This document shows positions 1 through 64,000 of a stretch of DNA of 64,000 bases, in pieces. Numbering within the stretch: position 1 is the first letter of the stretch; the number at the start of each line of letters is the position of its first letter. The translations under genes were made by a program, and so were the position numbers. The notes below the pieces were generated by a model. It was not told the origin of the DNA. It searched no databases and saw only the letters and a list, made by a program, of their open reading frames with translations. The stretch is from Spiroplasma gladiatoris (GTDB taxonomy: Bacteria > Bacillota_I > Bacilli_A > Mycoplasmatales > Mycoplasmataceae), in the NCBI RefSeq assembly GCF_004379335.1, contig NZ_CP038013.1:434001-498000 (forward strand). Reading direction: 5' to 3'.

Positions 1-1190
1 TTAGATTGATAAAACTATTTTGTTTTAATTTAGTTTTTCATTCTTCCTTTAATGAAGAGAAAAAAGTTTCACACATTGCATTATCAATAGAGTTACCAGG
101 TCTAGATAATGATATTATCATGTTATTTTTTTAGCATATCGTCTCGCAAATACAGATGTGTACTGAATTCCATTATCAGAATGAATAATTAGTTTTTTAG
201 ATATATCTTTTCTATGTAGCGAAGCTTTTTCCAGTGATTTTTTATAAATATCTATATCGTTTTTTAAAGATACTTCATTACCGACTATAAGCCCAGTATT
301 TGCATCTTTTATAACACTTAAATATGCAAACTTTTTGTTAAACGGTATATAAGTAACATCTGTAACTCATAACTCATTTTTTGAGTATAAAGATCAATTT
401 CTATTAACATTATTAGGACCGTGTGTTATTTTTTTAACTTCTTTAGGCTTTCTATTCATTTTTTTAATTCTTATAACTGAATATAATTTAAATATTTTCA
501 TAATTCTAGCTATCTTAGTTTGACTTGCAACAATGCCGCTATTATTTAAAACTGTTTTTTTGCTTGGCGCCCCATAAATTCCATTATTTTTCATAAAAAT
601 CTCTTTTATTTTAGAAGCTAAATTCATATCTACTTTTAAGTTAAATTCTGGCTTATTTTTTTTACATCAGCGATAGTAACTAGCTCTGGTTATATTTAAT
701 AATTTACATAAAGAAAAAATTGTATATTTATTTTTATATTTATCTATTTTTTTGTAATAATTAATTATTCTTTTTCTGAAACCTCCATTAGTTCATTGAA
801 CTTTTTTAAAACCTCATTCTCCATTTCTAATCATCTTAGTTTTTTGTTAAGTTCAGCGATTTTTTTTATCTTTTGGAACTTTTGAATTAGTTATAATTTT
901 TGCGTTATGTTTGTTGTGTTTTCCTGTTTTTGAAATAAGTGATTCATCACCATAAACTTCTCAATCTAAACACATTCTTCTAACTGTTGAATATGATATG
1001 TTGTAAGTTTTTGATAAATCTCTAAAAGATAAATTTTGCTTAAAGTACTTATTTATTAATTCTTTTTTAGTATCAAAATCTAGAATATTTGACTTGTTTC
1101 CTTTTAAATTTACCATATAAAAAATTCTCCTTGTATAATTTTTTGTTTTTTTAACATAATGTATACTTAGAGAATTATATTTAAAAATGT
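1..1190 (-). mobile_element. Decayed IS3-family insertion sequence, cut by window edge
   Basis: A minus-strand IS3-type element with an orfA beginning at 1116 (MVNLKGNK, helix-turn-helix region) and an orfB whose DDE core reads LWVTDVTYIP and IIHSDNGIQYTS. The element is about 85-95% similar by eye to 4,999-6,280. It is not intact: orfA has one extra A in a run near 870, so KDKKIAEL becomes KDKKNRW and a stop, and orfB loses one base near 130 (AKKNN becomes AKKIT), creating stops before the catalytic Glu region. The shared right end runs to about 1185. The other end lies outside the window. It flanks the secreted-protein block together with the second copy. Confidence 0.85.
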
Positions 1191-1615
1191 GGACTAAAAG
1201 CTTTTAATTATGAAAACACTTGATAAACTATAAATAATTTAAAAAATAAAAAAAAATTGATAACAAAGATTATAAATTATAAATTATAAATTTGAATTTA
1301 ATTAAAGATAAAATTTTATAATTAAAAAATCCTAACATAACTCAAAAAAAGCAAATCCAACTTAAGTAAAATTTTTGCAAAAGATATTAAAATTTAATTT
1401 AATTAAAATTATTAAAATTACAATTAAACTATTAAAAATCTAAAGAAAATTTTTAAATTACTTACTTTATTAAAAACACAAATGTAATTATAAACAGATT
1501 TACCAAAATTTAATATATATTATTATAACACTTAATTAGATAATTAGTTATTTTTCTAATAAATAATTTTTTAGTTTCATAAATTATAAAATAAATTAAG
1601 AATGGAGGAAATAAC
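1190..1615. other. AT-rich intergenic stretch
   Basis: Very AT-rich with no open frame of note. The only clear signal is the GGAGG ribosome-binding site at about 1604-1608 that serves the TTG start at 1616. Confidence 0.6.
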
Positions 1616-2749
1616 TTGTTTTTAACAACAATGTTTGCTGCATTATCAATCAGCTTACAGCCAGTTGGTTTGGTTATTTCTAATGTTAATGATTCTAAAA
1701 ATATTATTAACTCAATTAATAGAAGTGATAAAGTAAATTTAAATGATATAAAACTAGATATAATAAGTTTTAATGTTAATAAATTATTAAATTCAGATGG
1801 TACTTTTGATAAACAATATTTATTGCAATGTTTATTAGAAGAATTATATGAAGTAAAAGCTACTGATGAAATTAAAAATAATTTAACTGAATTAGTTGAC
1901 GATTGAACTTTCGAACCAAATAATTGAAAAAATAGTACATTGCCAAATAAACTTCCTATTAAAGGTCAAACTATGGATATTAATTTAGCTATTAAACCTG
2001 CTAATGCTAGTATTAATTTTAAAGGAATTTTGAAATTAAAATATAAATTATTTAATGAATTAGAGCTAATTGATATTGGTGATAAGATTAAAAAAACTGA
2101 TTTAGGGGAATTTGTAGACACTGACAATAATTTAATTAAAAATAGGGTTATCGAATTAAATTCAAAAACCTTAACAAATTATAAAGACAGTATATACGTA
2201 GAAAATAGTGATTATGAAAAAGCAACTATTAAATCTACATTATTAAGTGGTTTTGTAATTGTTAAGTTTCAATCTAATTTAAATAAATTTGGTTGACAAT
2301 TACAATCATCAAGACTTGAGGTAGAAGCTTATAATTCTACACAACAAAAAACAGAAGAAAAAAGTTATACAATGGATGTAAAACTAGGAAAAGAAAAATT
2401 CTTAAGTACTTTTAGAAATGCATATATTGATTGAAGCGGCTTTACATATAATAGTTATGATGGAGATAGATGACACAATAACGACAATGAATCTGGAAAT
2501 GAAAATTACGTTATATATCAAAAGAAAACAATTCCATTAACTAGTTATTCATATCAAATTGAAGTAATGAATAGATTATATTCAAATACAAATTGAACTA
2601 AAGCATATGGTTATTTAACATTGAATTGAATAAGTGACCATGAATTACAAATTGGTTATAAAATAAATGTGCAAGCTTATGCAACTGCTTGAAACTCAAG
2701 ATGAGCTAGATCAGCGGCTCAAATGTTTTTAGGAGATCTTAGTTTTTAA
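1616..2749 (+). CDS. Secreted protein of unknown function
   Basis: A 377-residue protein read with TGA as Trp. The start is TTG at 1616, chosen because a strong GGAGG lies 8 bases upstream and no ATG has such a site. Residues 1-22 are a hydrophobic signal peptide (FAALSISLQP) but there is no lipobox cysteine, unlike the next two genes, so it is probably released or held otherwise. The C-terminal third is rich in Trp, Tyr and Asn (for example NAYIDWSGF, TLNWISDHEL), as in mollicute surface proteins. No family recognised. It is the first of three same-strand surface-protein genes between two copies of an IS3-type element. Confidence 0.8.
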
Positions 2750-2846
2750 ACTAAGATTAAAATTCAAAAATAACAATTTATTAAAATTCTTTAGTTTATT
2801 TTAATTCATACTAAAGATTTTTTTATTAAAAAACGGAGAAGATATA

Positions 2847-3794
2847 ATGAAAAAATTATTAATAACTATAAATGTTGTATTAATGTCCCCTTTTTGTGCC
2901 TTAAATTTAATTGCTTGCGAGCCAAGATCAAATTATCCTAAGCCTAACTATGTAAAATGAGAATTAAACGACACTAAATTCGAGATAATCCAACAAGGTC
3001 TTAGCAAAAGTTCTATTGAAATTATAATTGAAACAACTCTAAGAAAAATTGCTAACACTTTAAATAATTACTCACCATCAATTACTAGAGATTATAATGT
3101 TAAATTTTTCAATAGTAATAATTTGAATAAAGAAATAATTTATAATGATTTAGACATTATTTATGGCGACACAACAATTATTATCGAAGCAACAAATGAT
3201 ACTGAAGTTTTAAAAGGGCAAAAAACAATAAAAATAGATAAATTAAACATAAAAATACTAAATAATACTCAGTTAATTTCTGGATATAAAATGAATTTTT
3301 ATGAGGATAAAATAAAAACATTACTTCATAATGAAAATAACAATATTAATCCATTATTAAATGTAGATTATAAGATTATTAATCAAGGATCAAATAAAGA
3401 AAGCTTTGAAAGCGGAAGTTTAATTAAAGTGGCTTCTATAGAAACTTCAAAAATGTTATCAGGTGAATTTGAAATTAATGTATTTCCCTATGATTCTGAA
3501 GGTGAAAATAGTATTTTTATGGAAGAATATAATTTTGAATACACTAGTCGCTTTAATTTAAATAATGAAGAAAAATATTACAATAATTTAAAAGGTATTT
3601 TTGAAAAAGAAATTTTTAGTTGATTTGTTTTCAAAGAAAATATAGATTTATCATATAGATTTGAATATAGAAGTGCTAGTGAAAGTAATCCAGATCTTAA
3701 AGTTATTACAGGTGTTTTTGTAAAAATACTAGATACATCAACATACATTAAACACTCGCAAAATGAATTGAAATTGAAAATAAAATATTATTAA
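2847..3794 (+). CDS. Lipoprotein, paralog of the next gene
   Basis: A 315-residue lipoprotein. MKKLL starts a signal peptide that ends in the lipobox LIAC with Cys24, so it should be diacylated and anchored on the outer face of the membrane. The body is similar along its length to the next gene: both have FNSNNLNKEIIY, then DLDIIYG, TTII and GYK(M/I)(N/D)FY blocks. No enzyme motif is visible. RBS CGGAGA lies 8 bases before the ATG. Three in-frame TGA codons are read as Trp. The function is unknown; tandem paralogs of this kind are usual for variable surface antigens in mollicutes. Confidence 0.85.
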
Positions 3795-3824
3795 TTCTCA
3801 TTTTTAAAAAAGGAGGTTGAGTAA

Positions 3825-4778
3825 ATGAAAAAGTTATTATTTTTTATAAATAGTATTTGAATATCTTTTTTTAGTGTTTCAAGTTTATCAGGATGTTTTC
3901 CAAACAATTATAATCAAAGTGAAACGAAAAAAAAATGAGATATTAATGAAACTAGTATTCAAAAAATTAAACAAGGTTTAAAAAAACAAGAAATTGAAAA
4001 ACTAATTACAAATAGTTTAAATGATGCTGTATGATCATTTAATAATTATTTAGTAAATATTAATACAGATTTTTATATTCAATTTTTTAATAGTAATAAT
4101 TTAAATAAAGAAATTATTTATAAAGATTTGGACATTATTTATGGACAAACAACAATTATAGTTAAAGCAAGTGAATCTAGCAAATTTTTAACAAGTCAAA
4201 AAAATATATATATTGATAAAATTGATATTTCAAAGTTTAACAAAATGAATACAGAAGCTGGTTATAAAATTGATTTTTATTTAAAAAAAATTAAGGAAAT
4301 AATTGAACTTGAAAATGAAAAAATTATAATTGATTTAAATGCTGATTATAAGATAAATTATTCAGAAAATGATTCTAAAAGTATAAAAATAGGACAAAAA
4401 ATATTTGTAAATGCAGTTGATAGTTCAAAAGTACTTTATGGAAGTTTTGAATGAAATGTTATAGCATATGACCCTTTGAGATCTGATAGTGTTTTTAAAA
4501 CAAAAAACGATAGCAATTTTAATTTTACTCTTGAATATGAACCAAAAAATAATGATGAGTTTTTTAAAAATTTAGAAGATTCATTAGAAAAAATATTTTT
4601 TAAAGATTTTGTTTTTAAAAATAAAATTGATTTTATATATAGGTACGAAGATAAAGATTGAGATTTTGAGGAAGGTTATAAAATAATTACAGGTATTTTT
4701 GTTTTATTTCAAAAAGATTCAGACTATATTAAATATACAGAGGAAGAAATAAAATTACCACTTACTTATTCAGAATAA
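3825..4778 (+). CDS. Lipoprotein, paralog of the preceding gene
   Basis: A 317-residue lipoprotein with signal peptide and lipobox LSGC (Cys24), preceded by AGGAGG. It shares with the gene before it the blocks FNSNNLNKEIIYKDLDIIYG and TTII, so the two arose by tandem duplication followed by considerable divergence. They sit 30 bases apart and are probably co-transcribed, with the hairpin at 4961-4996 as terminator. Function unknown. Confidence 0.85.
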
Positions 4779-4779
4779 T

Positions 4780-4960
4780 GTTAATTTTAAAAAATTTTAC
4801 TGTAACGATTTTGCTTTATCAGCAATAATATTTTCATTAGCAATATTTAGATTTTTAATAACCCCACCTAATTTTATTCATTCAGTTAAAAAATATAATA
4901 AAAAAGAGAGAAATAGTTTTTTAAATATACTTTGTAAAGCATACAAAAAGTTTTTTATAA
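4780..4960 (+). pseudogene. Possible membrane-protein remnant
   Basis: One frame (about 4795-4999) stays open and reads as a hydrophobic stretch followed by a basic tail (ALSAIIFSLAIF, then SVKKYNKKERN), but it has no start codon or RBS. It may be the 3' end of a lost gene. Weak evidence. Confidence 0.3.
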
Positions 4961-4996
4961 GAATACTTCAAAATTATTTGAAGTATTCTTTTTATT
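4961..4996 (+). terminator. Rho-independent terminator
   Basis: GAATACTTCAAA and its complement TTTGAAGTATTC are separated by ATTA and followed by a T-run. It ends the lipoprotein block just before the second IS3-type copy. Confidence 0.8.
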
Positions 4997-4998
4997 TG

Positions 4999-6280
4999 TA
5001 ATAAAAACAATATAAGCATATGCAGGAGGTCCATTATGTTTAATCATTATTCTTATATAGTTATAAAACTCTACATAATTATTTATTACCTTATTTAGAT
5101 TGATAAAACTATTTTCTTTTAATTTAGTTTTTCATTCTTCTTTTAATGAATAGAAAAAAGTTTCATACATTGCATTTATCAACAGAATTACCAGGTCTAG
5201 ATAATGATATTATCACGTTATTCTTTTTAGCATATCGTCTCGCAAATACAGATGTATACTGAATTCCATTATCAGAATAAATAATTAGTTTTTTAGATAT
5301 ATCTTTTCTATGTAGCGAAGCTTTTTCCAGTGATTTTTTATAAATATTTATATCGTTTTTTAAAGATACTTCATGACCGACTATAAACCCAATGTTTGCA
5401 TCTTTTATAACACTTAAATATGCAACTTTTTGTTAAACAGTATATAAGTAATATCTGTAACTCATAACTCATTTTTTGAGTATAAAGATCAATTTCTATT
5501 AACATGATTAGGACCGTGTGTTATTTTTTTGACTTCTTTAGGTTTTCTATTCATTTTTTTTAATTCTTATAACTGAATATAATTTAAATATTTTCATAAT
5601 TCTAGCTATCTTAGTTTGACTTGCAACAATGCCACTATTATTTAAAACTATTTTTATTCTTGGCGCCCCATAAATTCCATTATTTTTAATAAAAATCTCT
5701 TTTATTTTAGAAGCTAAATTCATATCTACTTTTAAGTTAAATTCTGGCTTATTTTTTTTACATCATCGATAATAACTAGCTCTGGTTATATTTAATAATT
5801 TACATAAAGAAAAAATTGTATATTTATTTTTATATTTATCTATTATTTTGTAATAATTAATTATTCTTTTTCTGAATCCTCCATTAGTTCGTTGAACTTT
5901 TTTAAAACCTCATTCTTCATTTCTAATCATTTTAGTTTTTTGTTAAGTTCAGCGATTTTTTTGTCTTTTGGATCTTTTGAATTAGTTCTAATTTTTCTGT
6001 TATGTTTGTTGTGTTTTCCTGTTTTTGAAATGAGTGATTCATCACCATAAACTTCTCAATCTAAACACATTCTTCTAACTGTTGAATATGATATATTGTA
6101 AGTTTTTGATAAATCTCTAAAAGATAAATTTTGCTTAAAGTACTTATTTATTAATTCTTTTTTAGTATCAAAATCTAGAATATTTAATTTGTTTCCTTTT
6201 AAATTTACCATATAAAAAATTCTCCTTGTATAATTTTATGTTTTTTTAACATAATGTATACTTAGAGAATTATATTTAGA
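4999..6280 (-). mobile_element. Decayed IS3-family insertion sequence, second copy
   Basis: Same element and same strand as 1-1190, here nearly full length. orfA starts at about 6211 and reads cleanly to EDSEKE and a stop near 5865 (KDPKDKKIAELNKKL). orfB is broken by single-base changes: an extra T near 5565, a missing A near 5425, an extra A near 5175. DDE landmarks LWVTDVTY and IIHSDNG are still legible. Both orfs are therefore non-functional as written unless frameshifting is assumed several times. With copy 1 it brackets the genes at 1616-4778. Confidence 0.85.
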
Positions 6281-6308
6281 AATATAAATATTTCTGTTTT
6301 TATTTTAT

Positions 6309-8249
6309 TTAATTAGATAATTCATAAAGTATTTTAAATAAACCATCTTCTTTGATAAGTTTATTATAATTACCACTTTGAACAATTCCTTTATGCGGTT
6401 CAATAACAAATATATTATCAAATGATTTTATTGTACTTAATCTATGAGCAATTGAAATTGTAGTACGACCAACCATTAATTTTTCTAATTCTTCTTGTAT
6501 TTCTTTTTCCACTTTATTGTCTAAAGCACTTGTGGCTTCGTCAAGTATTAATACTTCTGGGTTTTTTAAGATTAATCTTGCTATAACTAATCTTTGTTTT
6601 TGTCCCCCAGATAATTGCGATCCTCTTTCGAATAATATAGTTTGATAACCTTCATCTCATCCATTAATCAGATCATGTAGTTTTGCCTTTTTTGCAGCCT
6701 CAATTACTTGATTGTCATCGATATCGTTTAGTCCATATTTTATATTATCTAAAATTGTACCGCTTAATATTTGTGGCTCTTGATCAACATAACCAATTTT
6801 ATCTAATCAAGATTTTAAATTTATATCTTTTAAATTAGTTTTATTATTAATAATCACATCACCTTTAAATGGATCATAAAATCTTAATAATAATTTTGCA
6901 ATTGTAGATTTACCACTTCCAGTTGGTCCAACAAATGCATATTTTTTACCTCTATTAAAAGTTATATTTATATTATTTAATATTACTTTGTCACTTTCGG
7001 GGTAACTAAAACTAAGATTTTCAAATTTAATAGTATCAACTTTATCGCTAAAAATAGTTTTTTTATGTTTATCAATTTTTATTTCTTGATTCAACAGGCG
7101 ATAAACATTTTTAGAACCATATCTTGCATTTGGAACTTGATTTAATACATTTCTTAAATCTAAAAGGGGAAGTGTCATAACTATAACTCCAGAAGTAAAA
7201 GTTGTAATAATACTTATTAAAGTTTGAGAGTTGTCATAATATAGAATAACTCCAAATATAACACTAGCCATTGAAAAACTACCAACCCCACCAATAATTA
7301 ATCCTGCTGGAATTTCTGATAAAAATAATTTTAATTTATTTTTTTTATCAACAACACTTGCGCTTGTTTTAAAGTTTTGTTTTTCTTCATCGAATGTGCC
7401 AATAGACTTTATCAATCTAATGTTATAAATTTTTTCACTCATATTATTATCAAAATCTGTTGTAAGTTTACTAATTTTTTTAGTAGATTTAACAGAAAGA
7501 ACTGAAAATAAAAACACTAATATCATACATATAATTAATAGCCCAAAAACACATAAAGTAAGTTTTCAATCAACTGTAAACATTATTATCGAAGAAACTG
7601 TTACTGTTAGTATTGTTCTTAAATATCCAACAGGAGCATCTTTAACATATAGACCAATAATACTTGTGTCTTTTACTAATGTTGAGATTATCTCACCAGT
7701 TTTATTTTCACTAAAATAATGTAAATCTTGATCGATTAAATTTTTAATTAAAACATGTTTTAGATTGGTTTCATAACTTCTTGCAATATATCCGCTTAAT
7801 AAGTACATAAAATAAGAAAATAGTACAACACCACTAATATTTGATACCATTAAATATAAGAAATTATAAACACTAAAATTAAATCCTAATATAACAATAT
7901 ATAGTTTTTGTCCATCAAATTTAATATAATCATAAAACATTGTGTTAATTAACTTCTCTATTGCTTCATTAGTTGCATAACGACTTAAAAAGTCATTTAT
8001 TTGTTGCTGGGTTAAACCATATTGCTTTAATAATTCATATAATTGTTCTTTGTTTTGAGCTGAAGCAACAACGGATTTTGATACAAGTAAAGCTGTGATA
8101 TATTCTACTATTTTAATATTTATAGCAGATAAAATAACACAAACTATTACAAAAATTACTACAATAATTGATAAGTATCATTTTTCTTTTAAAGCTCTAC
8201 AAACATGACTGGTTAAATTATTGTCAATTTTAAACTCTATTTCTTTCAT
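6309..8249 (-). CDS. ABC exporter, fused membrane and ATPase domains
   Basis: A 646-residue type-IV (MsbA/LmrA/BmrA-like) half-transporter. Residues about 20-380 form the six-helix exporter domain and the C-terminal 250 the ATPase: Walker A GPTGSGKST near residue 440, signature LSGGQKQR near 542, Walker B LILDEATSALD near 568, and the H-loop HRLST. The membrane domain carries an insert after helix 1 (residues about 57-100, NKEQLYELLKQYGLTQ) that is probably extracellular. It should act as a homodimer in drug, lipid or peptide export; the substrate cannot be told. It is divergent from a MarR-type gene 118 bases away, which suggests regulated drug efflux. Intact, unlike the two other exporter loci in the window. 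Confidence 0.93.
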
Positions 8250-8290
8250 TAGATCATTCCTTTTTTATTAATTTTTTGTGATAATATTTA

Positions 8291-8335
8291 TTTGAATATT
8301 GTTTCAAATAAATTATATTGTTTCATTTAAAACAA
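8291..8335. promoter_or_regulatory. Candidate MarR operators in divergent promoter region
   Basis: Two short inverted repeats lie between the exporter and regulator genes: TTTGAA/TTCAAA (8291-8308) and TTGTTT/AAACAA (8318-8335). The word ATTGTTTCA also occurs twice, 19 bases apart. The position and symmetry fit binding of a dimeric winged-helix repressor to both promoters. Inferred only. Confidence 0.45.
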
Positions 8336-8367
8336 GATTAGCATAACATTAGAGTTGGAGAAAGTCA

Positions 8368-8817
8368 ATGAAAAAAGAAATCAAGTTTGATCAGTTTTCA
8401 AATTTAATAAAAAATTTTATTGTCGTTACTTTACTTTCAAGACAATTAGAAGAATTTATTGAAAATCAAAACAAAGATATTTATAAAAATGCTTATATTC
8501 ACTTAATGTTTATAAATTATGTTGAAGGAATAAGTCAAATGGAATTAAGTTTACTAACAGGTACAAATAAATCAACACTAGTAAGAAATATAAATGATTT
8601 AGTAAAGAAAGACTATGTATGTAAAAAAACCTCAATCCGAGCAAATGAAAATGAATTATATTTAACAAATAAAGGTTTAGAAATTGTCGATAAAATTAAA
8701 AATTGAATTAATGATAGGGAACTTGAAATTGAAAAAAGTACAAAAGATAGTCAAAAAACTAAAGAAAGTGTTTCTGAATATTTGCTAAAAATAATTAATA
8801 TGTACTCTATATATTAA
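8368..8817 (+). CDS. MarR-family transcriptional regulator
   Basis: A 149-residue protein with a winged-helix core at about residues 40-105: the recognition helix region reads ISQMELSLLTGTNKSTLVRNINDLVKK, followed by a wing and LYLTNKGLEIVDKI, which is the standard MarR arrangement. MarR dimers bind short inverted repeats and are often released by the drug whose exporter they control. The divergent ABC exporter is the obvious target. RBS GGAG is 10 bases before the ATG. One TGA is read as Trp after KIKN. Confidence 0.85.
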
Positions 8818-8820
8818 AAA

Positions 8821-8858
8821 AATACTTAGTTTATTTAAATAAACTAAGTATTTTTAAA
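8821..8858. terminator. Bidirectional terminator
   Basis: A perfect 16-bp inverted repeat AATACTTAGTTTATTT/AAATAAACTAAGTATT flanked by A- and T-runs sits between the convergent MarR gene and the minus-strand gene that follows. Confidence 0.85.
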
Positions 8859-8863
8859 CATAT

Positions 8864-9394
8864 CTATCATTTTTCTTCATCATTTATTTTATTTTTTAAA
8901 ATTTCTGAACGTTTTTTAACATAATCTTTTTCAATTTTTCCAATATCATGATATAAATCACGACTTGCTTTAATTCTAAGTTTTTTTAGTTCTTCATCAC
9001 AATAAACCCATGTTAACCAAACTATGTGGAAATGACGTAAGTATTTAATTTCTCTTTCATCATACATTTCATAACTAAGTTCTTGAGCTTCTTTTTGTGC
9101 ATAGTCAACTCATTTTTGAGGATCAACATTTTGTCCGTAAGCTTCTTTTGCAAGATCTTTATAACTTAATGCTTTTTTAACTATTATATCTTCAAGTGAT
9201 TGTAATGTATTTGCGATTTCAGCAACAACTGCTTGATCAAACTCATCATAAGAGTTAAATTGGTGTTTAGATAAATAAAACATTTTAGTGTTTAAATTAC
9301 TAACAGGATTACCACCACTACCAAGATGTTCTCTTTCGGTTATTATTTTAAACTCAGCCTCAATTTCTTTATAAAAGTCTGATTTTATACGCAT
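8864..9394 (-). CDS. Conserved hypothetical cytosolic protein
   Basis: A 176-residue soluble protein. Two open segments join through a TGA (Trp) after DPQK, and the final codons read EEK-Trp-stop. It is charged and mostly helical in appearance, with no signal peptide or membrane segment. The start at 9394 follows a good AGGTGA site. I do not recognise the family. It stands alone on its strand between the MarR terminator and an IS element. Confidence 0.8.
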
Positions 9395-9534
9395 TTACAT
9401 TCACCTCATTTCTTTAAAAATTACATTTTTTTTATTATAGCATAAAAACCCTTTATTTACTAAATTATTGAACACTTAAATAAGGTAAAATAATCTTAAA
9501 CTATTTAAAAGATTTATTATTTTAATATTACTAT

Positions 9535-9564
9535 TGAAAAACAATTTCATAATACTTGCAAATA
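9535..9564. repeat. 30-bp target-site duplication, left copy
   Basis: The sequence beginning TGAAAAACAATTTC and ending TGCAAATA is repeated exactly at 11044-11073, immediately outside the two ends of the IS element between them. One further T matches by chance with the IS end. Confidence 0.9.
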
Positions 9565-11043
9565 TGTCAATAACTAATTAATTTTTCCTAAAACTTTATT
9601 TTTTGAGTTTTTATAAAAGATTCAATTAGTATACTTTCAAGGACTGCTTGTTTTTATTGGCTTATAAATTTTATTTATCTCAGCCGGGTTTTTATTTTCA
9701 TACACCTCTTTATAAGTAGAATTTTGTAATACTTCTAATAAAGGCATTCATTCGCTATATGAGTTTGAATATAGTTTTCCGTCAAATGTCTCAACAACCA
9801 TTATTTTTGTTTTATTTTTATAAAAAACTGGTTCTCCATTTGAATGTGGAATATTGTACTTATTTTGGTATTTTATAGTTGAACCCTTATTTACGGTTCT
9901 TTCAAATCTTCTAGATAAATAAAAATCTATATTTTTAGTTTCTTCAAAAAATCTAAAAGAATTAGTGATATTCTCTATTTGAAGGGAAAACTGTGAATTA
10001 TATTTATCTATATATTCATCTAAAAACAAATTAGCTTGGTTTATAGTTGATATATTATTTTCTTTAAGTTCCTTTGGTAGGCGATCTTGAAGTGTATTTC
10101 ACAACCTTTCAATACGGCCTTTAGTTTGTGGAACGCTAGATGTTGTTAATTTTATTCCTAAGTTGTGACACAAAAATCCGTATTGTGTTAAGGAGTCAGA
10201 ATGTAGATCTGACTCCTTTTCTTTTGGACTTCAAAATACCGTTCTTTTGTCTGTCAATATTTCTTTAGGAATCCCATAGTTAAGAAAAACTTTCTTTGTG
10301 ATATTGTAATAACCCATAAGAGTTTCTTCAGTGTCAAAATATAAAGCCAATATTTTGCCAGTAGCATCATCAATAAAACCATGTAGATATCATTTTTCTT
10401 CTTTAATTCAGTAATGTACAGAAGCATCTGTTTGCAACCTTTCTCCAAACTCAGTTTTTCTATGTTGCATTGGATGACTATTTTCAATACTTAATAAAGT
10501 ATTTAAATATTCTTTTTTTTCTATATTTTTTATATTTTGATTTTTTAAACTGTAAGCTATTTTTTGTTTAATTATTTTTTTAGTTACTTTATGTATTCTT
10601 GGAGAATACATGTTATTTTCCTTTAATAAACTAAGTAAATATGTATACGAAACTTTTATATTATAATTTTCTAGCAACTTTTCTTGAAAGTGTTTGTAAT
10701 TGTAGTCACAAAATTCATCTTTATATAATTTAATTATTTTTTGACTAATATCACTGCTTATTCTTCTGCAAGACAATCTGCCAGTGTTCTTATGAATAAA
10801 AGCTATGTAACCATTTTTTTTATATTTATTAATTAATATATTTACATTTCTAATTGTTTGACATAACTTTATAGAAGCTGACTCTTTTGTTATTTTTTGA
10901 TCTATAACGTCTTTGATAATTTCCATTCTCTTTTTTTCATTCATTTTTAAATATCTCCTCATTTTAAACCTCCCAATAAAATAATTATAGTTTGGGAAAT
11001 TTTAATTTGTTATATATAAGGAAAATATCATATGTTATTGACA
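9565..11043 (-). mobile_element. Complete IS1202-like insertion sequence
   Basis: A 1,479-bp element bounded by inverted repeats TGTCAATAAC (9565) and GTTATTGACA (to 11043) and by exact 30-bp direct repeats outside. It carries one intact transposase gene. Long target duplications (over 20 bp) are known for the IS1202 group, and the transposase looks like that group. Two other copies are in the window: a frameshifted full-length copy at 22641-24116 and a right-end fragment at 19850-20043. Confidence 0.9.
9574..10962 (-). CDS. IS1202-like DDE transposase, intact
   Basis: A 462-residue transposase in one frame when TGA is Trp. The N-terminus has a helix-turn-helix region (MEIIKDVIDQKITKESA). 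The RNase H-like core follows: Asp179 in LQTDASVHY, Asp238 in ILTDKRT, Glu285 in KGRIERLW, giving a full DDE triad. The start MRRYLKMNEK at 10962 may also be the Met seven residues on. No internal stop or frameshift, so this copy may still move and could supply transposase to the broken copies. Confidence 0.9.
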
Positions 11044-11073
11044 TGAAAAACAATTTCATAATACTTGCAAATA
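11044..11073. repeat. 30-bp target-site duplication, right copy
   Basis: Exact copy of 9535-9564. Before insertion this sequence was single and lay just upstream of the lipoprotein gene at 11127. Confidence 0.9.
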
Positions 11074-11116
11074 TTGTTTTTTTTTTTTTTTTATGTTAAA
11101 GTGATAAATTATAAGG
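11065..11116 (+). promoter_or_regulatory. T16 tract in promoter region of lipoprotein gene
   Basis: A run of 16 T (11077-11092) lies between a possible -35 (TTGCAA, 11065-11070) and a possible -10 (TATGTT, 11092-11097), 21 bases apart. Slippage of the run would change this spacing. The Shine-Dalgarno AAGGAG follows at about 11112-11117. Confidence 0.45.
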
Positions 11117-11126
11117 AGAAAAAAGA

Positions 11127-13091
11127 ATGAAAAAAGTTTTAAGTTTGTTAAGTGCTTTAACTATTGTTGTTTCATCATCTTCATATGTTATCGCGTGTCC
11201 AAAAAAACAAGCAGAAGATGACACAACAGAAAATAATCCTGTTGATGATAAAAACTATGAATATTCTAAAATGGAATATTTACAAGAAGTTACAAAAATT
11301 ATAGATAAAAATATTTTAGAAGCTAAAAATAAATGATTTGAACTTAGTAGTAATAATTCTAATAATGAATTTTTAAACTTTGAGTCTTTAAATGCAACAA
11401 GTTTATTTGAAAGCACAAATTCAAAAAAAATTAGTGATGTATTTAAAAATATTGATGAAACTAAAGAGAATGATTTAATTAAAGATGTTAAATCTAAAAT
11501 TAATTTTGAAGAAATTTCTAAAGAAATAAAAGTTTTAAAAAGCAATGATAAATATAACGCACTAATATCAAATATAAATGATAGTGAATTAATTAAAATT
11601 GATATTGAAGCATTGAAAAACAATGAAGAAGGTTTTTTAAAATTTACTAATATAAATAAAGAAAAAAATGATTTTTTAATTAATTTAAATACAAAAATTA
11701 AGTTTGAATTGAATTACAATGCAGAAAATCAAAGTGTTATTAAAGATAGCAGTGAAGAAATTAATTTAAATTATGTTAATTCTACAGATAAATCTTTAGT
11801 AACATTTTATAACAACAAATTAAATGAAATAAAATATGGCTTTCTAGAAAAAGATAGTGAATATAGCACCATTATAGATAACAGTAGTTCTGAAGAAATA
11901 GATAAATTTATTAATGATGAAGAAACTGTAAAACAAAGACTAAATTCAACACTAAATAACGAGACTTTAAAAGCAAAAATTCTAAATAAATTAACAGTTG
12001 ATGAAACTCTTAAAGATTATGTTTCTGTTGAGTTTAATCCTAGCATTAAAAATTTAGTTGATTTAGATAATTATCAAGCTAAGAATAATAATCAATTATG
12101 AAATTATTCATTAAGTGCAAATAAAAATAAAAAATATAAATGAAAAAATGTTGAAGACACAATTATACCTGATATAGAAAAAAATGAAGATCTATATAAT
12201 TTTATTTTCAAAAAAATTTCAAAAGAAAAAGATAAAAACAATAAATATGAAAAAGTACTTTATGAATATGTAAATAGTAATTTTAAAACTTGAACACAAC
12301 AATACTATAACAGTATTATAAACTATGATAAAAATATATCTGATAGCGCAAAAGCAGCTATTAAAACAACTACTAATTTAGGGTTGTATAATTTATCAGG
12401 ATTACAATTAATAATTCAAAAAGATCAACCAAATGAACTTAAAGTTGATTTATCTGAATTTTATATTGCAGCAGGTCTTAATATTTCAAATGAAGATATT
12501 ACAAGTGAAAGTTTAAATGAAAACTCAGTATTATTTAAATCGATTATTGAAAATTTATCAAAGGGTATTAATGCTTATCATAAAGTATTTGGTATTGAAG
12601 ATACAAAAGATAGTTATAGTCTTGCTGCTTTTAACGGACAATTAAATGAAACAGACAATATCTGACAAAGTTTTGATCGTAAATATATATCAGGAGCAGA
12701 ATATTCTTCATCTTGAATGTTTGCAGACTCATATTTATATAGAATGAATAAAGCACTATCTTTAGATATTATAGATAGAAGTGATAGTGGTATAGAAATA
12801 CAATCAAAAGCTAGAAAACAATTATTTGATGAAGGAAATCAATCAATATATAAATGAGAATTTCAATCAAAAATTGATATTTACTTATACATTCGTAATG
12901 AAATTAATGGTATGGGTTTTGTAGTTGATAATTTCAATAATGGTGGAAGTACTCAAACAGCCGATATAGGTTTTAATTTGAACTTTATAAATGTTACCTT
13001 TGTAACTGATAAAGTATGAAAAAAACCAGCTAATTATAATCAATACACAAGTCCCAAATTTGTAATATTTGAGAATAAAAGAACTAAGTAA
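11127..13091 (+). CDS. Large lipoprotein, distant paralog of the 17.6-22.1 kb pair
   Basis: A 654-residue lipoprotein: signal peptide MKKVLSLLSALTIVV, lipobox VIAC with Cys24, then an acidic linker (EDDTTENN). It aligns by eye with the two lipoproteins at 17655 and 20119: DKYNALISNINDSELI matches DEKYNILTGGIDEDNLI, and YQAK, W-K-N/D and LY(N/D)(F/Y)IFK(K/D)ISK blocks recur in order. Ten or so TGA codons are read as Trp. No catalytic motif seen. It is probably a surface antigen or a binding protein. An IS element has landed within 85 bases of its start codon, and its transcription may now depend on the IS end or on the T16 tract. Confidence 0.88.
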
Positions 13092-13109
13092 AACATAATA
13101 CTATTTTAA

Positions 13110-13146
13110 AAACATTTATTAATTTTATTAATAAATGTTTTTTTAT
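13110..13146 (+). terminator. Rho-independent terminator
   Basis: AAACATTTATTAA and TTAATAAATGTTT form a 13-bp stem with loop TTTTA and a T-run, 19 bases after the lipoprotein stop. Confidence 0.85.
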
Positions 13147-13289
13147 GTAAAAAGTAGTATTTTTAACACGTAGTATTTTTTTTTAATTGTATAAATTATC
13201 ATCAAACTTTTATTATTTACTATTTTTTATTTTTAAACTAAAAAAAATTACTAAGTATTATAAAATAATAAAGATAAGGGGAATAAATT

Positions 13290-14201
13290 ATGAATAACAA
13301 ATCGGGAATATTTTTAGTTAACAAACCTTTAAATATAACTTCAAACGAATTAATTCAAAGAATAAAAAATAAGTTTCATATTAAAAAAATAGGGCACGCT
13401 GGAACATTAGATCCAATTGCAACTGGTTTAATGGTAGTGTTAACAAACCAAGCTACAAAAATCTCAAATTACTTATTAAAAGCAGATAAAGTTTATATTG
13501 TAGAGATGAAATTGTTTAAAAAAACAGATACAGGAGATATAACAGGTAAAGTAATTGAAAGTCAAGAATTTCAAAAAATATCAAAAAAAGATGTTGAGTT
13601 AATTGTAGATAAATATAATGGATATATTTATGACCAATACCCTCCAATTTATTCAGCTATAAAAGTTAATGGAAAAAAATTATATGAATATGCTAGAAAT
13701 GATCAAGAAGTTGAATTAAAACCTAGAACTGTAACTATTAATGAATGTGAGTTAATTAATTTTGATCAAAAAATGGGAATAATAAAATTAAAAGTTAATT
13801 GTAGTAAAGGCACTTATATTCGTAGTTTAGTTCAAGATTTTGCTAATGAAATTGGTTGCTTATCTACAGTCAGTTCCTTAGAAAGAACTGGATCTGGAGA
13901 ATTTAACTTAAGTCAGGCAAAAACAGTTGACCAATTGCAAGAAAGTGATTTAATAAGTATGTATGATGGTTTAATTCAAAATAATCATGCTTTAATCGAA
14001 TATCACAAAATTAGAGACATCATTCAAGGAAGAGCAATAACTTTAACTGGTAGAAGTGATGAAGTTGTGTTTTTAATAAATGATAAAAAAAATGTTTTAG
14101 CAATTTATAAGTGAGTTGCAAAAGACCTATACACTTGTCAAAGAGGTTTGTGAGATGAACAACTAGAATTAGAACTAACAGAAGCTGAAAAGGATTTTTA
14201 A
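13290..14201 (+). CDS. truB: tRNA pseudouridine(55) synthase TruB
   Basis: A 303-residue enzyme that makes pseudouridine 55 in the T-loop of tRNAs. The N-terminal block GIFLVNKP and the catalytic loop GHAGTLDPIATG with Asp41 are typical, as are YPPIYSAIKVNGKKLYEYAR and the KCSKGTYIRSL-type block (here NCSKGTYIRSLVQD). The length is normal and the C-terminal PUA-like part is short. RBS AAGGGGA. The stop codon directly abuts the ATG of ribF (no gap), so the two are translationally coupled; truB-ribF is a common Firmicutes pair, usually followed by rpsO. Confidence 0.97.
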
Positions 14202-14954
14202 ATGCAATTAATTGATATTGATTTTACAAAATTAAATTATAATTTCAATAAAAAAAATACAATTTGTATTGGATTTTTTGATGGTGTTCATAAATTACAT
14301 CAAAAAATTATGTTAAAAACTAAAAGTATTGCAAAAGAAAATAATGAATCTTTTTCTATCATGACTTTTTCAAAAAAAGTTAGCGATTTTTTAAAAAATC
14401 AATCTAATAATTTGCAATCAAAAAAAGTTAAATATCAAATTTTACAAAATTTATTTGAACCTGATTATTTATTTGAAATTCAAGTTAATAAAAAAACAAT
14501 ATCAAAAAGCAAATCTGAGTTTATATCTTATTTAAAAGATATACTAAACGCAAATCACATAATTGTTGGTAGTGATTTTACATTTGGATATAAAAGAGAA
14601 GGTAAAATTGATGATTTATACGAAGCTTTTGGCAAAGAAAATGTTTATGTATTTAATCGAAATTTTAATTATTCAACAAGTAATTTAAAGCAATTACTTT
14701 ATGAAGGTAAAATAGAACAATTAAATGATAAAATTGGATATTTTTATAAAGTAATTTTAAAAAAAATTCCTAATAAATCAAATACTTATAAAATCCATCA
14801 AAGTAATTCAATACTTAAAAATGGTTATTATCTTTGTTCGATAAATAATAAAGAAATTAAAATAAAATTTGAAAATAATGTTACTTATTTAAAAAACGAA
14901 TTTAATTATTTTGATAGTATTAGTATCGAAATAATTAAATATTTAAATAAGTAA
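14202..14954 (+). CDS. ribF: RibF-type FAD synthetase with degenerate kinase half
   Basis: A 250-residue protein starting on the base after the truB stop. The nucleotidyltransferase half is clear: CIGFFDGVHKLHQ (residues 22-34, GFFDGVH motif), then VGSDFTFGYKREG and STSNLKQLLYEGKIEQLN. Bifunctional RibF is usually over 300 residues with a C-terminal riboflavin kinase barrel carrying a G-x-P-T-x-N motif. Here the last 85 residues are short, and I see no such motif, only a poor remnant (NGYYLCSINNKEIKIKF). It probably adenylates FMN to FAD; riboflavin kinase activity is doubtful. Confidence 0.88.
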   Translation: MQLIDIDFTKLNYNFNKKNTICIGFFDGVHKLHQKIMLKTKSIAKENNESFSIMTFSKKVSDFLKNQSNNLQSKKVKYQILQNLFEPDYLFEIQVNKKTISKSKSEFISYLKDILNANHIIVGSDFTFGYKREGKIDDLYEAFGKENVYVFNRNFNYSTSNLKQLLYEGKIEQLNDKIGYFYKVILKKIPNKSNTYKIHQSNSILKNGYYLCSINNKEIKIKFENNVTYLKNEFNYFDSISIEIIKYLNK

Positions 14955-15059
14955 TTTTTTTTATAAAAGTAGTTTTAAATGTATAAAAAAATTTAATAAT
15001 ATGTAAAATAAAATATATTATTTACAATAAAAAAAACAAAAGAATAAAAATAGAAAAAA

Positions 15060-15610
15060 ATGTTAAGTTTTTTATCAATAATATCAATTATTTTAACTTC
15101 ATTTTCTTTCATGTTAAATGGAACTATTTTAAGTAATATAGATTTACAATCTAATAATAAATTAACTAGAAGTAGTGTATGAGAGTAAAAAATATAGTTC
15201 ACTCTGTATATGCAGACCTACAGGAACCGAATTGAAAAATAATTATAAAACAGAAATTTTATCAGCAACTTCATATGAATGGTTTAATTTTAGCTCTAAT
15301 AAAAAAATTATAAAAATTATTGGTAAATACGATTTAAAAACAAATACAAACACAGTTTCAAATTCAAATTATTAATTAAGCTTAGATGAAGGTGGGTCTT
15401 CTGAAAATCAAAAAGTTTGAATTTTTAAATATATAAAGAGTGTTTGAAGAGGTTGACTCATCAAACATCTGAAAAATCTACTAAAGTAAATGATAGATAC
15501 ACACCTCAAATGGAAGTGATGCGATTGAAGTTGAATCATATTTTTATGCGAGAACTGCAGTCGTTGTACACCATTGTGAAACAAATTCTAAAATTATAAA
15601 AGTTGATTTT
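15060..15610 (+). pseudogene. Decayed secreted-protein gene
   Basis: A signal peptide (MLSFLSIISIILTSFSF, from 15060) runs into a stop near 15185. In the next frame a body segment continues (15175-15375, for example SATSYEWFNFSSNKK), then further frames give Trp-rich pieces up to about 15600. The original was a secreted protein placed directly upstream of an ABC transporter locus that is also decayed. Confidence 0.6.
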
Positions 15611-15631
15611 ATTCTTTTAGAGAGGTGAGTT

Positions 15632-16460
15632 ATGATAAAAATTAGTAATTTAAATAAAAAATTTTATTCTGTCAAGTATAGTAAATATACTTTGTCAATT
15701 ATATAATGAGTTTTTTTATTCTAACTTTATACATAGAGGATTATATTTATAATGTAAATAAAGACTTTAAAGAAGTTTTTGTTAATGAAAATATTGATTT
15801 TGATGTCAAAAATGTAGAAATTTTAGGTATTTTTGGACCTAATGGTGTAGGAAAAACCACTTTATTATGTCAAATAATGAGATTTTTAAAGCCGATAAGT
15901 GGTGAAATAATTGTTGATGATATTAATTCTTAAATTAATCATATAAATTTATGGATAAAGTTTGTTTTGTAGCCGGAGAAATAAAATTATATGAAAATAT
16001 GAAAGTAAAACAATTTTTTAAATTTTCTAAAATATTAGAACATAATTATGAAGAAAGCTTTTTTAGTAATTTAATTAAATTATTTATTTAGATTTAAATA
16101 AAAAAATTAAAGACTTATCAAAAGGAAACAAGCAAAAAGTGTCATTGATTTGTGCTTTAATGAATAAACCAAACTTACTTATTTTAGACGGGCCTACATC
16201 AGGCTTAGACTCAGTTTTACAAGAAGTTTTAAAAAATTTAATTTAAAATTAAAAAAATAGGTACTACTATACTAATTTGTTCTCATATTTTTGAAGAAGT
16301 TGTTAGTTTATGTGATCGAGTAATTTTTTAAAAAAAGAAAAATAGTTAGAGAATTTGAATTATTAGATATGAAATTGGATACAATTAAAAATGAATTTGA
16401 AACAATTTCTATTATAGAAGATGAAATAAAAGAAATTGAAGATATTTTTAATAATGAAAA
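15632..16460 (+). pseudogene. Decayed ABC transporter ATPase gene
   Basis: Starts with a good GAGAGGTGA site and ATG at 15632 (MIKISNLNKKFYS), which stops within 20 codons. The ATPase is then legible in pieces: Walker A FGPNGVGKTTLL (about 15835), signature LSKGNKQKVSLICALMNKP (about 16118) and Walker B LLILDGPTSGLD (about 16175), separated by several frameshifts and stops. It belongs to the ABC-2 type (bacteriocin/antibiotic exporter) ATPases by its GPTSGLD block. Confidence 0.8.
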
Positions 16461-17392
16461 ATAATACTAATATTAATAAATTGATAAAAGTTCATTTAAT
16501 TCTAAATAATGGGATGATAAATATTTTTCACATTACTAATGTTTTTTATAGTTACTATTTTATTAAAACTGTTATTTCAACTCATTTTCCTTTTGCAAAA
16601 ACACCTTATATTGCAGACATTATTGTAAGTGGTCAACAAAATAAAGGTAGCAATAATACAAGTAGTAGTGAAGATAGTGTGTTTAGCATTTATTCTATTA
16701 TCTGTTGACTGCTTTTAATGTACCTTTTATTGTATTATTTTTAATTTTTAATATATATTTTATTAATAAATATACTATTAAAGACATAAATAGGGGATGT
16801 ATTTCTATATTTTTATCATTAAGCGCTTATAGAAATAAAGTTATTCTTTAAAAATTATTAACAACTCTAATAATTAATACAATAAAATTTTTACCTTATT
16901 ATCTAATAATTATCATATTTTCTTTAATAGCAAAAGATTCTAGCTTATATATTGGTTATGCGATATTTTATGGAATTCAGTTTTTTATGTTTATTTTATT
17001 ATTGAGTTCAATTATATTCTTGCTATCAACAATTTTTAATGAAAATAGCGTAATATTAACAATTTGTAATTACACATTTGTTGCTTTTATTTTACTAACA
17101 TGATTATTTAACTTAATTAGTTATATTTTAGAAGATAATATAAAAGCTTTAAAGTATATAAAATATATTTCACCTCAATCACAAATTTTAAGTTTTAAGA
17201 TTTGACTCAAAATCAAGTAAAATACTTGAAGAATATAGTTATGAAGATTATAAAGTTAAAGTCACTCAAGATGCTATTAAAAAACTAAACTAAATTTTAA
17301 GTACTTTAACATTATCAATTTATTTAGGATTAACAGCATTAATGGGTTGATTTACAATTAAACAATTTAATAACAAAGATATTAAGAATTAG
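16460..17392 (+). pseudogene. Decayed ABC-2 permease gene
   Basis: Multiple hydrophobic segments in broken frames (for example VFYSYYFIKTVIS near 16540, a long hydrophobic run at about 16720-16860, and LFNLISYILEDNIKALKYIKYISPQSQ at about 17110), ending with a last membrane segment near 17340 and a stop at about 17390. It fits the permease partner of the ATPase remnant upstream. At least three stops or shifts. Confidence 0.65.
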
Positions 17393-17654
17393 TAAAAAGG
17401 ATAGTTATTTATGCTTAAATTCCTTTTTTAAAAATAATCTATAACAAATTCCTACTAAATAAAACCAGTAATTATTTAAATATAATAAGTTTTTGATATA
17501 TATATCTATCAAAAGTACTTTAATATTACTTTTGAATTAAAAATATAATATTTAAAAGTAAAAGATTTATTAAATTTTTTTTCATATTTAAAAATATCAA
17601 CTTATTTATTATTTTTAATAATTATTTATTGTAAAATAAAAAAAAGGAGACAAA
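17393..17654. other. AT-rich intergenic stretch
   Basis: No gene seen. AAGGAGAC 7 bases before the next ATG is the only clear signal. Confidence 0.5.
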
Positions 17655-19637
17655 ATGAAAAGAATTTTAAGTTTATTAGGAGTAATAAGTTTAACTTCAT
17701 CAATAGCGTGTGGAGTTGTTGCTTGTAAAAAAAATCCAAATTCTGAAAATACTGAAGAAAATGGTATTTACAAAGATTATTTATCTACTCTTTCAGAATA
17801 TAAAGGAAAAATTAGAGATATTATTAATGGACAAATTCGATTAGTTCAAAATTCATGACAAATTGATAGTGATCAATCAAAAAATAATAAATTTTTAAAT
17901 ATCACAGTTTTAGAACCAATTTTAAAAGAACTTAGTCCTGTTGAAGATAGTGTTCAAGGAAAAAATGGATCATATCTTCTAAACCAAGTTTTTGAAAAAA
18001 ATAATTTTTTACAAGAATCATATTTTGCTGATTTAAATACTTATTTAGATTTTGATTTAATTAGAAAACAAGTCATTGAATTATCTAAAGATGAAAAATA
18101 TAATATTTTAACTGGTGGTATTGATGAAGATAATTTAATACTTATAAATAGAGAGAAATACGGAGTAAGTGAATCAAACTTTAAACCTGTAGTTAATTAT
18201 GTTCAAGATCAATTAGTAGAAGTTAAGTCAATAGTATATTTTGAACTAAATTATCTTGGAATAGATGGTGTTTTATCAAAGAATGAAGAAAATAAATATG
18301 ATTTTAATTACCAAATATGAACAAAAACAGATGTTCTTGGAGGCTTGAAAAAAAGCTTAGAAGAATTAAAATATAGTCTTTTAATTAATGATGATATTGA
18401 AAAATCTTCAATAATTCAAGAAAATGATGTTACTTCTAATTATGATGATTTAAAAAACAAGTTTATTGATAAGTTTAACAAATTAAGTGATCAAATTTTA
18501 GAAGTTTATAATAAGAATGTTAACGCTTCTGGTTATACTTTTTCATGAGATAAAGAAAGCAAAACACCATTTAATAACTTTGGAGATACTACAGAAGAGG
18601 TTTGAGATTATCAAGCTAAACCTTCTTCTAAAAAAGAATATGCTTGAAAAGATAACAATGATTTATATAAAAACTTAGAAGCAAATCCTGAATTATATGA
18701 TTATATTTTTAAAGATATTTCTAAATCAAAAGATGAAGATGGTGTTGAAACTTCTATTAATAATTATATATACAATGAATTGCCAAATTGATTTAATACT
18801 TATTATTCAAACATAGAATTTGATGCTAATAATGATGAAATATTTAAATCAATTGAAGATACTGATCTAAAAGAAAAAATTATAAAAAAATTAAAATCTA
18901 CTATCGATCTTAAAAGAGTAAGTGTTGGAAGTTTAAAATTAAATATAAGCGGTGTTGAAACTTCTATTAATAATTTAGATATATTAACTGGATTTAGTTT
19001 TGATACAAATGAGGATCTTAGCCAAATCAACAAAGAAAATAAAAACTCAAAAACAGCACTAGGTTTAGCTAAAAATGTTGATAAAGGTTTAAAATCTTAT
19101 AAAAATGTTTTAGGTGTTAGAAAACCTTCAGATTTAAAAAATAACGACTTTAAAGATTATCGTATGTTTGGATTTGATGGTGGTAAATATAATTTATGAG
19201 ACACTTTTGATTGAAATGTAATATTTCGTAATGGAGATTTTTTAATTTTTTTATGAGGACCATTTGTAGAACCACTCAATAGATACTTATCATTAAAAGC
19301 TGACAATAACGAAAGTCAAGTTAACGCAAGAAAAGAACTTTTATCTGAAGGTAATCAAACAAAATTTGATATAGGTTTCCAAACCAAAGAAAGTGCATCG
19401 GGAAGAGGTAGAATTATTAAAGAAGATAATGTTGGTGATTATTGAAATAATGATTATCCTGGATTTATAATAAATGATCAAGGTGGAGGAACAGGTAATT
19501 GATATAATCATTGAGAGTTATCAATTGATTATTTAAGTGTAAGTTTTAAAATTATTGAAAACTTTACTGGAGATAAATATTATTATAATATCTTTGCAAA
19601 TACTGCAGTTATTGAAAAACTAAACAAAAAAGCTTAA
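17655..19637 (+). CDS. Large lipoprotein, tandem copy A
   Basis: A 660-residue lipoprotein: MKRILSLLGVIS signal peptide, lipobox VVAC with Cys24, and a linker (NPNSENTEEN). It is nearly identical to the gene at 20119 (same length, only scattered substitutions) and a distant paralog of the gene at 11127. About a dozen TGA codons are Trp, concentrated in the C-terminal half (YNLWDTFDWNVIF). It contains an exact 26-nt internal repeat (18741 and 18951, coding GVETSINN twice). No enzymatic motif seen; probably a surface antigen. Confidence 0.9.
18741..18976 (+). repeat. 26-nt direct repeat inside lipoprotein gene A
   Basis: GGTGTTGAAACTTCTATTAA plus six more bases occurs at 18741-18766 and 18951-18976, in the same reading frame and 210 bp apart. 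Recombination between them would remove 70 codons in frame. Confidence 0.85.
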
Positions 19638-19685
19638 TCAAATACAAATTAATAAATAATTACACTAAATTAAGTATATTTTAAT

Positions 19686-19722
19686 AAACTACTCTTAAAA
19701 ATTTCTTTAAGAGTAGTTTTTA
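19686..19722 (+). terminator. Rho-independent terminator
   Basis: AAACTACTCTTAAA/TTTAAGAGTAGTTT, a 14-bp stem with a T-run, after lipoprotein gene A. Confidence 0.85.
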
Positions 19723-19849
19723 ATTTATTAACTATTTTATTATTATAAAGTTTATTGTTTTTAAATTCATACCCTATATATTAAACCAACTTATAAGTTG
19801 CAATCTTTTGTATGAATGAATAATTATGTCATACTAATTAATTAATACA

Positions 19850-20043
19850 TTTAAATTTTTAATTGTTTGACGCTATTTAGTAAAAGATTATTCTTTTATC
19901 ATTCATTGATCTATTAAAATTTAATAATCTTTATTTTTTAGTTTATTTTTAAATTTCCTCATTTTAAACCTTCCAATAAAATAATTATAGTTTGGGAAAT
20001 TTTAATTTATTATATATAAGGAAAATATCATATGTTATTGACA
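19850..20043 (-). mobile_element. Right-end fragment of IS1202-like element
   Basis: The last 120 bp or so match the outer right end of the 9565-11043 element almost exactly, through the TGAGGAAATTT region, the AATTATAGTTTGGG stretch and the terminal repeat GTTATTGACA (to 20043). The rest toward 19850 is a decayed start of the transposase gene. No complete element is present. The end lies 75 bases upstream of lipoprotein gene B, as the complete element lies upstream of the 11127 lipoprotein gene. Confidence 0.85.
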
Positions 20044-20118
20044 CAAATTTTTTTATAATATTTACATAGATTGTTTATTTTTTATTTTTTTTTGTTATTC
20101 TATAAAAAAGGAGACAAA

Positions 20119-22101
20119 ATGAAAAGAATTTTAAGTTTATTAGGAGTAATAAGTTTAACTTCATCAATAGCGTGTGGAGTTGTTGCTTGTAAAAAAAATC
20201 CAAATTCTGAAAATACTGAAGAAAATAATAATTACAAAGATTATTTATCTACTCTTTCAGAATATAAAGGAAAAATTAGAGATATTATTAATGGACAAAT
20301 TCGATTAGTTCAAAATTCATGACAAATTGATAGTGATCAATCAAAAAATAATAAATTTTTAAATATCACAGTTTTAGAACCAATTTTAAAAGAACTTAGT
20401 CCTGTTGAAGATAATGTTCAAGGAAAAAATGGAAAATATCTTCTAGACCAAGTTTTTGAAAAAAATAATTCTTTACAAGAATTATATTTTGCTGATTTAA
20501 ATACTTATTTAGATTTTGATTTAATTAGAAAACAAGTCATTGAATTATCTAAAGATGAAAAATACAATATTTTAACTGGTGGTATTGATGAAGATAATTT
20601 AATACTTATAAATAGAGAGAAATACGGAGTAAGTGAATCAAACTTTAAACCTGTAGTTAATTATGTTCAAGATCAATTAGTAGAAGTTAAGTCAATAGTA
20701 TATTTTGAACTAAATTATCTTGGAATAGATGGTGTTTTATCAAAGAATGAAGAAAATAAATATGATTTTAATTACCAAATATGAACAAAAACAGATGTTC
20801 TTGGAGGCTTGAAAAAAAGCTTAGAAGAATTAAAATATAGTCTTTTAATTAATGATGATATTGAAAAATCTTCAATAATTCAAGAAAATGATGTTATTTC
20901 TAATTATGATGATTTAAAAAACAAGTTTATTGATAAGTTTAACAAATTAAGTGATCAAATTTTAGAAGTTTATAATAAGAATGTTAACGCTTCTGGTTAT
21001 ACTTTTTCATGAGATAAAGAAAGCAAAACACCATTTAATAACTTTGGAGATACTACAGAAGAGGTTTGAGATTATCAAGCTAAACCTTCTTCTAAAAAAG
21101 AATATGCTTGAAAAGATAACAATGATTTATATAAAAACTTAGAAGCAAATCCTGAATTATATGATTATATTTTTAAAGATATTTCTAAATCAAAAGATGA
21201 AGATGGTGTTGAAACTTCTATTAATAATTATATATACAATGAATTGCCAAATTGATTTAATACTTATTATTCAAACATAGAATTTGATGCTAATAATGAT
21301 GAAATATTTAAATCAATTAAAGATACTGATATAAAAGAAAAAATCTTTAAAAAATTAAAATCTACTATCGATCTTAAAAGAGTAAGTGTTGGAAGTTTAA
21401 AATTAAATATAAGTGGTGTTGAAACTTCTATTAATAATTTAGATATATTAACTGGATTTAGTTTTGATACAAATGAAGATCTTAGCCAAATCAACAAAGA
21501 AAATAAAAACTCAAAAACAGCACTAGGTTTAGCCGAAAATGTTGATAAAGGTTTAAAATCTTATAAAAATGTTTTAGGCGTTAGAAAACCTTCAGATTTA
21601 AAAAATAACGACTTTAAAGATTATCGTATGTTTGGATTTGATGGTGGTAAATATAATTTATGAGACACTTTTGATTGAAATGTAATATTTCGTAATGGAG
21701 ATTTTTTAATTTTTTTATGAGGACCATTTGTAGAACCACTTAATAGATACTTATCATTAAAAGTTGACAATAACGAAAGTCAAGTTAACGCAAGAAAAGA
21801 ACTTTTATCTGAAGGTAATCAAACAAAATTTGATATAGGTTTCCAAACCAAAGAAAGTGCAGCAGGAAGAGGTAGAATTATTAAAGAAGATAATGTTGAT
21901 TATTATTGGAATAATGACTATCCTGGATTTATAATAAATGATCAAGGTGGAGGAACAGGTAAATGATATAATCATTGAGAGCTATCAATTGATTATTTAA
22001 GTGTAAGTTTTAAAATTGTTGAATCATGAACAAGAGATGAATACTATTATAATATATTTGCAAATACTGCGGTTATTGAAAAACTAAACAAAAAAGCTTA
22101 A
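20119..22101 (+). CDS. Large lipoprotein, tandem copy B
   Basis: A 660-residue near-duplicate of the gene at 17655, with Cys24 lipobox and the same 26-nt internal repeat (21205 and 21415). The start was set at the ATG at 20119 after AAGGAGAC, since the longer open frame upstream has no site. Differences include GIY/NNY near the N-terminus, KNGSYLLNQ/KNGKYLLDQ, and a more diverged last 25 codons (IIENFTGDKYYY against IVESWTRDEYYY). Similarity begins about 15 bases before the ATG and ends at the stop, so the duplication is almost exactly the coding region. Confidence 0.9.
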
Positions 22102-22102
22102 A

Positions 22103-22134
22103 AAAATTACAAATTAAACTTTGTAATTTTTTTT
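22103..22134 (+). terminator. Rho-independent terminator
   Basis: AAAATTACAAA/TTTGTAATTTT with a T-run, directly after lipoprotein gene B. Confidence 0.8.
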
Positions 22135-22143
22135 ATAATAAAA

Positions 22144-22169
22144 AAAACCGCACTAAATCTAAGTGCGGG
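22144..22169 (-). terminator. Terminator of rpsO
   Basis: On the minus strand, CCGCACT/AGTGCGG forms a GC-rich stem followed by a T-run (the A-run at 22138-22147 on the plus strand), 35 bases beyond the rpsO stop. Confidence 0.85.
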
Positions 22170-22203
22170 CTATAAAATTAAAGTAAATTTTTTAAATAAT
22201 AGT

Positions 22204-22470
22204 TTACTTTCTTAATCCTAATTTTTCAATAACAGCTTTATATCTGTTAACATCTTTTTTAAGTAAGTAATTTAATAAATGTCTTCTTTGAGCAACTTTT
22301 TTAACTAAACTTCTAATTGAAGAATAGTCTTTTTTATGTTTTGCTGAATGATCTTGTAAGTTTTTAATATCGCTGGTTAACAATGCGATTTGAACCTCTG
22401 CTTTACCAGTATCTTTGTCATTGTCTCCGAAATTATTAACAATATCTGTTTTTTGTTTACTTGAAACCAT
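22204..22470 (-). CDS. rpsO: 30S ribosomal protein S15
   Basis: An 88-residue protein of normal S15 length with the family landmarks DTGKAEVQIALLT, LQDHSAKHKKDYSSIRSL and RRHLLNYLLKKDVNRYK. S15 binds the central domain of 16S rRNA early in 30S assembly. It is minus-strand here and not next to ribF, whereas in many Firmicutes it follows truB-ribF on the same strand. A decayed second copy lies on the plus strand at 24970-25229. Confidence 0.97.
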   Translation of the reverse strand: MVSSKQKTDIVNNFGDNDKDTGKAEVQIALLTSDIKNLQDHSAKHKKDYSSIRSLVKKVAQRRHLLNYLLKKDVNRYKAVIEKLGLRK

Positions 22471-22640
22471 TTAATTTCTCCCTTTATTTCAGTCTCTATT
22501 TTGATTGAATTTGTTAAAACAAAGCATAAATACCTAAAGGGTTAAGATCTATGCAACGTAAAAACATCAATACATTTAATAGTATATATACATAAAAAGA
22601 CTAAGTCAATAAAAAGGTTATTATATTTAAATAATTCTGG

Positions 22641-24116
22641 TGTCAATAACATATGATATTTTCCTTATATATAACAAATTAAAATTTTCCAAACTATAAT
22701 TATTTTATTGGAAGGTTTAAAATGAGGAGATATTTAAAAATGAATGAAAAAAAGAGAGTGGAAATTATCAAAGACGTTATAGAACAAAAAAAACAAAAGA
22801 GTCAGCTTCTATAAAGTTATGTCAAACAATTAGAAATGTAAATATATTAATTAATAAATATAAAAAAAATGGTTACATATCTTTTATTCATAAGAACACT
22901 GGCAGATTGTCTTGCAGAAGAATTAGCAGTGATATTAGTCAAAAAATAATTAAATTATATAAAGATGAATTTTGTGACTATAATTACAAACGCTTTCAAG
23001 AAAAGTTGCTAGAAAATTATAATATAAAAGTTTCGTATACATATTTACTTAGTTTATTAAAGGGAAATAACATGTATTCTCCAAGAATACATAGAGTAAC
23101 TAAAAAAATAATTAAACAAAAAATAGCTAACAGTTTAAAAAAATCAAAATATAAAAACTATAGAAAAAAAAGTATTTAAATACTTTATTAAGTATTTAAA
23201 ATAGTCATCCGATGCAACGTTGAAAAACTGAGTTTGGAGAAAGGTTGCAAACAGATGCTTCTGTACATTACTGAATTAAAGAAGAAAAATGATATCTACA
23301 TGGTTTTATTGATGATGTTACTGGCAAAATATTGGCTTTATATTTTGACACTGAAGAAACTCTTATGGGTTATTACAATATCACAAAGAAAGTTTTGCTT
23401 AATTATGGGATTCCTAAAGAAATATTGAAAGACAAAAGAACGTATTTTGAAGTCCAAAAGAAAAGGAGTCAGATCTACATTCTGACTCCTTAACACAATA
23501 CGGATTTTTGTGTCACAACTTAGGAATAAAATTAACAACATCTAGCTTTCCACAAACTAAAGGCCGTATTGAAAGGTTGTGAAATACACTTCAAGATCGC
23601 CTACCAAAAGAACTTAAAGAAAGTAATATATCAACTATAAACCAAGCTAATTTGTTTTTAGATGAATATATAGATAAATATAATTCACAGTTTCCCCTTC
23701 AAATAGAGAATATCACTAATTCTTTTAGATTTTTTGAAGAAACTAAAAATATAGATTTTTATTTATCTAGAATATTTGAAAGAACAGTAAATAAGGGTTC
23801 AACTATAAAATACCAAAATAAGTACTATATTACACATTCAAATGAAGAACCAGTTTTTTATAAAAATAAAACAAAAATAATGGTTGTTGAGACATTTGAC
23901 GGAAAACTATATTCAAACTCATATAGCGAATGAATGCCTTTATTAGAAGTATTACAAAATTCTACTTATAAAGAGGTGTATGAAGATAAAAACCCGGATG
24001 AGATAAATAAAATTTATAATCCAATAAAAACAAGCAGTCCTTGAAAGTATACTAATTGAATATTTTATAAAAACTCAAAAAATAAAGTTTTAGGAAAAAT
24101 TAATTAGTTATTGACA
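22641..24116 (+). mobile_element. Frameshifted IS1202-like element, second copy
   Basis: A 1,476-bp element with the same terminal repeats TGTCAATAAC (22641) and GTTATTGACA (to 24116) as the intact copy, in the opposite orientation. No target duplication is visible: the 20 bases on either side differ, so one flank has been rearranged or has decayed, or the copy arose by recombination. Confidence 0.9.
22721..24107 (+). pseudogene. IS1202-like transposase, frameshifted
   Basis: Over 95% identical by eye to the intact transposase but broken by small indels: a lost base near 22787 (EQKITKES becomes EQKKQKS), indels near 23165 where KNIEKKEYLNT becomes KNYRKKSI and a stop, and a lost G near 23442 (DKRTVFW becomes DKRTYFE). 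The remaining pieces (22907-23179, 23652-23933 and on) keep the DDE residues. It may be moved by transposase supplied from the intact copy. Confidence 0.9.
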
Positions 24117-24960
24117 GTAAATAAATCAATTTTTTAAAATATAAATTTTTTTTCAATAAAATTAGTTAATCTAAGGTTTTTTATTTTAATTTATAAATGA
24201 ATATAAATATATATTTAATTATAAGGGGATTCTCAGTAATTACTAGTTACATTAAAAACTTTTAAAAAACTGACAAAAACATTCAAGACAATTTATTAAG
24301 CAGAAGTTTAGTTAAAAAAATTTCCCAATAAGATGTCTGTTAAATTACTTCTTAATTAAATGTCAATAGATATAACACAATAATTTAAAAATTTAAATTA
24401 AGAATATAGATTGAAAAACTTACTATTGATAGTAAATTTTTATTTTAACTAACTTAAAATACTTTTGAATTCACAATTATATGTAAGTTTTAGCTTTTTT
24501 AATAATATTAATTTATAGATTTTAAAGAGATAAATGAAAAAGCTTAAAAAATTATTATTTTATTTACAAGTTTTTCAGCTATATTTGTATCAAATTTTTA
24601 GTTCTGCAATCTATATGAACTATAAAACTACTAACAATTATAACAATATTACAAAATATCCAAAAGCAGCAAGTAAAAGTATTTATAAAAATGACTTAAT
24701 GTTATCAAGGTGAACATAACAAAACTTTTAATAGAAGCATTCAAACATTTATCAAAACAGATATTTCACTCAACTTGTATACGAGGAAATGTTATAAGTT
24801 ATTATTGATAATTATATAATTTTAATACGCCTTTTATTGAATTAGTCTTTTAATATTTATTAATTGTAATTTATATTTTTAAAATGTAAATATCTTAATT
24901 TTCTATATATTTATGCATCGTTTTAAAAAAATATCAAAATAAAAACTTTAAAAAAGGGAA
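24117..24960 (+). pseudogene. Decayed region with a secreted-protein remnant
   Basis: No intact gene of credible length. At 24534-24719 a 61-codon frame begins MKKLKKLLFYLQVFQLYLY like a signal peptide and ends after NDLMLSRWT; the next frame continues with similar residues for another 30 codons. It looks like the N-terminal end of a lost secreted protein. The rest (24117-24530) holds only short legible pieces in changing frames. Confidence 0.45.
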
Positions 24961-24969
24961 AATTTAAAA

Positions 24970-25229
24970 GGATCAAGTAAATAAAAAAATAGATATTATT
25001 AATAAATTTGGTAATGATTATAAAGATACTAGTAAAGAAGAAATGCAAACTGCATTGTAGATAAGTAATATTAAAAATCTACAAGATTATTTAGCGAAAC
25101 GTAAAAAGAAATATTCTTCAATTATAAGCTTTTTAAAAAAAATTTCAAAGAAGATAATTATCAAGTGACTTACTAAAAAAAGTTAAAAGATATAAATTTG
25201 TTATTGCAAAACTTGTATTAATAAAATAA
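24970..25229 (+). pseudogene. Decayed second rpsO
   Basis: In shifting plus-strand frames this reads as S15: KKIDIINKFGNDYKDTSKEE (functional copy TDIVNNFGDNDKDTGKAE), then MQTAL, a stop, ISNIKNLQDYLAKRKKKYSS (DIKNLQDHSAKHKKDYSS), then after a frameshift near 25160 LLKKVKRYKFVIAKLVLIK and stop (LLKKDVNRYKAVIEKLGLRK). One in-frame stop (TAG near 25057), at least one frameshift, and no start codon. It points the same way as truB-ribF. Confidence 0.88.
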
Positions 25230-25294
25230 AAAATTTAAATATTTAGTTAAAATATCACAGGATTTTTAATATAATTTAGTAAGAGGTAAAAATA

Positions 25295-26353
25295 ATGTAT
25301 AATGGAACAAGTTTATTTTCCAATGTGGGAATTGATGAACATTTTTTTAAAACAAGAAATGTAAAGATAAAAGTGGCTAACGAATTATTAGATAAAAGAG
25401 CTATGTTTTACAAACATTTATATCCTGATGTAGATGTAATAATAGGTGATATAAGAAATGATATCGTTTTTAAAACTATTATAAATAAACATGTTAAATA
25501 TAAATGTGACTTTCTGATTGCTACTCCACCTTGTCAAGGTATGTCTGTGGCAGGAAAAATGGATAAAAATGACGAGAGAAATGCTTTAATTAAATATGTT
25601 GTAAAATTTATACAAATAACAAAACCGAAAAATATTTTAATAGAAAATGTACCAGGTTTATTAAAATTTAAAATAGAAGTTAATGGCGAAAAAGTAGCAA
25701 TTAAAGATTATATAATTAACACTTTAGAATGTATGGGCTATATAGTTAATTATGGTGTTTTAGATGCCGCTGATTATGAAACGCCTCAACATAGAAAAAG
25801 AGCGATTTTTCTAATTTCTAATATTAGGAAGTGAGAATTTCCTAAACCCAAAAATAGAATAACTGTAAAAGATGTTATATATAATTTAGAAAGTATAGAG
25901 TCTGGCGAAAAAGGAAAACATAGATTTCATTATGCAAAAAAACATAATAAAAAGCACATTTTATGAATGAGTAATACGCCAACAGGCAAATCAGCACACG
26001 ATAACTTAGAACATTTTCCTATAAAGGATAATGGTGAAAAAATAAAAGGATATAAGACAACTTACAAAAGAATTGATTGAGATAAGCCTGCTCCAACAAT
26101 AACTATGGCAAATGGATCAATTTCAAGTCAAAATAATGTTCACCCAGGTAGAATAAAAAAAGATAAAACTTATTCGGATGCTAGAGTATTGACGATATTA
26201 GAACTTTTAAGGTTAACAGGGTTACCAGATGATTGAAATATACCGATCTGAGCTACCGATAATTTAATCCGAGAAGTAATCGGAGAATCATTTCCGCCTA
26301 AGTTTGCTTTATCAATGTTAAGTACAATGCCAAATGAATATGAAGATGAATAA
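25295..26353 (+). CDS. DNA C5-cytosine methyltransferase
   Basis: A 352-residue Dcm-type enzyme that transfers methyl from SAM to cytosine C5. Motif I is slightly unusual (SLFSNVGID), motif IV has the catalytic Cys80 in ATPPCQGMS, motif VI is IENVPG (Glu117), motif VIII is QHRKRAIFL. Motifs IX-X (SDARVLTILELLRLTGLP and IGESFPPKFA) close the protein. The target-recognition region is between residues about 180 and 270. Its 3' end overlaps the ATG of the next gene, an HNH endonuclease, by 8 to 14 bases, so the pair is a type II restriction-modification system. Four TGA codons are Trp. Confidence 0.92.
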
Positions 26354-27479
26354 AATTATATGACAAGCACCAGGCAATGGAAAAATATTCGATAGCAGTT
26401 TCTATGATATCAATAAGACTAATTCTTATATGACTACAAGAAGTTTTTATGTGCTTGAATTTTTTATTAAAATGGGGAAGATAAAAATTATTAAAATTAA
26501 AGATTTGGAAAAACAAATAAAAAATTATTTAATTAATAACTTTAAATCATTTAAAAAGAATGATAGCGTTGTATCACACTTCTATAAACCTTTAATTTTT
26601 TATGGTCTTTTGAAATATATTTATATTGGAAATGACAAATATATTATGCCTTCTTTTGAAGGTAGAAAATTTGTAAGTGAAATTAAAATTAATAATTCTA
26701 CTCTTGCATTAAGTTACTTTTTTAGGGCCACCATGGAAGTTATGTACCCAAACGATGCTACTCCAGATGTAAAAAATTTATATCTTTTTCCATTTAGAAT
26801 AATTTATTATTATATTTTAAAAAATGGTTTTATAACCAAAGATTTTATTGATTATAAAATAGTTTTTATAAATACTATTGCAGATATAAATAATAACATT
26901 TTTTATAATTTAAAAAATACATCAAAAAACAAAAAGTTCAGAACATGAGTTATTAACTCATTAGTCGATGTAGGAATACTAAATTTAAAAAACGACATAT
27001 ATACTTTGAATAATAATATAATAACTTTAATACAAAATGAATATGAAATGAATATCGATAAAATGTTTTTTACATGAAATGATGAAATAGAATTTTATGA
27101 TACAAAGATTATAACTAAAAATAAAGCGAGAAATCAAAAGTTAGCGAAATCTTGTATAGAGAGATCTAATTTCAAATGTGAAATTGACAATAATCATTTT
27201 ACATTTAATAGTTTATCTAATAATATGTATTTAGAATCACATCATGTTATACCTTTTTCTATGCAAAATAGAGTTGATTTTGAATTAGATGTAATTGATA
27301 ATTTAATAGCTTTATGTCCTAATTGTCACAAAGCTATGCATTATGGCGATAGCAACATAAAAACAAGTATGATAAATGCTATTTATAACTATAAAAATAA
27401 CTTTTTATACAAAAATAATATTAATTTAAATGATTTGTTATACATTTATTTAAATAATACTTATTTATATAAAAATTAG
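26346..27479 (+). CDS. HNH restriction endonuclease
   Basis: A 377-residue protein (379 if started at the in-frame ATG at 26340). The C-terminal domain is an HNH (beta-beta-alpha metal) nuclease: YLESHHVIPFSMQ with His299-His300, then DNLIALCPNCHKAMH with Cys324, Cys327 and His328. The N-terminal 270 residues resemble no domain I can name and presumably bind the DNA target. The start codon lies inside the methyltransferase gene, which fits tight coupling of the two. It should cut the site protected by the C5 enzyme. Intact in code 4. Confidence 0.88.
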
Positions 27480-27886
27480 TATAATAAAAAATATAATAAG
27501 ATTGTAATTTTAAATAAATGTCTAAAAATTAATTTTATATAAGTTTTGCAGAAAATTGCTGTTTTACTATTACCCCATATAATTATGTAAGTTTAGAGAC
27601 TCTATGATTAAAAAAAATATGAATTAATTAATGCATTAACACTGATAGAATCTTTTTAATTATTGCTTATTTTAGCATTTCCACTATCACTTATGTAATT
27701 TGATTAGAAAAAATAAATTCTACACATGAAATAGGTGTAGGATTTTTTTATGTAAAAAAACTTAATAATAATACAGTGAATTAAAATTGTTAAAATATAA
27801 AAAACAAAAAATAAAAATATTAAAACAAGAGTAAAAAATAATTAAATAAAAATAATTATACATAAAGATTATTTAATAGATAATTA
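27480..27886. other. Non-coding stretch with one hairpin
   Basis: No gene seen. CTACAC/GTGTAG at 27720-27740 with a T-run to 27749 is a plausible terminator for the restriction operon, although it is 240 bases downstream. Confidence 0.5.
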
Positions 27887-28660
27887 TTGTATAAAAGTTT
27901 ATTAAGAAAAAAATTTATAAAAAATAAAAAGTCAAATAATTCTAATATTTATGGAATTATAAATTATCTTAAAGAAAAACAAATAAAAGAGTTAATTGAA
28001 AGGAGAATAAAAAAGAAAAAGATAAAAAAGAAAGAGAACAATCAACAAAATAACATTATTAAATTTAAAAATGAAATTAAGAATTCTATCAATGCATAGA
28101 GCTACATTTTATCAAAACAAGCAAAAATAATATATAGGGATATAAACTTATAAATTTATTTGAAGAAATATTATTTAAATCTAGGTATATCTATACAGTA
28201 GAAGAATAAGTGTTTTTTCATAAGTACAAGTAATAATTAACATAAAGAAATATAGTATATCAATAAAGATGAAATTTCATAATTAAAACAAAAAAACATT
28301 TTTACTAATTTAAAGAACTAGTAAATTGTGATTACAACTCTATTAAAGATAACATTATAGCGACTGATATGTTCCTTGTTTAGTTAAAGAAACAAGCACT
28401 CCTTATCTGCTGCTATAAGTCATAAAATTCAAAAAATAAAATTTTATATTTGTCAAAAAAACAAAAACAATGCAGAACAATTTGAAGACTTTAAATATAA
28501 CAAATAAATAAAATTTTATTTTACATTTAGCATGGTTCTTGATAATCTAGTTATTAAGTTAGAAAAATAGTAAAACAAATAAATCGTCAGACAGGAATGA
28601 GTCTAACTGAAACTCATTAGATAATAGAGAAATATAGCTTTTTTTTTTTTTTTTGTTAAA
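27887..28660 (+). mobile_element. Decayed transposase of another IS family
   Basis: A basic helical 70-codon frame (27887-28099, ending NNIIKFKNEIKNSINA) leads into a broken second part. Pieces legible across frames: KDNIIATD (about 28345), LVKETSTPYLSAAISHKIQKI (interrupted, about 28380-28435) and NSLDNREI followed by an F-rich stretch (about 28605-28640). IIATD, YLSAAI-HK-KI and NSLDNREIEYFF-type blocks are typical of IS3-like mollicute transposases distinct from the one at 1-1190. Heavily decayed. Confidence 0.55.
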
Positions 28661-28864
28661 TTGTAAGCTGTCAAATCACATAACAAAAAATGAAAATAAA
28701 TAAACATACAGACCTATAGAGCGGTATATAGATTAATATAACAACAAAAAAATACAAAAAGTTTTAAATTGAAAAATGCTGGCTGTTGTCACTTTTAAAA
28801 TTTAAACTGTTGAATTTATTTTTTCCGTTTTTTTTTTTTTTTTTAATTTTTTTGCCTAAATAAA

Positions 28865-29790
28865 ATCAATATAAACATATGTTAGAGGACCATTTGCTTA
28901 ATTATTGTTATTATATAGTTGTAAAATTTTATATAATTATTTATTGCTTTTTTAATTTATTAAAATTGATTTTTTTAGTTTTGTTTTCACTCCCTTTATA
29001 AGGGTAAAGAAGTTTTTACACATTGCATTATCAATAGAATTATCAAGCCATGAAAATGATATTGTAATATTATTTTTTAAAATAAGTCATACCAACTATA
29101 AATTAGGTATTTGAGTCTTTTATAATACTGACTTACTATAAAACATTTTTTATTCAATATTTTTTTATTCTTGGCAAACCACAAATATTATTATTCTTTA
29201 AAAAATATCTTTTATTTCATAAACTAAATTAATGTATATTTTACGTTATATTCTGGTTTGTCTTTATTATGTCAACGATAATAACTCGCTATTGTTATAT
29301 TTAATAATTCGCATAGAGAAATAAAAGAGTATTTACTCTTATATTTCTCTATGCTTTTATATTAATTAATTATTATTTTTTTAAATCATCTATTAGTTAA
29401 TTAAACTTTTTTAAAATATCATTATCGATTTCCAAACACTTTATTTTTTGTTAAACTCTGCATTTTTTTATATTTTGAATTTTTTAAATTAGTTCTAATT
29501 TTTCCATTGTGTTTATTATGTTTCCCCACTTTTAAAATAAATGACTCGTAACCATAAAACTCTCAATTAACACACATTATTTTAACTGACAAATAATAAA
29601 TGTTATAAATATTTTATAAATCTCTATAAGATAAATTTTGATTAAAATGGTTACTTACAATCTCCTTTTTGGTATCAAAATATAAAGTATTTTATTTATA
29701 TCGCTTTAAATTTGTTATATAAAAAATTTTCCTTATATAATTTTATGTTTTTCAACATGATTTATACTTAGAAAATTATATTTAAAGCAT
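28865..29790 (-). mobile_element. Strongly decayed third copy of the IS3-type element
   Basis: Follows the order of the 4999-6280 element on the minus strand: ATGTTAGAGGACCATT near the left end, CACATTGCATTATCAATAGA at about 29020, the orfB N-terminal region at about 29150-29350, the KHNKHN-type stretch at about 29510 and the right end TTATACTTAGAAAATTATAT near 29765-29785. The central part of orfB is deleted (from about 29085) and stops are frequent. It is a much older copy than the other two. Confidence 0.8.
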
Positions 29791-29943
29791 ATGTTAATAT
29801 GTTGTATTTTTCTGAAATAATCTCTTACAATTAACATAAAAATTTATAAACATTAAAAAAGCGTTTAAATATAAAACAAGAACTAATAATTTTAAATTGT
29901 TGAATGCTATTAATTTATGTAATAAAATATAAATGGTGATTTT

Positions 29944-30978
29944 ATGAAAAATAGTTTTAGAAATTATAATAAAATTTATTTAAAAGTACTCTTAGACGGA
30001 AATAAGAAACGTAAAGTAAATGACTTTAACTATTTATTAATAGAATTAAATAAATTAGTAAAATCAATCAGTATTTTATTTCCTGAAAACTCAAACATTA
30101 AATCATCAATAGGTAAAGGTTATTTAACTCACACACCTTGAATTTCAATTTTTGAAAAGAATAATTATGGTTTAACAATAATTTTCTATCCACTTTTAAA
30201 CGGTTATTCAATAAATATTTGTCAAAAAACAGCAGATTTTTTTAATTCTAAAGAAGGAGTATTAGAATTAAAAAATAATAGAATAAAAATGGAAAAATAT
30301 CTTAAACCATTGATGAAGAAAATAGGTTGAAAAAATAACTACCCGGAATTCTTTTATGATAACAATAAAGGTGTGATTACTAGAGGTGAAAGTTACTTAA
30401 TCAGTTCTCCTGTGTGTAAATTTGTAAAGAATAATGATAATGCTTTAGATATAGAAAAAACTTTTAATGATATAAAAACTCTTTTTTATTATCTAAGTGA
30501 ATATCAAGAACTTTCTATTGTTAATCCCACTTTGGGAGACTTAAATTTAATAAAAAAAGACAAACGCAATTATCTAGAAGTGATAAACAAGTATTTTAAG
30601 TTTTACCACAATTATTTTTCTAATAATAATATTGTCAAAGACATTATTGTTGGTGATGGGTATTTTAACAATAGAAGTACAGTTGACAGAAATAAAAATA
30701 AAAAAATTCAACTAATAAAAACAGAATTAGGTGATGATGCTGAAAAAAAGGTTGTTATTTATGAAAAAAGAAATCTTTTATTAAAAAATAGAGCAGATTT
30801 AGCTCAAAAGGTTAAGCAGAAAGATACTGACGGTGATGGGTATGATGTAGAAAGTTATTATCCGAATGGTAAAATAAAAAAAATTGAAGTAAAATCATCT
30901 TTAAATGATAATAAAACTATTTATATTTCAAAAAGAGAATGAGAAATGTTTAAAAATAAAGAAACTTTAATATATTAA
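29944..30978 (+). CDS. MrcB-like / NO VEIN-type nuclease, C-terminus cut by a stop
   Basis: A 344-residue protein. The N-terminal part (WISIFEKNNYGLTIIFYPLL and SINICQ, residues about 66-100) resembles the MrcB/DUF3578 domain found in restriction subunits. The C-terminal part (GDDAEKKVVIYEK from about 263, then GYDVES with Asp301 and IEVKSS with Glu315 and Lys317) matches the DUF3883 / NO VEIN C-terminal nuclease, a PD-(D/E)xK fold. After TAA at 30976 the same frame stays open for 35 codons (VFIDNKNINITEILYPDI) to 31086 and looks like the family's normal end. So this is a nonsense-shortened nuclease; activity is uncertain because the catalytic residues remain. Confidence 0.75.
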
Positions 30979-31099
30979 GTATTTATTGATAATAAAAATA
31001 TAAATATAACAGAAATACTTTATCCTGACATAAAAGAAGAAAATTTGATACCTATTAATTATTTGATAAAGTTTGATATGAGATAAAAGGAATGATTAT

Positions 31100-32278
31100 A
31101 TGAAAAAATACATCAATGTTGAAAACATTATAAGAAGCACAGACTTAAGAACATTATGCACTGTTTATTTTAATCTGATCGAAGATGAAGATGAAAATTA
31201 TTTTGTGGTTAAGTCACATTATAAAAAATCAAAGTTTAAAACTAAATTAAACTATAACGATGACCTTCTTGAAGAAAATAATAAATTACTGATTAACTAC
31301 ACAGAATTACCGTTTTTTTTAAAAAATAGAGTACATTATTGTTATATAAAGAAAAACTTAGAATTTAATAAACTCGAATTATTAACAGCAGCCTTGTATA
31401 AAAGAATTCAAAATTTGAGAAGTTTTTATTCAACTAATGATTTTAAAATTTATGTTTTTGTTGGTCTGTTCGGATTAAGAGGAAGTGTAGATTTTTCAAG
31501 AAATTTATATGCAGTTGACTTAAAAAAGCAAGTAGCTACAGAAACATATTGTAAAAACATATTTTATCTTTTAACAAGTATTGAAGGTCTTGAACAACTA
31601 AACTTTAACTTTAGAGACCTCCAGCCAGAATACATAGGCGGTAAAAAAAGAGATGATCAAATAAGAATAAATTTAAAATATTTTTATGAAAATTTTTATA
31701 AAGAAATAAGAAAAATAAACACATATAAAGCAGATATTATTGAATTTAATAGAGATCTTTTCATAAATAAAAGTACAAGTTCTTTATTTAATAACCAGTT
31801 TATAGAAAGAATGATGTTTTATATAAAAGCCGCTTTTTCAAAAGAGTACTCTTTTGCGGATGATATTGAAAATCTACGTAAAAAACTAAACCTTGAAATT
31901 AAACCTTCACTAAAAAGAAATACCAGTATAGTTGTTTATGCCAAAGCACTTCTTCCCGATATATGTTATGGTTGTTATGAAAAATACAAAGTGATTGACA
32001 GAACTTTTTATTACAGAAATAGTGAAAATTTATACTTAGAAATTCATCATGTTATATCTTTTTCTAATGGAGAAGTTGATCAAATTGATAATCTAGTTAA
32101 ATTGTGTCCCGCTTGTCATAAAGCTCTTACACCTAATAGAGCAGATGAAAAATATCAAAAAGAAATAATTCAATCAATTTTAAAGTTAAATAAAGATGTA
32201 TGTAGATATGTTGAAAATTTTACAAGTACTTATAATATTTACAAAAATATAGATTATATTTATTCTAAACTAAAATAA
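31100..32278 (+). CDS. HNH restriction endonuclease, partner of the fused methyltransferase
   Basis: A 392-residue protein with a C-terminal HNH domain that carries a full zinc-knuckle pattern: Cys289-x2-Cys292 (CYGC), LEIHHVISFSNG with His316-His317, and DNLVKLCPACHKAL with Cys336 and Cys339. The N-terminal 280 residues have no recognised domain and probably recognise DNA. It lies 14 bases after the end of the extended frame of the preceding nuclease gene and 68 before the fused methyltransferase gene, all on one strand, so the three are likely one operon. The whole gene happens to contain no TGA codon. Confidence 0.85.
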   Translation: MKKYINVENIIRSTDLRTLCTVYFNLIEDEDENYFVVKSHYKKSKFKTKLNYNDDLLEENNKLLINYTELPFFLKNRVHYCYIKKNLEFNKLELLTAALYKRIQNLRSFYSTNDFKIYVFVGLFGLRGSVDFSRNLYAVDLKKQVATETYCKNIFYLLTSIEGLEQLNFNFRDLQPEYIGGKKRDDQIRINLKYFYENFYKEIRKINTYKADIIEFNRDLFINKSTSSLFNNQFIERMMFYIKAAFSKEYSFADDIENLRKKLNLEIKPSLKRNTSIVVYAKALLPDICYGCYEKYKVIDRTFYYRNSENLYLEIHHVISFSNGEVDQIDNLVKLCPACHKALTPNRADEKYQKEIIQSILKLNKDVCRYVENFTSTYNIYKNIDYIYSKLK

Positions 32279-32346
32279 ATATAATTTTATGTTATCATTC
32301 TTTATGAGGGAAAAAAAATAACTACCTCACAAAAGGAGAAATTGTT

Positions 32347-34125
32347 TTGAAGCAATTTAAAATATTAGATCTTTTTTCAGGTGCGGGTGGATTTTCTTAT
32401 GGAATGGAAATGAATGAAAATTTTAAAACAGTTTTAGCTGTTGATATTAATAAAAATGCAATTGAAACATTTAAGAAAAATTTTCCTAGTTCAGAAGTTA
32501 TATTGGGCGACCTAACCATAGAAGAAGTAAAAGAAGAAATCGTTAATATTTGTATTGAAAAAAAAGTAAACATGATAATTGGGGGACCACCATGTCAAGG
32601 ATTTAGTTTAAAAGGAAAGAAACTTGGCTTAAATGATTCGAGAAATTTTTTGTTTTTAGAATTTTTTCATATAGTAGAAAAATTAAAACCTGAAATTATA
32701 GTTATAGAAAATGTTAAAAATATGTCTACAGCTTCAGATGGTTTTTTCATAAAACAGATTGAAAAAATGTTTTCTGATATTGGATATAACATAAATCATG
32801 GAATATTAAATTCATATAATTTTGGTGTTCCACAAATAAGAGAGAGAACCATAATAATAGGCTGTTTAAGCAAAAATATTAAATTACCCAAAGATTATAT
32901 AACAAAAAAAAACACTGTTAGAAATGCGATAAGTGACTTGAATTATTTAAAATCAGGTGAAGGAAGTTTTGAAGAAGTATATAAAAAAGAACCTGATTGT
33001 GAATTTCAAAAACAAATGAGAAAGGATTCTAAGCTATTATATAATCATCAATCTAGTAATCACTCAAAATTATCATTACATAAACTATCTTTAATACCAC
33101 CCGAAAAAGGAAAAGAATATTTACCTAACGACCTAATAGGTAAACAAAAATTTAGCACTACATGAACAAGATTGGAATGAGATAAACCAAGCCCTACAAT
33201 AGATACGAGATTTGACACCCCATCTAATGGCAAAAACTCGCATCCAATTTTAAATAGAGCTATAACTCCAAGAGAAGCTGCGAGAATTCAAAGTTTTCCA
33301 GATAATTTTATTTTTTACGGTAATAAAACAGAGGTATGTAAGCAAATAGGAAATGCTGTTCCACCATTATTGTCTAAAGCTATTGCTGATTCAATAATTA
33401 AACAAATTGATTTTGTTAAAGTTAGAGGCAGCGGATTTGAAATTTATAGGGCAGATTCATTTAATCTTATGAAAGATATGTTAAAAAAACATAAAAAATT
33501 TAATCATATTTTTACAGATCCACCTTATAACATTTCTCAGTGCAATAATTTTTCTACATTGAAAATACCAAGAAAAGGTTTAGATTTCGGGATGTGAGAT
33601 AAAGATTTCAATCTCTATGGCTGAATAAAAGATGCATCTTTATTGCTTGATAAAAATGGTTCTATAATTATTTTTTGTTCCTATAGATATATAAGTTTTA
33701 TAATAAAAGAACTTGAAAAAAATGAAATCGATGTTAAAGATGTAATTAAATGAATTAAAAAAAATCCTATGCCAAGAAACAGAGATAGAAGATATGTTCA
33801 AGACACAGAATTTGCAATTTGAGGTGTGAAAAAAGGATCTAAATGGGTATTTAATAGAAACGAATCTTCACCTTATTTAAGAGCTGAAATAAGAACTAAT
33901 CTAGTAAGTGGTAAAGAAAAAACGAAACATCCTACTCAAAAAAGTTTATCTTTATTAAAAGAGATTATAGAAATTCACACTAACAAAAATGATGTTATTT
34001 TTGACCCTTTTATGGGGAGTGGCACAACAGGTGTTGCCGCTTTAAGTCTGAGTAGAAAATTCGTAGGAATCGAGTTAGAAACAGAATATTTTGATATTGC
34101 AAGAAAAAGAATAGAAAATATATAA
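32347..34125 (+). CDS. Fused DNA methyltransferase: C5-cytosine plus beta-class amino-methyltransferase
   Basis: One 592-residue chain with two complete methyltransferases. Residues 1-350 are a Dcm-type C5 enzyme: motif I DLFSGAGG, catalytic Cys83 in GGPPCQGFS, IENVKN at 121, QIRERT at 163, and motif X QIGNAVPPLL near 332. Residues about 355-592 are a beta-class amino-methyltransferase (N6-adenine or N4-cytosine): motif IV TDPPYN at 390-395, then KHPTQK and motif I FDPFMGSGTT at 552-561. Two methylating activities of different kind in one chain suggest an asymmetric site, with each half modifying one strand. The start is TTG at 32347 after AAAGGAG; the five TGA codons are Trp. No shift or stop at the junction. 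Confidence 0.92.
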
Positions 34126-34312
34126 ATATTCTTTACATTAATCACAAAGCTTAATAATTTTAAAAATAGGTAAATTAATAAATTTTAGATTAGTAATGAG
34201 TAGTAATTTAGTGTATAATTAATTTATGCTTTGGAACTAATTTATAAATTATTTCCAAATCAAATAAAATAAATAAATATTATGTTTTACATTAGAAAGA
34301 TGGTGCGAAAAG
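34126..34312 (+). promoter_or_regulatory. Promoter and leader hairpin of the next gene
   Basis: TATAAT at 34214-34219, preceded directly by TG, is a good -10. The leader then has a hairpin TTTGGAA/TTCCAAA at 34230-34259 with further pairing in its loop. It may stabilise or regulate the mRNA. Confidence 0.5.
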
Positions 34313-34870
34313 ATGGCTACTACAAAAAAAGGACCAGATAATGCAGCGGTAAAACGTGCTGCATCTAACGCAAAAAGATCTGAACACATTCAAACAAGAA
34401 AAAAAGCGAGTGACCCAAAACCAAACAAAATTCAAAACAAAGATATTAAATTAACAGAAGGTCAATCAAAATTTATTTGAGAAAAAGCAGATCCAGTTTC
34501 AGCAACAAATGCTGCTATTTATAGAAAAGATGTTGCAGGAGCTATTATTAAATTTAATCAATTTGGAATGGAATCAGAATTTGGATGAGTTAATGCTCCA
34601 ATTGATCCAGAAGGTGAATACGATGATGTTAACAACATCGTAGCATTACACTGAATGAATGCAAAAGTTAAGCGTAAAGCTGATGAACCTTGAGTTGCTC
34701 CGGTTTCAGGAATTAGAGACACAAGAGAAATTTATAACTTTATGAAAGAAATTAAAGTTCCAGGTGATGCGTTGGCAAAATCTAAAAAAACTGTTTTATT
34801 TAAACCTTCAGTTGTTGAACCTAAAAAAATTAATATTGAAATTCGTAAACAACAACCAAAACTTAAATAA
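34313..34870 (+). CDS. HNH-fold-like protein without catalytic histidine
   Basis: A 185-residue protein, interrupted by four TGA (Trp) codons. The first 50 residues are basic and Ala/Lys-rich. Residues 50-125 follow the layout of small HNH proteins: IWEKA, YRKDVAGAII, then FGMESEFGWVNAPIDPEGEYDDVNNIVALHWMNAKVK. Where such proteins have W-E-I-D-H-I-x-P, here it is WVNAPIDP, so the catalytic His is gone. I infer a DNA- or RNA-binding protein derived from an HNH nuclease. It has its own promoter and a strong terminator and is probably core rather than part of the restriction island. Confidence 0.7.
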
Positions 34871-34872
34871 AG

Positions 34873-34911
34873 AAATATCTCATTTTTAAGAGATATTTTT
34901 TTTTTTTTTTT
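34873..34911 (+). terminator. Rho-independent terminator
   Basis: AAATATCTC/GAGATATTT, 9-bp stem, loop ATTTTTAA, and a run of T to 34911. Confidence 0.9.
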
Positions 34912-34918
34912 GTTGATG

Positions 34919-34924
34919 TATAAT
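34919..34924 (+). promoter_or_regulatory. Promoter -10 of the structured element
   Basis: TATAAT placed 7 bases before the GTCC hairpin that starts the structured element. No good -35 is visible in the T-run upstream. Confidence 0.5.
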
Positions 34925-34930
34925 AAATAT

Positions 34931-35041
34931 GTCCTTCGGGACACCAAGAATATTTGTTATTCTTTAAGTTTGCATGAGTGTTTAAAACCGCTCTATAAAT
35001 TAGTATTTCCTATCTCATGCATTTTATAGCGGGTGGAAATA
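34931..35041 (+). ncRNA. Candidate structured RNA or miaA leader, class unknown
   Basis: About 110 bases, GC-richer than the surroundings, with its own -10 just upstream. GTCC-TTCG-GGAC (34931-34942) is a UUCG tetraloop hairpin. AAGAATA/TATTCTT (34946-34964) is a second hairpin. Three further stems cross each other: A, TGCATGAG with CTCATGCA (34971-34978, 35014-35021); B, CCGCT and ATAAA with TTTAT and AGCGG (34988-34999, 35023-35032); C, TATTTCC with GGAAATA (35004-35010, 35035-35041). Either a pseudoknot or alternative folds is implied. A T-rich stretch follows, so it may be a free small RNA or a leader of miaA, whose ATG is 72 bases on. It does not match SRP RNA, tmRNA, RNase P RNA or a purine riboswitch core that I know. 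Confidence 0.6.
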
Positions 35042-35112
35042 TTTTTATTTTATTTTTTAAGTTAATTAGTTCATAATCAATTTAAAAAATAAAATAAAAC
35101 AAGGGGTTTTTT

Positions 35113-36036
35113 ATGAAATCAAAAATAATTGTAATAGTTGGACCTACTGCATCAGGAAAAACAGATTTATCAATCAAATTAGCTAAAGAATTTAATGGAG
35201 AGTGCATTAATGCTGATGCCACTCAAATTTTTTGTGGAACAGATATTGCTACTAATAAAATCACAAAAGGTGAAATGGAAGGTATCAAACATCATTTACT
35301 ATCAATAAAAAAAGTAAATGAATCTTATTCTGTTGCACAATTTCAAACTGATGGAAGAAACGCAATTGATAGTATTATTAAAAAAAATAAAACTCCAATT
35401 ATAATTGGAGGAACTGGTTTATATATTAATGCTTTAATAAGAAACTATAACTTTAATAGTAATGATCATATTGAAGGATTTATAGAAAGATATAAAAATG
35501 ATACAAATCAAAAACTTTGAGATAAGTTAAATATTTTAGATCCAATTAGCGCAAGTCAGATTCACCCAAATAATCGCTATCGTATATTAAGAGCTTTAGA
35601 AATTTTTAAATTGAATGGAATAAAAAAAAGCGAGTTAATAATTGACAATAAAAACTTTTATTATGATAATATTATAATTATAGGAATAAATCCTGAAAGA
35701 AATTTATTACATAATAAAATAAATGAACGAGTATTAAAACTAGTAGATATTGGTCTTTTTGAAGAAATAAAAAATGCATGACTTGATAACAACAAAAATT
35801 CAAAAGCTCAAGCACTTAAATGTATTGGGGGACCAGAGATTATTGCTTTTTTAAACAATGAGATTGATTATAATTCAACCATAAGTTTAATGCAAAGAAA
35901 TAATCGAAGATACGCAAGAAGACAACTAACTTGGTTTAAAAATCAATTAAAAGAAACAAAGTGATTTACTCACAACTATGATGACTATCAATTAATGTGT
36001 CTAGAGATAATTAATTATATTAAACAAATTTATTAA
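35113..36036 (+). CDS. miaA: tRNA dimethylallyltransferase MiaA
   Basis: A 307-residue enzyme that prenylates A37 of tRNAs reading codons that begin with U. P-loop GPTASGKT at residues 10-17, then the substrate Asp in NADATQIFCGTDIATNK (Asp in place of the common DSMQVY block), IIGGTGLYINALI, NNRYRILRALEIF and the C-terminal RNNRRYARRQLTWFKNQ. The length is normal. RBS AAGGGG before ATG 35113. It is the first gene after the structured element. Confidence 0.96.
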
Positions 36037-36069
36037 CATTAATTAGATATGCATAAGGAGAAGATTTGA

Positions 36070-36864
36070 ATGGTTTCAATATATGAAAGAATTGAAAATC
36101 TTGTAAAAGATAACAAGAATACGACTTTTAAATTAATAGCAAAACAAATTTTAGAAGATTTTAACAATGGTGTATTTAAAAGTCAAAACGAACTTGCCGA
36201 TGCTTGTTATGTTTCAATGTCAACAATTACACAATTTTCAAAATCAGCGCTTTGTGAAGGGTATAAAGAACTTGCAATTCGTTTAAAAATTGAATATGAA
36301 AATGCAATGATAGCTCCTAAAAAACGAGATGAAATTGATTATAAAGAACTAGATACAAGAAGTTTTGAAATAATCAATGATTGAGTATTATCTTATTCTG
36401 ACTTTATTTTAAGTTTAGCAAACCAAATTAATACAAAGAAAAAAATTTGACTAGCTCCATCATTTCAAACTATGCCTGTTGCAAGACATTTTGAAAATAT
36501 TTTAAGAAATCAAGGTGTAGATGTTCATTTAATGGATAGTGCCATTAATTTAGAACTTGTAAGACATGTTGACTTTAAAGATGAACTAATCTTAGTAATA
36601 ATGACAGGAAGGGATACATTAACTCTTTCTAGAATATTAGAGTATATTGAAAAGATTACAAAAAATGTTTATTTAATAACAACTAACAACCATATTGAAG
36701 AGATTCCTGAAGTTGAAGGGTGAAAAAAAATTTTAATAAACTATTCTTTGAGTAATGATTATAAGTATAGAGTTCAAGCTCTTATAACGTTGTTTCTTTT
36801 AGTTTCTGAAAAATTAGATAATACTTCTTATTTAAATCGTTTTGGTAATAATAGTGATAGTTAA
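36070..36864 (+). CDS. RpiR/MurR-family regulator with SIS domain
   Basis: A 264-residue protein. The N-terminal helix-turn-helix is at about residues 35-70 (KSQNELADACYVSMSTITQFSKS) and a SIS sugar-phosphate binding domain follows (KKIWLAPSFQTMPVARHFENIL, then ILVIMTGRDTLTLSRILEYIEK). Such proteins sense phosphorylated sugars and control sugar use. The usual S-x-S/T-G start of the SIS substrate loop reads MTGRDT here. The target is not apparent: the neighbour miaA is a tRNA gene and the gene downstream is decayed. RBS AAGGAG. Confidence 0.85.
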
Positions 36865-36878
36865 GAAAGTGAAAAAAA

Positions 36879-37110
36879 GTGACAAGAGAAGAATTTTTAA
36901 ATAAATGATCAAATTTAGTGTCTGAAAAAACCTAAAAAACAATTAAAATTATTGATAAAGAAACTAGTAAAAGTGTAATTTGAGTAATAGCACAAACTCA
37001 CAATATTGCAGCAAATACTAATTTTTGAGTTTTTTCTAGAACTAACGGCAATTTTATACAACTTATTAAAATAAAAATCACAATTTGGTAGGATTTTATT
37101 TCTAAAATTC
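36879..37110 (+). pseudogene. Small decayed gene
   Basis: A GTG-started frame (VTREEFLNKWSNLVSEKT) stops after 19 codons; in the next frame a run resumes (IKIIDKETSKSVIWVIAQTHNIAANTNFWVFSRT) and ends near 37092. No family recognised. Confidence 0.45.
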
Positions 37111-37157
37111 GTTATTTATAAATTAAAAACAAATGAATTATAAAAAGAATTAATATT

Positions 37158-38742
37158 ATGAAAAATTTTACAAAAAAAGTATGACTGAATTACTTTTTTT
37201 ACACAATAATAACATTTATAAGTAATTGCTTTTATTTAGGTATGTCTTATGCTTTTTCTTATATTTTAGATTATGCAATAAGTAATCAAATGACCAAATT
37301 TTATATAACTTCATCAATTGCAATAAGCTTAATTTTATTACATTTATTGTTAGATTACATTTCACAATTAATTTTAAATAGTTCAATAGCTTTATTAAAT
37401 AGTAATCTAAGAAAAATTGTTGCTAAAAATACATTTGTTGAAAATTATAAGTTAAAAATTGACACTGGTGAGTTTTTAAACTTGAACTTTAATAAAGTAA
37501 ACCAAGTCGCAGATCAATATTATAAAAATATTTTTGATATAACAAAAACCATTTTAACAGTAGTTTCAGGTTTTGGGTTCTTAACTTATTTGAGTTGAAT
37601 ATCATTTTTAGCAACTTTAGTATTAACATTATTAGTGTTAGTTATGCCTTTAATTATGAATAAAGATAATCAAAAAAAGTAGAAGACTTTAATAAAGAAA
37701 ATGATATTTTTTTACAAAAATCTAAAGATAGTTTAACTCATATTGAATATTTTGAACTATGAAAGAAGCTAAAACATTAATTAAAAATATTGAAAGTGGA
37801 TCAAAAAATTTAGAATTAAAAAACAAAAAAATGAACAATTCTTTTAATTTAAGTAACTTATTTAATGAAATAGTAATATTTTTAGGTCAAGTTATTTTAT
37901 TAATTTTATTCAGTTTTTTATATATAAAAGGATATATTAAATCCATTGGTTTAATAACAACACTAAATATAATATCAGGGATTTATTGTTTCTTTGGAAG
38001 TTCATCTGTTAAGTCACTTATTAGTATTTTAGCTCATAAAAATGTTATTAAATTAAATTACTCATTGAACAATGAAGAAGTGGATAATGAACAAAATGAA
38101 GTTTCTAAAGTTAATTCAATTGAATACAAAAATCTAAGTTTTAAACATGAAGATAATGAAAAAGAAATTATAAAAAACTTCAGTTTAAAAATTTATAAAG
38201 GAGAAAAAATTCTTATAAAAGGTGAAAGTGGAGTTGGTAAAACAACACTTTTAAAAATGTTATATAATCCTAAGTTTAAAATTGATGGTTAAGTAATTAT
38301 AAATGATAAATTAGTAGATAATGTAGATTTAAGAAATACCTCTACATATATAGGTCAAGATATAATTTTAAGTAAAGGTTCTATATTAGAAAACTTAACA
38401 TTAAATAAAAAAGATATTAGTGAAGACCAAGTATTTAAATTTTTTGAAATGTTAAATTTAAATAATTTACTAAAAACACTCCCCAACGGATTAAATAGTG
38501 AAATCACAGACAATGTAACAAATTTTTCAGGTGGTGAAAAACAAAGACTATCAATAATTAGAGGTTTGTTACAAAACAAAGATTGATATTTTATAGATGA
38601 AATTACTTCTGCTTTAGACGAAACTTCTTCAAATAAAATTATTAATTTATTTTTAAATGGTAAAAATAAAACTATAATAATGGTTGCTCATAAATTAAAT
38701 GAAAGTATTTATTCAAAATTCGATAAAATATTAAACTTATAA
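37158..38742 (+). pseudogene. Broken ABC exporter gene
   Basis: A fused membrane-ATPase exporter (about 528 codons). The membrane part reads from MKNFTKKVW through DITKTILTVVSGFGFLTYLS. A first frameshift is in the A-run near 37675 (stop TAG 37680), a second near 37757, and a TAA at 38290 interrupts the ATPase after Walker A (GESGVGKTTLLKM). Beyond it the signature FSGGEKQRLSI and Walker B YFIDEITSALDE are intact up to 38742. Only three lesions, so inactivation is recent compared with the 15.6-17.4 kb locus. Confidence 0.9.
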
Positions 38743-38816
38743 AATAAATTTTATTTTTTTTTAATTTTTTATTGTAATTTATTTCTTAATAGTATATTAT
38801 TCAAATGTACTCAATT

Positions 38817-38890
38817 GCGGGTGTAGTTTAATGGTAGAACTTCAGCCTTCCAAGCTGACTGTGAGGGTTCGATTCCCTTCACCCGCTCCA
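38817..38890 (+). tRNA. tRNA-Gly (anticodon TCC)
   Basis: A 74-nt cloverleaf: acceptor GCGGGTG/CACCCGC, D-arm with AGTTTAATGGTAGAACT, anticodon stem CAGCC/GGCTG-type around loop CTTCCAA (TCC), T-loop GGTTCGATTCC, and an encoded CCA. It reads glycine GGN codons. Confidence 0.97.
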
Positions 38891-38901
38891 ATTAAGAGAG
38901 C

Positions 38902-38926
38902 AAAAAACCTGTATAGGTTTTTTTTA
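38902..38926 (+). terminator. Terminator after tRNA-Gly
   Basis: AAAAAACCT/AGGTTTTTT, 11 bases after the CCA end. Confidence 0.85.
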
Positions 38927-38960
38927 TATTTATTTGATAAAATACTTAAAAGGAAATAAA

Positions 38961-39716
38961 ATGAAAAATATTGAAAATAATAAAAACATGTGAAAAAACT
39001 TTAGCGAACAAAGAACAGATTTTTTTGTTAGTGCTGGTTTTTTATTAATTGAATCAATAATTCCTGGGATTTTAGTTTGATTACTGGTGGGAAATGATTT
39101 TTCATTTTCTTTTCTTAATAATTTACCAGATCCAAAAGTAGGTTATATAATTTTGATTTGTATAATTTATCTTATGTTCACTTTTTTATCAACTTTTATC
39201 TTTTACATATTAAAATTACACAAAGAAGATAATTTTACTTATGCAACAACAACAACTTTAGTTTTTATAACTTTAATTTTATTAGGATTTGCTTTTAATA
39301 AAAATGACACAGTTTTTATAATTATTAAATTAGTTATAGTTTTATTTTCTGCAATCATAGCAGTTACGTTAGGGGTTTTTATAACTTATATTGCTAAAAA
39401 TAAAAGTTTTAAAAAACTTGAAATTTTTGAAAATTATTTATCTGATTATAAAGAAGGTAAATCTGTTCCATTAAAAATAATTGATAAAATTAAAAAGTAT
39501 GAAATAAATTTAGAACAACAAAAACAAAAACAAAAAAAGATTGATGATTTAAAAATAGAATTAGAAAATAAAATAGAAGCAGAATATCAACAACAAAAAC
39601 AAAAAGATTTAGAAAAAAAACAAAAACTAAATGAAAAGTTAGACTCAAAAGAAAAAAAAGCAAGACTTAAAGAACAAAAAAAAGAAGCTAAAAAAAATAA
39701 AATTGAATTTAAATAG
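38961..39716 (+). CDS. Four-helix membrane protein with charged coiled-coil tail
   Basis: A 251-residue protein. Four hydrophobic segments (about residues 22-42, 58-82, 92-108 and 114-136) are followed by a cytosolic coiled coil of Gln, Lys and Glu (KQKQKKIDDLKIELENK) ending KKNKIEFK. The start ATG at 38961 follows AAAGGA. The family is unknown to me; topology is inferred from hydrophobicity. Its stop lies inside the 3' end of the convergent kinase gene (8 bases shared). Confidence 0.8.
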
Positions 39717-40515
39717 TTATTAATTTTCGATTTTTTATACGATCATATTTTTCTTTAGCAATTTGTAAATAAATATCTTCATTTAAATTTTCATGCATAT
39801 AATTTGCTCATAAAGTTCACAATACATCTTGATAAGCAATACAATTATTTAACATATCAAGTTCTTCTTTTTTAAGAAGATTTTTTTTTATAACTAAACT
39901 AATAAAATTTTTAATAAGTTCTTCATTATCGTTTAAAGTTTCTGTTATAAAACTTGCTATATCAAAAAATTTATCATTCAACATAACATAATCATAATCT
40001 ATAAATTTTATTTCAAAATTCTTATTTATTAATATGTTTCCAGGAACAAGGTCGTTATGACTAATAACAAAATCACATTTTTCTAATTGACTAACTTTAT
40101 TTAAAACTATTTTTATCTCTCTGCTAAGATTGAACATTTTGTTTTTAATATTATTTACAAAAAAAAATAAAAAATTTTTATAATTGAATCTTTTTATTTT
40201 TTTAAAATTTAATTTGATATTATGAAACTTATAAATAGAATCTACTATTTTAGAAAGAACAAGTTCATTTATTTCATATTCTTCTAAACTTTTAAAATCT
40301 TTTAAAATTTTAAAACTACTTATTAAATTATTATTTTTGTAATTAAATTCAATTGGTTTTATCATAACATCTTGATCTGAATTTAAAAACTCATTTAAGA
40401 CATTGTATTCATTTTTTTTATCTAAATAAGTTTTACTTAACTCTTTTGCAAATTTTATAATTTGATCATCTTTTATTAAAATATTATTTGTTAACCCTTT
40501 AAATTTTTCATTCAT
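39709..40515 (-). CDS. APH/LicA-like small-molecule kinase
   Basis: A 268-residue protein of the aminoglycoside phosphotransferase / choline kinase fold. The catalytic loop is VISHNDLVPGNILI (Asp and Asn of the HxD..N motif, about residues 155-168) and the metal site is KFIDYDY. Two TGA codons after QDVL extend it 36 residues beyond the first apparent end, to KNRKLITI. LicA-type kinases phosphorylate choline taken from the host; that role is likely but not proven by the sequence. It overlaps the convergent gene at its 3' end. Confidence 0.82.
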
Positions 40516-40578
40516 ATTAATTACTCCAAGTTATTTTTATTATAATATAAATATAAATAAAAACAGATAAGGAATAAA

Positions 40579-41181
40579 ATGAAAAAAACCATTTGAATAG
40601 CTACAAATAATAAAAATAAAATAAAAGAGTTTAAGTTTATATTAAAAGAATTTAATATAAATTCTTTAGATGATTTTCAAAAAGATTTAGACATTATTGA
40701 AGATGGTGATACTTTTGAAAAAAATGCATTAATAAAAGCACGCTATTTAGCAAAACATGTTCAAGGAATTATAATTGCAGATGACTCAGGATTATGCATT
40801 AATAATTTAAACGATTTTCCTGGAGTTAATTCTAAAAGATGAGTTGGAAATGATATTAAAAATTGAGATGAAATCAATAATAAACTTTTAGATATAATCC
40901 AACAAAATAATTTAATAACTGTAGAACAAAGAAAAGCTCATTTTAATTGCACATTGGCATTAATAGATACAACTACTCAAAAAGAAAAAATATTTACAGG
41001 CATAGTAGAAGGACATATCGCTTTATATCAAGATGGAAATGATGGTTTTGCTTATGATAAAATTTTTATTCCTAATGGTTATAAAGACACATTTGCGAGA
41101 TTAGGTTTTGAAATAAAACAAAAATTAAGTCATAGAAGCATAGCTTTAAATCAACTTAAAGAGTATTTAGAAAATATTTAG
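40579..41181 (+). CDS. rdgB: XTP/dITP diphosphatase (RdgB/HAM1)
   Basis: A 200-residue house-cleaning pyrophosphatase that removes dITP, dXTP and ITP from the pool. Family marks: IATNNKNKIKEF at the N-terminus, DGDTFEKNALIKARY, IIADDSGLCI, FPGVNSKRW, and the C-terminal GFAYDKIFIP (usual GFGYDPIF). TGA codons at residues 6, 88 and 95 are Trp. ATG 40579 after AAGGA. Confidence 0.95.
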
Positions 41182-41280
41182 TTAATTAATTTCAAAGTGG
41201 TGCGCACCATCATAAGAATAGGAGTCTATTTTTACTAATTAATTTATGGTATAATTAAAAATGTTTAAAGAGGTGCTTAT
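41182..41280 (+). promoter_or_regulatory. Promoter with extended -10 and an upstream palindrome
   Basis: TGGTATAAT (41247-41255) is an ideal extended -10. About 40 bases upstream is a perfect 12-bp palindrome TGGTGCGCACCA (41198-41209), unusually GC-rich here. It may be an operator or the tail hairpin of rdgB; there is no T-run after it. Confidence 0.55.
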
Positions 41281-41598
41281 ATGGGTTATAAAAAAGGTAA
41301 AAATATCTATAACAAATCAAAATTTTATCTTGAAATTGCTTCTAATGGTAAAGCTACTTTTAAAGAATACTATGATTATCTTGTTAAAGTTTTTACTTAT
41401 GGAGATCAAAGATATAAACAATTCTTTTATGATCACAACTTAGTTAATTTAGATACTGATAAATTAATTAAACGAGATAAAATTGATTTAGATACAACTT
41501 ATTTAATTATGAATAAAATTAATAATATTGGTGATTTAGATAGACTTGATGAAATTAACTATATTAACAAAGAAGATATTGTTTCAAAAAAGAAATAA
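41281..41598 (+). CDS. Small conserved hypothetical protein
   Basis: A 105-residue, basic, soluble protein (MGYKKGKNIYNKSKFYLEI, FKEYYDYLVKVFTYGDQRYKQFFYDHNL). The RBS AGGTG and the extended -10 promoter upstream support a real gene. Family not recognised. It is followed 27 bases later by trmL and probably shares its transcript. Confidence 0.75.
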   Translation: MGYKKGKNIYNKSKFYLEIASNGKATFKEYYDYLVKVFTYGDQRYKQFFYDHNLVNLDTDKLIKRDKIDLDTTYLIMNKINNIGDLDRLDEINYINKEDIVSKKK

Positions 41599-41625
41599 AT
41601 TTCTTTTTTTATTTAAAGGAGATAA

Positions 41626-42141
41626 ATGAGAAAAATTAATATAATTTTATTTGAACCAGAAATTGCTAATAATGTTGGCGCTATTATGAGAACTTGCGCA
41701 TTAACTGATGCTAAACTTCATTTGATTGAACCATTTGGTTTTATTTTTGATAGAAGAAATTTTACAAGAACTAGTGCAAACAATTTTGAAGGTTGTGAAT
41801 ATGTAAAATATGAAGATTGAAATGATTTTATAATTAAAAATCCTAATGCTAATATATTTTTTATGACTAGATATGGTAAAAAACCAATTAGTGATTTTAA
41901 TTTTAAAGAAATAAACGATGAAATATTTATTATGTTTGGTAGAGAGTCAACAGGTATTGAAAAAAACATTTTAAAATCAAACTTAGAAAAATGCTTTAGA
42001 ATTCCAATGATTGATACTGGTAGAAGCTTAAATATTGCAAATTCTGTTGGTATTGCAACATATGAGGTTTTAAGACAATGAGATTATTTAAATTTAAGCA
42101 AAGTTGAAGTTGAAAAAGGAGAAGATTATTTAGAAAAATAG
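41626..42141 (+). CDS. trmL: tRNA (cytidine/uridine(34)-2'-O)-methyltransferase TrmL
   Basis: A 171-residue SPOUT-fold enzyme that methylates the wobble ribose of tRNA-Leu. It has FEPEIANNVGAIMRTCAL at the N-terminus, MFGRESTGIEKNIL in the middle and RIPMIDTGRSLNIANSVGIATYEVLRQ with the trefoil-knot motif at the end. The length is normal. RBS AAAGGAG. Confidence 0.95.
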
Positions 42142-42186
42142 TTTTCTTTTTTTATTAATATATAATCATTAATATAGGTGGTAAAA

Positions 42187-43551
42187 ATGAAATTTAGTGA
42201 CTTAGGATTTAAAAAATTTATTAATGATGGTTTGGCAGAATTGGGATTTGTCAAACCAACAATAATTCAACAAAAGGTAATTCCTTTAATAAAAAAAAAT
42301 AAAAGTGTTATTGCTCAATCGCATACAGGTACTGGAAAAACTCATTCTTTTTTACTACCAATTTTAAATAATTTAGACTATCAAGCTAATAAAGTTCAAG
42401 CTTTAATAATTGCTCCAACTAGAGAACTAGCAAGACAAATTTTTAATAATACAAAAGAGCTTTTAAAATTTAATCCTTTAGCAACATTTGGTCTTTTTAT
42501 TGGTGGAGATGATATTGAAAAACAATCTATAAACCTAAAAAATAAACAACCAATGATTGTTATAGGAACTCCAACAAGATTAAAAAGTTTATATGAACAA
42601 AATTTATTGCAAATAACTACTTCTAATTATGTTGTTATTGATGAATGTGATATGATTTTTGATTTAGGGTTCATCGATGATTTGGATTTTATGTTAGCAA
42701 AAATTAACCAACAAGCAAATATAAGCTTATTTTCAGCAACAATCAATAATGGTTTAAAACCTTTCTTAACAAAATATTTAGCAAAAGCACAATTTATTGA
42801 AAATATTAATGATAATCCAACCAACTCTAATATCGAACATGTTTTAGTCTGAACTAAAAATAAAGAAAATAAATATGTTTTAAAGTTAATAGTTGAATCA
42901 ATTAATCCATATGTTGCAATGATATTTGTAAATAAAAAAGATCAAGTAAAACAAGTGATAAGTTGATTAAATGAGTTTGGTATTAAAAACATTGGAGAAC
43001 TTCATGGCGATTTAGATCCAAGGCAAAGAGCAAATATGCAAAAAAGAATTCAAAATATGGAATTCAAATGAATTGTTGCAAGTGATGTTGCATCAAGAGG
43101 TATTGATATTGATGGAGTTAGTCATATTATCTCAATAGATTTACCAAGAGACTTAGAATATTACATTCACAGAAGTGGAAGAACTGGTAGAAAACAATAT
43201 TCAGGACAAAGTTATGTTTTGTTTAATTCAAATAACCAACATTTAATTGATACTTTAAAGTCTATGAAAATAGAATTTAAAAGCAAAAAACTTGTTGGAG
43301 ATAAATTGGTAGATATTGAAACTAAAAAGAAAACAAAACTAACTAATAAAAATTCTCCAGTTGCTCTTGAAGAACAAAAAATTATAAGTAAGTATAAAAA
43401 TAAACCTATAAAACCAGGTTATAAAAAGAAAAGAAAATTAGAAATTGATAAAGTGAAAAAAGATATTAGAAGAAAACATATTAAAGAATCAATTGCCAAA
43501 ATTAAAAAAGCAAAATATAAAAAACGTAGAGAAGAATTATTTGATAATTAA
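42187..43551 (+). CDS. DEAD-box RNA helicase
   Basis: A 454-residue RNA helicase. Motifs: I AQSHTGTGKT (Lys51), Ia PTRELARQ, II VIDECD (Asp152-Asp155, Cys in place of Ala of DEAD), III FSAT, V VASDVASRGIDID and VI HRSGRTGR. The last 75 residues are basic (KKKTKLTNKN, KKRKLEIDK) as in cold-shock or ribosome-assembly helicases of the CshA/DeaD group. ATG 42187 was chosen over GTG 42178 because AGGTGG lies just before it. It may be co-transcribed with the secreted metalloprotease-like gene 20 bases downstream. Confidence 0.94.
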
Positions 43552-43571
43552 TTTATTTAGGCGGTATAGAA

Positions 43572-45185
43572 ATGAGTATTGTATTTAAAGTATTATTATT
43601 ATTTAGCTATATTTCAAGTAGTGTTGTTCCTTCAACATTTTTTTTAGATAAACAAATAATTAATACAGTTAATAATATTGAAAATGAAACCCCAACATAT
43701 AGTTATAAAGATTTTTTAATTGAAGATAAACTGCTTGCAAAAAATATTAATGAAGATTTATTAATGTATTCGGGTAGAGTTTTAAAATATTACTATGCTC
43801 ATTATGTTACAGATATTGAAAATGATTCTTTACAAATTATTAATCAATCTATTGAATTTATTGATGAGTACAAAACTAATTCAAATGATAATGAACAAAC
43901 AAAAAAAGAAAAATTAAAATGACAAACATTTTATCAAAATTTATTTTTACAAAATTTAATTGCAAGTACTTTAAATATAAGTGTATATGGTTCAAAAAAA
44001 GATAGTGAGTTTTTTGCAGAAGCATTTTCAAAGTGATTACAAACTCCAAAAGAATTAAGAAACAAAAGCTGATATTTTACAAATAGTTTTTTTATTGATA
44101 TTTTTCCTATCATAATTGAATCAGGACAGCAATTACAAGATAAAACAAAAAAAATAATTAGTATAATTGATAACTCTTCAAATTGAGTAGAAAATTACAA
44201 TTTAAATTCTCAAAGCATTGAAGACAAAGTTGACTTAAAGTATAAAGATAATAATATTGGTTGAAATTCTGATAGTAACAATGTAAATTATTTCAATTCA
44301 TCAATAAATAATATTTTAGAACAGTGTAAAATTATACAACTAAAAAAAGATAATAAAGGTTCAGTAGATAATTCAAAAAAACTTTTAAAATCAGTTTTAT
44401 CAAGATGAATGAATGATTCGTTTTCTAAAGCACCAACTAAATCATCTGATTATTTTGAAAATTTTGATTCAAAACATTTTAGTTCGTTTAAAAATCTCGA
44501 CGATTTTTTAGCAAAATGATCTTATGACCAAATAGATTACAGTACGATATGGTTTTCAAATATCATTAGTTATTTTAAAAAAGAATATGGATATAATTCA
44601 ACGCTAGGAGAAGATTATGTTGATTGAACAACTACTATTGAAAGAAATTTACAAAATAAAATTTTACAACTTTTTAACTACTTATTTGCTTTAATAAAAA
44701 ACGAAAAATATCTCGGTAATTTAATTTCAGCTTTTGTCGTTGCAGGAGATAGTAAATTAGTTGATGATAATAATGGATTATCAATGGGATATACTACATC
44801 ATCATCTATAAAAATTGATGATAATAAATACAGTATAAAATCAGCGTATATTGTAATTTTGGGAAATTGTTTAACTTTAAAAGAATTTAATAGCCAATAC
44901 TCAACAGCTTATTGATCATCTCCAGAAATGTTTCACGTACTTGTGCATGAATTTGGCCATGCTTTAGATGGTTTTGGAGCAAAAAACTATACTTATAGAA
45001 ACACAAATTTTTCAAATGAAACATATTATTCAGAATACTATGAAGGTAGATATGTTGGGGGCTATAACAGTGTTAAAGTAAGTGATTGAGAGTTTTATTT
45101 AACTTATACTTTTGCAGCTCTTTCAATAGTTGGTTCATTATGTTTTTTATATGGAATTAGTCGTTTAAAAAAAGCAAGAAGTTAG
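43572..45185 (+). CDS. Secreted, membrane-anchored HExxH metalloprotease-like protein
   Basis: A 537-residue protein. An N-terminal signal segment (IVFKVLLLFSYISSSVV) and a C-terminal membrane helix (about 508-530, TYTFAALSIVGSLCFLYGI) with a basic end place the body outside the cell. The zinc signature VLVHEFGHALDGFG has His459, Glu460 and His463. The rest has no recognised domain. It lies just upstream of the AAA+/VWA pair but with its own gap of 78 bases. It could process surface proteins or host peptides; the third zinc ligand is not obvious. Confidence 0.85.
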
Positions 45186-45263
45186 TTTAATTTAAACTTG
45201 ATAATGTAATTTTTACTTGTTTTGTTTATAATATTTTTAGTGTTAAAAAGGGGAAGAATCATT

Positions 45264-46814
45264 ATGGATATAACTGAAAGAATAAAAAAGTTAACAGAAG
45301 CTATTAGTTATCAAGTTTATGAAAAAGAAGTAATTTTTAGACTTGCTATGTTAGCTTTACTTGGAGAAGAATCAATTTTCTTACTAGGTAAACCAGGAAT
45401 TGCAAAATCTTTGATTTCACGTAGGATGAAATTTGCAATTAGAGGGGGAACTAATTTTGAGTATTTAATGAGTAAGTTCTCAACACCTGAAGAAATTTAT
45501 GGTCCAATTGATTTAAGACTTTTAAAAGAAGGGAAATATGTTAGAGTTGTTGATGGATATTTACCTTCTTCAAATATTGGTTTTTTAGATGAAATTTGAA
45601 AAGCTGGACCAAGTATTCAAAATACTTTATTAACAATTATTAATGAAAAAATCTTTAGAAATGGTGGAAAAGATATCAAAGTCCCACTAAAACTTTTAAT
45701 TTCTGCATCAAACGAATTACCAGCAGAAGGTGAAGGATTAGAAGCTTTATTTGACCGTTTTATTATTCGTTATATTGCAGAAGGGTTAAAATCTGAAAAC
45801 AATTTTGAACAACTTTTAGATGGTGAATCTTCATTAGATGTTGATGTAGATCCTGATTTACAAATTTCACTTGAAGAACTAGAAGTTTGAAAAAAACAAT
45901 CAAAAGCAGTTAGAGTTAGTCGTAAATGTCTTGATTTTATTCATTACTTTAGAAAAAAAATGACATTAGATACAAATGGTGAAGCTTATATTTCAGACAG
46001 ACGTTGAAAAAAAATTGCAGGATTAATGAAAACAAGTGCTTTTTATAATGGAAGAGGAGAAACAGATATTCCTGATTTATTTGTTATTCCTTATTGTATT
46101 TGAGATGATGAAGAACAAGAAAAAGATTATACAAATATATTTTATAAAGCATTTTTAGAGCAGTTTGGACTAGAATGACGTAATGAAAAACGTAATTTAT
46201 TAAATCAATTAGACTCAATGAATGCGCAAATTGGACAAATTGAAGCTCAATATTTAAGATTAACTCCTTACGACTCGCCTTTTAGAGCTCAACTTAAAGG
46301 AACATTTTATCTAATTAACTTCACAGATGGTGGAGACGAATATCGTATGTGTTTTATTTCTGCAGCTGATTGAAATAAAATTAGTAATTTACCTAGTGAA
46401 AGTTTTGAAATTGATTTACATTTTGGACCAAACTTAAATAAATATAAAGGTAGTCAAAAAATGTTGGTAAAAGCATACAAGTCAGATCAAATTTTATTTG
46501 TTAGTGAAAATAAAAAATATCAAATTCAAAATGATAATCCTTTAGAATTTAACAATCAAATGATTAGTATAGCTCAACAAGTTTCTAAAATTGAAGAACA
46601 AGTAAAAGAAGTTAGTGCAAAAATGTTTAAAGAATATCGTAAATATACAAATATGAACTGTGTATTTTTTGAAGAAATTTATAAAGAAAAAATTGCAGAA
46701 GCTTTTGATACAGTTAAAAAGTCAAATCCAAGTAACGAACAAAATTTAGAATTAGATCAAGATATTTCAGAAGTAAATGAAGTACCATATGAAAATTTAG
46801 AAATTGCGTACTAG
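45264..46814 (+). CDS. MoxR/RavA-type AAA+ ATPase
   Basis: A 516-residue protein. Walker A is GKPGIAKS (residues 42-49), Walker B FLDEIWKAG (Asp109, Glu110), sensor 1 SASNELP, and an arginine finger region ALFDRFIIRY. The YGPIDLRLLKEG block is typical of the RavA branch. The C-terminal third matches the place of the RavA LARA and triple-helix parts but is not clearly conserved. ATG 45264 follows AGGGGAAG; the open frame upstream lacks a site. Together with the next gene it should form a chaperone-like AAA+/VWA couple. Confidence 0.9.
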
Positions 46815-46854
46815 ACGCAGTTTTTATTATTAATTTGTAAAAGTAGGTGATAAA

Positions 46855-48540
46855 ATGGACTTTGAAAAATTCGAGCCTGTTAATGAAATTAAAAAAGAGT
46901 TAGAAAAATTAAGGCAAAAAGATTTACATAATAGTGATTTTTTATTATTTAAAAAAGAGCATGAATATGCAGCAGAACAATTGGATGATAAAATTAATAA
47001 TTTTTATAGTGCTTCAAAATTATCTACTATTAAACAAATTAAATTACCTGAACCAATTAGAAAAGAAATAATTTATTACAACTACGTATCTGAAAAATTT
47101 GATGAAGTTGATTTTGCTCAAAAATTAAACTTAATTCGTCAAAAACTACTAGAGTTTGATTCTCCTTTTGAAACTTACATTGATACAATGCAATGAAAAA
47201 TTGAAAACGGTTGAGTTGAGTTAAAAGGAAGAGACTGATTAACTGAGTTTTTCAGAACTTGAACCTTTATGCTTACTAAAAGAATTTTAGATTATCGTAT
47301 GAAAACTGTTGAAGACTTACGTTACAACTATTTAGTTGAAATTTATTCAATTATTAAAAACTATGGAAAATATGCAAAAATTTATAAAACAATGTATGAT
47401 GTTTTTGGAAAAATTGCAGAAGTAGATGATGAGTTAAAAAACCAAAATATAGAATCAATATCTAGATTTGCAGAATTTTTATATAAAGATCCAAGTATTT
47501 TAAGAATTGCAGAGCTTCTAGGAAGATTGAATGGTGAAGATGACTTGATGGAAGTTAACATTACAGAACAAGTTGTAACTTATCCTACAAAAGTAAAACT
47601 TCCTTATAACCCTGAAGAATTGGTTGGTGTAACAATGTCAAAAGACATTGAAAGACTCTTACCAATGGAACTTGCAAACTTATTTGATCCTGAGTTAGAA
47701 ATTGTGTTTTATAAAAAGTTTGTTGAATCACAATTACAAGCATTTTTATTTGAATCAAATGAAACAATTATCGAACATGAAGTTGAAGAAGTTGAATATG
47801 AAGCACCAATTCCTCTAGAACAGGGAAAATTTATTGTATGTATTGATACATCAAGTTCTATGGAAGGGTCTGGAGAATATATAGCCAAAGCGCTTGCAAT
47901 AGCTGTTGCTAAAGTTGCATTAAAAGAACATAGAGATTTAGTTTTTGTTAATTTTGCCAATCAGCATGTTGATGAATTTGAAATTGATGCAAGACATTTA
48001 AACATTCAAAAAATGCTTGATTTTCTTGCAAAATCATTTTATGGTAGAACAAATGCAAAACCTGCATTTCAAAGAGTAGTTCAAAAAATGACTTCTGAAG
48101 AATTTAAACGTGCTGATTTATTAATGATTTCAGATTTTATGATGGATGCTATTCCTAATGACACAAGAGTGCAAATTGCAAATTTAAAAGATAATTATAA
48201 TCGATTTCATTCATTAGTAGTTGGTACAATGCCAAATGTTGATACACAAGATATTTTTGATAACGTTATGTATTATGACCCAAACGATCCATACGCAACA
48301 ACACAAATTGTAAAATCATTAAATGAAACTTTAAGAGATTTAAGGGAATTAAAAGATGAAGAAGCAGCTTATCGTGATGAACAATTAGCTGAATTAAATT
48401 CTGTTAGAGATCGAAAACGTTTTAGAGAAAAACATTTAGATTCTCCTAAAGCAAAAAAATTAGAAAAGAAAAAACAAAAAGCAAAAGAATTACTTGAAAA
48501 ACGCAGTTCAATGTTGAATCAAGAAAAGAGTGAAAGTTAA
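46855..48540 (+). CDS. ViaA-type VWA-domain protein
   Basis: A 561-residue partner of the MoxR ATPase. The N-terminal 300 residues are helical. The C-terminal VWA domain has a complete MIDAS: DTSSS (Asp331, Ser333, Ser335), then Thr in GRTNAKPAF and Asp in MISDFMMDA. The tail (residues about 500-561) is a charged helix (KKLEKKKQKAKELLEKR). RBS GTAGGTG. It ends one base before the ATG of the PPC-like gene, so the two are coupled. Confidence 0.92.
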
Positions 48541-48541
48541 G

Positions 48542-48904
48542 ATGCAAGTTAGAGAAAGAGCGGATTTTATTATTTTATATTTTTCAAAAAATGAAGATAT
48601 AATTGCAGAAATAAATAAAGTAGTTAGAGAATATATGATTACAGAAGCTAAAGTTACTGGAAGCGGTTATTTAAACCGTTTAGAATATGGTATTTTAGCA
48701 GAATCAGATCCAATATTTTTTAAAAAATTTTTAGTAGAGAAACTTTTAACTGTAACTAATTTTCAAGGTAGAATTTTAGAGCGAGAACTATCATTAATGA
48801 TAAATGCTGTTGATAGTGAAAATATTTATCACTCTGGTAAAGTCTTTTCAACAAACACTGAAAATGATTTAATAATGACAATGCAGGTTTTAAGAACTGA
48901 GTAA
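48542..48904 (+). CDS. PPC/DUF296-like protein
   Basis: A 120-residue protein (124 if started at the GTG at 48530, which overlaps the VWA gene). KNEDIIAEINKVVREYMI, then AKVTGSGYLNRLEYG and GRILERELSLMINAVD with YHSGKVFS follow the PPC (DUF296) fold, known from AT-hook proteins of plants and from bacterial stand-alone proteins of uncertain role. Translational coupling to the ViaA-type gene suggests a joint function. No DNA-binding hook is present. Confidence 0.65.
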   Translation: MQVRERADFIILYFSKNEDIIAEINKVVREYMITEAKVTGSGYLNRLEYGILAESDPIFFKKFLVEKLLTVTNFQGRILERELSLMINAVDSENIYHSGKVFSTNTENDLIMTMQVLRTE

Positions 48905-48996
48905 TTAGTTCTTAAAACTTTTTTTATTAATTAAAAATTCCTTTTAATGTTAAAAATCCATATTTATTTAAGTTATTATTAGTAAAAGGAGAGACT

Positions 48997-50607
48997 ATGG
49001 AGCAAAAAAAAATTGTTAAAAGAAGAAGAAGAGTTGTATTTCGTGGTAAAACTAGACGATTTCTAGCATTTTTCTTTTTCTTTTTAAATATTTTTTATAC
49101 AGCTGGTTCATTTGGGTTAACTATCCCAGGAATTTCTTCAGAATCTCTAAAATATTTGAATGAAATTGAAAATAAGCTTCCTCAAACTTTTCAAAAGAAT
49201 AATTTTGTAATAACTGCGTATAAAACTGATGATAATCATACAAAAGAAAACGAAACAGGTTTATACGATATAATTATTGAATCTGCAATCAAACCAGCTT
49301 TTATAAATAATGTTATTTCAAAAATTAATTTTAATGATCCATTTGAAGTAAAACTAAATTATCAAAAATATTTAGACTTTGCAAATAAATGATATGAACA
49401 ATATTGAAGTGAAAAAATTATTAATAAAGAAGACATTGATTTATATGATCTAGCTTTAAATTTGTTATCGTTTGAAAAAAAATTTATAGAAAATTTTAAA
49501 AGCAAAATATATTCTAAAAGTGGAATAGGTTGATTATTTTCATCTGATGGATTAAGTAATGTTTTTTCAAAAGAATTATATGAAGAGTTAAAAAAACAAC
49601 AAACAACAGTTAATCAAAATCTTTATAATCAAAAAATTTCTAGTTTAAGAGATTCTACAACAGGTCAATTGAGCGTTGATAGCTCACCTGGAACATTTCT
49701 ATTAAATAATACAGTTTGATTTGTAAATGAACAAATTGAAACAATAAATTTGATTATTAACAATAAATTACTTAATAATCAATTAGTTGGATCGAGATTT
49801 GGAAGAGTATTTACAAAAACATTTTCAACAAGTGATATTCCAAGGAAATGACAAATTGATGATTTTTCTGATTTATGATTTACAAAAGGATTAACTATGC
49901 TTAAATGAGGAACTGGTTTTCTAATTACTTGTTTAATTAACTTTCCAATGCTATTAGCATTTTCTATAGTTTTATTTATTAGAGAAAGAGGTTATATTAA
50001 ACCTGAAAAAAAACAAAGAGTAAAAGCGAGTAAAGTTAAATTTAGTGTTAGTCAAAAACCACTTAAAACTCCAAGACATTCTACAAAAGAATCACTACTA
50101 AATAAATTAAAAAATTCTAATATTGGTACTTTTGATTTTGAAGCAAGCGTGAAACCTATTGAAGTAATTAAAGAAATACCAAAAATAGTAGAACCTAAAA
50201 AACAAAATGATAATAAACAATTAAATATTAATTCAAAAATAATTAGTCAAACAAAATTAATTAACAATCAAAACCAATTAGTTCAAAAAAATAATAATAT
50301 TTCAAAAATTGATTTAGAATTAAAAGTCAATTCAACAAATAATAAAAGTATAAATCCTTTCTATTCGACAAATGACATTTTAAGTAACAACAATTTATCA
50401 GAAAAACAAAAAAAGATTTTATTAGCTCAACAAATATCTTGAAAAAAAGCTGGTATAAATATAAAGCCAAAAAAAGTTGAAGAAATTATAAACAAACCAA
50501 TTCAGATGCGAGTTGAAAATAATAATAGAAATTTATCTGTTAAACAACAAAAAATTTTAGAAGCACAAAGAATTGCAAAAGAAAAAGCTTTAAAAAATAA
50601 TTCATAA
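48997..50607 (+). CDS. Two-helix membrane protein with long cytosolic tail
   Basis: A 536-residue protein. A very basic N-terminus (KKIVKRRRRVVFRGKTRR) precedes helix 1 (about 22-45, FLAFFFFFLNIFY). Residues 46-305 should be outside. Helix 2 is at about 308-330 (FLITCLINFPMLLAFSIVLF). The last 205 residues are cytosolic, Asn/Lys/Gln-rich and contain a repeated phrase (LSEKQKKILLAQQIS and LSVKQQKILEAQRIA). No family recognised. It follows the AAA+/VWA/PPC group on the same strand and may be its membrane partner. Confidence 0.8.
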
Positions 50608-50621
50608 ACGGAGGAATCAAA

Positions 50622-52115
50622 ATGAAAAAATTGTTAGTAGCATTTATGTCAATCTCGTTTTTTGCTGTTTCAGTTTCACAATTAATTGGTTGTAAAAAAC
50701 CAACTAGCAATTTTAATGATGAGGATCCTTTTAAAATTGGTTTAGAGATTGATAAATCTAATGCGATAAAAGATTCTGATATTGCAAAAAATGAATACTC
50801 AGTTACAAATTATTTTATTTTAGGAGATAACTTTTCTGATGCAAATGGTACTTCAAAATATTTATCAAATAAATTATCTTTAAAAAATATGAAAGTAAAT
50901 TTATCATTAGGTGGTAAGTATGGCTATGCTAATAAAAATCAAGATTTAAATAATTATCAAAAAGCTTATGGAAATGATAACTCTTCTTTTACAAATGGTA
51001 AAAGTGCTGCATTGCAATTTGGAGAAGAAGTTTTAAAAATGAACGACCCAAAAGCAAGTTATTTAAATTACAAATTAGATAAAGATCAAAGTTATGGTAC
51101 AAATTATGCAGTTGGTGGAGCTAGTGCTAGTAATATTGAAAACTTAATGGGAAATATTATGAATGACGCAACTATTGATAATCAAGTAAAAGCTTTGGTA
51201 CAACAACACGTTATAAAAAATAATGATGTTGTTTCAATTTCGATTGGACAAAATGATTTATTATCAATGCTTAAGTTTTATGATCCTTACAAATTAAATG
51301 AAACACCAACAAAAATAATGAATGATGCAATTACAAAGATTAGATATTCATTATTTGCTCTTTTAAATAATGGAATTAAACATATTTTATTTATAACACC
51401 TCCACCAGTTTCTTTGCTACCAATTAATGCAGAAAAAGTTTATAAGACTTTTTCTTATCAAGATGAAAATTTAAATGAAAGTTGTTTAAGCATTGAAGGA
51501 AATCCTTATTCAAATAAAGATGATGATGGTAAAGTTTGTTATTCAAAAACTAACGCAGGACAAGTTCCGATTAATAAAAGAACAAATGAAGCAATTTTTA
51601 TCTCTGAAACTTCAAAAGAGTTTAATTTAAAAATCGAAAATGTTGTTAAAGAAGTTGTAAAATATTATCCTCAAGGAGTTAGAACAATAAATTTTTATAA
51701 AGATTTTAATTACTTTATAAATGAATCTCAAAAAATTAGTAATATTTCTAACATTGCTTTAAACGCTTATAATCAGTATGAAAATTTCACAAACTATGCA
51801 ACTATTGATGCTAATGAAAATAATAGCGTAATTTATGATTTTGATTTTGATGAAGATAATTTAAAAAAAATAATTAATATAATCGCAAATGCTGCAAATA
51901 GTTCAATAGATTTGGTTAACCTAGTCATTTCTATACAAAGAGATAATAATAACAATCAAACAAGTGAAGTTGGTAATAATTCTATTGACAATTTTCTTTT
52001 TCTTGATAAAAAAAATTTTACAAATTCTTTACACCAATCGATAAAAAAACAATTAGTTAAAGAATTTAATAAGCAAATTACTAATAACGAAAATAACGGA
52101 ATAGGAGGCAGTTAA
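50622..52115 (+). CDS. SGNH-hydrolase-like lipoprotein with altered active site
   Basis: A 497-residue lipoprotein, lipobox LIGC with Cys24. The fold marks of GDSL/SGNH lipases are present: block I YFILGDNFSDANG, block II NYAVGGASA, block III ISIGQND (Asn211) and TPPPVSLLP. But in block I the nucleophile position is Asn70 (GDN for GDS), and in block V the D-x-x-H is DKKN (462-465), with only a later His471. So the Ser and His of the triad seem lost, and it is probably a binding protein rather than an esterase. It ends one base before the next lipoprotein gene. Confidence 0.82.
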   Translation: MKKLLVAFMSISFFAVSVSQLIGCKKPTSNFNDEDPFKIGLEIDKSNAIKDSDIAKNEYSVTNYFILGDNFSDANGTSKYLSNKLSLKNMKVNLSLGGKYGYANKNQDLNNYQKAYGNDNSSFTNGKSAALQFGEEVLKMNDPKASYLNYKLDKDQSYGTNYAVGGASASNIENLMGNIMNDATIDNQVKALVQQHVIKNNDVVSISIGQNDLLSMLKFYDPYKLNETPTKIMNDAITKIRYSLFALLNNGIKHILFITPPPVSLLPINAEKVYKTFSYQDENLNESCLSIEGNPYSNKDDDGKVCYSKTNAGQVPINKRTNEAIFISETSKEFNLKIENVVKEVVKYYPQGVRTINFYKDFNYFINESQKISNISNIALNAYNQYENFTNYATIDANENNSVIYDFDFDEDNLKKIINIIANAANSSIDLVNLVISIQRDNNNNQTSEVGNNSIDNFLFLDKKNFTNSLHQSIKKQLVKEFNKQITNNENNGIGGS

Positions 52116-52116
52116 A

Positions 52117-54438
52117 ATGAAAAAATTACTTTCATTTATGGCAATTGTAACATTAATTACAAGTACAAGCACATTAACTGTTTCTTGTGGAAAAGAAGAA
52201 ATTACAAATCAAATTTCTTCGAAGTCAATTAACATTTTATTAAAAGAAATGGCAAAGAATGCTTATTTAAATAATGTCAAAGATTATGATTTTAATTATG
52301 TTTTTAATAGTGTTATAAAAAATCAACAAATTCAAAGATTAAATGGTAACGCTAACTTTGATACAAATGATGAATTTACAAGTTCTTCTAAGTTCTCTGA
52401 TATTGCTAATAAATATTTTGAATCTAATGTTTATAGTAGTGATGAAACAAATGTTGAAGGAATTAATTTAAAAAAAGGACAAAAACCAGAAGAAAGTTCT
52501 GCATTACAACCTTTTATAAAAAACTTACCTTCAATAATCGATTCACTTGGTGATAAGAATACAGCTGGAGTAGGAATATCAATTTTAGAAAAATCTGGTT
52601 TATTAAATTTAAAATCTTTTGCAAATAGTCCGTTGTTAAAAATTATAACAAAAGCTATTCCTGCTGATGCTTTTTCAAATTTATCTACAAGTTTTTTTAG
52701 ATCAGAATATAATGAAATGAGTGTTCAGACTGCATTAAGTTCTTCAATAATTTCTATGATAAATGCAATTAATAAATTTTCTTATCCAGATCAAAATTCT
52801 AGACCAAATCATTTAGATGCAAGTACTTCTGAATCAGTTAAAAATAATTATCCAATCGCTATGCAACAACTTTCAAATACTATTAAAGAAATTTTAAATG
52901 GGAATGCAAAGTTTACATTTGATATGTTTAATAATACTCAAAGTATTGCAGATATTTTAAATTTCGTAAGAGTTTTAAGTGTATATATTTCAGGTTTTTT
53001 TGAAACTTATAAAGATGCTTCTTATAAAGAAGTTAGTACAAATGATTTAAAAAATTATAGAAGCAAATCTTTTGATGACGTTACAAAAAACACATTGAAC
53101 TTAAAATCTGCTATTAATTATTTTTTAGACATGTTTTATATCAACGATGGTATGGCTGCAAAAAATTTAATGAAACTTTTATTTTATGAAGACTTTAGTT
53201 CAATAGAACAGGGCGGGTCAAATGATTATAAAGATTATGCTTATTTAGATATTGAAATTGGATTATCTGATGCTAGTGAAGATGGAGTTATTAAAAAAGC
53301 AGAAGAACAAGTTAACAAGTTTAAAGATTTCTTAATGAAAGATTATAATGGCGAATATAATAACACTGGAGGAATTTCTACTTTAGTAAGAACAATATTA
53401 AATAGCGTCATTACCGAAAACAAAAGTGTTAAAATTGGAAATGTTTTAACAAAAGGTTTAGGTTTATTGTCAACTGATAGAAATAGAAAATTGGTAACTA
53501 TTAAAATATTAGGTGACGATCTTGAAAGTCCAAGTACAGTATGAGGGAAACTTATAAAATCTATTTTAGGAACTTTAAAGATGGATACTCCAGAAAATAT
53601 TTTAAAAAAGTATAGCGATAAAATCGCTGATTCAGTAAATGACTTAATACCTTTAACTCAAAATGGAAAAAGAGCAGTTGTAAATATTTTATCAACAAAT
53701 GGTATTGTTGATAACACATGAGGTACAATTTGAAATAAACCAATTTTATATTATTTAAGTAAAATTATTGATTTTAAAATTGAACTAAATGAACCAGGTC
53801 AGTATGCAAAATCAATTGCAGATATTGTTGAGAATTTTGATTTAATTAAAAAAATAAATTTATATGATTTTATGGGATTAAGTTTTGATAAAAATAGATT
53901 AAATAGTTTAAAAAATCTTTCTGAGTATTTTTTGAGTCACAAAAATGGTTATGTAGAATCTTCTGGTCAAACAGAAGATAATGGCGGGGGAGTTAAAAAT
54001 ATCCCAACAAAACTTTTAAAAGATGATACAAAAATAAATTTTAATACATTAAGTAGCTTAGTAAAAAATGCAGGAAGCGTTCTTCCTGAAATTGCTAAAA
54101 ATCCAGATGATATTTTAGAAAAACTTGGAATAATAAATAATAATATTGAAGAAAATAGTTTTGCAGATAATTTTATTGATATGTTAAATGACATTAAAGG
54201 AATAAAAAATATTACTCCAGTAATTGAAACATTTATGGATAGATTTGATTTTTCTCAAAAAGTTAAAGCAAAACAAATTTTAGATGAATACAATAAAATT
54301 GGTGATAATGATGTCGATGAAAAAATTATTAATTTATACCAATACCAATATCGAGTTAGAGATAAAATAATAACTTTTGATCTTAAAAAAAATGCAGAAT
54401 TATTTTTTATTAAAAAAATTAAAATTATAAATAATTAA
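52117..54438 (+). CDS. Large lipoprotein, probably MOLPALP family
   Basis: A 773-residue lipoprotein with signal peptide MKKLLSFMAIVTLIT and lipobox TVSC (Cys24). Size, N-terminus, repeated helical Leu/Asn/Asp-rich segments (PSIIDSLGDKN, LGIINNNIEEN) and position after an SGNH-type lipoprotein gene fit the MOLPALP family of Mesoplasma/Spiroplasma; I cannot confirm that without a profile search. Its AGGAGG lies in the 3' end of the previous gene, so the two are coupled. Function unknown. Confidence 0.72.
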
Positions 54439-54464
54439 ATTACAACTAGTTGTAATTTTTTGCT
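54438..54464 (+). terminator. Rho-independent terminator
   Basis: A 20-base palindrome AATTACAACTAGTTGTAATT with a T-run, starting at the stop codon of the MOLPALP-like gene. Confidence 0.8.
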
Positions 54465-54610
54465 TTTAAAAACTTTATAAAAAAATATTTTACCAAAATA
54501 GCAAATATTTAATTTTCTAGGCATTTTTTTAGTAAAATATATTTAATCTTTATATATTTATGTGAGCATAGTATATAAAGGTAGAACAGAAAATATGAGG
54601 TGACAGAAGA

Positions 54611-56149
54611 ATGATCGGAATGATTTCGACAGCTTACTTTACAGTGAGAGACCGTGAAGGTGTTAAAACTGTTAAAAAATATTGGTGAAGAAACATGGTT
54701 ATTCAACACGTTAAGTTTAGAGGGAAATTTTTCATAATCGCAACTATCGGATATGGAAAAGCAAATGCTGCTATGGCAATTACATACTTAATGGAAGAAT
54801 ATCCAGCTTTAGAAACAGTGCTAAATATCGATTTAGCTTTATCAACAAATGACAAATTTGACACAACTGACACAGTTATGTCAACAAAATTTATTTACAG
54901 AGATGCTGATTTAACAGTATTCAAAGATATTAAATATGGGCAAATAGTTCATGAACCAGAAGCATTTGCTTTCAATACAGAATTTGTTACTCAAGTTAAA
55001 AACTTTAAATTAGGAGTTTCAGATGGAATTGTTGGAACTGCAGATATGTTAATCTATAATTCAAAACAATTCAAAGAAATGGTTGACAAATATGGTCAAA
55101 CTATTGATGTTATTGATACAGAATCTGGAGCATTAGCTCAAGTTGCAAAAAAATCAAGTGTTAACTTTGTTGCATTAAAAATTATTTACAACAACGCTTT
55201 ATCACCATGAGATAATGATCCATTACATAAATTTAAAATTTATGAAACAGCTAATACTTTAAAATACTTATTAGCAAGATTATTTAACTTATTATCTTCA
55301 AGATATATTATTGACTTTTCAAAAAGTTCAAATGATGAATTAGAGGTTATAAACGAATTATTTGAACTAGAACACGATCAATGAGTTAAAAGATTTAAAA
55401 AAGATACAGTTTCATTATTCTCAGGAATGGGACCATCATTGATGATGGTTGACAAAAGTGGTTTAAAACCAGAAGCAGTTGACATTGTTGAAGTTATGAA
55501 AGCTAAAATCGAAGACGAAGGACCATCAAAAGTTATTTTAGGAGAAGATGAATGAAAAAATGCTCCAAAAAAATGATTACGTAAATTGATGTTCTTAAAT
55601 AATATCAGCGTAAATGACGATGAATTATTATGAAATAAATCTGCAAAATATGATTTAAAAACTGGAAAAATCTTTACTATGGAAGATGTGGCAAAAAACA
55701 TTGCTAAAGTAATTGCAGATCGCTCACAAGACAAATCATCATATACTTATGATGGAGCAACAGTTAATAAAAAACACTTATTAATTGCATGTGATGCACC
55801 AATTTCATTCTACATTACACATAACCAAACTCATGAGTTTGTTGAAGGTAAGAAAAAAGGATCTCAATTAGTAGCTAATGAATTTATGAAATATTTAAAT
55901 ACAATCTTAGCTGAAGTTGAATCACCTTTTGAGAAAATATTAGTTTATGTAAAAATCCCAGCAATTGGATCAGGTAAATTACCAATCTTTATGACAACAA
56001 AAAATAAAGTAAATACTCCAATTGTATTTGGTGGATTCAATGAAAAAGATCAAAATGTCTTTACAGTTGTTGATATCACAAGAAATGATTATGATCCATT
56101 AAAAGTTGGTTCATTCAAAGTTACAGTTCGTTTAAAAACTGAAGGATAA
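54611..56149 (+). CDS. Nucleosidase-like (MTAN/PNP fold) protein with a C-terminal extension
   Basis: A 512-residue protein. Residues 1-220 resemble 5'-methylthioadenosine/SAH nucleosidases: FIIATIGYGKANAAMAITYL (usual IGVGKVNAA), VLNIDLALS, and DTESGALAQVA with Glu171 (usual EMEGAAIAQV), then VNFVALKIIYNNA, where the catalytic Asp of the family (usual ISD) appears as Asn. The last 290 residues have no recognised domain (DEWKNAPKKWLRKLMFLNN, LLIACDAPISFYITHNQTHE). ATG 54611 follows GAGGTGACAG. Activity on MTA/SAH is therefore in doubt. A monocistronic gene with terminators on both sides, and well kept codons. Confidence 0.75.
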
Positions 56150-56158
56150 TTTAATAAA

Positions 56159-56186
56159 GAAACCACTATTTGTGGTTTTTTTTATA
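56159..56186 (+). terminator. Rho-independent terminator
   Basis: AAACCAC/GTGGTTT with loop TATTT and a T-run, 10 bases after the stop. Confidence 0.85.
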
Positions 56187-56225
56187 TTTGTTTGGTATTA
56201 TTTTTCTATTATAGTAGGTGATGTT

Positions 56226-56672
56226 GTGGCTAAGTTAAAAAAAGATAAATCGTTTAAGTCAATTAAAACTAATGAAGCTGACAATTCCGCTATATTGGCA
56301 TTTGAAGAATTACTTGATTTATCAACAACTAAACTTTCTGACATCAAACTTGAAACAATAACTTTAGAAGATGATGAGATTAATTATGTCAATATCAATG
56401 ATACAGTTGAATTAGATGAAGATGATTTAACAAAAATAATTAATCGTGCAAAAAAACATGGCGAAGTTGTTAGGGGATCTAGAAAATTAAATCCATTAGA
56501 AATTGAAGAAGAAGAAATTATAAACAAAGCTTTAAAAGAAGGTAAATCCAGATATGATTCAGATGTTTTAAGGGAATTAATTTTAAAAAGACAAAAAGAA
56601 CGACGAAAAGAAATAGGTTTAACAAATATTTTAAAAAACGCAAAAAATAATAAAGATAATTACGATAAATAA
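56226..56672 (+). CDS. Small acidic hypothetical protein
   Basis: A 148-residue soluble, highly charged protein (ELDEDDLTKIINRAKKHGE, LNPLEIEEEEIINKALKEGK). The start is GTG 56226 after AGGTGA; the hydrophobic extension of the frame upstream has no RBS. Unknown family. It is followed 19 bases later by the YitT-type gene and is likely in its operon. Confidence 0.75.
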   Translation: MAKLKKDKSFKSIKTNEADNSAILAFEELLDLSTTKLSDIKLETITLEDDEINYVNINDTVELDEDDLTKIINRAKKHGEVVRGSRKLNPLEIEEEEIINKALKEGKSRYDSDVLRELILKRQKERRKEIGLTNILKNAKNNKDNYDK

Positions 56673-56691
56673 TATGAGAAAAGGTAAGAAA

Positions 56692-58329
56692 ATGGAAACT
56701 ATAGATATTGATCCTCAAAAAGTTAATACAATAGAAGGTAATGATTCAAATCAAAAAGTAATAAAAGATTTGGATATGACTCATCTTGAAAATAAAATTA
56801 TTTCTAAAAGAGAGCAAAGGTTGTTAGTACAATCATATTTTAAAAATAAGTTTTGAAAAGAGTTTTTAAAACTTATTTTAGCTGCATTTATAATTACTAT
56901 CGCATTTGACTACTTTATTTCTGTTACTGGTAGAAATGGATTATTTCCTGCTGGTCTTGGTGCGTTTGCTAGATTTTTATCAATCTTAACATATGGAAAT
57001 GATGTATCAAAACAAAGCTCATTTTATTTTATTTATTATTTTGTAATAAATGTACCTTTATTTATATTTGGATATATTAAATTAGGAAAGAAATTTAGTT
57101 ATACAACAATTCTATTTGTTGCTTTACAAATAACTTTTGACCAAATTATTCAAATTATTCCTTATATTAACCCAACTGAATTTCATTTTATTGTCAATTA
57201 TAAATTATTACAAGATATTACAAATTCGTGAAATGCAGGAATATGATTATTTGTTTTTGGTGTAATCGGAGGATTAATGCTGGGATTAAGTTATTCAATT
57301 GTTTATAAAATGGGTTCTTCTACTGGTGGTGCTGATTTTATTTCTATATATTATTCTAAAAAGAAAAATAAACCAATTGGTGCGATTAATCGTAATGTCA
57401 ATTTAGTAATTTTAGCTGTTGTTATAACTTTAAATACAATTATTTTGCCAATGAATATGGTAAATCCAGATATTAAAGCAAATGTTTTAAATAATCTTGG
57501 TTTAGCAAAAGCGTTTGAAACTTATGATAAAAATAATGTCGATTTAATTAATTCTATTTTAAATTATTTATTTAATAAATCAGGATTAGTTGATGTAAAT
57601 GGAGTTGTTAATCCTGATTTTGCCCATAACATGGGTTTAACAGATTTAAAAGGAAAAGATCACGCGCAATTAATTCAAGAAATTATTGAAAATTTAAAAG
57701 GAAAAAATAATTTTAATACTGATACTGGATGAAAATATTTAGTTGAATATGCCACTAAAAATGGTTATGGTGATGATTTACCAACCTCATTAGTTGCTCA
57801 AATTAAATTAGGATTTATATTTGGACCATCTTTATTCGCTTCTATTGGTCTTGTACTTGCTTCTGCAATAACCACTAATGCACTTTATCCAAAATTTACC
57901 GTAAGAACTTATTTAATTAAAACTAATAACCCTAAAGAAATTAACAAAACTCTTTTAGATAAAGGATATCAAAATGATATTATTAGTTGAGATGTTACAA
58001 ATAGAATTAATCGAAATTATTTACACAGAGCTGTAATAATGGTTGCAATGACAGTTTTAAATTGAGATGAAATTGAAAAAGATATATTTATGGCAGATCC
58101 AAATGTAAAAATAAATATTTTACAAACTAAAGCCATTAAAGGTATTTTTGATTATGACATTAAGAAGAATGATGAAAGAGATGTTATTTTAAAAAAAATT
58201 ACTTCAGATGAACAAGAGTTAGAAAAAATTCGTCAAATTGCACTTGTTAAATATAATAAAGAGCAAAAAAAAGCAAAACGAAAAAAAATGTTAAAAAGTC
58301 CAATTTCAAAAAATAATAAAAAAAATTAA
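56692..58329 (+). CDS. YitT-family membrane protein
   Basis: A 545-residue protein. The YitT (DUF161) membrane domain has helices at about 62-82, 105-128, 130-150, 185-210 and 350-370, with MLGLSYSIVYKMGSSTGGADFISIYYSKK as its signature. A mollicute-specific insert of about 90 residues interrupts it (about 255-345). A C-terminal DUF2179 ligand-binding domain follows (FTVRTYLIKTNNPKEINKTL). The end is basic. ATG 56692 was chosen because AAGGTAAG precedes it. The transported or sensed compound is unknown for the family. Confidence 0.88.
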
Positions 58330-58385
58330 TAATTTAAACTTTAATTACTTTTTTTTGTATAATAAGTAAGTATGGTGATTGACAA

Positions 58386-58661
58386 ATGAAAGACGAAGAT
58401 ATAATTAGCACAATCAAAATGATGCTAGAACTCAAACTTGTAGAGATCAAAACACAAATTAGTAATATTACTATTAAAGACCTTTATAATTATTTGACTA
58501 ACATTATTTTAAAAAGAAATAAAATTGAGAATATCAATAATGCTGCTTATTATATAATGAACATAAAAGTTAATAAACTATTTGAATATTTAAACTATGA
58601 ATCAATTAAAGACGATTCAAACACTATAGCTAATGATTTAAAAACCATTTTAGAAGGATAA
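58386..58661 (+). CDS. ComN-like post-transcriptional regulator
   Basis: A 91-residue helical protein (DIISTIKMMLELKLVEIKTQ, IKDLYNYLTNIILKRNKIEN). In Bacillus the small regulator ComN (YrzD) is encoded beside secDF, and this gene sits directly upstream of secDF with almost no gap. The length and the helix pattern agree; identity is inferred mainly from context. Confidence 0.6.
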   Translation: MKDEDIISTIKMMLELKLVEIKTQISNITIKDLYNYLTNIILKRNKIENINNAAYYIMNIKVNKLFEYLNYESIKDDSNTIANDLKTILEG

Positions 58662-58667
58662 GTGATT

Positions 58668-61600
58668 ATGGTGAAAAAAAACTCGCCCAAAACTAAACTA
58701 AACAAATCTGGAAAATTTAATATATTTAGATTTTGTTCAATCTTTATAATACTTGCATCACTTTTAGTTGGAATCTTTTTTTCAACTGAACGTTTTACAG
58801 ATAAATTTCGTTTAGGTAGTGATTTTAAAGGTTATTATTCTGCTCTAGTTGCGGTAAATAACGTAAATAAAGAAGCGGCAACTGGAGGTCAACCTAACGG
58901 TGATTCAAAAGAAGCAGCAAAAGTTTTAGAAGAACGTTTAAACCCAATGGGAACAAATCAAATTACAATTGAAACTGCTGGATTAAACTATTTGAAAGTT
59001 CTTTCTCCAGTTGAAGCGTATGATTCAGAAACTCAATTTAAAAATCAAATCCAAAGAAATGGTGGAGCGATTTTACTTAATGAAAAATATGAGGACTATC
59101 AATTAAAAATTGAAGACAAAAAAATAACTCGTTCTGGAATTACAGATTATTTTAGTGAAGCGAAAACAACTGCAATTACTTCTGGTAGTTCAAAAAGTCC
59201 TGCTATTCAATTTAAATTAAATGGAACAAAATTTAGTGATATTTTTAGTGAACAAGAAACTTCAGTTAATATGAAACTGATGGTTGATGCTGATGGTTTT
59301 TATAACGAAATTAGAAACTATTATAACACTGTAAAAAAAGATAAAACTGAAGATAAAATTGCAAGTTATTTTGATCAAGTAATAACACCAATGAGAAATT
59401 TGTATAAAAATTCAGATACTGAAGAGTTACAAAAAAGTACTTTATCTGATTTATTTGCTGGAACTTACGAAGAAATTGATACAGGTGGAAATAAAAGAAA
59501 TATTTATACAAACTTGTTAGATGAAGAGGTCAGTCAATCTAAATTTTTAGAGTATGTTAATAGTAATTTTAAATTCTTGAGTGAGACTTCAAAATATGTT
59601 TATGATCCCAATGCAAAATCAGAGGATTTTAATGGCGAAGAAGCAAAATATGCAAATGATATTGAAGGATATAATAATTTAAACTCTTATACAAAAAATA
59701 AATTAGGAAAAATTGCTGATGTATTCAAAGCTATTAATACAATCGTTGGAAAATATTGAGATAATCAAAAATCAACAATGATTAATAACGAAAAAGCAAT
59801 GTCTGAAAAAATAGGTAGCTATATCTTATATTCAGGAGCTATTACAAAACAACAATCAAATAATTCACTTGCTTATATAGATGGTTCTAATTTAAAAATT
59901 ATTTTTTATGAACAACCAGAATCAGCTGCTCGTACTGGAGCTGCTGTATTTAACGCATCAACAAAAGGATTTGTATTTACAGTTAATAATATTTTAAAAA
60001 CTAATCCTTCTGTAACTTCTTTAATGTTGCAACTTGCAATTATATTTTTAGGAGTTGTTGCATTAGCATTGTTAATTTACTCATTATTCTTATATAGAAT
60101 TTTAGGGCTATTTATGATTGTTGTTATCTTAGCAATAACAACCTTGACATTAATGTCAACAACATGATTCGGACTTACTCTTGGAATTGAAGCAATTATT
60201 GCTGTTGCAATTATAGTTTCAATTAACTTAGAAATATTTTCAATGATATTTGAAAATATGAAGTTCAATTTATACGTTAAACAACGAAATATAAAAACCA
60301 GTTATAATATTTCAATTAAAGAAAATATTACTTTAGCGATTGACGTTTTAATTGCTTTAATAATTCCTTCAATTTCATTGTTTTGGATTACATCAAATGC
60401 AATTCAGTCCTTTGCAATAATTATTTTAATGGGAGTTGTGTTTACATTATTATTTACAGTTTTATTAGCAACAATTTTAAATAAATTATTAATATCAACA
60501 AATATTTTTAACAATAAACCAGAATTGTTTGCTTTAAACACTGATTTTGTAAATCAAGGAAAAGTATTTTTACAATATAAAATTAGAAATACAAAAAATA
60601 AAATTCAAAAATTAAAACAAAAAAATAGGGATACGAGTGCCTATGAACAAAAACTTGTAAAGCTTGAAGAAAAACTTAACATAAAAATCGAAACAGCAAT
60701 TACAAAACAAAAAGCTTTACTTGAAAAATATAACCAAAAAATAAATAAAAAAATATCAGAGTATGAAACTAAGTTAAATAAAATCATTGATCCTAAAAAG
60801 GCAACTAAAAAAATGAGAATTGAATTCAAAATTAATGAATTAAAATACTTGTTAGAAGAAAAAGTTGATGTTGAAATGGATGAAGAAAGCGATGTTGTTT
60901 TAAATACTCAAGATAAAATTAAAATTAAATCTTATGAAAAAACTATTAGACATGGTTCAAAATTTGTTTTATTAGCATTAGCAGTATTTAGTATCGTAAC
61001 TTCAATTCTTGGAGGGTTAAAAATTCCTAATTTGGACTCATCATTTGGTAATAGAGTTGAATATACTTTATGAGGTACAAAATTAGAGTCAATGTATAAT
61101 GGGGTAAGATCATTTTCACAAAAATCAAGTGGTAGTGATGAGTTAAAAGAAAAAGTAACTCAAATGCTTGAAGAAAAAGATATAACACCTTCAAATAGTG
61201 ACGAAAAACCTCCATTTGCAACAGTTGTTTATAGTTTCTTAGATATTGTATTTTCAAACGAAGATTATTTAAATTCAATTACAGATTCAATTGGAAATTC
61301 AGAAGCTTATAAATTTCATAACTACGCAATTAACTACGGAAATAATTTCAACTATGTTTCTTCATCAACAAATGATGATATTCAATGAGTTACTCTATCA
61401 GTAATTTCTGTAACTTATTCAGATTCATATACAATTAAAAATCTATTTGCAGAAGTTGGTGGATTCAACAAAACTCAAGAAATTGATAGTAATGGTGGTT
61501 TTGTTGCAAAACGTATTAGACCTTATACAATTGTTGATATGGCAATTCAAATGGCTTATGGAGTTCTTGCTATTGTATTAGCATTAGCAATCTATATCCT

Positions 61601-62363
61601 TATTAGATTTAAATGAACATACTATATTGCAATGGTAATTGGAATAATATTAGTACCTGTTTTAACACTTGGGGCAATAGTTTCGTTCTATATACCTTTA
61701 GGAATGACTTCATTAATAGCAGTTGCAGTGGCAATATCATTTACTTGTTTGACAATGTTTATGTTGTTTGGAAAAGTAAGAAACTTAATTGCAAATAAAG
61801 ACGAAAATAGTATGATCAATTTCTTTAAAAAAGAAATAGAATATAGTATTGAAGTTAAAAATATGAAGAAAAAAATTAAAGATGAAATTTTCTTGAAAAA
61901 AGCTGATATGAAATTAAAAGCTAAAGAAAAAAAATTATCAAAAGAAGAAAGAAATGACTTGAAACTTGAATTTAAAAAATTCAAACAACAAAAATATATT
62001 GAGTATAAAGAAGTTAGAAAAAATAATAAAGTTGAGATTAATAAAGTTTCAAAAAGAAATAACTACTTAAAAGAAATTATGGTTCAATCATTTAAGTATG
62101 GAATTAAACGTTCTTTATTAATTGGAGTATTTTACATTATTATTTCATTATTATTATCAATAACTTTAACTTCATTAGCTTCATTTGGTTTAAGTGTAAT
62201 AATTGGAATTGTTTCTTCGGGAATAATTATGTTATTTATTTGTTTACCAGTTTGAATTTGACTAGAACAAATTAGAATTAGAAATCACTTAACAAGAAAA
62301 CGTTTTATAAACGGATTAAAAGTAACAGGTGAAGAACAAATTATCGAAGGGGTTAATGACTAA
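58668..62363 (+). CDS. secDF: Protein translocase SecDF, single chain
   Basis: A 1,231-residue fusion of SecD and SecF, proton-driven helpers of Sec export. SecD half: helix 1 (about 23-43), a long extracytoplasmic P1-type domain from GSDFKGYY to about 435, then five helices (about 440-600). SecF half: helix FVLLALAVFSIVTSILGG near 765, external domain, five helices from about 965. Two charged coiled coils are added, one between the halves (about 640-715) and one in the SecF loop after MFMLFGKVRNLI (about 1045-1130). ATG 58668 fits the AAGGA spacing better than GTG 58662. Many TGA codons are Trp. Confidence 0.92.
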
Positions 62364-62366
62364 TTT

Positions 62367-62894
62367 ATGGACAAAAATTTAAATTTAAAAGATTATATTT
62401 TAGATGTAAATGATTTTCCGATTAAAGGAGTGGTTTTTAAAGATATCACTCCTTTATTAAATAATGTTGATGCATTTAAACAAGCTGTTAACCAAATGGT
62501 TGAATATGTTAAGTTAAAAAAAGCAAACGTTGTTGTTGCACCAGAAGCAAGGGGATTTTTATTCGCATCAGCTGTAGCTTATGCTGCAGATGTTAGATTT
62601 GTTTTGGTTAGAAAACCAGGTAAACTTCCAAGAGAAGTTATTGATATTGAATATGAACTTGAATACAATAAAGGTCATATTCAAATTCACAAAGATGATT
62701 TAAATGACCATGATAAAGTTGTTATTGTTGATGATGTTTTAGCAACTGGAGGAACTATGCAAGCAATTATTGATTTAGTTCACCAAAGTAAAGCAACAGT
62801 TAATGGTATTGTATTTTTAGCTGATCTTTTGTTTTTGCATGACAAAGATTTATTTAAAGAATACGATTCAAAGTCATTATTGACTTATAAATAA
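62367..62894 (+). CDS. apt: Adenine phosphoribosyltransferase
   Basis: A 175-residue enzyme that makes AMP from adenine and PRPP. It has FPIKGVVFKDITPLL, VVAPEARGFLFASAVA, RKPGKLPREVI and the PRPP loop VVIVDDVLATGGTMQA. Salvage is the main purine source in mollicutes. It starts 3 bases after secDF; in Bacillus the order is secDF-recJ-apt, so recJ is missing here. The terminator follows 17 bases after the stop. Confidence 0.97.
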   Translation: MDKNLNLKDYILDVNDFPIKGVVFKDITPLLNNVDAFKQAVNQMVEYVKLKKANVVVAPEARGFLFASAVAYAADVRFVLVRKPGKLPREVIDIEYELEYNKGHIQIHKDDLNDHDKVVIVDDVLATGGTMQAIIDLVHQSKATVNGIVFLADLLFLHDKDLFKEYDSKSLLTYK

Positions 62895-62910
62895 ATATTT
62901 TATTTTCTTA

Positions 62911-62940
62911 AAAAGTGCTTTATTATAGGCGCTTTTTATT
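62911..62940 (+). terminator. Terminator after apt
   Basis: AAAAGTGC/GCGCTTTT (one G-T pair) with loop TTTATTATAG and a short T-run. Confidence 0.75.
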
Positions 62941-63030
62941 ATCTTTAAACTTGATATTTTTCTTTTTATATGGTTTTATAAGTTTGAAGTAAAAATTAAT
63001 GGGTTGAAAAAATAATATAAAATTTATCAA

Positions 63031-63069
63031 TTCAAAAGCATAAGCACTGGGCGTATAATGTGCTTTGCT
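63031..63069 (+). promoter_or_regulatory. nrdD promoter overlapped by an inverted repeat
   Basis: TTCAAA (63031-63036), 17 bases, TATAAT (63054-63059). An inverted repeat AGCA-T-AAGCAC (63037-63047) / GTGCTT-TGCT (63060-63069) surrounds the -10, which suggests a repressor site. Downstream CTATTTT/AAAATAG may form a leader hairpin. Confidence 0.6.
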
Positions 63070-63114
63070 ATTTTATTTCACTCAAAGTATAAAAATAGAC
63101 AGGGTGGTTTTACA

Positions 63115-64000
63115 ATGAGTGCAAAAGAATTAAATTATAGCAATATGATGAATGAATTCAGTCAAGTTATTTCTACAAAAAACAATGATTTAAAAAATGA
63201 AAATGCTAATATGAGTGGCGATACTGCAAGTGGAAAAATGATGAAATTTGCTTCAATCGGTGCTAAAGATTTTGCATTAGAAAATTTAGTAAATCCTGTT
63301 TATAGTGATTTACATAAAAAAGCATTGATACACATTCATGATTTAGATTACTATCCAACTAAATCAGCTACATGTGTTCAATATAATATTGAAGAGATAT
63401 TTGAGAATGGATTTAGAACAAGAAATGGATTAATCAGAGAACCTCAGTCAATTGGAGTTTATGCTGAGTTAGCGGCAATTATTTTTCAAACTTGTCAAAA
63501 TGAAATGCACGGAGGTCAAGCAATTCCTGCATTTGACTATTTTATGGCACCTGGTGTTAATAAAAGTTTTAGAAAAGCTTTGAAAAGAAATATTGAACAA
63601 TTCTTTCAATTTTTTGATGAAAAAATTAATTTAGAAAAATTACAACTTATTTTAAAAGATGAAGAAATTAAGTTTAAAGAATTAGAATTTGAGCATGTAA
63701 AAAGACATGTTTCAAGTGATAAATTTACTTCTCAAATTTATGACAAAATTAGAGAAATGAGTATTAAAAATGTTGAGTATGAAACAGATCAAGCAATGGA
63801 AGGTTTTATTTATAATTTAAATACTCAACATTCAAGAGGTGGAAATCAAGTTGTTTTTTCATCAATTAATTTAGGAACAGACACCTCAAAAGAAGGAAGA
63901 CAAGTTACAAGATCACTTTTAAAAGCGTTAAGAAATGGTTTAGGAAATGGTGAAACTTCAATATTCCCAATCGTAATTTTTAAAGTTAAAACTGGAGTTA
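63115..64000 (+). CDS. nrdD: Anaerobic ribonucleoside-triphosphate reductase, 5' part
   Basis: The first 295 codons of class III ribonucleotide reductase; the gene runs past the window end. Typical blocks: KALIHIHDLDYYPTKSATC (about residues 74-92), QNEMHGGQAIPAFDYFMAPG (about 127-146), NTQHSRGGNQVVFSSINLG (about 240-258). The enzyme makes dNTPs with a glycyl radical near its C-terminus, which is outside the window, and needs an activase (NrdG). The usual N-terminal ATP-cone is absent or replaced by a short segment (SAKELNYSNMMNEF). ATG 63115 follows AGGGTGG. Confidence 0.95.
   Translation, partial: MSAKELNYSNMMNEFSQVISTKNNDLKNENANMSGDTASGKMMKFASIGAKDFALENLVNPVYSDLHKKALIHIHDLDYYPTKSATCVQYNIEEIFENGFRTRNGLIREPQSIGVYAELAAIIFQTCQNEMHGGQAIPAFDYFMAPGVNKSFRKALKRNIEQFFQFFDEKINLEKLQLILKDEEIKFKELEFEHVKRHVSSDKFTSQIYDKIREMSIKNVEYETDQAMEGFIYNLNTQHSRGGNQVVFSSINLGTDTSKEGRQVTRSLLKALRNGLGNGETSIFPIVIFKVKTGV

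What the first reader, a model, noticed from the sequence alone, without database searches (positions are those of the whole stretch)
31100..34125. Single-chain C5 plus amino-methyltransferase paired with an HNH endonuclease
Seen: one uninterrupted frame holds a full C5-cytosine enzyme (GGPPCQGFS, Cys83; QIGNAVPP) and a full beta-class amino-methyltransferase (DPPY 391-394; DPFMGSG from 553), preceded by a gene for an HNH protein with CxxC knuckles. Known: type IIS systems with asymmetric sites need a different methylase per strand; MnlI pairs an HNH nuclease with separate m6A and m5C enzymes, HphI also uses m5C plus m6A. Inferred: this is a fused-methylase type IIS system in a mollicute, and the fusion keeps the two activities in fixed ratio.
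Basis: partly seen in the sequence, partly recalled or inferred. Interest (0 to 1): 0.72.

Follow-up and report, generated by a model that had tools for sequence, protein, structure and literature searches.

The report
Fused-methylase CCTC restriction system, self-targeting promoter
This is a bacterial DNA-cutting defence system whose two protective methylating enzymes are joined in one protein; that kind is already known, but its methylase promoter carries a mirror-image pair of the system's own predicted target sites, shared with many of its relatives, which may let it sense its own methylation.

Summary
Under code 4 an HNH nuclease (31100-32278) precedes one 592-residue frame holding a complete C5-cytosine and a complete beta-class amino-methyltransferase (32347-34125). 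It is no sequencing artefact: 12 of 298 genomes of the order, the host included, carry this single frame; 11 of the 12 lie beside a relative of this HNH gene or its remains. I infer a type IIS CCTC/GAGG system: m6A on one strand, m5C on the other, cut by the HNH enzyme. Fixed ratio of activities is untested.

New here: GAGG-N15-CCTC, an inverted pair of the predicted target, lies 31-45 nt before the methylase start in 10 of 16 fused loci checked (one more has N14), against 0 of 5 split loci. It suggests autoregulation by promoter methylation or self-binding; an mRNA hairpin is the rival. The neighbouring MrcB_N/NOV_C gene belongs to a second system.

The parts
31100..32278 (+). HNH endonuclease, 392 aa; likely cognate restriction enzyme (CxxC knuckles CYGC and CPAC, HNH core EIHHV...N...H, read by eye)
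   Evidence: Pfam HNH 9e-9; PADLOC PDLC03514 REase_II 248 bits over 35-391; 43% identical homologue in the same place in G004
32293..32298 (+). -10-like hexamer TATCAT, 7 nt before the putative operator
   Evidence: consensus match only
32306..32328 (+). putative operator GAGG-N15-CCTC: inverted pair of the system's own predicted target sites, starting 41 nt before the MTase start
   Evidence: N15 spacing in 10 of 16 fused loci, N14 in one more; the only GAGG-N15-CCTC in the 1.16-Mb genome
32333..32338 (+). Shine-Dalgarno-like AAGGAG, 8 nt before TTG 32347
   Evidence: read from sequence
32347..34125 (+). fused DNA methyltransferase, 592 aa, code 4
32347..33405 (+). C5-cytosine methyltransferase domain (residues 1-353)
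   Evidence: PF00145 4-352
33436..34122 (+). beta-class N6-adenine methyltransferase domain (residues 364-592), relative of M1.HpyAVI
   Evidence: PF01555 386-586; 5hfj 1e-85 and 5e-87 over 225 residues

Best explanation
A type IIS restriction-modification system for the asymmetric site CCTC/GAGG. The 592-residue chain carries both protective activities: the C5 half methylates a cytosine of CCTC, the amino half methylates the adenine of GAGG on the other strand. The HNH protein cuts unmodified DNA at or near that site, probably a few bases away as MnlI does. The methylase gene has its own promoter between the two genes; its start region holds two inverted CCTC/GAGG sites, which most likely act as an operator, so that methylation of the sites, or binding by the fused enzyme, lowers methylase transcription once the host DNA is protected. 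Shown here: the genes, domains, linkage, and conservation of the inverted pair. Inferred from homologues: target, marks, cleavage. Inferred only: autoregulation (my odds for it alone are about 0.5, see the section on the most novel reading; the confidence below is for the restriction system).
For: P0001 matches PDLC03279 over 3-590 at 723.6 bits (next model 388) and P0002 matches PDLC03514 at 248 bits. PMC13417997 reports these two families as the S. haemolyticus MTase/REase pair for GAGG/CCTC, with the MTase gene in E. coli validated by MnlI digestion and SMRT (passages). M. agalactiae J7894_00205: m5C in CCTC by bisulfite, m6A in GAGG by SMRT, assigned to one enzyme (PMC9465063, passages). 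M. hominis DCM3: 592 aa, same two domains, upstream HNH protein of 409 aa, CCTC m5C in 4 of 22 strains, correlated with dcm3 (PMC10305163, section 22 and passages). The amino half aligns over its length with M1.HpyAVI; the residue at its P41 is Ser, and P41S lowers GGAG but not GAGG activity (PMC5173035, passages). MnlI is an HNH enzyme cutting CCTC 7/6 (PMC4081073, passages). Of 12 intact fused loci of the order, 9 have a full-length P0002-type HNH gene alongside, 2 have it broken or as a fragment, 1 has a weakly HNH-like gene. GAGG-N15-CCTC stands in 10 of 16 fused loci and is the top inverted word of all 256 four-letter words tried without prior choice; 0 loci in 2000 mononucleotide shuffles.
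Against: No methylome of this host is available. In M. hominis GmAGG methylation was not detected, so the amino half may be silent in some members. Sources disagree on which cytosine is methylated, and one labels it m4C. CCTC is not avoided in the host: observed/expected 1.16 in 184 kb, 1.33 in G004 which also has the system, 1.17-1.32 in four relatives without a full-length fused match, so that test gave no support. Operator: absent in 5 of 16 fused loci, in L077 and in the pseudogene L067, and in 5 of 5 split loci; the window's copy lacks the extra complementary pair and its -10 lies 7 nt away rather than the usual 1-2.
Confidence: 0.87

Rival explanations
1. The methylase is active but the HNH protein is inert or does something else, so the pair works as a solitary (orphan) methylase, as M. 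hominis dcm3 was classed.
For: PMC10305163 lists dcm3 among solitary methylases (passage). In 2 of 12 fused loci of the order the HNH gene is broken or a fragment, and in one the neighbour is only weakly HNH-like.
Against: The window's HNH frame is intact with its histidines and knuckles (by eye), its relatives sit next to the fused gene in upstream, downstream and divergent layouts, and S. haemolyticus isolates carry the two families in nearly equal numbers (54 REase, 53 MTase of 169 isolates).
Confidence: 0.12
2. The two halves have unrelated targets and the fusion is incidental.
For: Halves occur as separate adjacent genes in 3 of 298 genomes, and a C5 methylase 58% identical to the window's half is fused to an EcoRI-type adenine methylase in L019.
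Against: Both marks of one asymmetric motif were assigned to one gene in M. agalactiae and S. haemolyticus; M1.HpyAVI targets GAGG, HpyAVIBM targets CCTC.
Confidence: 0.05
3. The inverted GAGG/CCTC pair is an RNA hairpin in the 5' leader (stability or translation control) and owes nothing to the enzyme's target.
For: Six tested leaders of the 11 fold at -5.6 to -12.2 kcal/mol, z -2.9 to -4.7; the pair just inside GAGG/CCTC is complementary in 9 of 10 rows with three pair types, against 3.6 expected on re-pairing (8 of 5000 as high).
Against: GAGG/CCTC itself does not vary in the 11 loci although its neighbours do, and it equals the family's known target. (The search asked for GAGG and CCTC, but the unprompted scan picked the same word.) In 9 of 11 loci GAGG starts 1-2 nt after the -10 hexamer, so by the usual 7-nt rule (recalled) transcription would start at or after GAGG and the stem could not form.
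Confidence: 0.25

Closest known systems
S. haemolyticus PDLC03279/PDLC03514 GAGG/CCTC type II system (PMC13417997)
   Same: Both window proteins match these two PADLOC families, the methylase over its whole length
   Different: Other host and genetic code; the passages I saw mention neither the fusion nor promoter sites
M. hominis DCM3 with up_DCM3 (PMC10305163)
   Same: 592 aa, C5 then beta-class amino MTase, upstream HNH gene; CCTC m5C
   Different: GmAGG not detected there; classed as solitary
M. agalactiae J7894_00205 (PMC9465063)
   Same: One enzyme held responsible for m5C in CCTC and m6A in GAGG
   Different: Authors liken it to enzymes that change target base; the passages read describe no second domain
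HpyAVI (M1/M2) and MnlI systems
   Same: CCTC/GAGG target; C5 and N6 enzymes in H. pylori with high similarity to the MnlI methylases; HNH nuclease in MnlI
CfrBI, LlaDII, AhdI, LlaJI promoter-site regulation (PMC12707154, PMC3874152, PMC1459862)
   Same: Cognate sites in the methylase promoter; the LlaJI promoter has two sites of an asymmetric target
   Different: Here a fixed-spacing inverted pair is kept in loci from six families of the class; regulation itself not shown

Membership tests
PADLOC PDLC03279 fused methylase (GAGG/CCTC) | Full-length match across both domains | tested here: met
   3-590 of 592 to 2-585 of 587, 723.6 bits
PADLOC PDLC03279 fused methylase (GAGG/CCTC) | Cognate REase family PDLC03514 encoded next to it | tested here: met
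   P0002 248 bits; 68 bp between the genes
PADLOC PDLC03279 fused methylase (GAGG/CCTC) | Methylates A in GAGG and C in CCTC | not testable with these tools
   needs SMRT or nanopore plus EM-seq
C5-cytosine methyltransferase | PCQ catalytic motif, FxGxG, QIGNAVPP, PF00145 | tested here: met
M1.HpyAVI-type beta-class N6-adenine methylase | DPPY then FxGxG order; residues equivalent to D29 and E216 | tested here: met
   alignment to 5hfj, both positions conserved
MnlI-type type IIS system | HNH nuclease | tested here: met
MnlI-type type IIS system | Sequence kinship of P0002 with R.MnlI itself | not tested
   R.MnlI sequence not at hand in the tools used
MnlI-type type IIS system | Cleavage CCTC(7/6) | not testable with these tools
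   biochemistry needed
MnlI-type type IIS system | Separate m6A and m5C methylases (feature as recalled) | tested here: not met
   fused in one frame; hence a fused relative, not filed as MnlI
R-M systems regulated by promoter methylation | Cognate site(s) in the methylase promoter | tested here: met
   for the predicted site: 32306-32328
R-M systems regulated by promoter methylation | Methylation of the site changes transcription | not testable with these tools
   reporter and mapping of 5' ends needed

The most novel reading that the evidence does not exclude
The fused methylase family carries a conserved epigenetic autoswitch: an inverted pair of its own asymmetric targets at fixed spacing (T-GAGG-N-A-N11-T-N'-CCTC-A in most copies) over the start region of its promoter, found in loci from six families of the class. 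Because one chain writes both strand marks, the operator could read complete modification of the cell directly and shut the methylase gene when protection is complete.
Probability: 0.5. Interest if true: 0.5.

Novelty: new member of a known kind. Interest (0 to 1): 0.33.

Why it matters
As a restriction system it is ordinary: a further mollicute member of a family with published methylomes. What could matter is the operator. A recent review says of control by promoter methylation, in the sense that the nuclease gene needs an active methylase to be transcribed, that it is apparently rarely used (PMC12707154, passage). A target-site palindrome kept at one spacing in loci whose upstream DNA is otherwise little alike (median 38% identity over 60 nt) would be a broadly conserved example of control through own target sites. 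It is easy to test with a reporter in E. coli, and it gives sequence evidence of the target (GAGG/CCTC) without any methylome.

Tried and rejected
P0003 (29944-30978, MrcB_N/NOV_C) as a third component: rejected. In G004 and G001 its homologue lies with homologues of the window's other C5 methylase (25295-26353) and second HNH gene (26334-27479), and in G004 that cluster lies about 100 kb from the fused methylase.

Host avoidance of CCTC: negative, O/E 1.16; no lower than in four relatives without a full-length fused match (1.17-1.32), and 1.33 in G004, which has the system. GAGG as a Shine-Dalgarno word may confound this test.

Structure of the HNH protein: three-row alignment, mean pLDDT 38.8, discarded. 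The fused chain modelled at pLDDT 74.1, pTM 0.66, with only a few residues between the last C5 helix (to 353) and the first amino-domain strand (from 357); no fold search was run.

Single origin of the fusion: not supported. On the C5 tree of 33 rows the fused label needs 6 changes (shuffled mean 11.2) and starred branches force at least 2; gain and loss cannot be told apart. A first tree used rows that were poorly trimmed (559 columns kept for a domain of about 350) and was replaced.

RNA family search of 29800-34400: no match. Search of viral contigs with the HNH alignment: 284 pattern stretches, no relative. As a control for the operator I gave 39 EcoRI-type or C5-only loci; 30 were counted and none had GAGG-N8..24-CCTC in the 150 nt upstream; nine were not counted (one too near an edge, the others not recognised by the script's motif or length rule). 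Gene starts were set mechanically (nearest ATG/GTG/TTG before the first motif, or first start of the frame for the EcoRI-type chains).

Full report
What is there. Read with code 4, the window holds an HNH protein of 392 aa (31100-32278) and, 68 bp on, a single chain of 592 aa (32347-34125) with a whole C5-cytosine methyltransferase (PF00145, 4-352) and a whole beta-class amino-methyltransferase (PF01555, 386-586). The window lies at 434001-498000 of a single 1.16-Mb contig; the full chain occurs once in that genome. The name of the host is not known to me; Spiroplasma-like is a guess from genome size, code and the look of the lipoprotein signal peptides.

The fusion is real and recurrent. Of 298 genomes of the order, 20 match at E 1e-60 or better: 12 (the host included) have the same uninterrupted frame, one has it with three TAA, three have the two halves as adjacent separate genes, one has only the amino half and three have only a distant C5 match. 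Standard-code members of the same class carry it with no stop codon (L107/L132, L108/L133, L138, L140), and so does a Mycoplasma anserisalpingitidis prophage record. On a C5 tree of 33 rows, fused and split forms are intermixed. So no sequencing error is needed to explain it, and if the well-supported branches hold, fusion or fission has happened at least twice.

The nuclease belongs with it. Of the 12 intact fused loci of the order, nine have a full-length relative of P0002 alongside, one has it broken in three frames, one has a fragment, and one (G101) has a gene that is only weakly HNH-like: 49 bits on a profile of the others, Pfam HNH_2 below its cut-off, no PADLOC match. The pseudogene copy in G116 and the prophage copy have no P0002-type neighbour in the stretches held. 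Layout changes between loci: upstream on the same strand, divergent, or downstream. Linkage kept while layout changes argues for a functional pair. The same two gene types occur in L132 and L133, and on the L. plantarum plasmid pLY7801, where C5 is a separate 360-aa frame and the amino gene is broken.

Target and marks. The methylase matches PADLOC PDLC03279 over its length and the nuclease PDLC03514. In S. haemolyticus these two models mark a GAGG/CCTC system; its methylase gene placed in E. coli was validated by MnlI digestion and SMRT (PMC13417997, passages only). M. agalactiae J7894_00205 is held responsible for m5C in CCTC and m6A in GAGG (PMC9465063, passages). M. hominis DCM3 has the same length, domain order and an upstream HNH gene, with CCTC m5C in 4 of 22 strains, correlated with dcm3, but no GmAGG detected (PMC10305163, section 22 and passages). 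The amino half aligns over its length with M1.HpyAVI (5hfj); the equivalents of D29 and E216 are kept, and the P41 position is Ser, the residue that lowered GGAG but not GAGG activity (PMC5173035, passages). HpyAVIBM methylates the first C of CCTC (PMC3411764, passages). Which cytosine is hit here stays open, and the m4C label in PMC13417997 conflicts with the C5 family and with the bisulfite data of PMC9465063. Same PADLOC family does not prove same target; the promoter pair below is the only target evidence from this sequence itself.

A new feature: the promoter holds the target as a palindrome. Upstream of the TTG at 32347 lies GAGG-N15-CCTC (32306-32328), the only match to that pattern in the genome. 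Of 16 intact fused loci examined, ten have N15 and one N14, 31-45 nt before the start; five lack it, and the prophage copy L077 and the pseudogene L067 also lack it. It is absent from 5 of 5 split loci and from 30 of 30 EcoRI-type or C5-only loci that could be counted, of 39 given. Without choosing a word beforehand, GAGG at N15 is the top inverted four-letter word of all 256 in the 60 nt upstream (10 of 16 loci; the next, TGAG, is the same repeat read one base out), and 2000 mononucleotide shuffles gave no locus with it. The 60 nt upstream of GAGG are otherwise little alike (median 38% identity, highest 57%). In 9 of 11 loci a TATAAT-like hexamer ends 1-2 nt before GAGG; in G004 the gap is 6 and in the window 7. 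One further pair, just inside the repeat, is complementary in 9 of 10 N15 loci with three pair types (re-pairing control 3.6; 8 of 5000 as high); these rows are related, so that control is not a strict probability, and the window is the one exception. The 11 loci come from six families of the class by the codes.

How it likely works. When the genes enter a new cell, CCTC sites are unmodified and the methylase promoter is open; the fused chain then modifies both strands of each site. The two sites in its own promoter are modified or bound as well, and transcription falls. Precedents for control through cognate promoter sites are CfrBI, LlaDII and AhdI (PMC12707154 and PMC3874152, passages); the LlaJI promoter holds two cognate sites (PMC1459862, passages). 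Direction and mechanism are inference. An RNA hairpin is the main rival: six of the 11 leaders were folded and gave -5.6 to -12.2 kcal/mol. I favour DNA because GAGG/CCTC is constant where its neighbours vary and because in most loci the usual distance from the -10 (recalled) would place the start of transcription at or beyond GAGG.

Against my reading. The host does not avoid CCTC (O/E 1.16 in 184 kb). The operator is missing in about a third of fused loci. I have no methylome, cleavage or expression data for this host. My searches for print on the operator were made, plus the passages read in the homologue papers; I saw no mention of it, but most subscription papers are not held and REBASE was not at hand.

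Neighbours. A second system, C5 methylase 25295-26353, HNH 26334-27479 and MrcB_N/NOV_C protein 29944-30978, lies just upstream; the trio recurs in G001 and G004, in G004 about 100 kb from the fused system. It is independent of the finding.

Verdict. Observation confirmed; interpretation supported apart from the untested fixed ratio; kind already known in mollicutes and staphylococci. The promoter palindrome raises the interest above that of a routine new member.

Noticed in passing
window 25295-30978: A second, independent restriction cluster: C5 methylase (PDLC03384, 399 bits), overlapping HNH protein, and an MrcB_N/NOV_C protein; the trio recurs in genomes G001 and G004.
   Followed up: partly
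window 27480-29943: About 2.5 kb with one listed ORF of 60 aa or more (70 aa, Lys-rich, at 27887) between the second HNH gene and the NOV_C gene; the matching gap is about 0.5 kb in G001 and 3.4 kb in G004.
   Followed up: no
L002 (host genome near 700644-701309): A separate M1.HpyAVI-like beta methylase (234 aa, 46% to the amino half) overlapping by 17 nt a 296-aa protein that by eye looks like a Dam-type methylase (not searched); recalls the DCM8/DAM3 pair that is fused in one M. hominis strain.
   Followed up: no
L019 2180-4279; frames of similar size (about 700 aa) in L022-L025, L050, L051, L079: Another two-methylase fusion: an EcoRI-type adenine methylase (PF13651, tested on L019 only) in front of a C5 methylase 55-60% identical to the window's C5 half, in plasmid, phage and MAG records. 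It may share the CCTC target; none of the loci counted has the GAGG/CCTC promoter pair.
   Followed up: partly
window 17655-19637 and 20071-22101: Two tandem lipoprotein-like genes of about 660 aa, nearly identical by eye.
   Followed up: no
window 22907-24107: Transposase-like frames in pieces (by eye a decayed insertion element) between an rpsO-like gene (22204-22470, minus strand, by eye) and the restriction genes.
   Followed up: no
L077 5400-7244: The fused methylase also lies in a putative prophage of Mycoplasma anserisalpingitidis (MW353169); no P0002-type HNH gene was found in the 13 kb held.
   Followed up: partly

Follow-up and report, generated by a model that had tools for sequence, protein, structure and literature searches.

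Riboswitch aptamers upstream of metabolic genes combine a compact pseudoknot, a terminator-like 3′ part and a downstream gene, and the Spiroplasma RNA described here is built likewise. SRP RNA (RF00169), 6S RNA, tmRNA and RNase P RNA are also small non-coding RNAs of a housekeeping type. MCS4, a small RNA of about 125 nt, has reportedly been found in Mycoplasma capricolum and is said to have been compared to U6 snRNA; it resembles the Spiroplasma RNA in size and in being a free RNA. With respect to topology, the arc pattern of three mutually crossing helices is that of the ABCABC pseudotrefoil (topology subclass 1C), which was uncommon in a survey of known structures, with 51 sequences versus 1688 for ABAB and 365 for ABACBC (PMC3390330). 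Pseudotrefoils are a topology class and not a homologous family; the survey does not link the Spiroplasma RNA to it, and the joint fold is one that we infer here. Taken as a whole, the locus is best explained as a free-standing gene for a non-coding RNA of about 117 nt that the Spiroplasma lineages inherited, next to miaA, from their ancestor, a reading to which we give a probability of roughly two in three.

The locus lies in a 64,000-nt stretch of the Spiroplasma gladiatoris genome, hereafter the window, a Mollicutes sequence whose genes are readable with TGA as tryptophan. The element itself spans positions 34930 to 35043 of the forward strand, in the order hairpin 1, hairpin 2 and then A-B-C-A′-B′-C′ (34971 to 35043). 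Its features and neighbors, in window coordinates, are as follows.

34313 to 34870, + strand: gene for a 185-amino-acid orphan protein upstream of the RNA, with the same clade distribution as the RNA
about 34873 to 34911: terminator of the upstream orphan, by direct sequence reading
34919 to 34924, + strand: TATAAT, −10 box of the RNA's own putative promoter, 6 nt from hairpin 1
34930 to 34943, + strand: hairpin 1, TGTCC-TTCG-GGACA, with a UUCG tetraloop; loop and stem change in relatives
34931 to 35047, + strand: predicted free RNA of about 117 nt, a block conserved in 40 of 60 family genomes
34946 to 34964, + strand: hairpin 2, AAGAATA-TTTGT-TATTCTT; the hairpin is kept, its sequence is poorly conserved
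34971 to 34978, + strand: helix A 5′ strand, UGCAUGAG; 209 of 210 cells paired
34988 to 34992, + strand: helix B 5′ strand, CCGCU; 148 of 150 cells paired
35002 to 35010, + strand: helix C 5′ strand, AGUAUUUCC; 209 of 210 cells paired
35014 to 35021, + strand: helix A 3′ strand, CUCAUGCA; 209 of 210 cells paired, also chosen by RNAalifold
35028 to 35032, + strand: helix B 3′ strand, AGCGG; 148 of 150 cells paired
35035 to 35043, + strand: helix C 3′ strand, GGAAAUAUU; 209 of 210 cells paired
35042 to 35059, + strand: U-rich run after helix C, the likely terminator tail in the window's genus, with a T-run in relatives
35113 to 36036, + strand: miaA, encoding tRNA A37 dimethylallyltransferase, a neighbor outside the RNA (TIGR00174, 1.6e-78; PF01715, 1.9e-70)

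Direct reading thus recovered the upstream terminator, the TATAAT, the UUCG-capped hairpin and the second hairpin that had been described from the letters alone. The upstream neighbor had been named as trmL; it is instead the 185-amino-acid orphan, for which we found no Pfam or NCBIfam match.

We then compared the three putative helices among relatives. The sequence-only reading had proposed three pairs of 7 to 10 bp in the order A-B-C-A′-B′-C′, and the order holds; helix B, however, is shorter, with five contiguous pairs (CCGCT/AGCGG), and its A-U extension is not conserved within the window's genus. It had also judged chance to be an unlikely source of three such pairs, which is only moderately true when a single sequence is considered. 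With G-U pairs allowed, 17 of 1000 dinucleotide shuffles of the region contained a comparable crossing triple, as did 6 of 658 tiles of the window; with Watson-Crick pairs only, just 1 of 658 tiles did, and by inspection the RNA region itself satisfies this stricter rule (tile positions are given only for the G-U list). What settles the reality of the crossing stems is comparative evidence, which goes beyond the single sequence. The covariation in stems A, B and C that had been proposed as a check was present: both-sided changes were found in 12 of 31 pairs across 22 aligned sequences, against a shuffle mean of 3.2, and none of 500 shuffles reached the observed score. As a control, sliding the 3′ partners by 1 to 3 columns removed most of the covariation signal.

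In a structure-aligned set of 30 distinct cores, A, B and C together were 99% paired. Helix A was paired in all but one of its 210 cells, with both sides changed in 30, and helix C reached the same level of pairing with 41 such cells; these counts refer to sequences, not to independent events, and the strands were located via patterns from forms already seen. Helix B hardly varied: it shows a single compensatory change, and in each of two copies (L108 and L246) one mismatch breaks it. The exchanges in helix A run from GCAUGAG/CUCAUGC to GUUUGGG/CCCAAGC, and those in helix C from UAUUUCC/GGAAAUA to UAACUCU/AGAGUUA or CGCUUCC/GGGGGCG. RNAalifold picked helix A with no prior information. The linkers were nearly constant, the one between the 5′ strand of C and the 3′ strand of A being 3 nt in all cores and the one between the 5′ strands of B and C being 11 nt with one exception. 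Hairpin 1 varied too: its stable tetraloop, UUCG in the window, can be another UUNG loop or a GNRA loop in relatives, with switches between UNCG and GNRA forms, and its stem changes from GUCC/GGAC to GUGC/GCAC; its outermost U-A pair precedes the predicted RNA start. By eye, hairpin 2 takes the forms ACGUU/AACGU in genus g8 and GAUUAA/UUAAUC in g6. On the strength of these sequence comparisons, the existence of the RNA, its conservation and its A and C pairings are established.

Crossing stems had been taken to imply either a pseudoknot or a choice between folds. The stems do cross and covary, and both options have points in their favor. Crossing pairs can be mutually exclusive, and single-sequence folding chooses different nested subsets among relatives, as would be expected if the three helices were alternatives in a fold switch. 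Yet all 30 distinct cores retain A, B and C together and their linkers hardly vary in length, which makes a choice between folds less likely than a joint fold. All three crossing helices are conserved, A and C as judged by covariation and B by near-invariance and its one compensatory change. In seven representatives, the summed energies of the three helices, before pseudoknot loop costs, were −24 to −30 kcal/mol, versus −12 to −20 kcal/mol for the best nested fold, and rigid A-form helices with the observed linkers could be placed without clash in a packing test that ignores chain crossing, whereas 1-nt linkers could not be placed. We regard a fold switch as unlikely. Most likely, A, B and C cross mutually and form all at once, giving the ABCABC pseudotrefoil, and this predicted joint fold is supported by the retained pairings, the energies and the packing.

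A search of Rfam 15 at gathering and E-value thresholds returned no match (best chance match, E = 1.7); no known family with another fold was found, and the RNA stays unassigned, as it had been described. Our literature search found no published description of it. None of the models for SRP RNA, 6S RNA, tmRNA and RNase P RNA matched the element in Rfam scans. SRP RNA (RF00169) was considered as an identity for the element and rejected: the element gave no match to it, and in the same genomes SRP RNA lies at a separate locus (G000:C1:8372-8459).

The RNA appears to have its own promoter. The distance from the −10 hexamer to the first base of the hairpin 1 core stem was exactly 6 nt in every copy examined but one, the exception having 7 nt (G074); at seven loci, by inspection, the 6-nt spacing was counted from a TAAAAT just before the overlapping TATAAT. 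This first base was G, with A in one locus. A 6-nt spacer with a G or A initiator is the commonest arrangement in mapped Mollicutes promoters, those of S. melliferum included (PMC5138195). No consensus −35 was found upstream of the −10 box. Since the promoter spacing is fixed, as expected of a free RNA gene, we infer with good support that the RNA is transcribed from its own promoter, and its 5′ end would be the first base of hairpin 1. The U-run behind helix C similarly places the predicted 3′ end near 35047, and the resulting length of about 117 nt agrees with the free RNA of 110 to 125 nt that had been offered as a second option.

At loci from the window's genus, g6, g7, g9 and g12, a T-run follows helix C directly. 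The 14 genomes of g8 carry a separate terminator-like hairpin after the core, the stem of which is swapped between lineages (CUAACA/UGUUAG versus GACUAAGU/ACUUAGUC); these stems were found by a looser script with no shuffle control and by eye, and they are missing from our general terminator scan because that scan demands three G-C pairs. Transcription would thus end at helix C and the U-run in the window's genus, or at the separate terminator in g8. Most g8 loci also contain a promoter-like sequence between the RNA and miaA, although such matches occur near shuffle level.

To map the distribution of the element, we used a DNA search and two covariance models (R1 and R2). All 20 genomes of the window's genus have it, and at family level it occurs in 40 of 60 genomes, from six genera (g1, g6, g7, g8, g9 and g12). 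The 20 family genomes of g2, g3, g4, g5, g10 and g11 lack it, and none of the 20 has miaA. Tentative identities are the citri-chrysopicola-mirum spiroplasmas for g8, the Apis clade for g1 and Mesoplasma for g5. Among 298 genomes of the order there was one extra match only, on a small contig of G224, and 395 genomes of the class added nothing in searches that, like all those of more than 40 genomes, used stricter filters under which weak matches can be lost. No match to the RNA turned up among the plasmids, phages and viral contigs of the collections that we searched. Several candidates were rejected: an R1 match in G063 (26.7 bits) lies inside a 704-amino-acid reading frame and lacks A and B, and weak R2 matches (≤28 bits) in the RNA-less genera were treated as chance on score alone. 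The G224 match was left out of the 40: its contig measures 4.7 kb, the genome is 85% complete and the other sampled genomes of that family have no RNA; it is probably a contaminant contig or a transfer. This diverged copy (L246, G224:C22) has a relative of the 185-amino-acid orphan upstream.

Spiroplasma is paraphyletic, with Entomoplasma, Mesoplasma and the mycoides group inside the same larger group (PMC11567158). The simplest history is that the spiroplasma ancestor had the RNA and that the lineage leading to the six genera without it lost it along with miaA. This shared loss is weak evidence of a functional link, because it is phylogenetically confounded. The distribution also bears on whether the RNA is the Spiroplasma counterpart of MCS4. 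The similar size, and a UUCG-capped 5′ hairpin and U-rich 3′ end that recall U6 snRNA, speak for such a relationship. The six RNA-less genera are believed to include the Mesoplasma and mycoides lineages, presumably those closest to M. capricolum, and their 20 genomes yielded no significant R2 match and thus no detectable homologue. A search with the U6 model (RF00026) gave sub-threshold matches only, several apparently in coding sequence. We consider kinship with MCS4 improbable.

The sequence-only reading had drawn a comparison with riboswitches and noted that miaA follows. An intact miaA lies within about 210 bp downstream of the RNA in 38 of the 40 genomes, compact pseudoknots are typical of aptamers, and in the window's genus the terminator-like helix C and U-run, with a short gap to the miaA start, fit a leader RNA. 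In such a cis-acting riboswitch or attenuator, C and the U-run would form the terminator, and a ligand or protein at A/B would decide read-through. A riboswitch, however, should always stand in cis with the gene it regulates, and two genomes depart from this. In G025, an 85% complete assembly in which no miaA was found, tRNA-Gly comes next after the RNA; in G074 it is thyA that comes next, while miaA, with no RNA upstream, lies 47 kb away behind a transposase-like gene and retains a terminator piece and promoter-like sequence. Transposase-like genes, some identical in sequence, lie near both G074 breakpoints (L247 and L248). Conversely, about 70 genomes of the order outside the family, G224 apart, have miaA with no RNA. 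These cases together argue that the RNA is independent of an adjacent miaA, and vice versa. A riboswitch would also have neither terminator nor promoter between itself and the gene; g8 has its separate terminator there, and mostly the promoter-like sequence as well, and none was seen in part of the window's genus. Unlike riboswitch aptamers, then, the Spiroplasma RNA persists where the downstream gene has been relocated or is missing, has its own terminator in g8 and matches nothing in Rfam. The riboswitch no longer stands as the main reading, and we consider it rather unlikely. In parts of the window's genus the miaA start lies only about 30 to 60 nt beyond the U-run, with no promoter visible in the gap, so the RNA may act in cis there, and read-through of its terminator probably also yields miaA transcripts.

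At one further locus (L107, G066:C1:649000-664500) the RNA-miaA segment occurs twice; one miaA is broken, and its RNA copy is kept with few changes. In the window, the stretch leading from the RNA to the miaA start contains a long AT-only palindrome (35043-35060/35082-35099); it recurs partly in L002 and L006 and is absent from most other relatives.

A pseudoknotted RNA with a promoter and terminator directly before a gene is also the layout of a type III antitoxin, or of another RNA partner of a neighboring toxin. The Spiroplasma RNA, though, is a single unit with no tandem repeats, and it is followed by miaA, tRNA-Gly, thyA or a lipoprotein-like gene, with no ToxN-like gene seen, which makes this explanation extremely improbable. 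A coding role was likewise considered. The only in-frame ATG precedes the predicted start and hairpin 2 indels shift the frames, so the element is not an ORF; because of the position of this ATG and because the frame is not kept, we rejected a leader-peptide reading.

A neighbor that shares the distribution of the RNA is the 185-amino-acid orphan, present in 37 of the 40 RNA-bearing genomes and in none of the other 20 family genomes. Its N-terminus is basic. By association only, it is a candidate partner of the RNA. By eye, its motif ending DPEGE.DDVNN.VA+HWMNAK recalls an HNH fold minus the catalytic residues, a resemblance that received no support from Pfam or from a structure model (pLDDT 39). 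Elsewhere in the window, positions 32347-34125 encode a 592-amino-acid fusion of a C5-cytosine DNA methylase and an N6/N4 DNA methylase, with an HNH-domain gene just upstream (31073-32278), and a second C5-cytosine methylase followed by an HNH-domain protein at 25295-27479 is a likely restriction-modification pair.

Returning to the free-standing RNA gene, nearly all of its conserved G and C residues lie within helices, and its conserved unpaired parts (UUUAAAA and UAUAAAU) are A/U-rich. Because the conserved G/C residues are locked in helices and the unpaired parts are A/U-rich, the RNA would act in trans by binding a protein or small molecule, and an antisense role is less likely. Our even-handed guess is that it is an undescribed, lineage-specific Spiroplasma small RNA with one joint pseudotrefoil core that acts in trans with a protein partner. 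Spiroplasma has few known small RNAs, and it is rare for a natural RNA to contain three covarying helices that all cross one another. At 117 nt, and with about 30 distinct natural variants, this one is small enough for crystallography, cryo-EM and the testing of pseudoknot prediction. Its strict conservation in spiroplasmas suggests that it has a function there.
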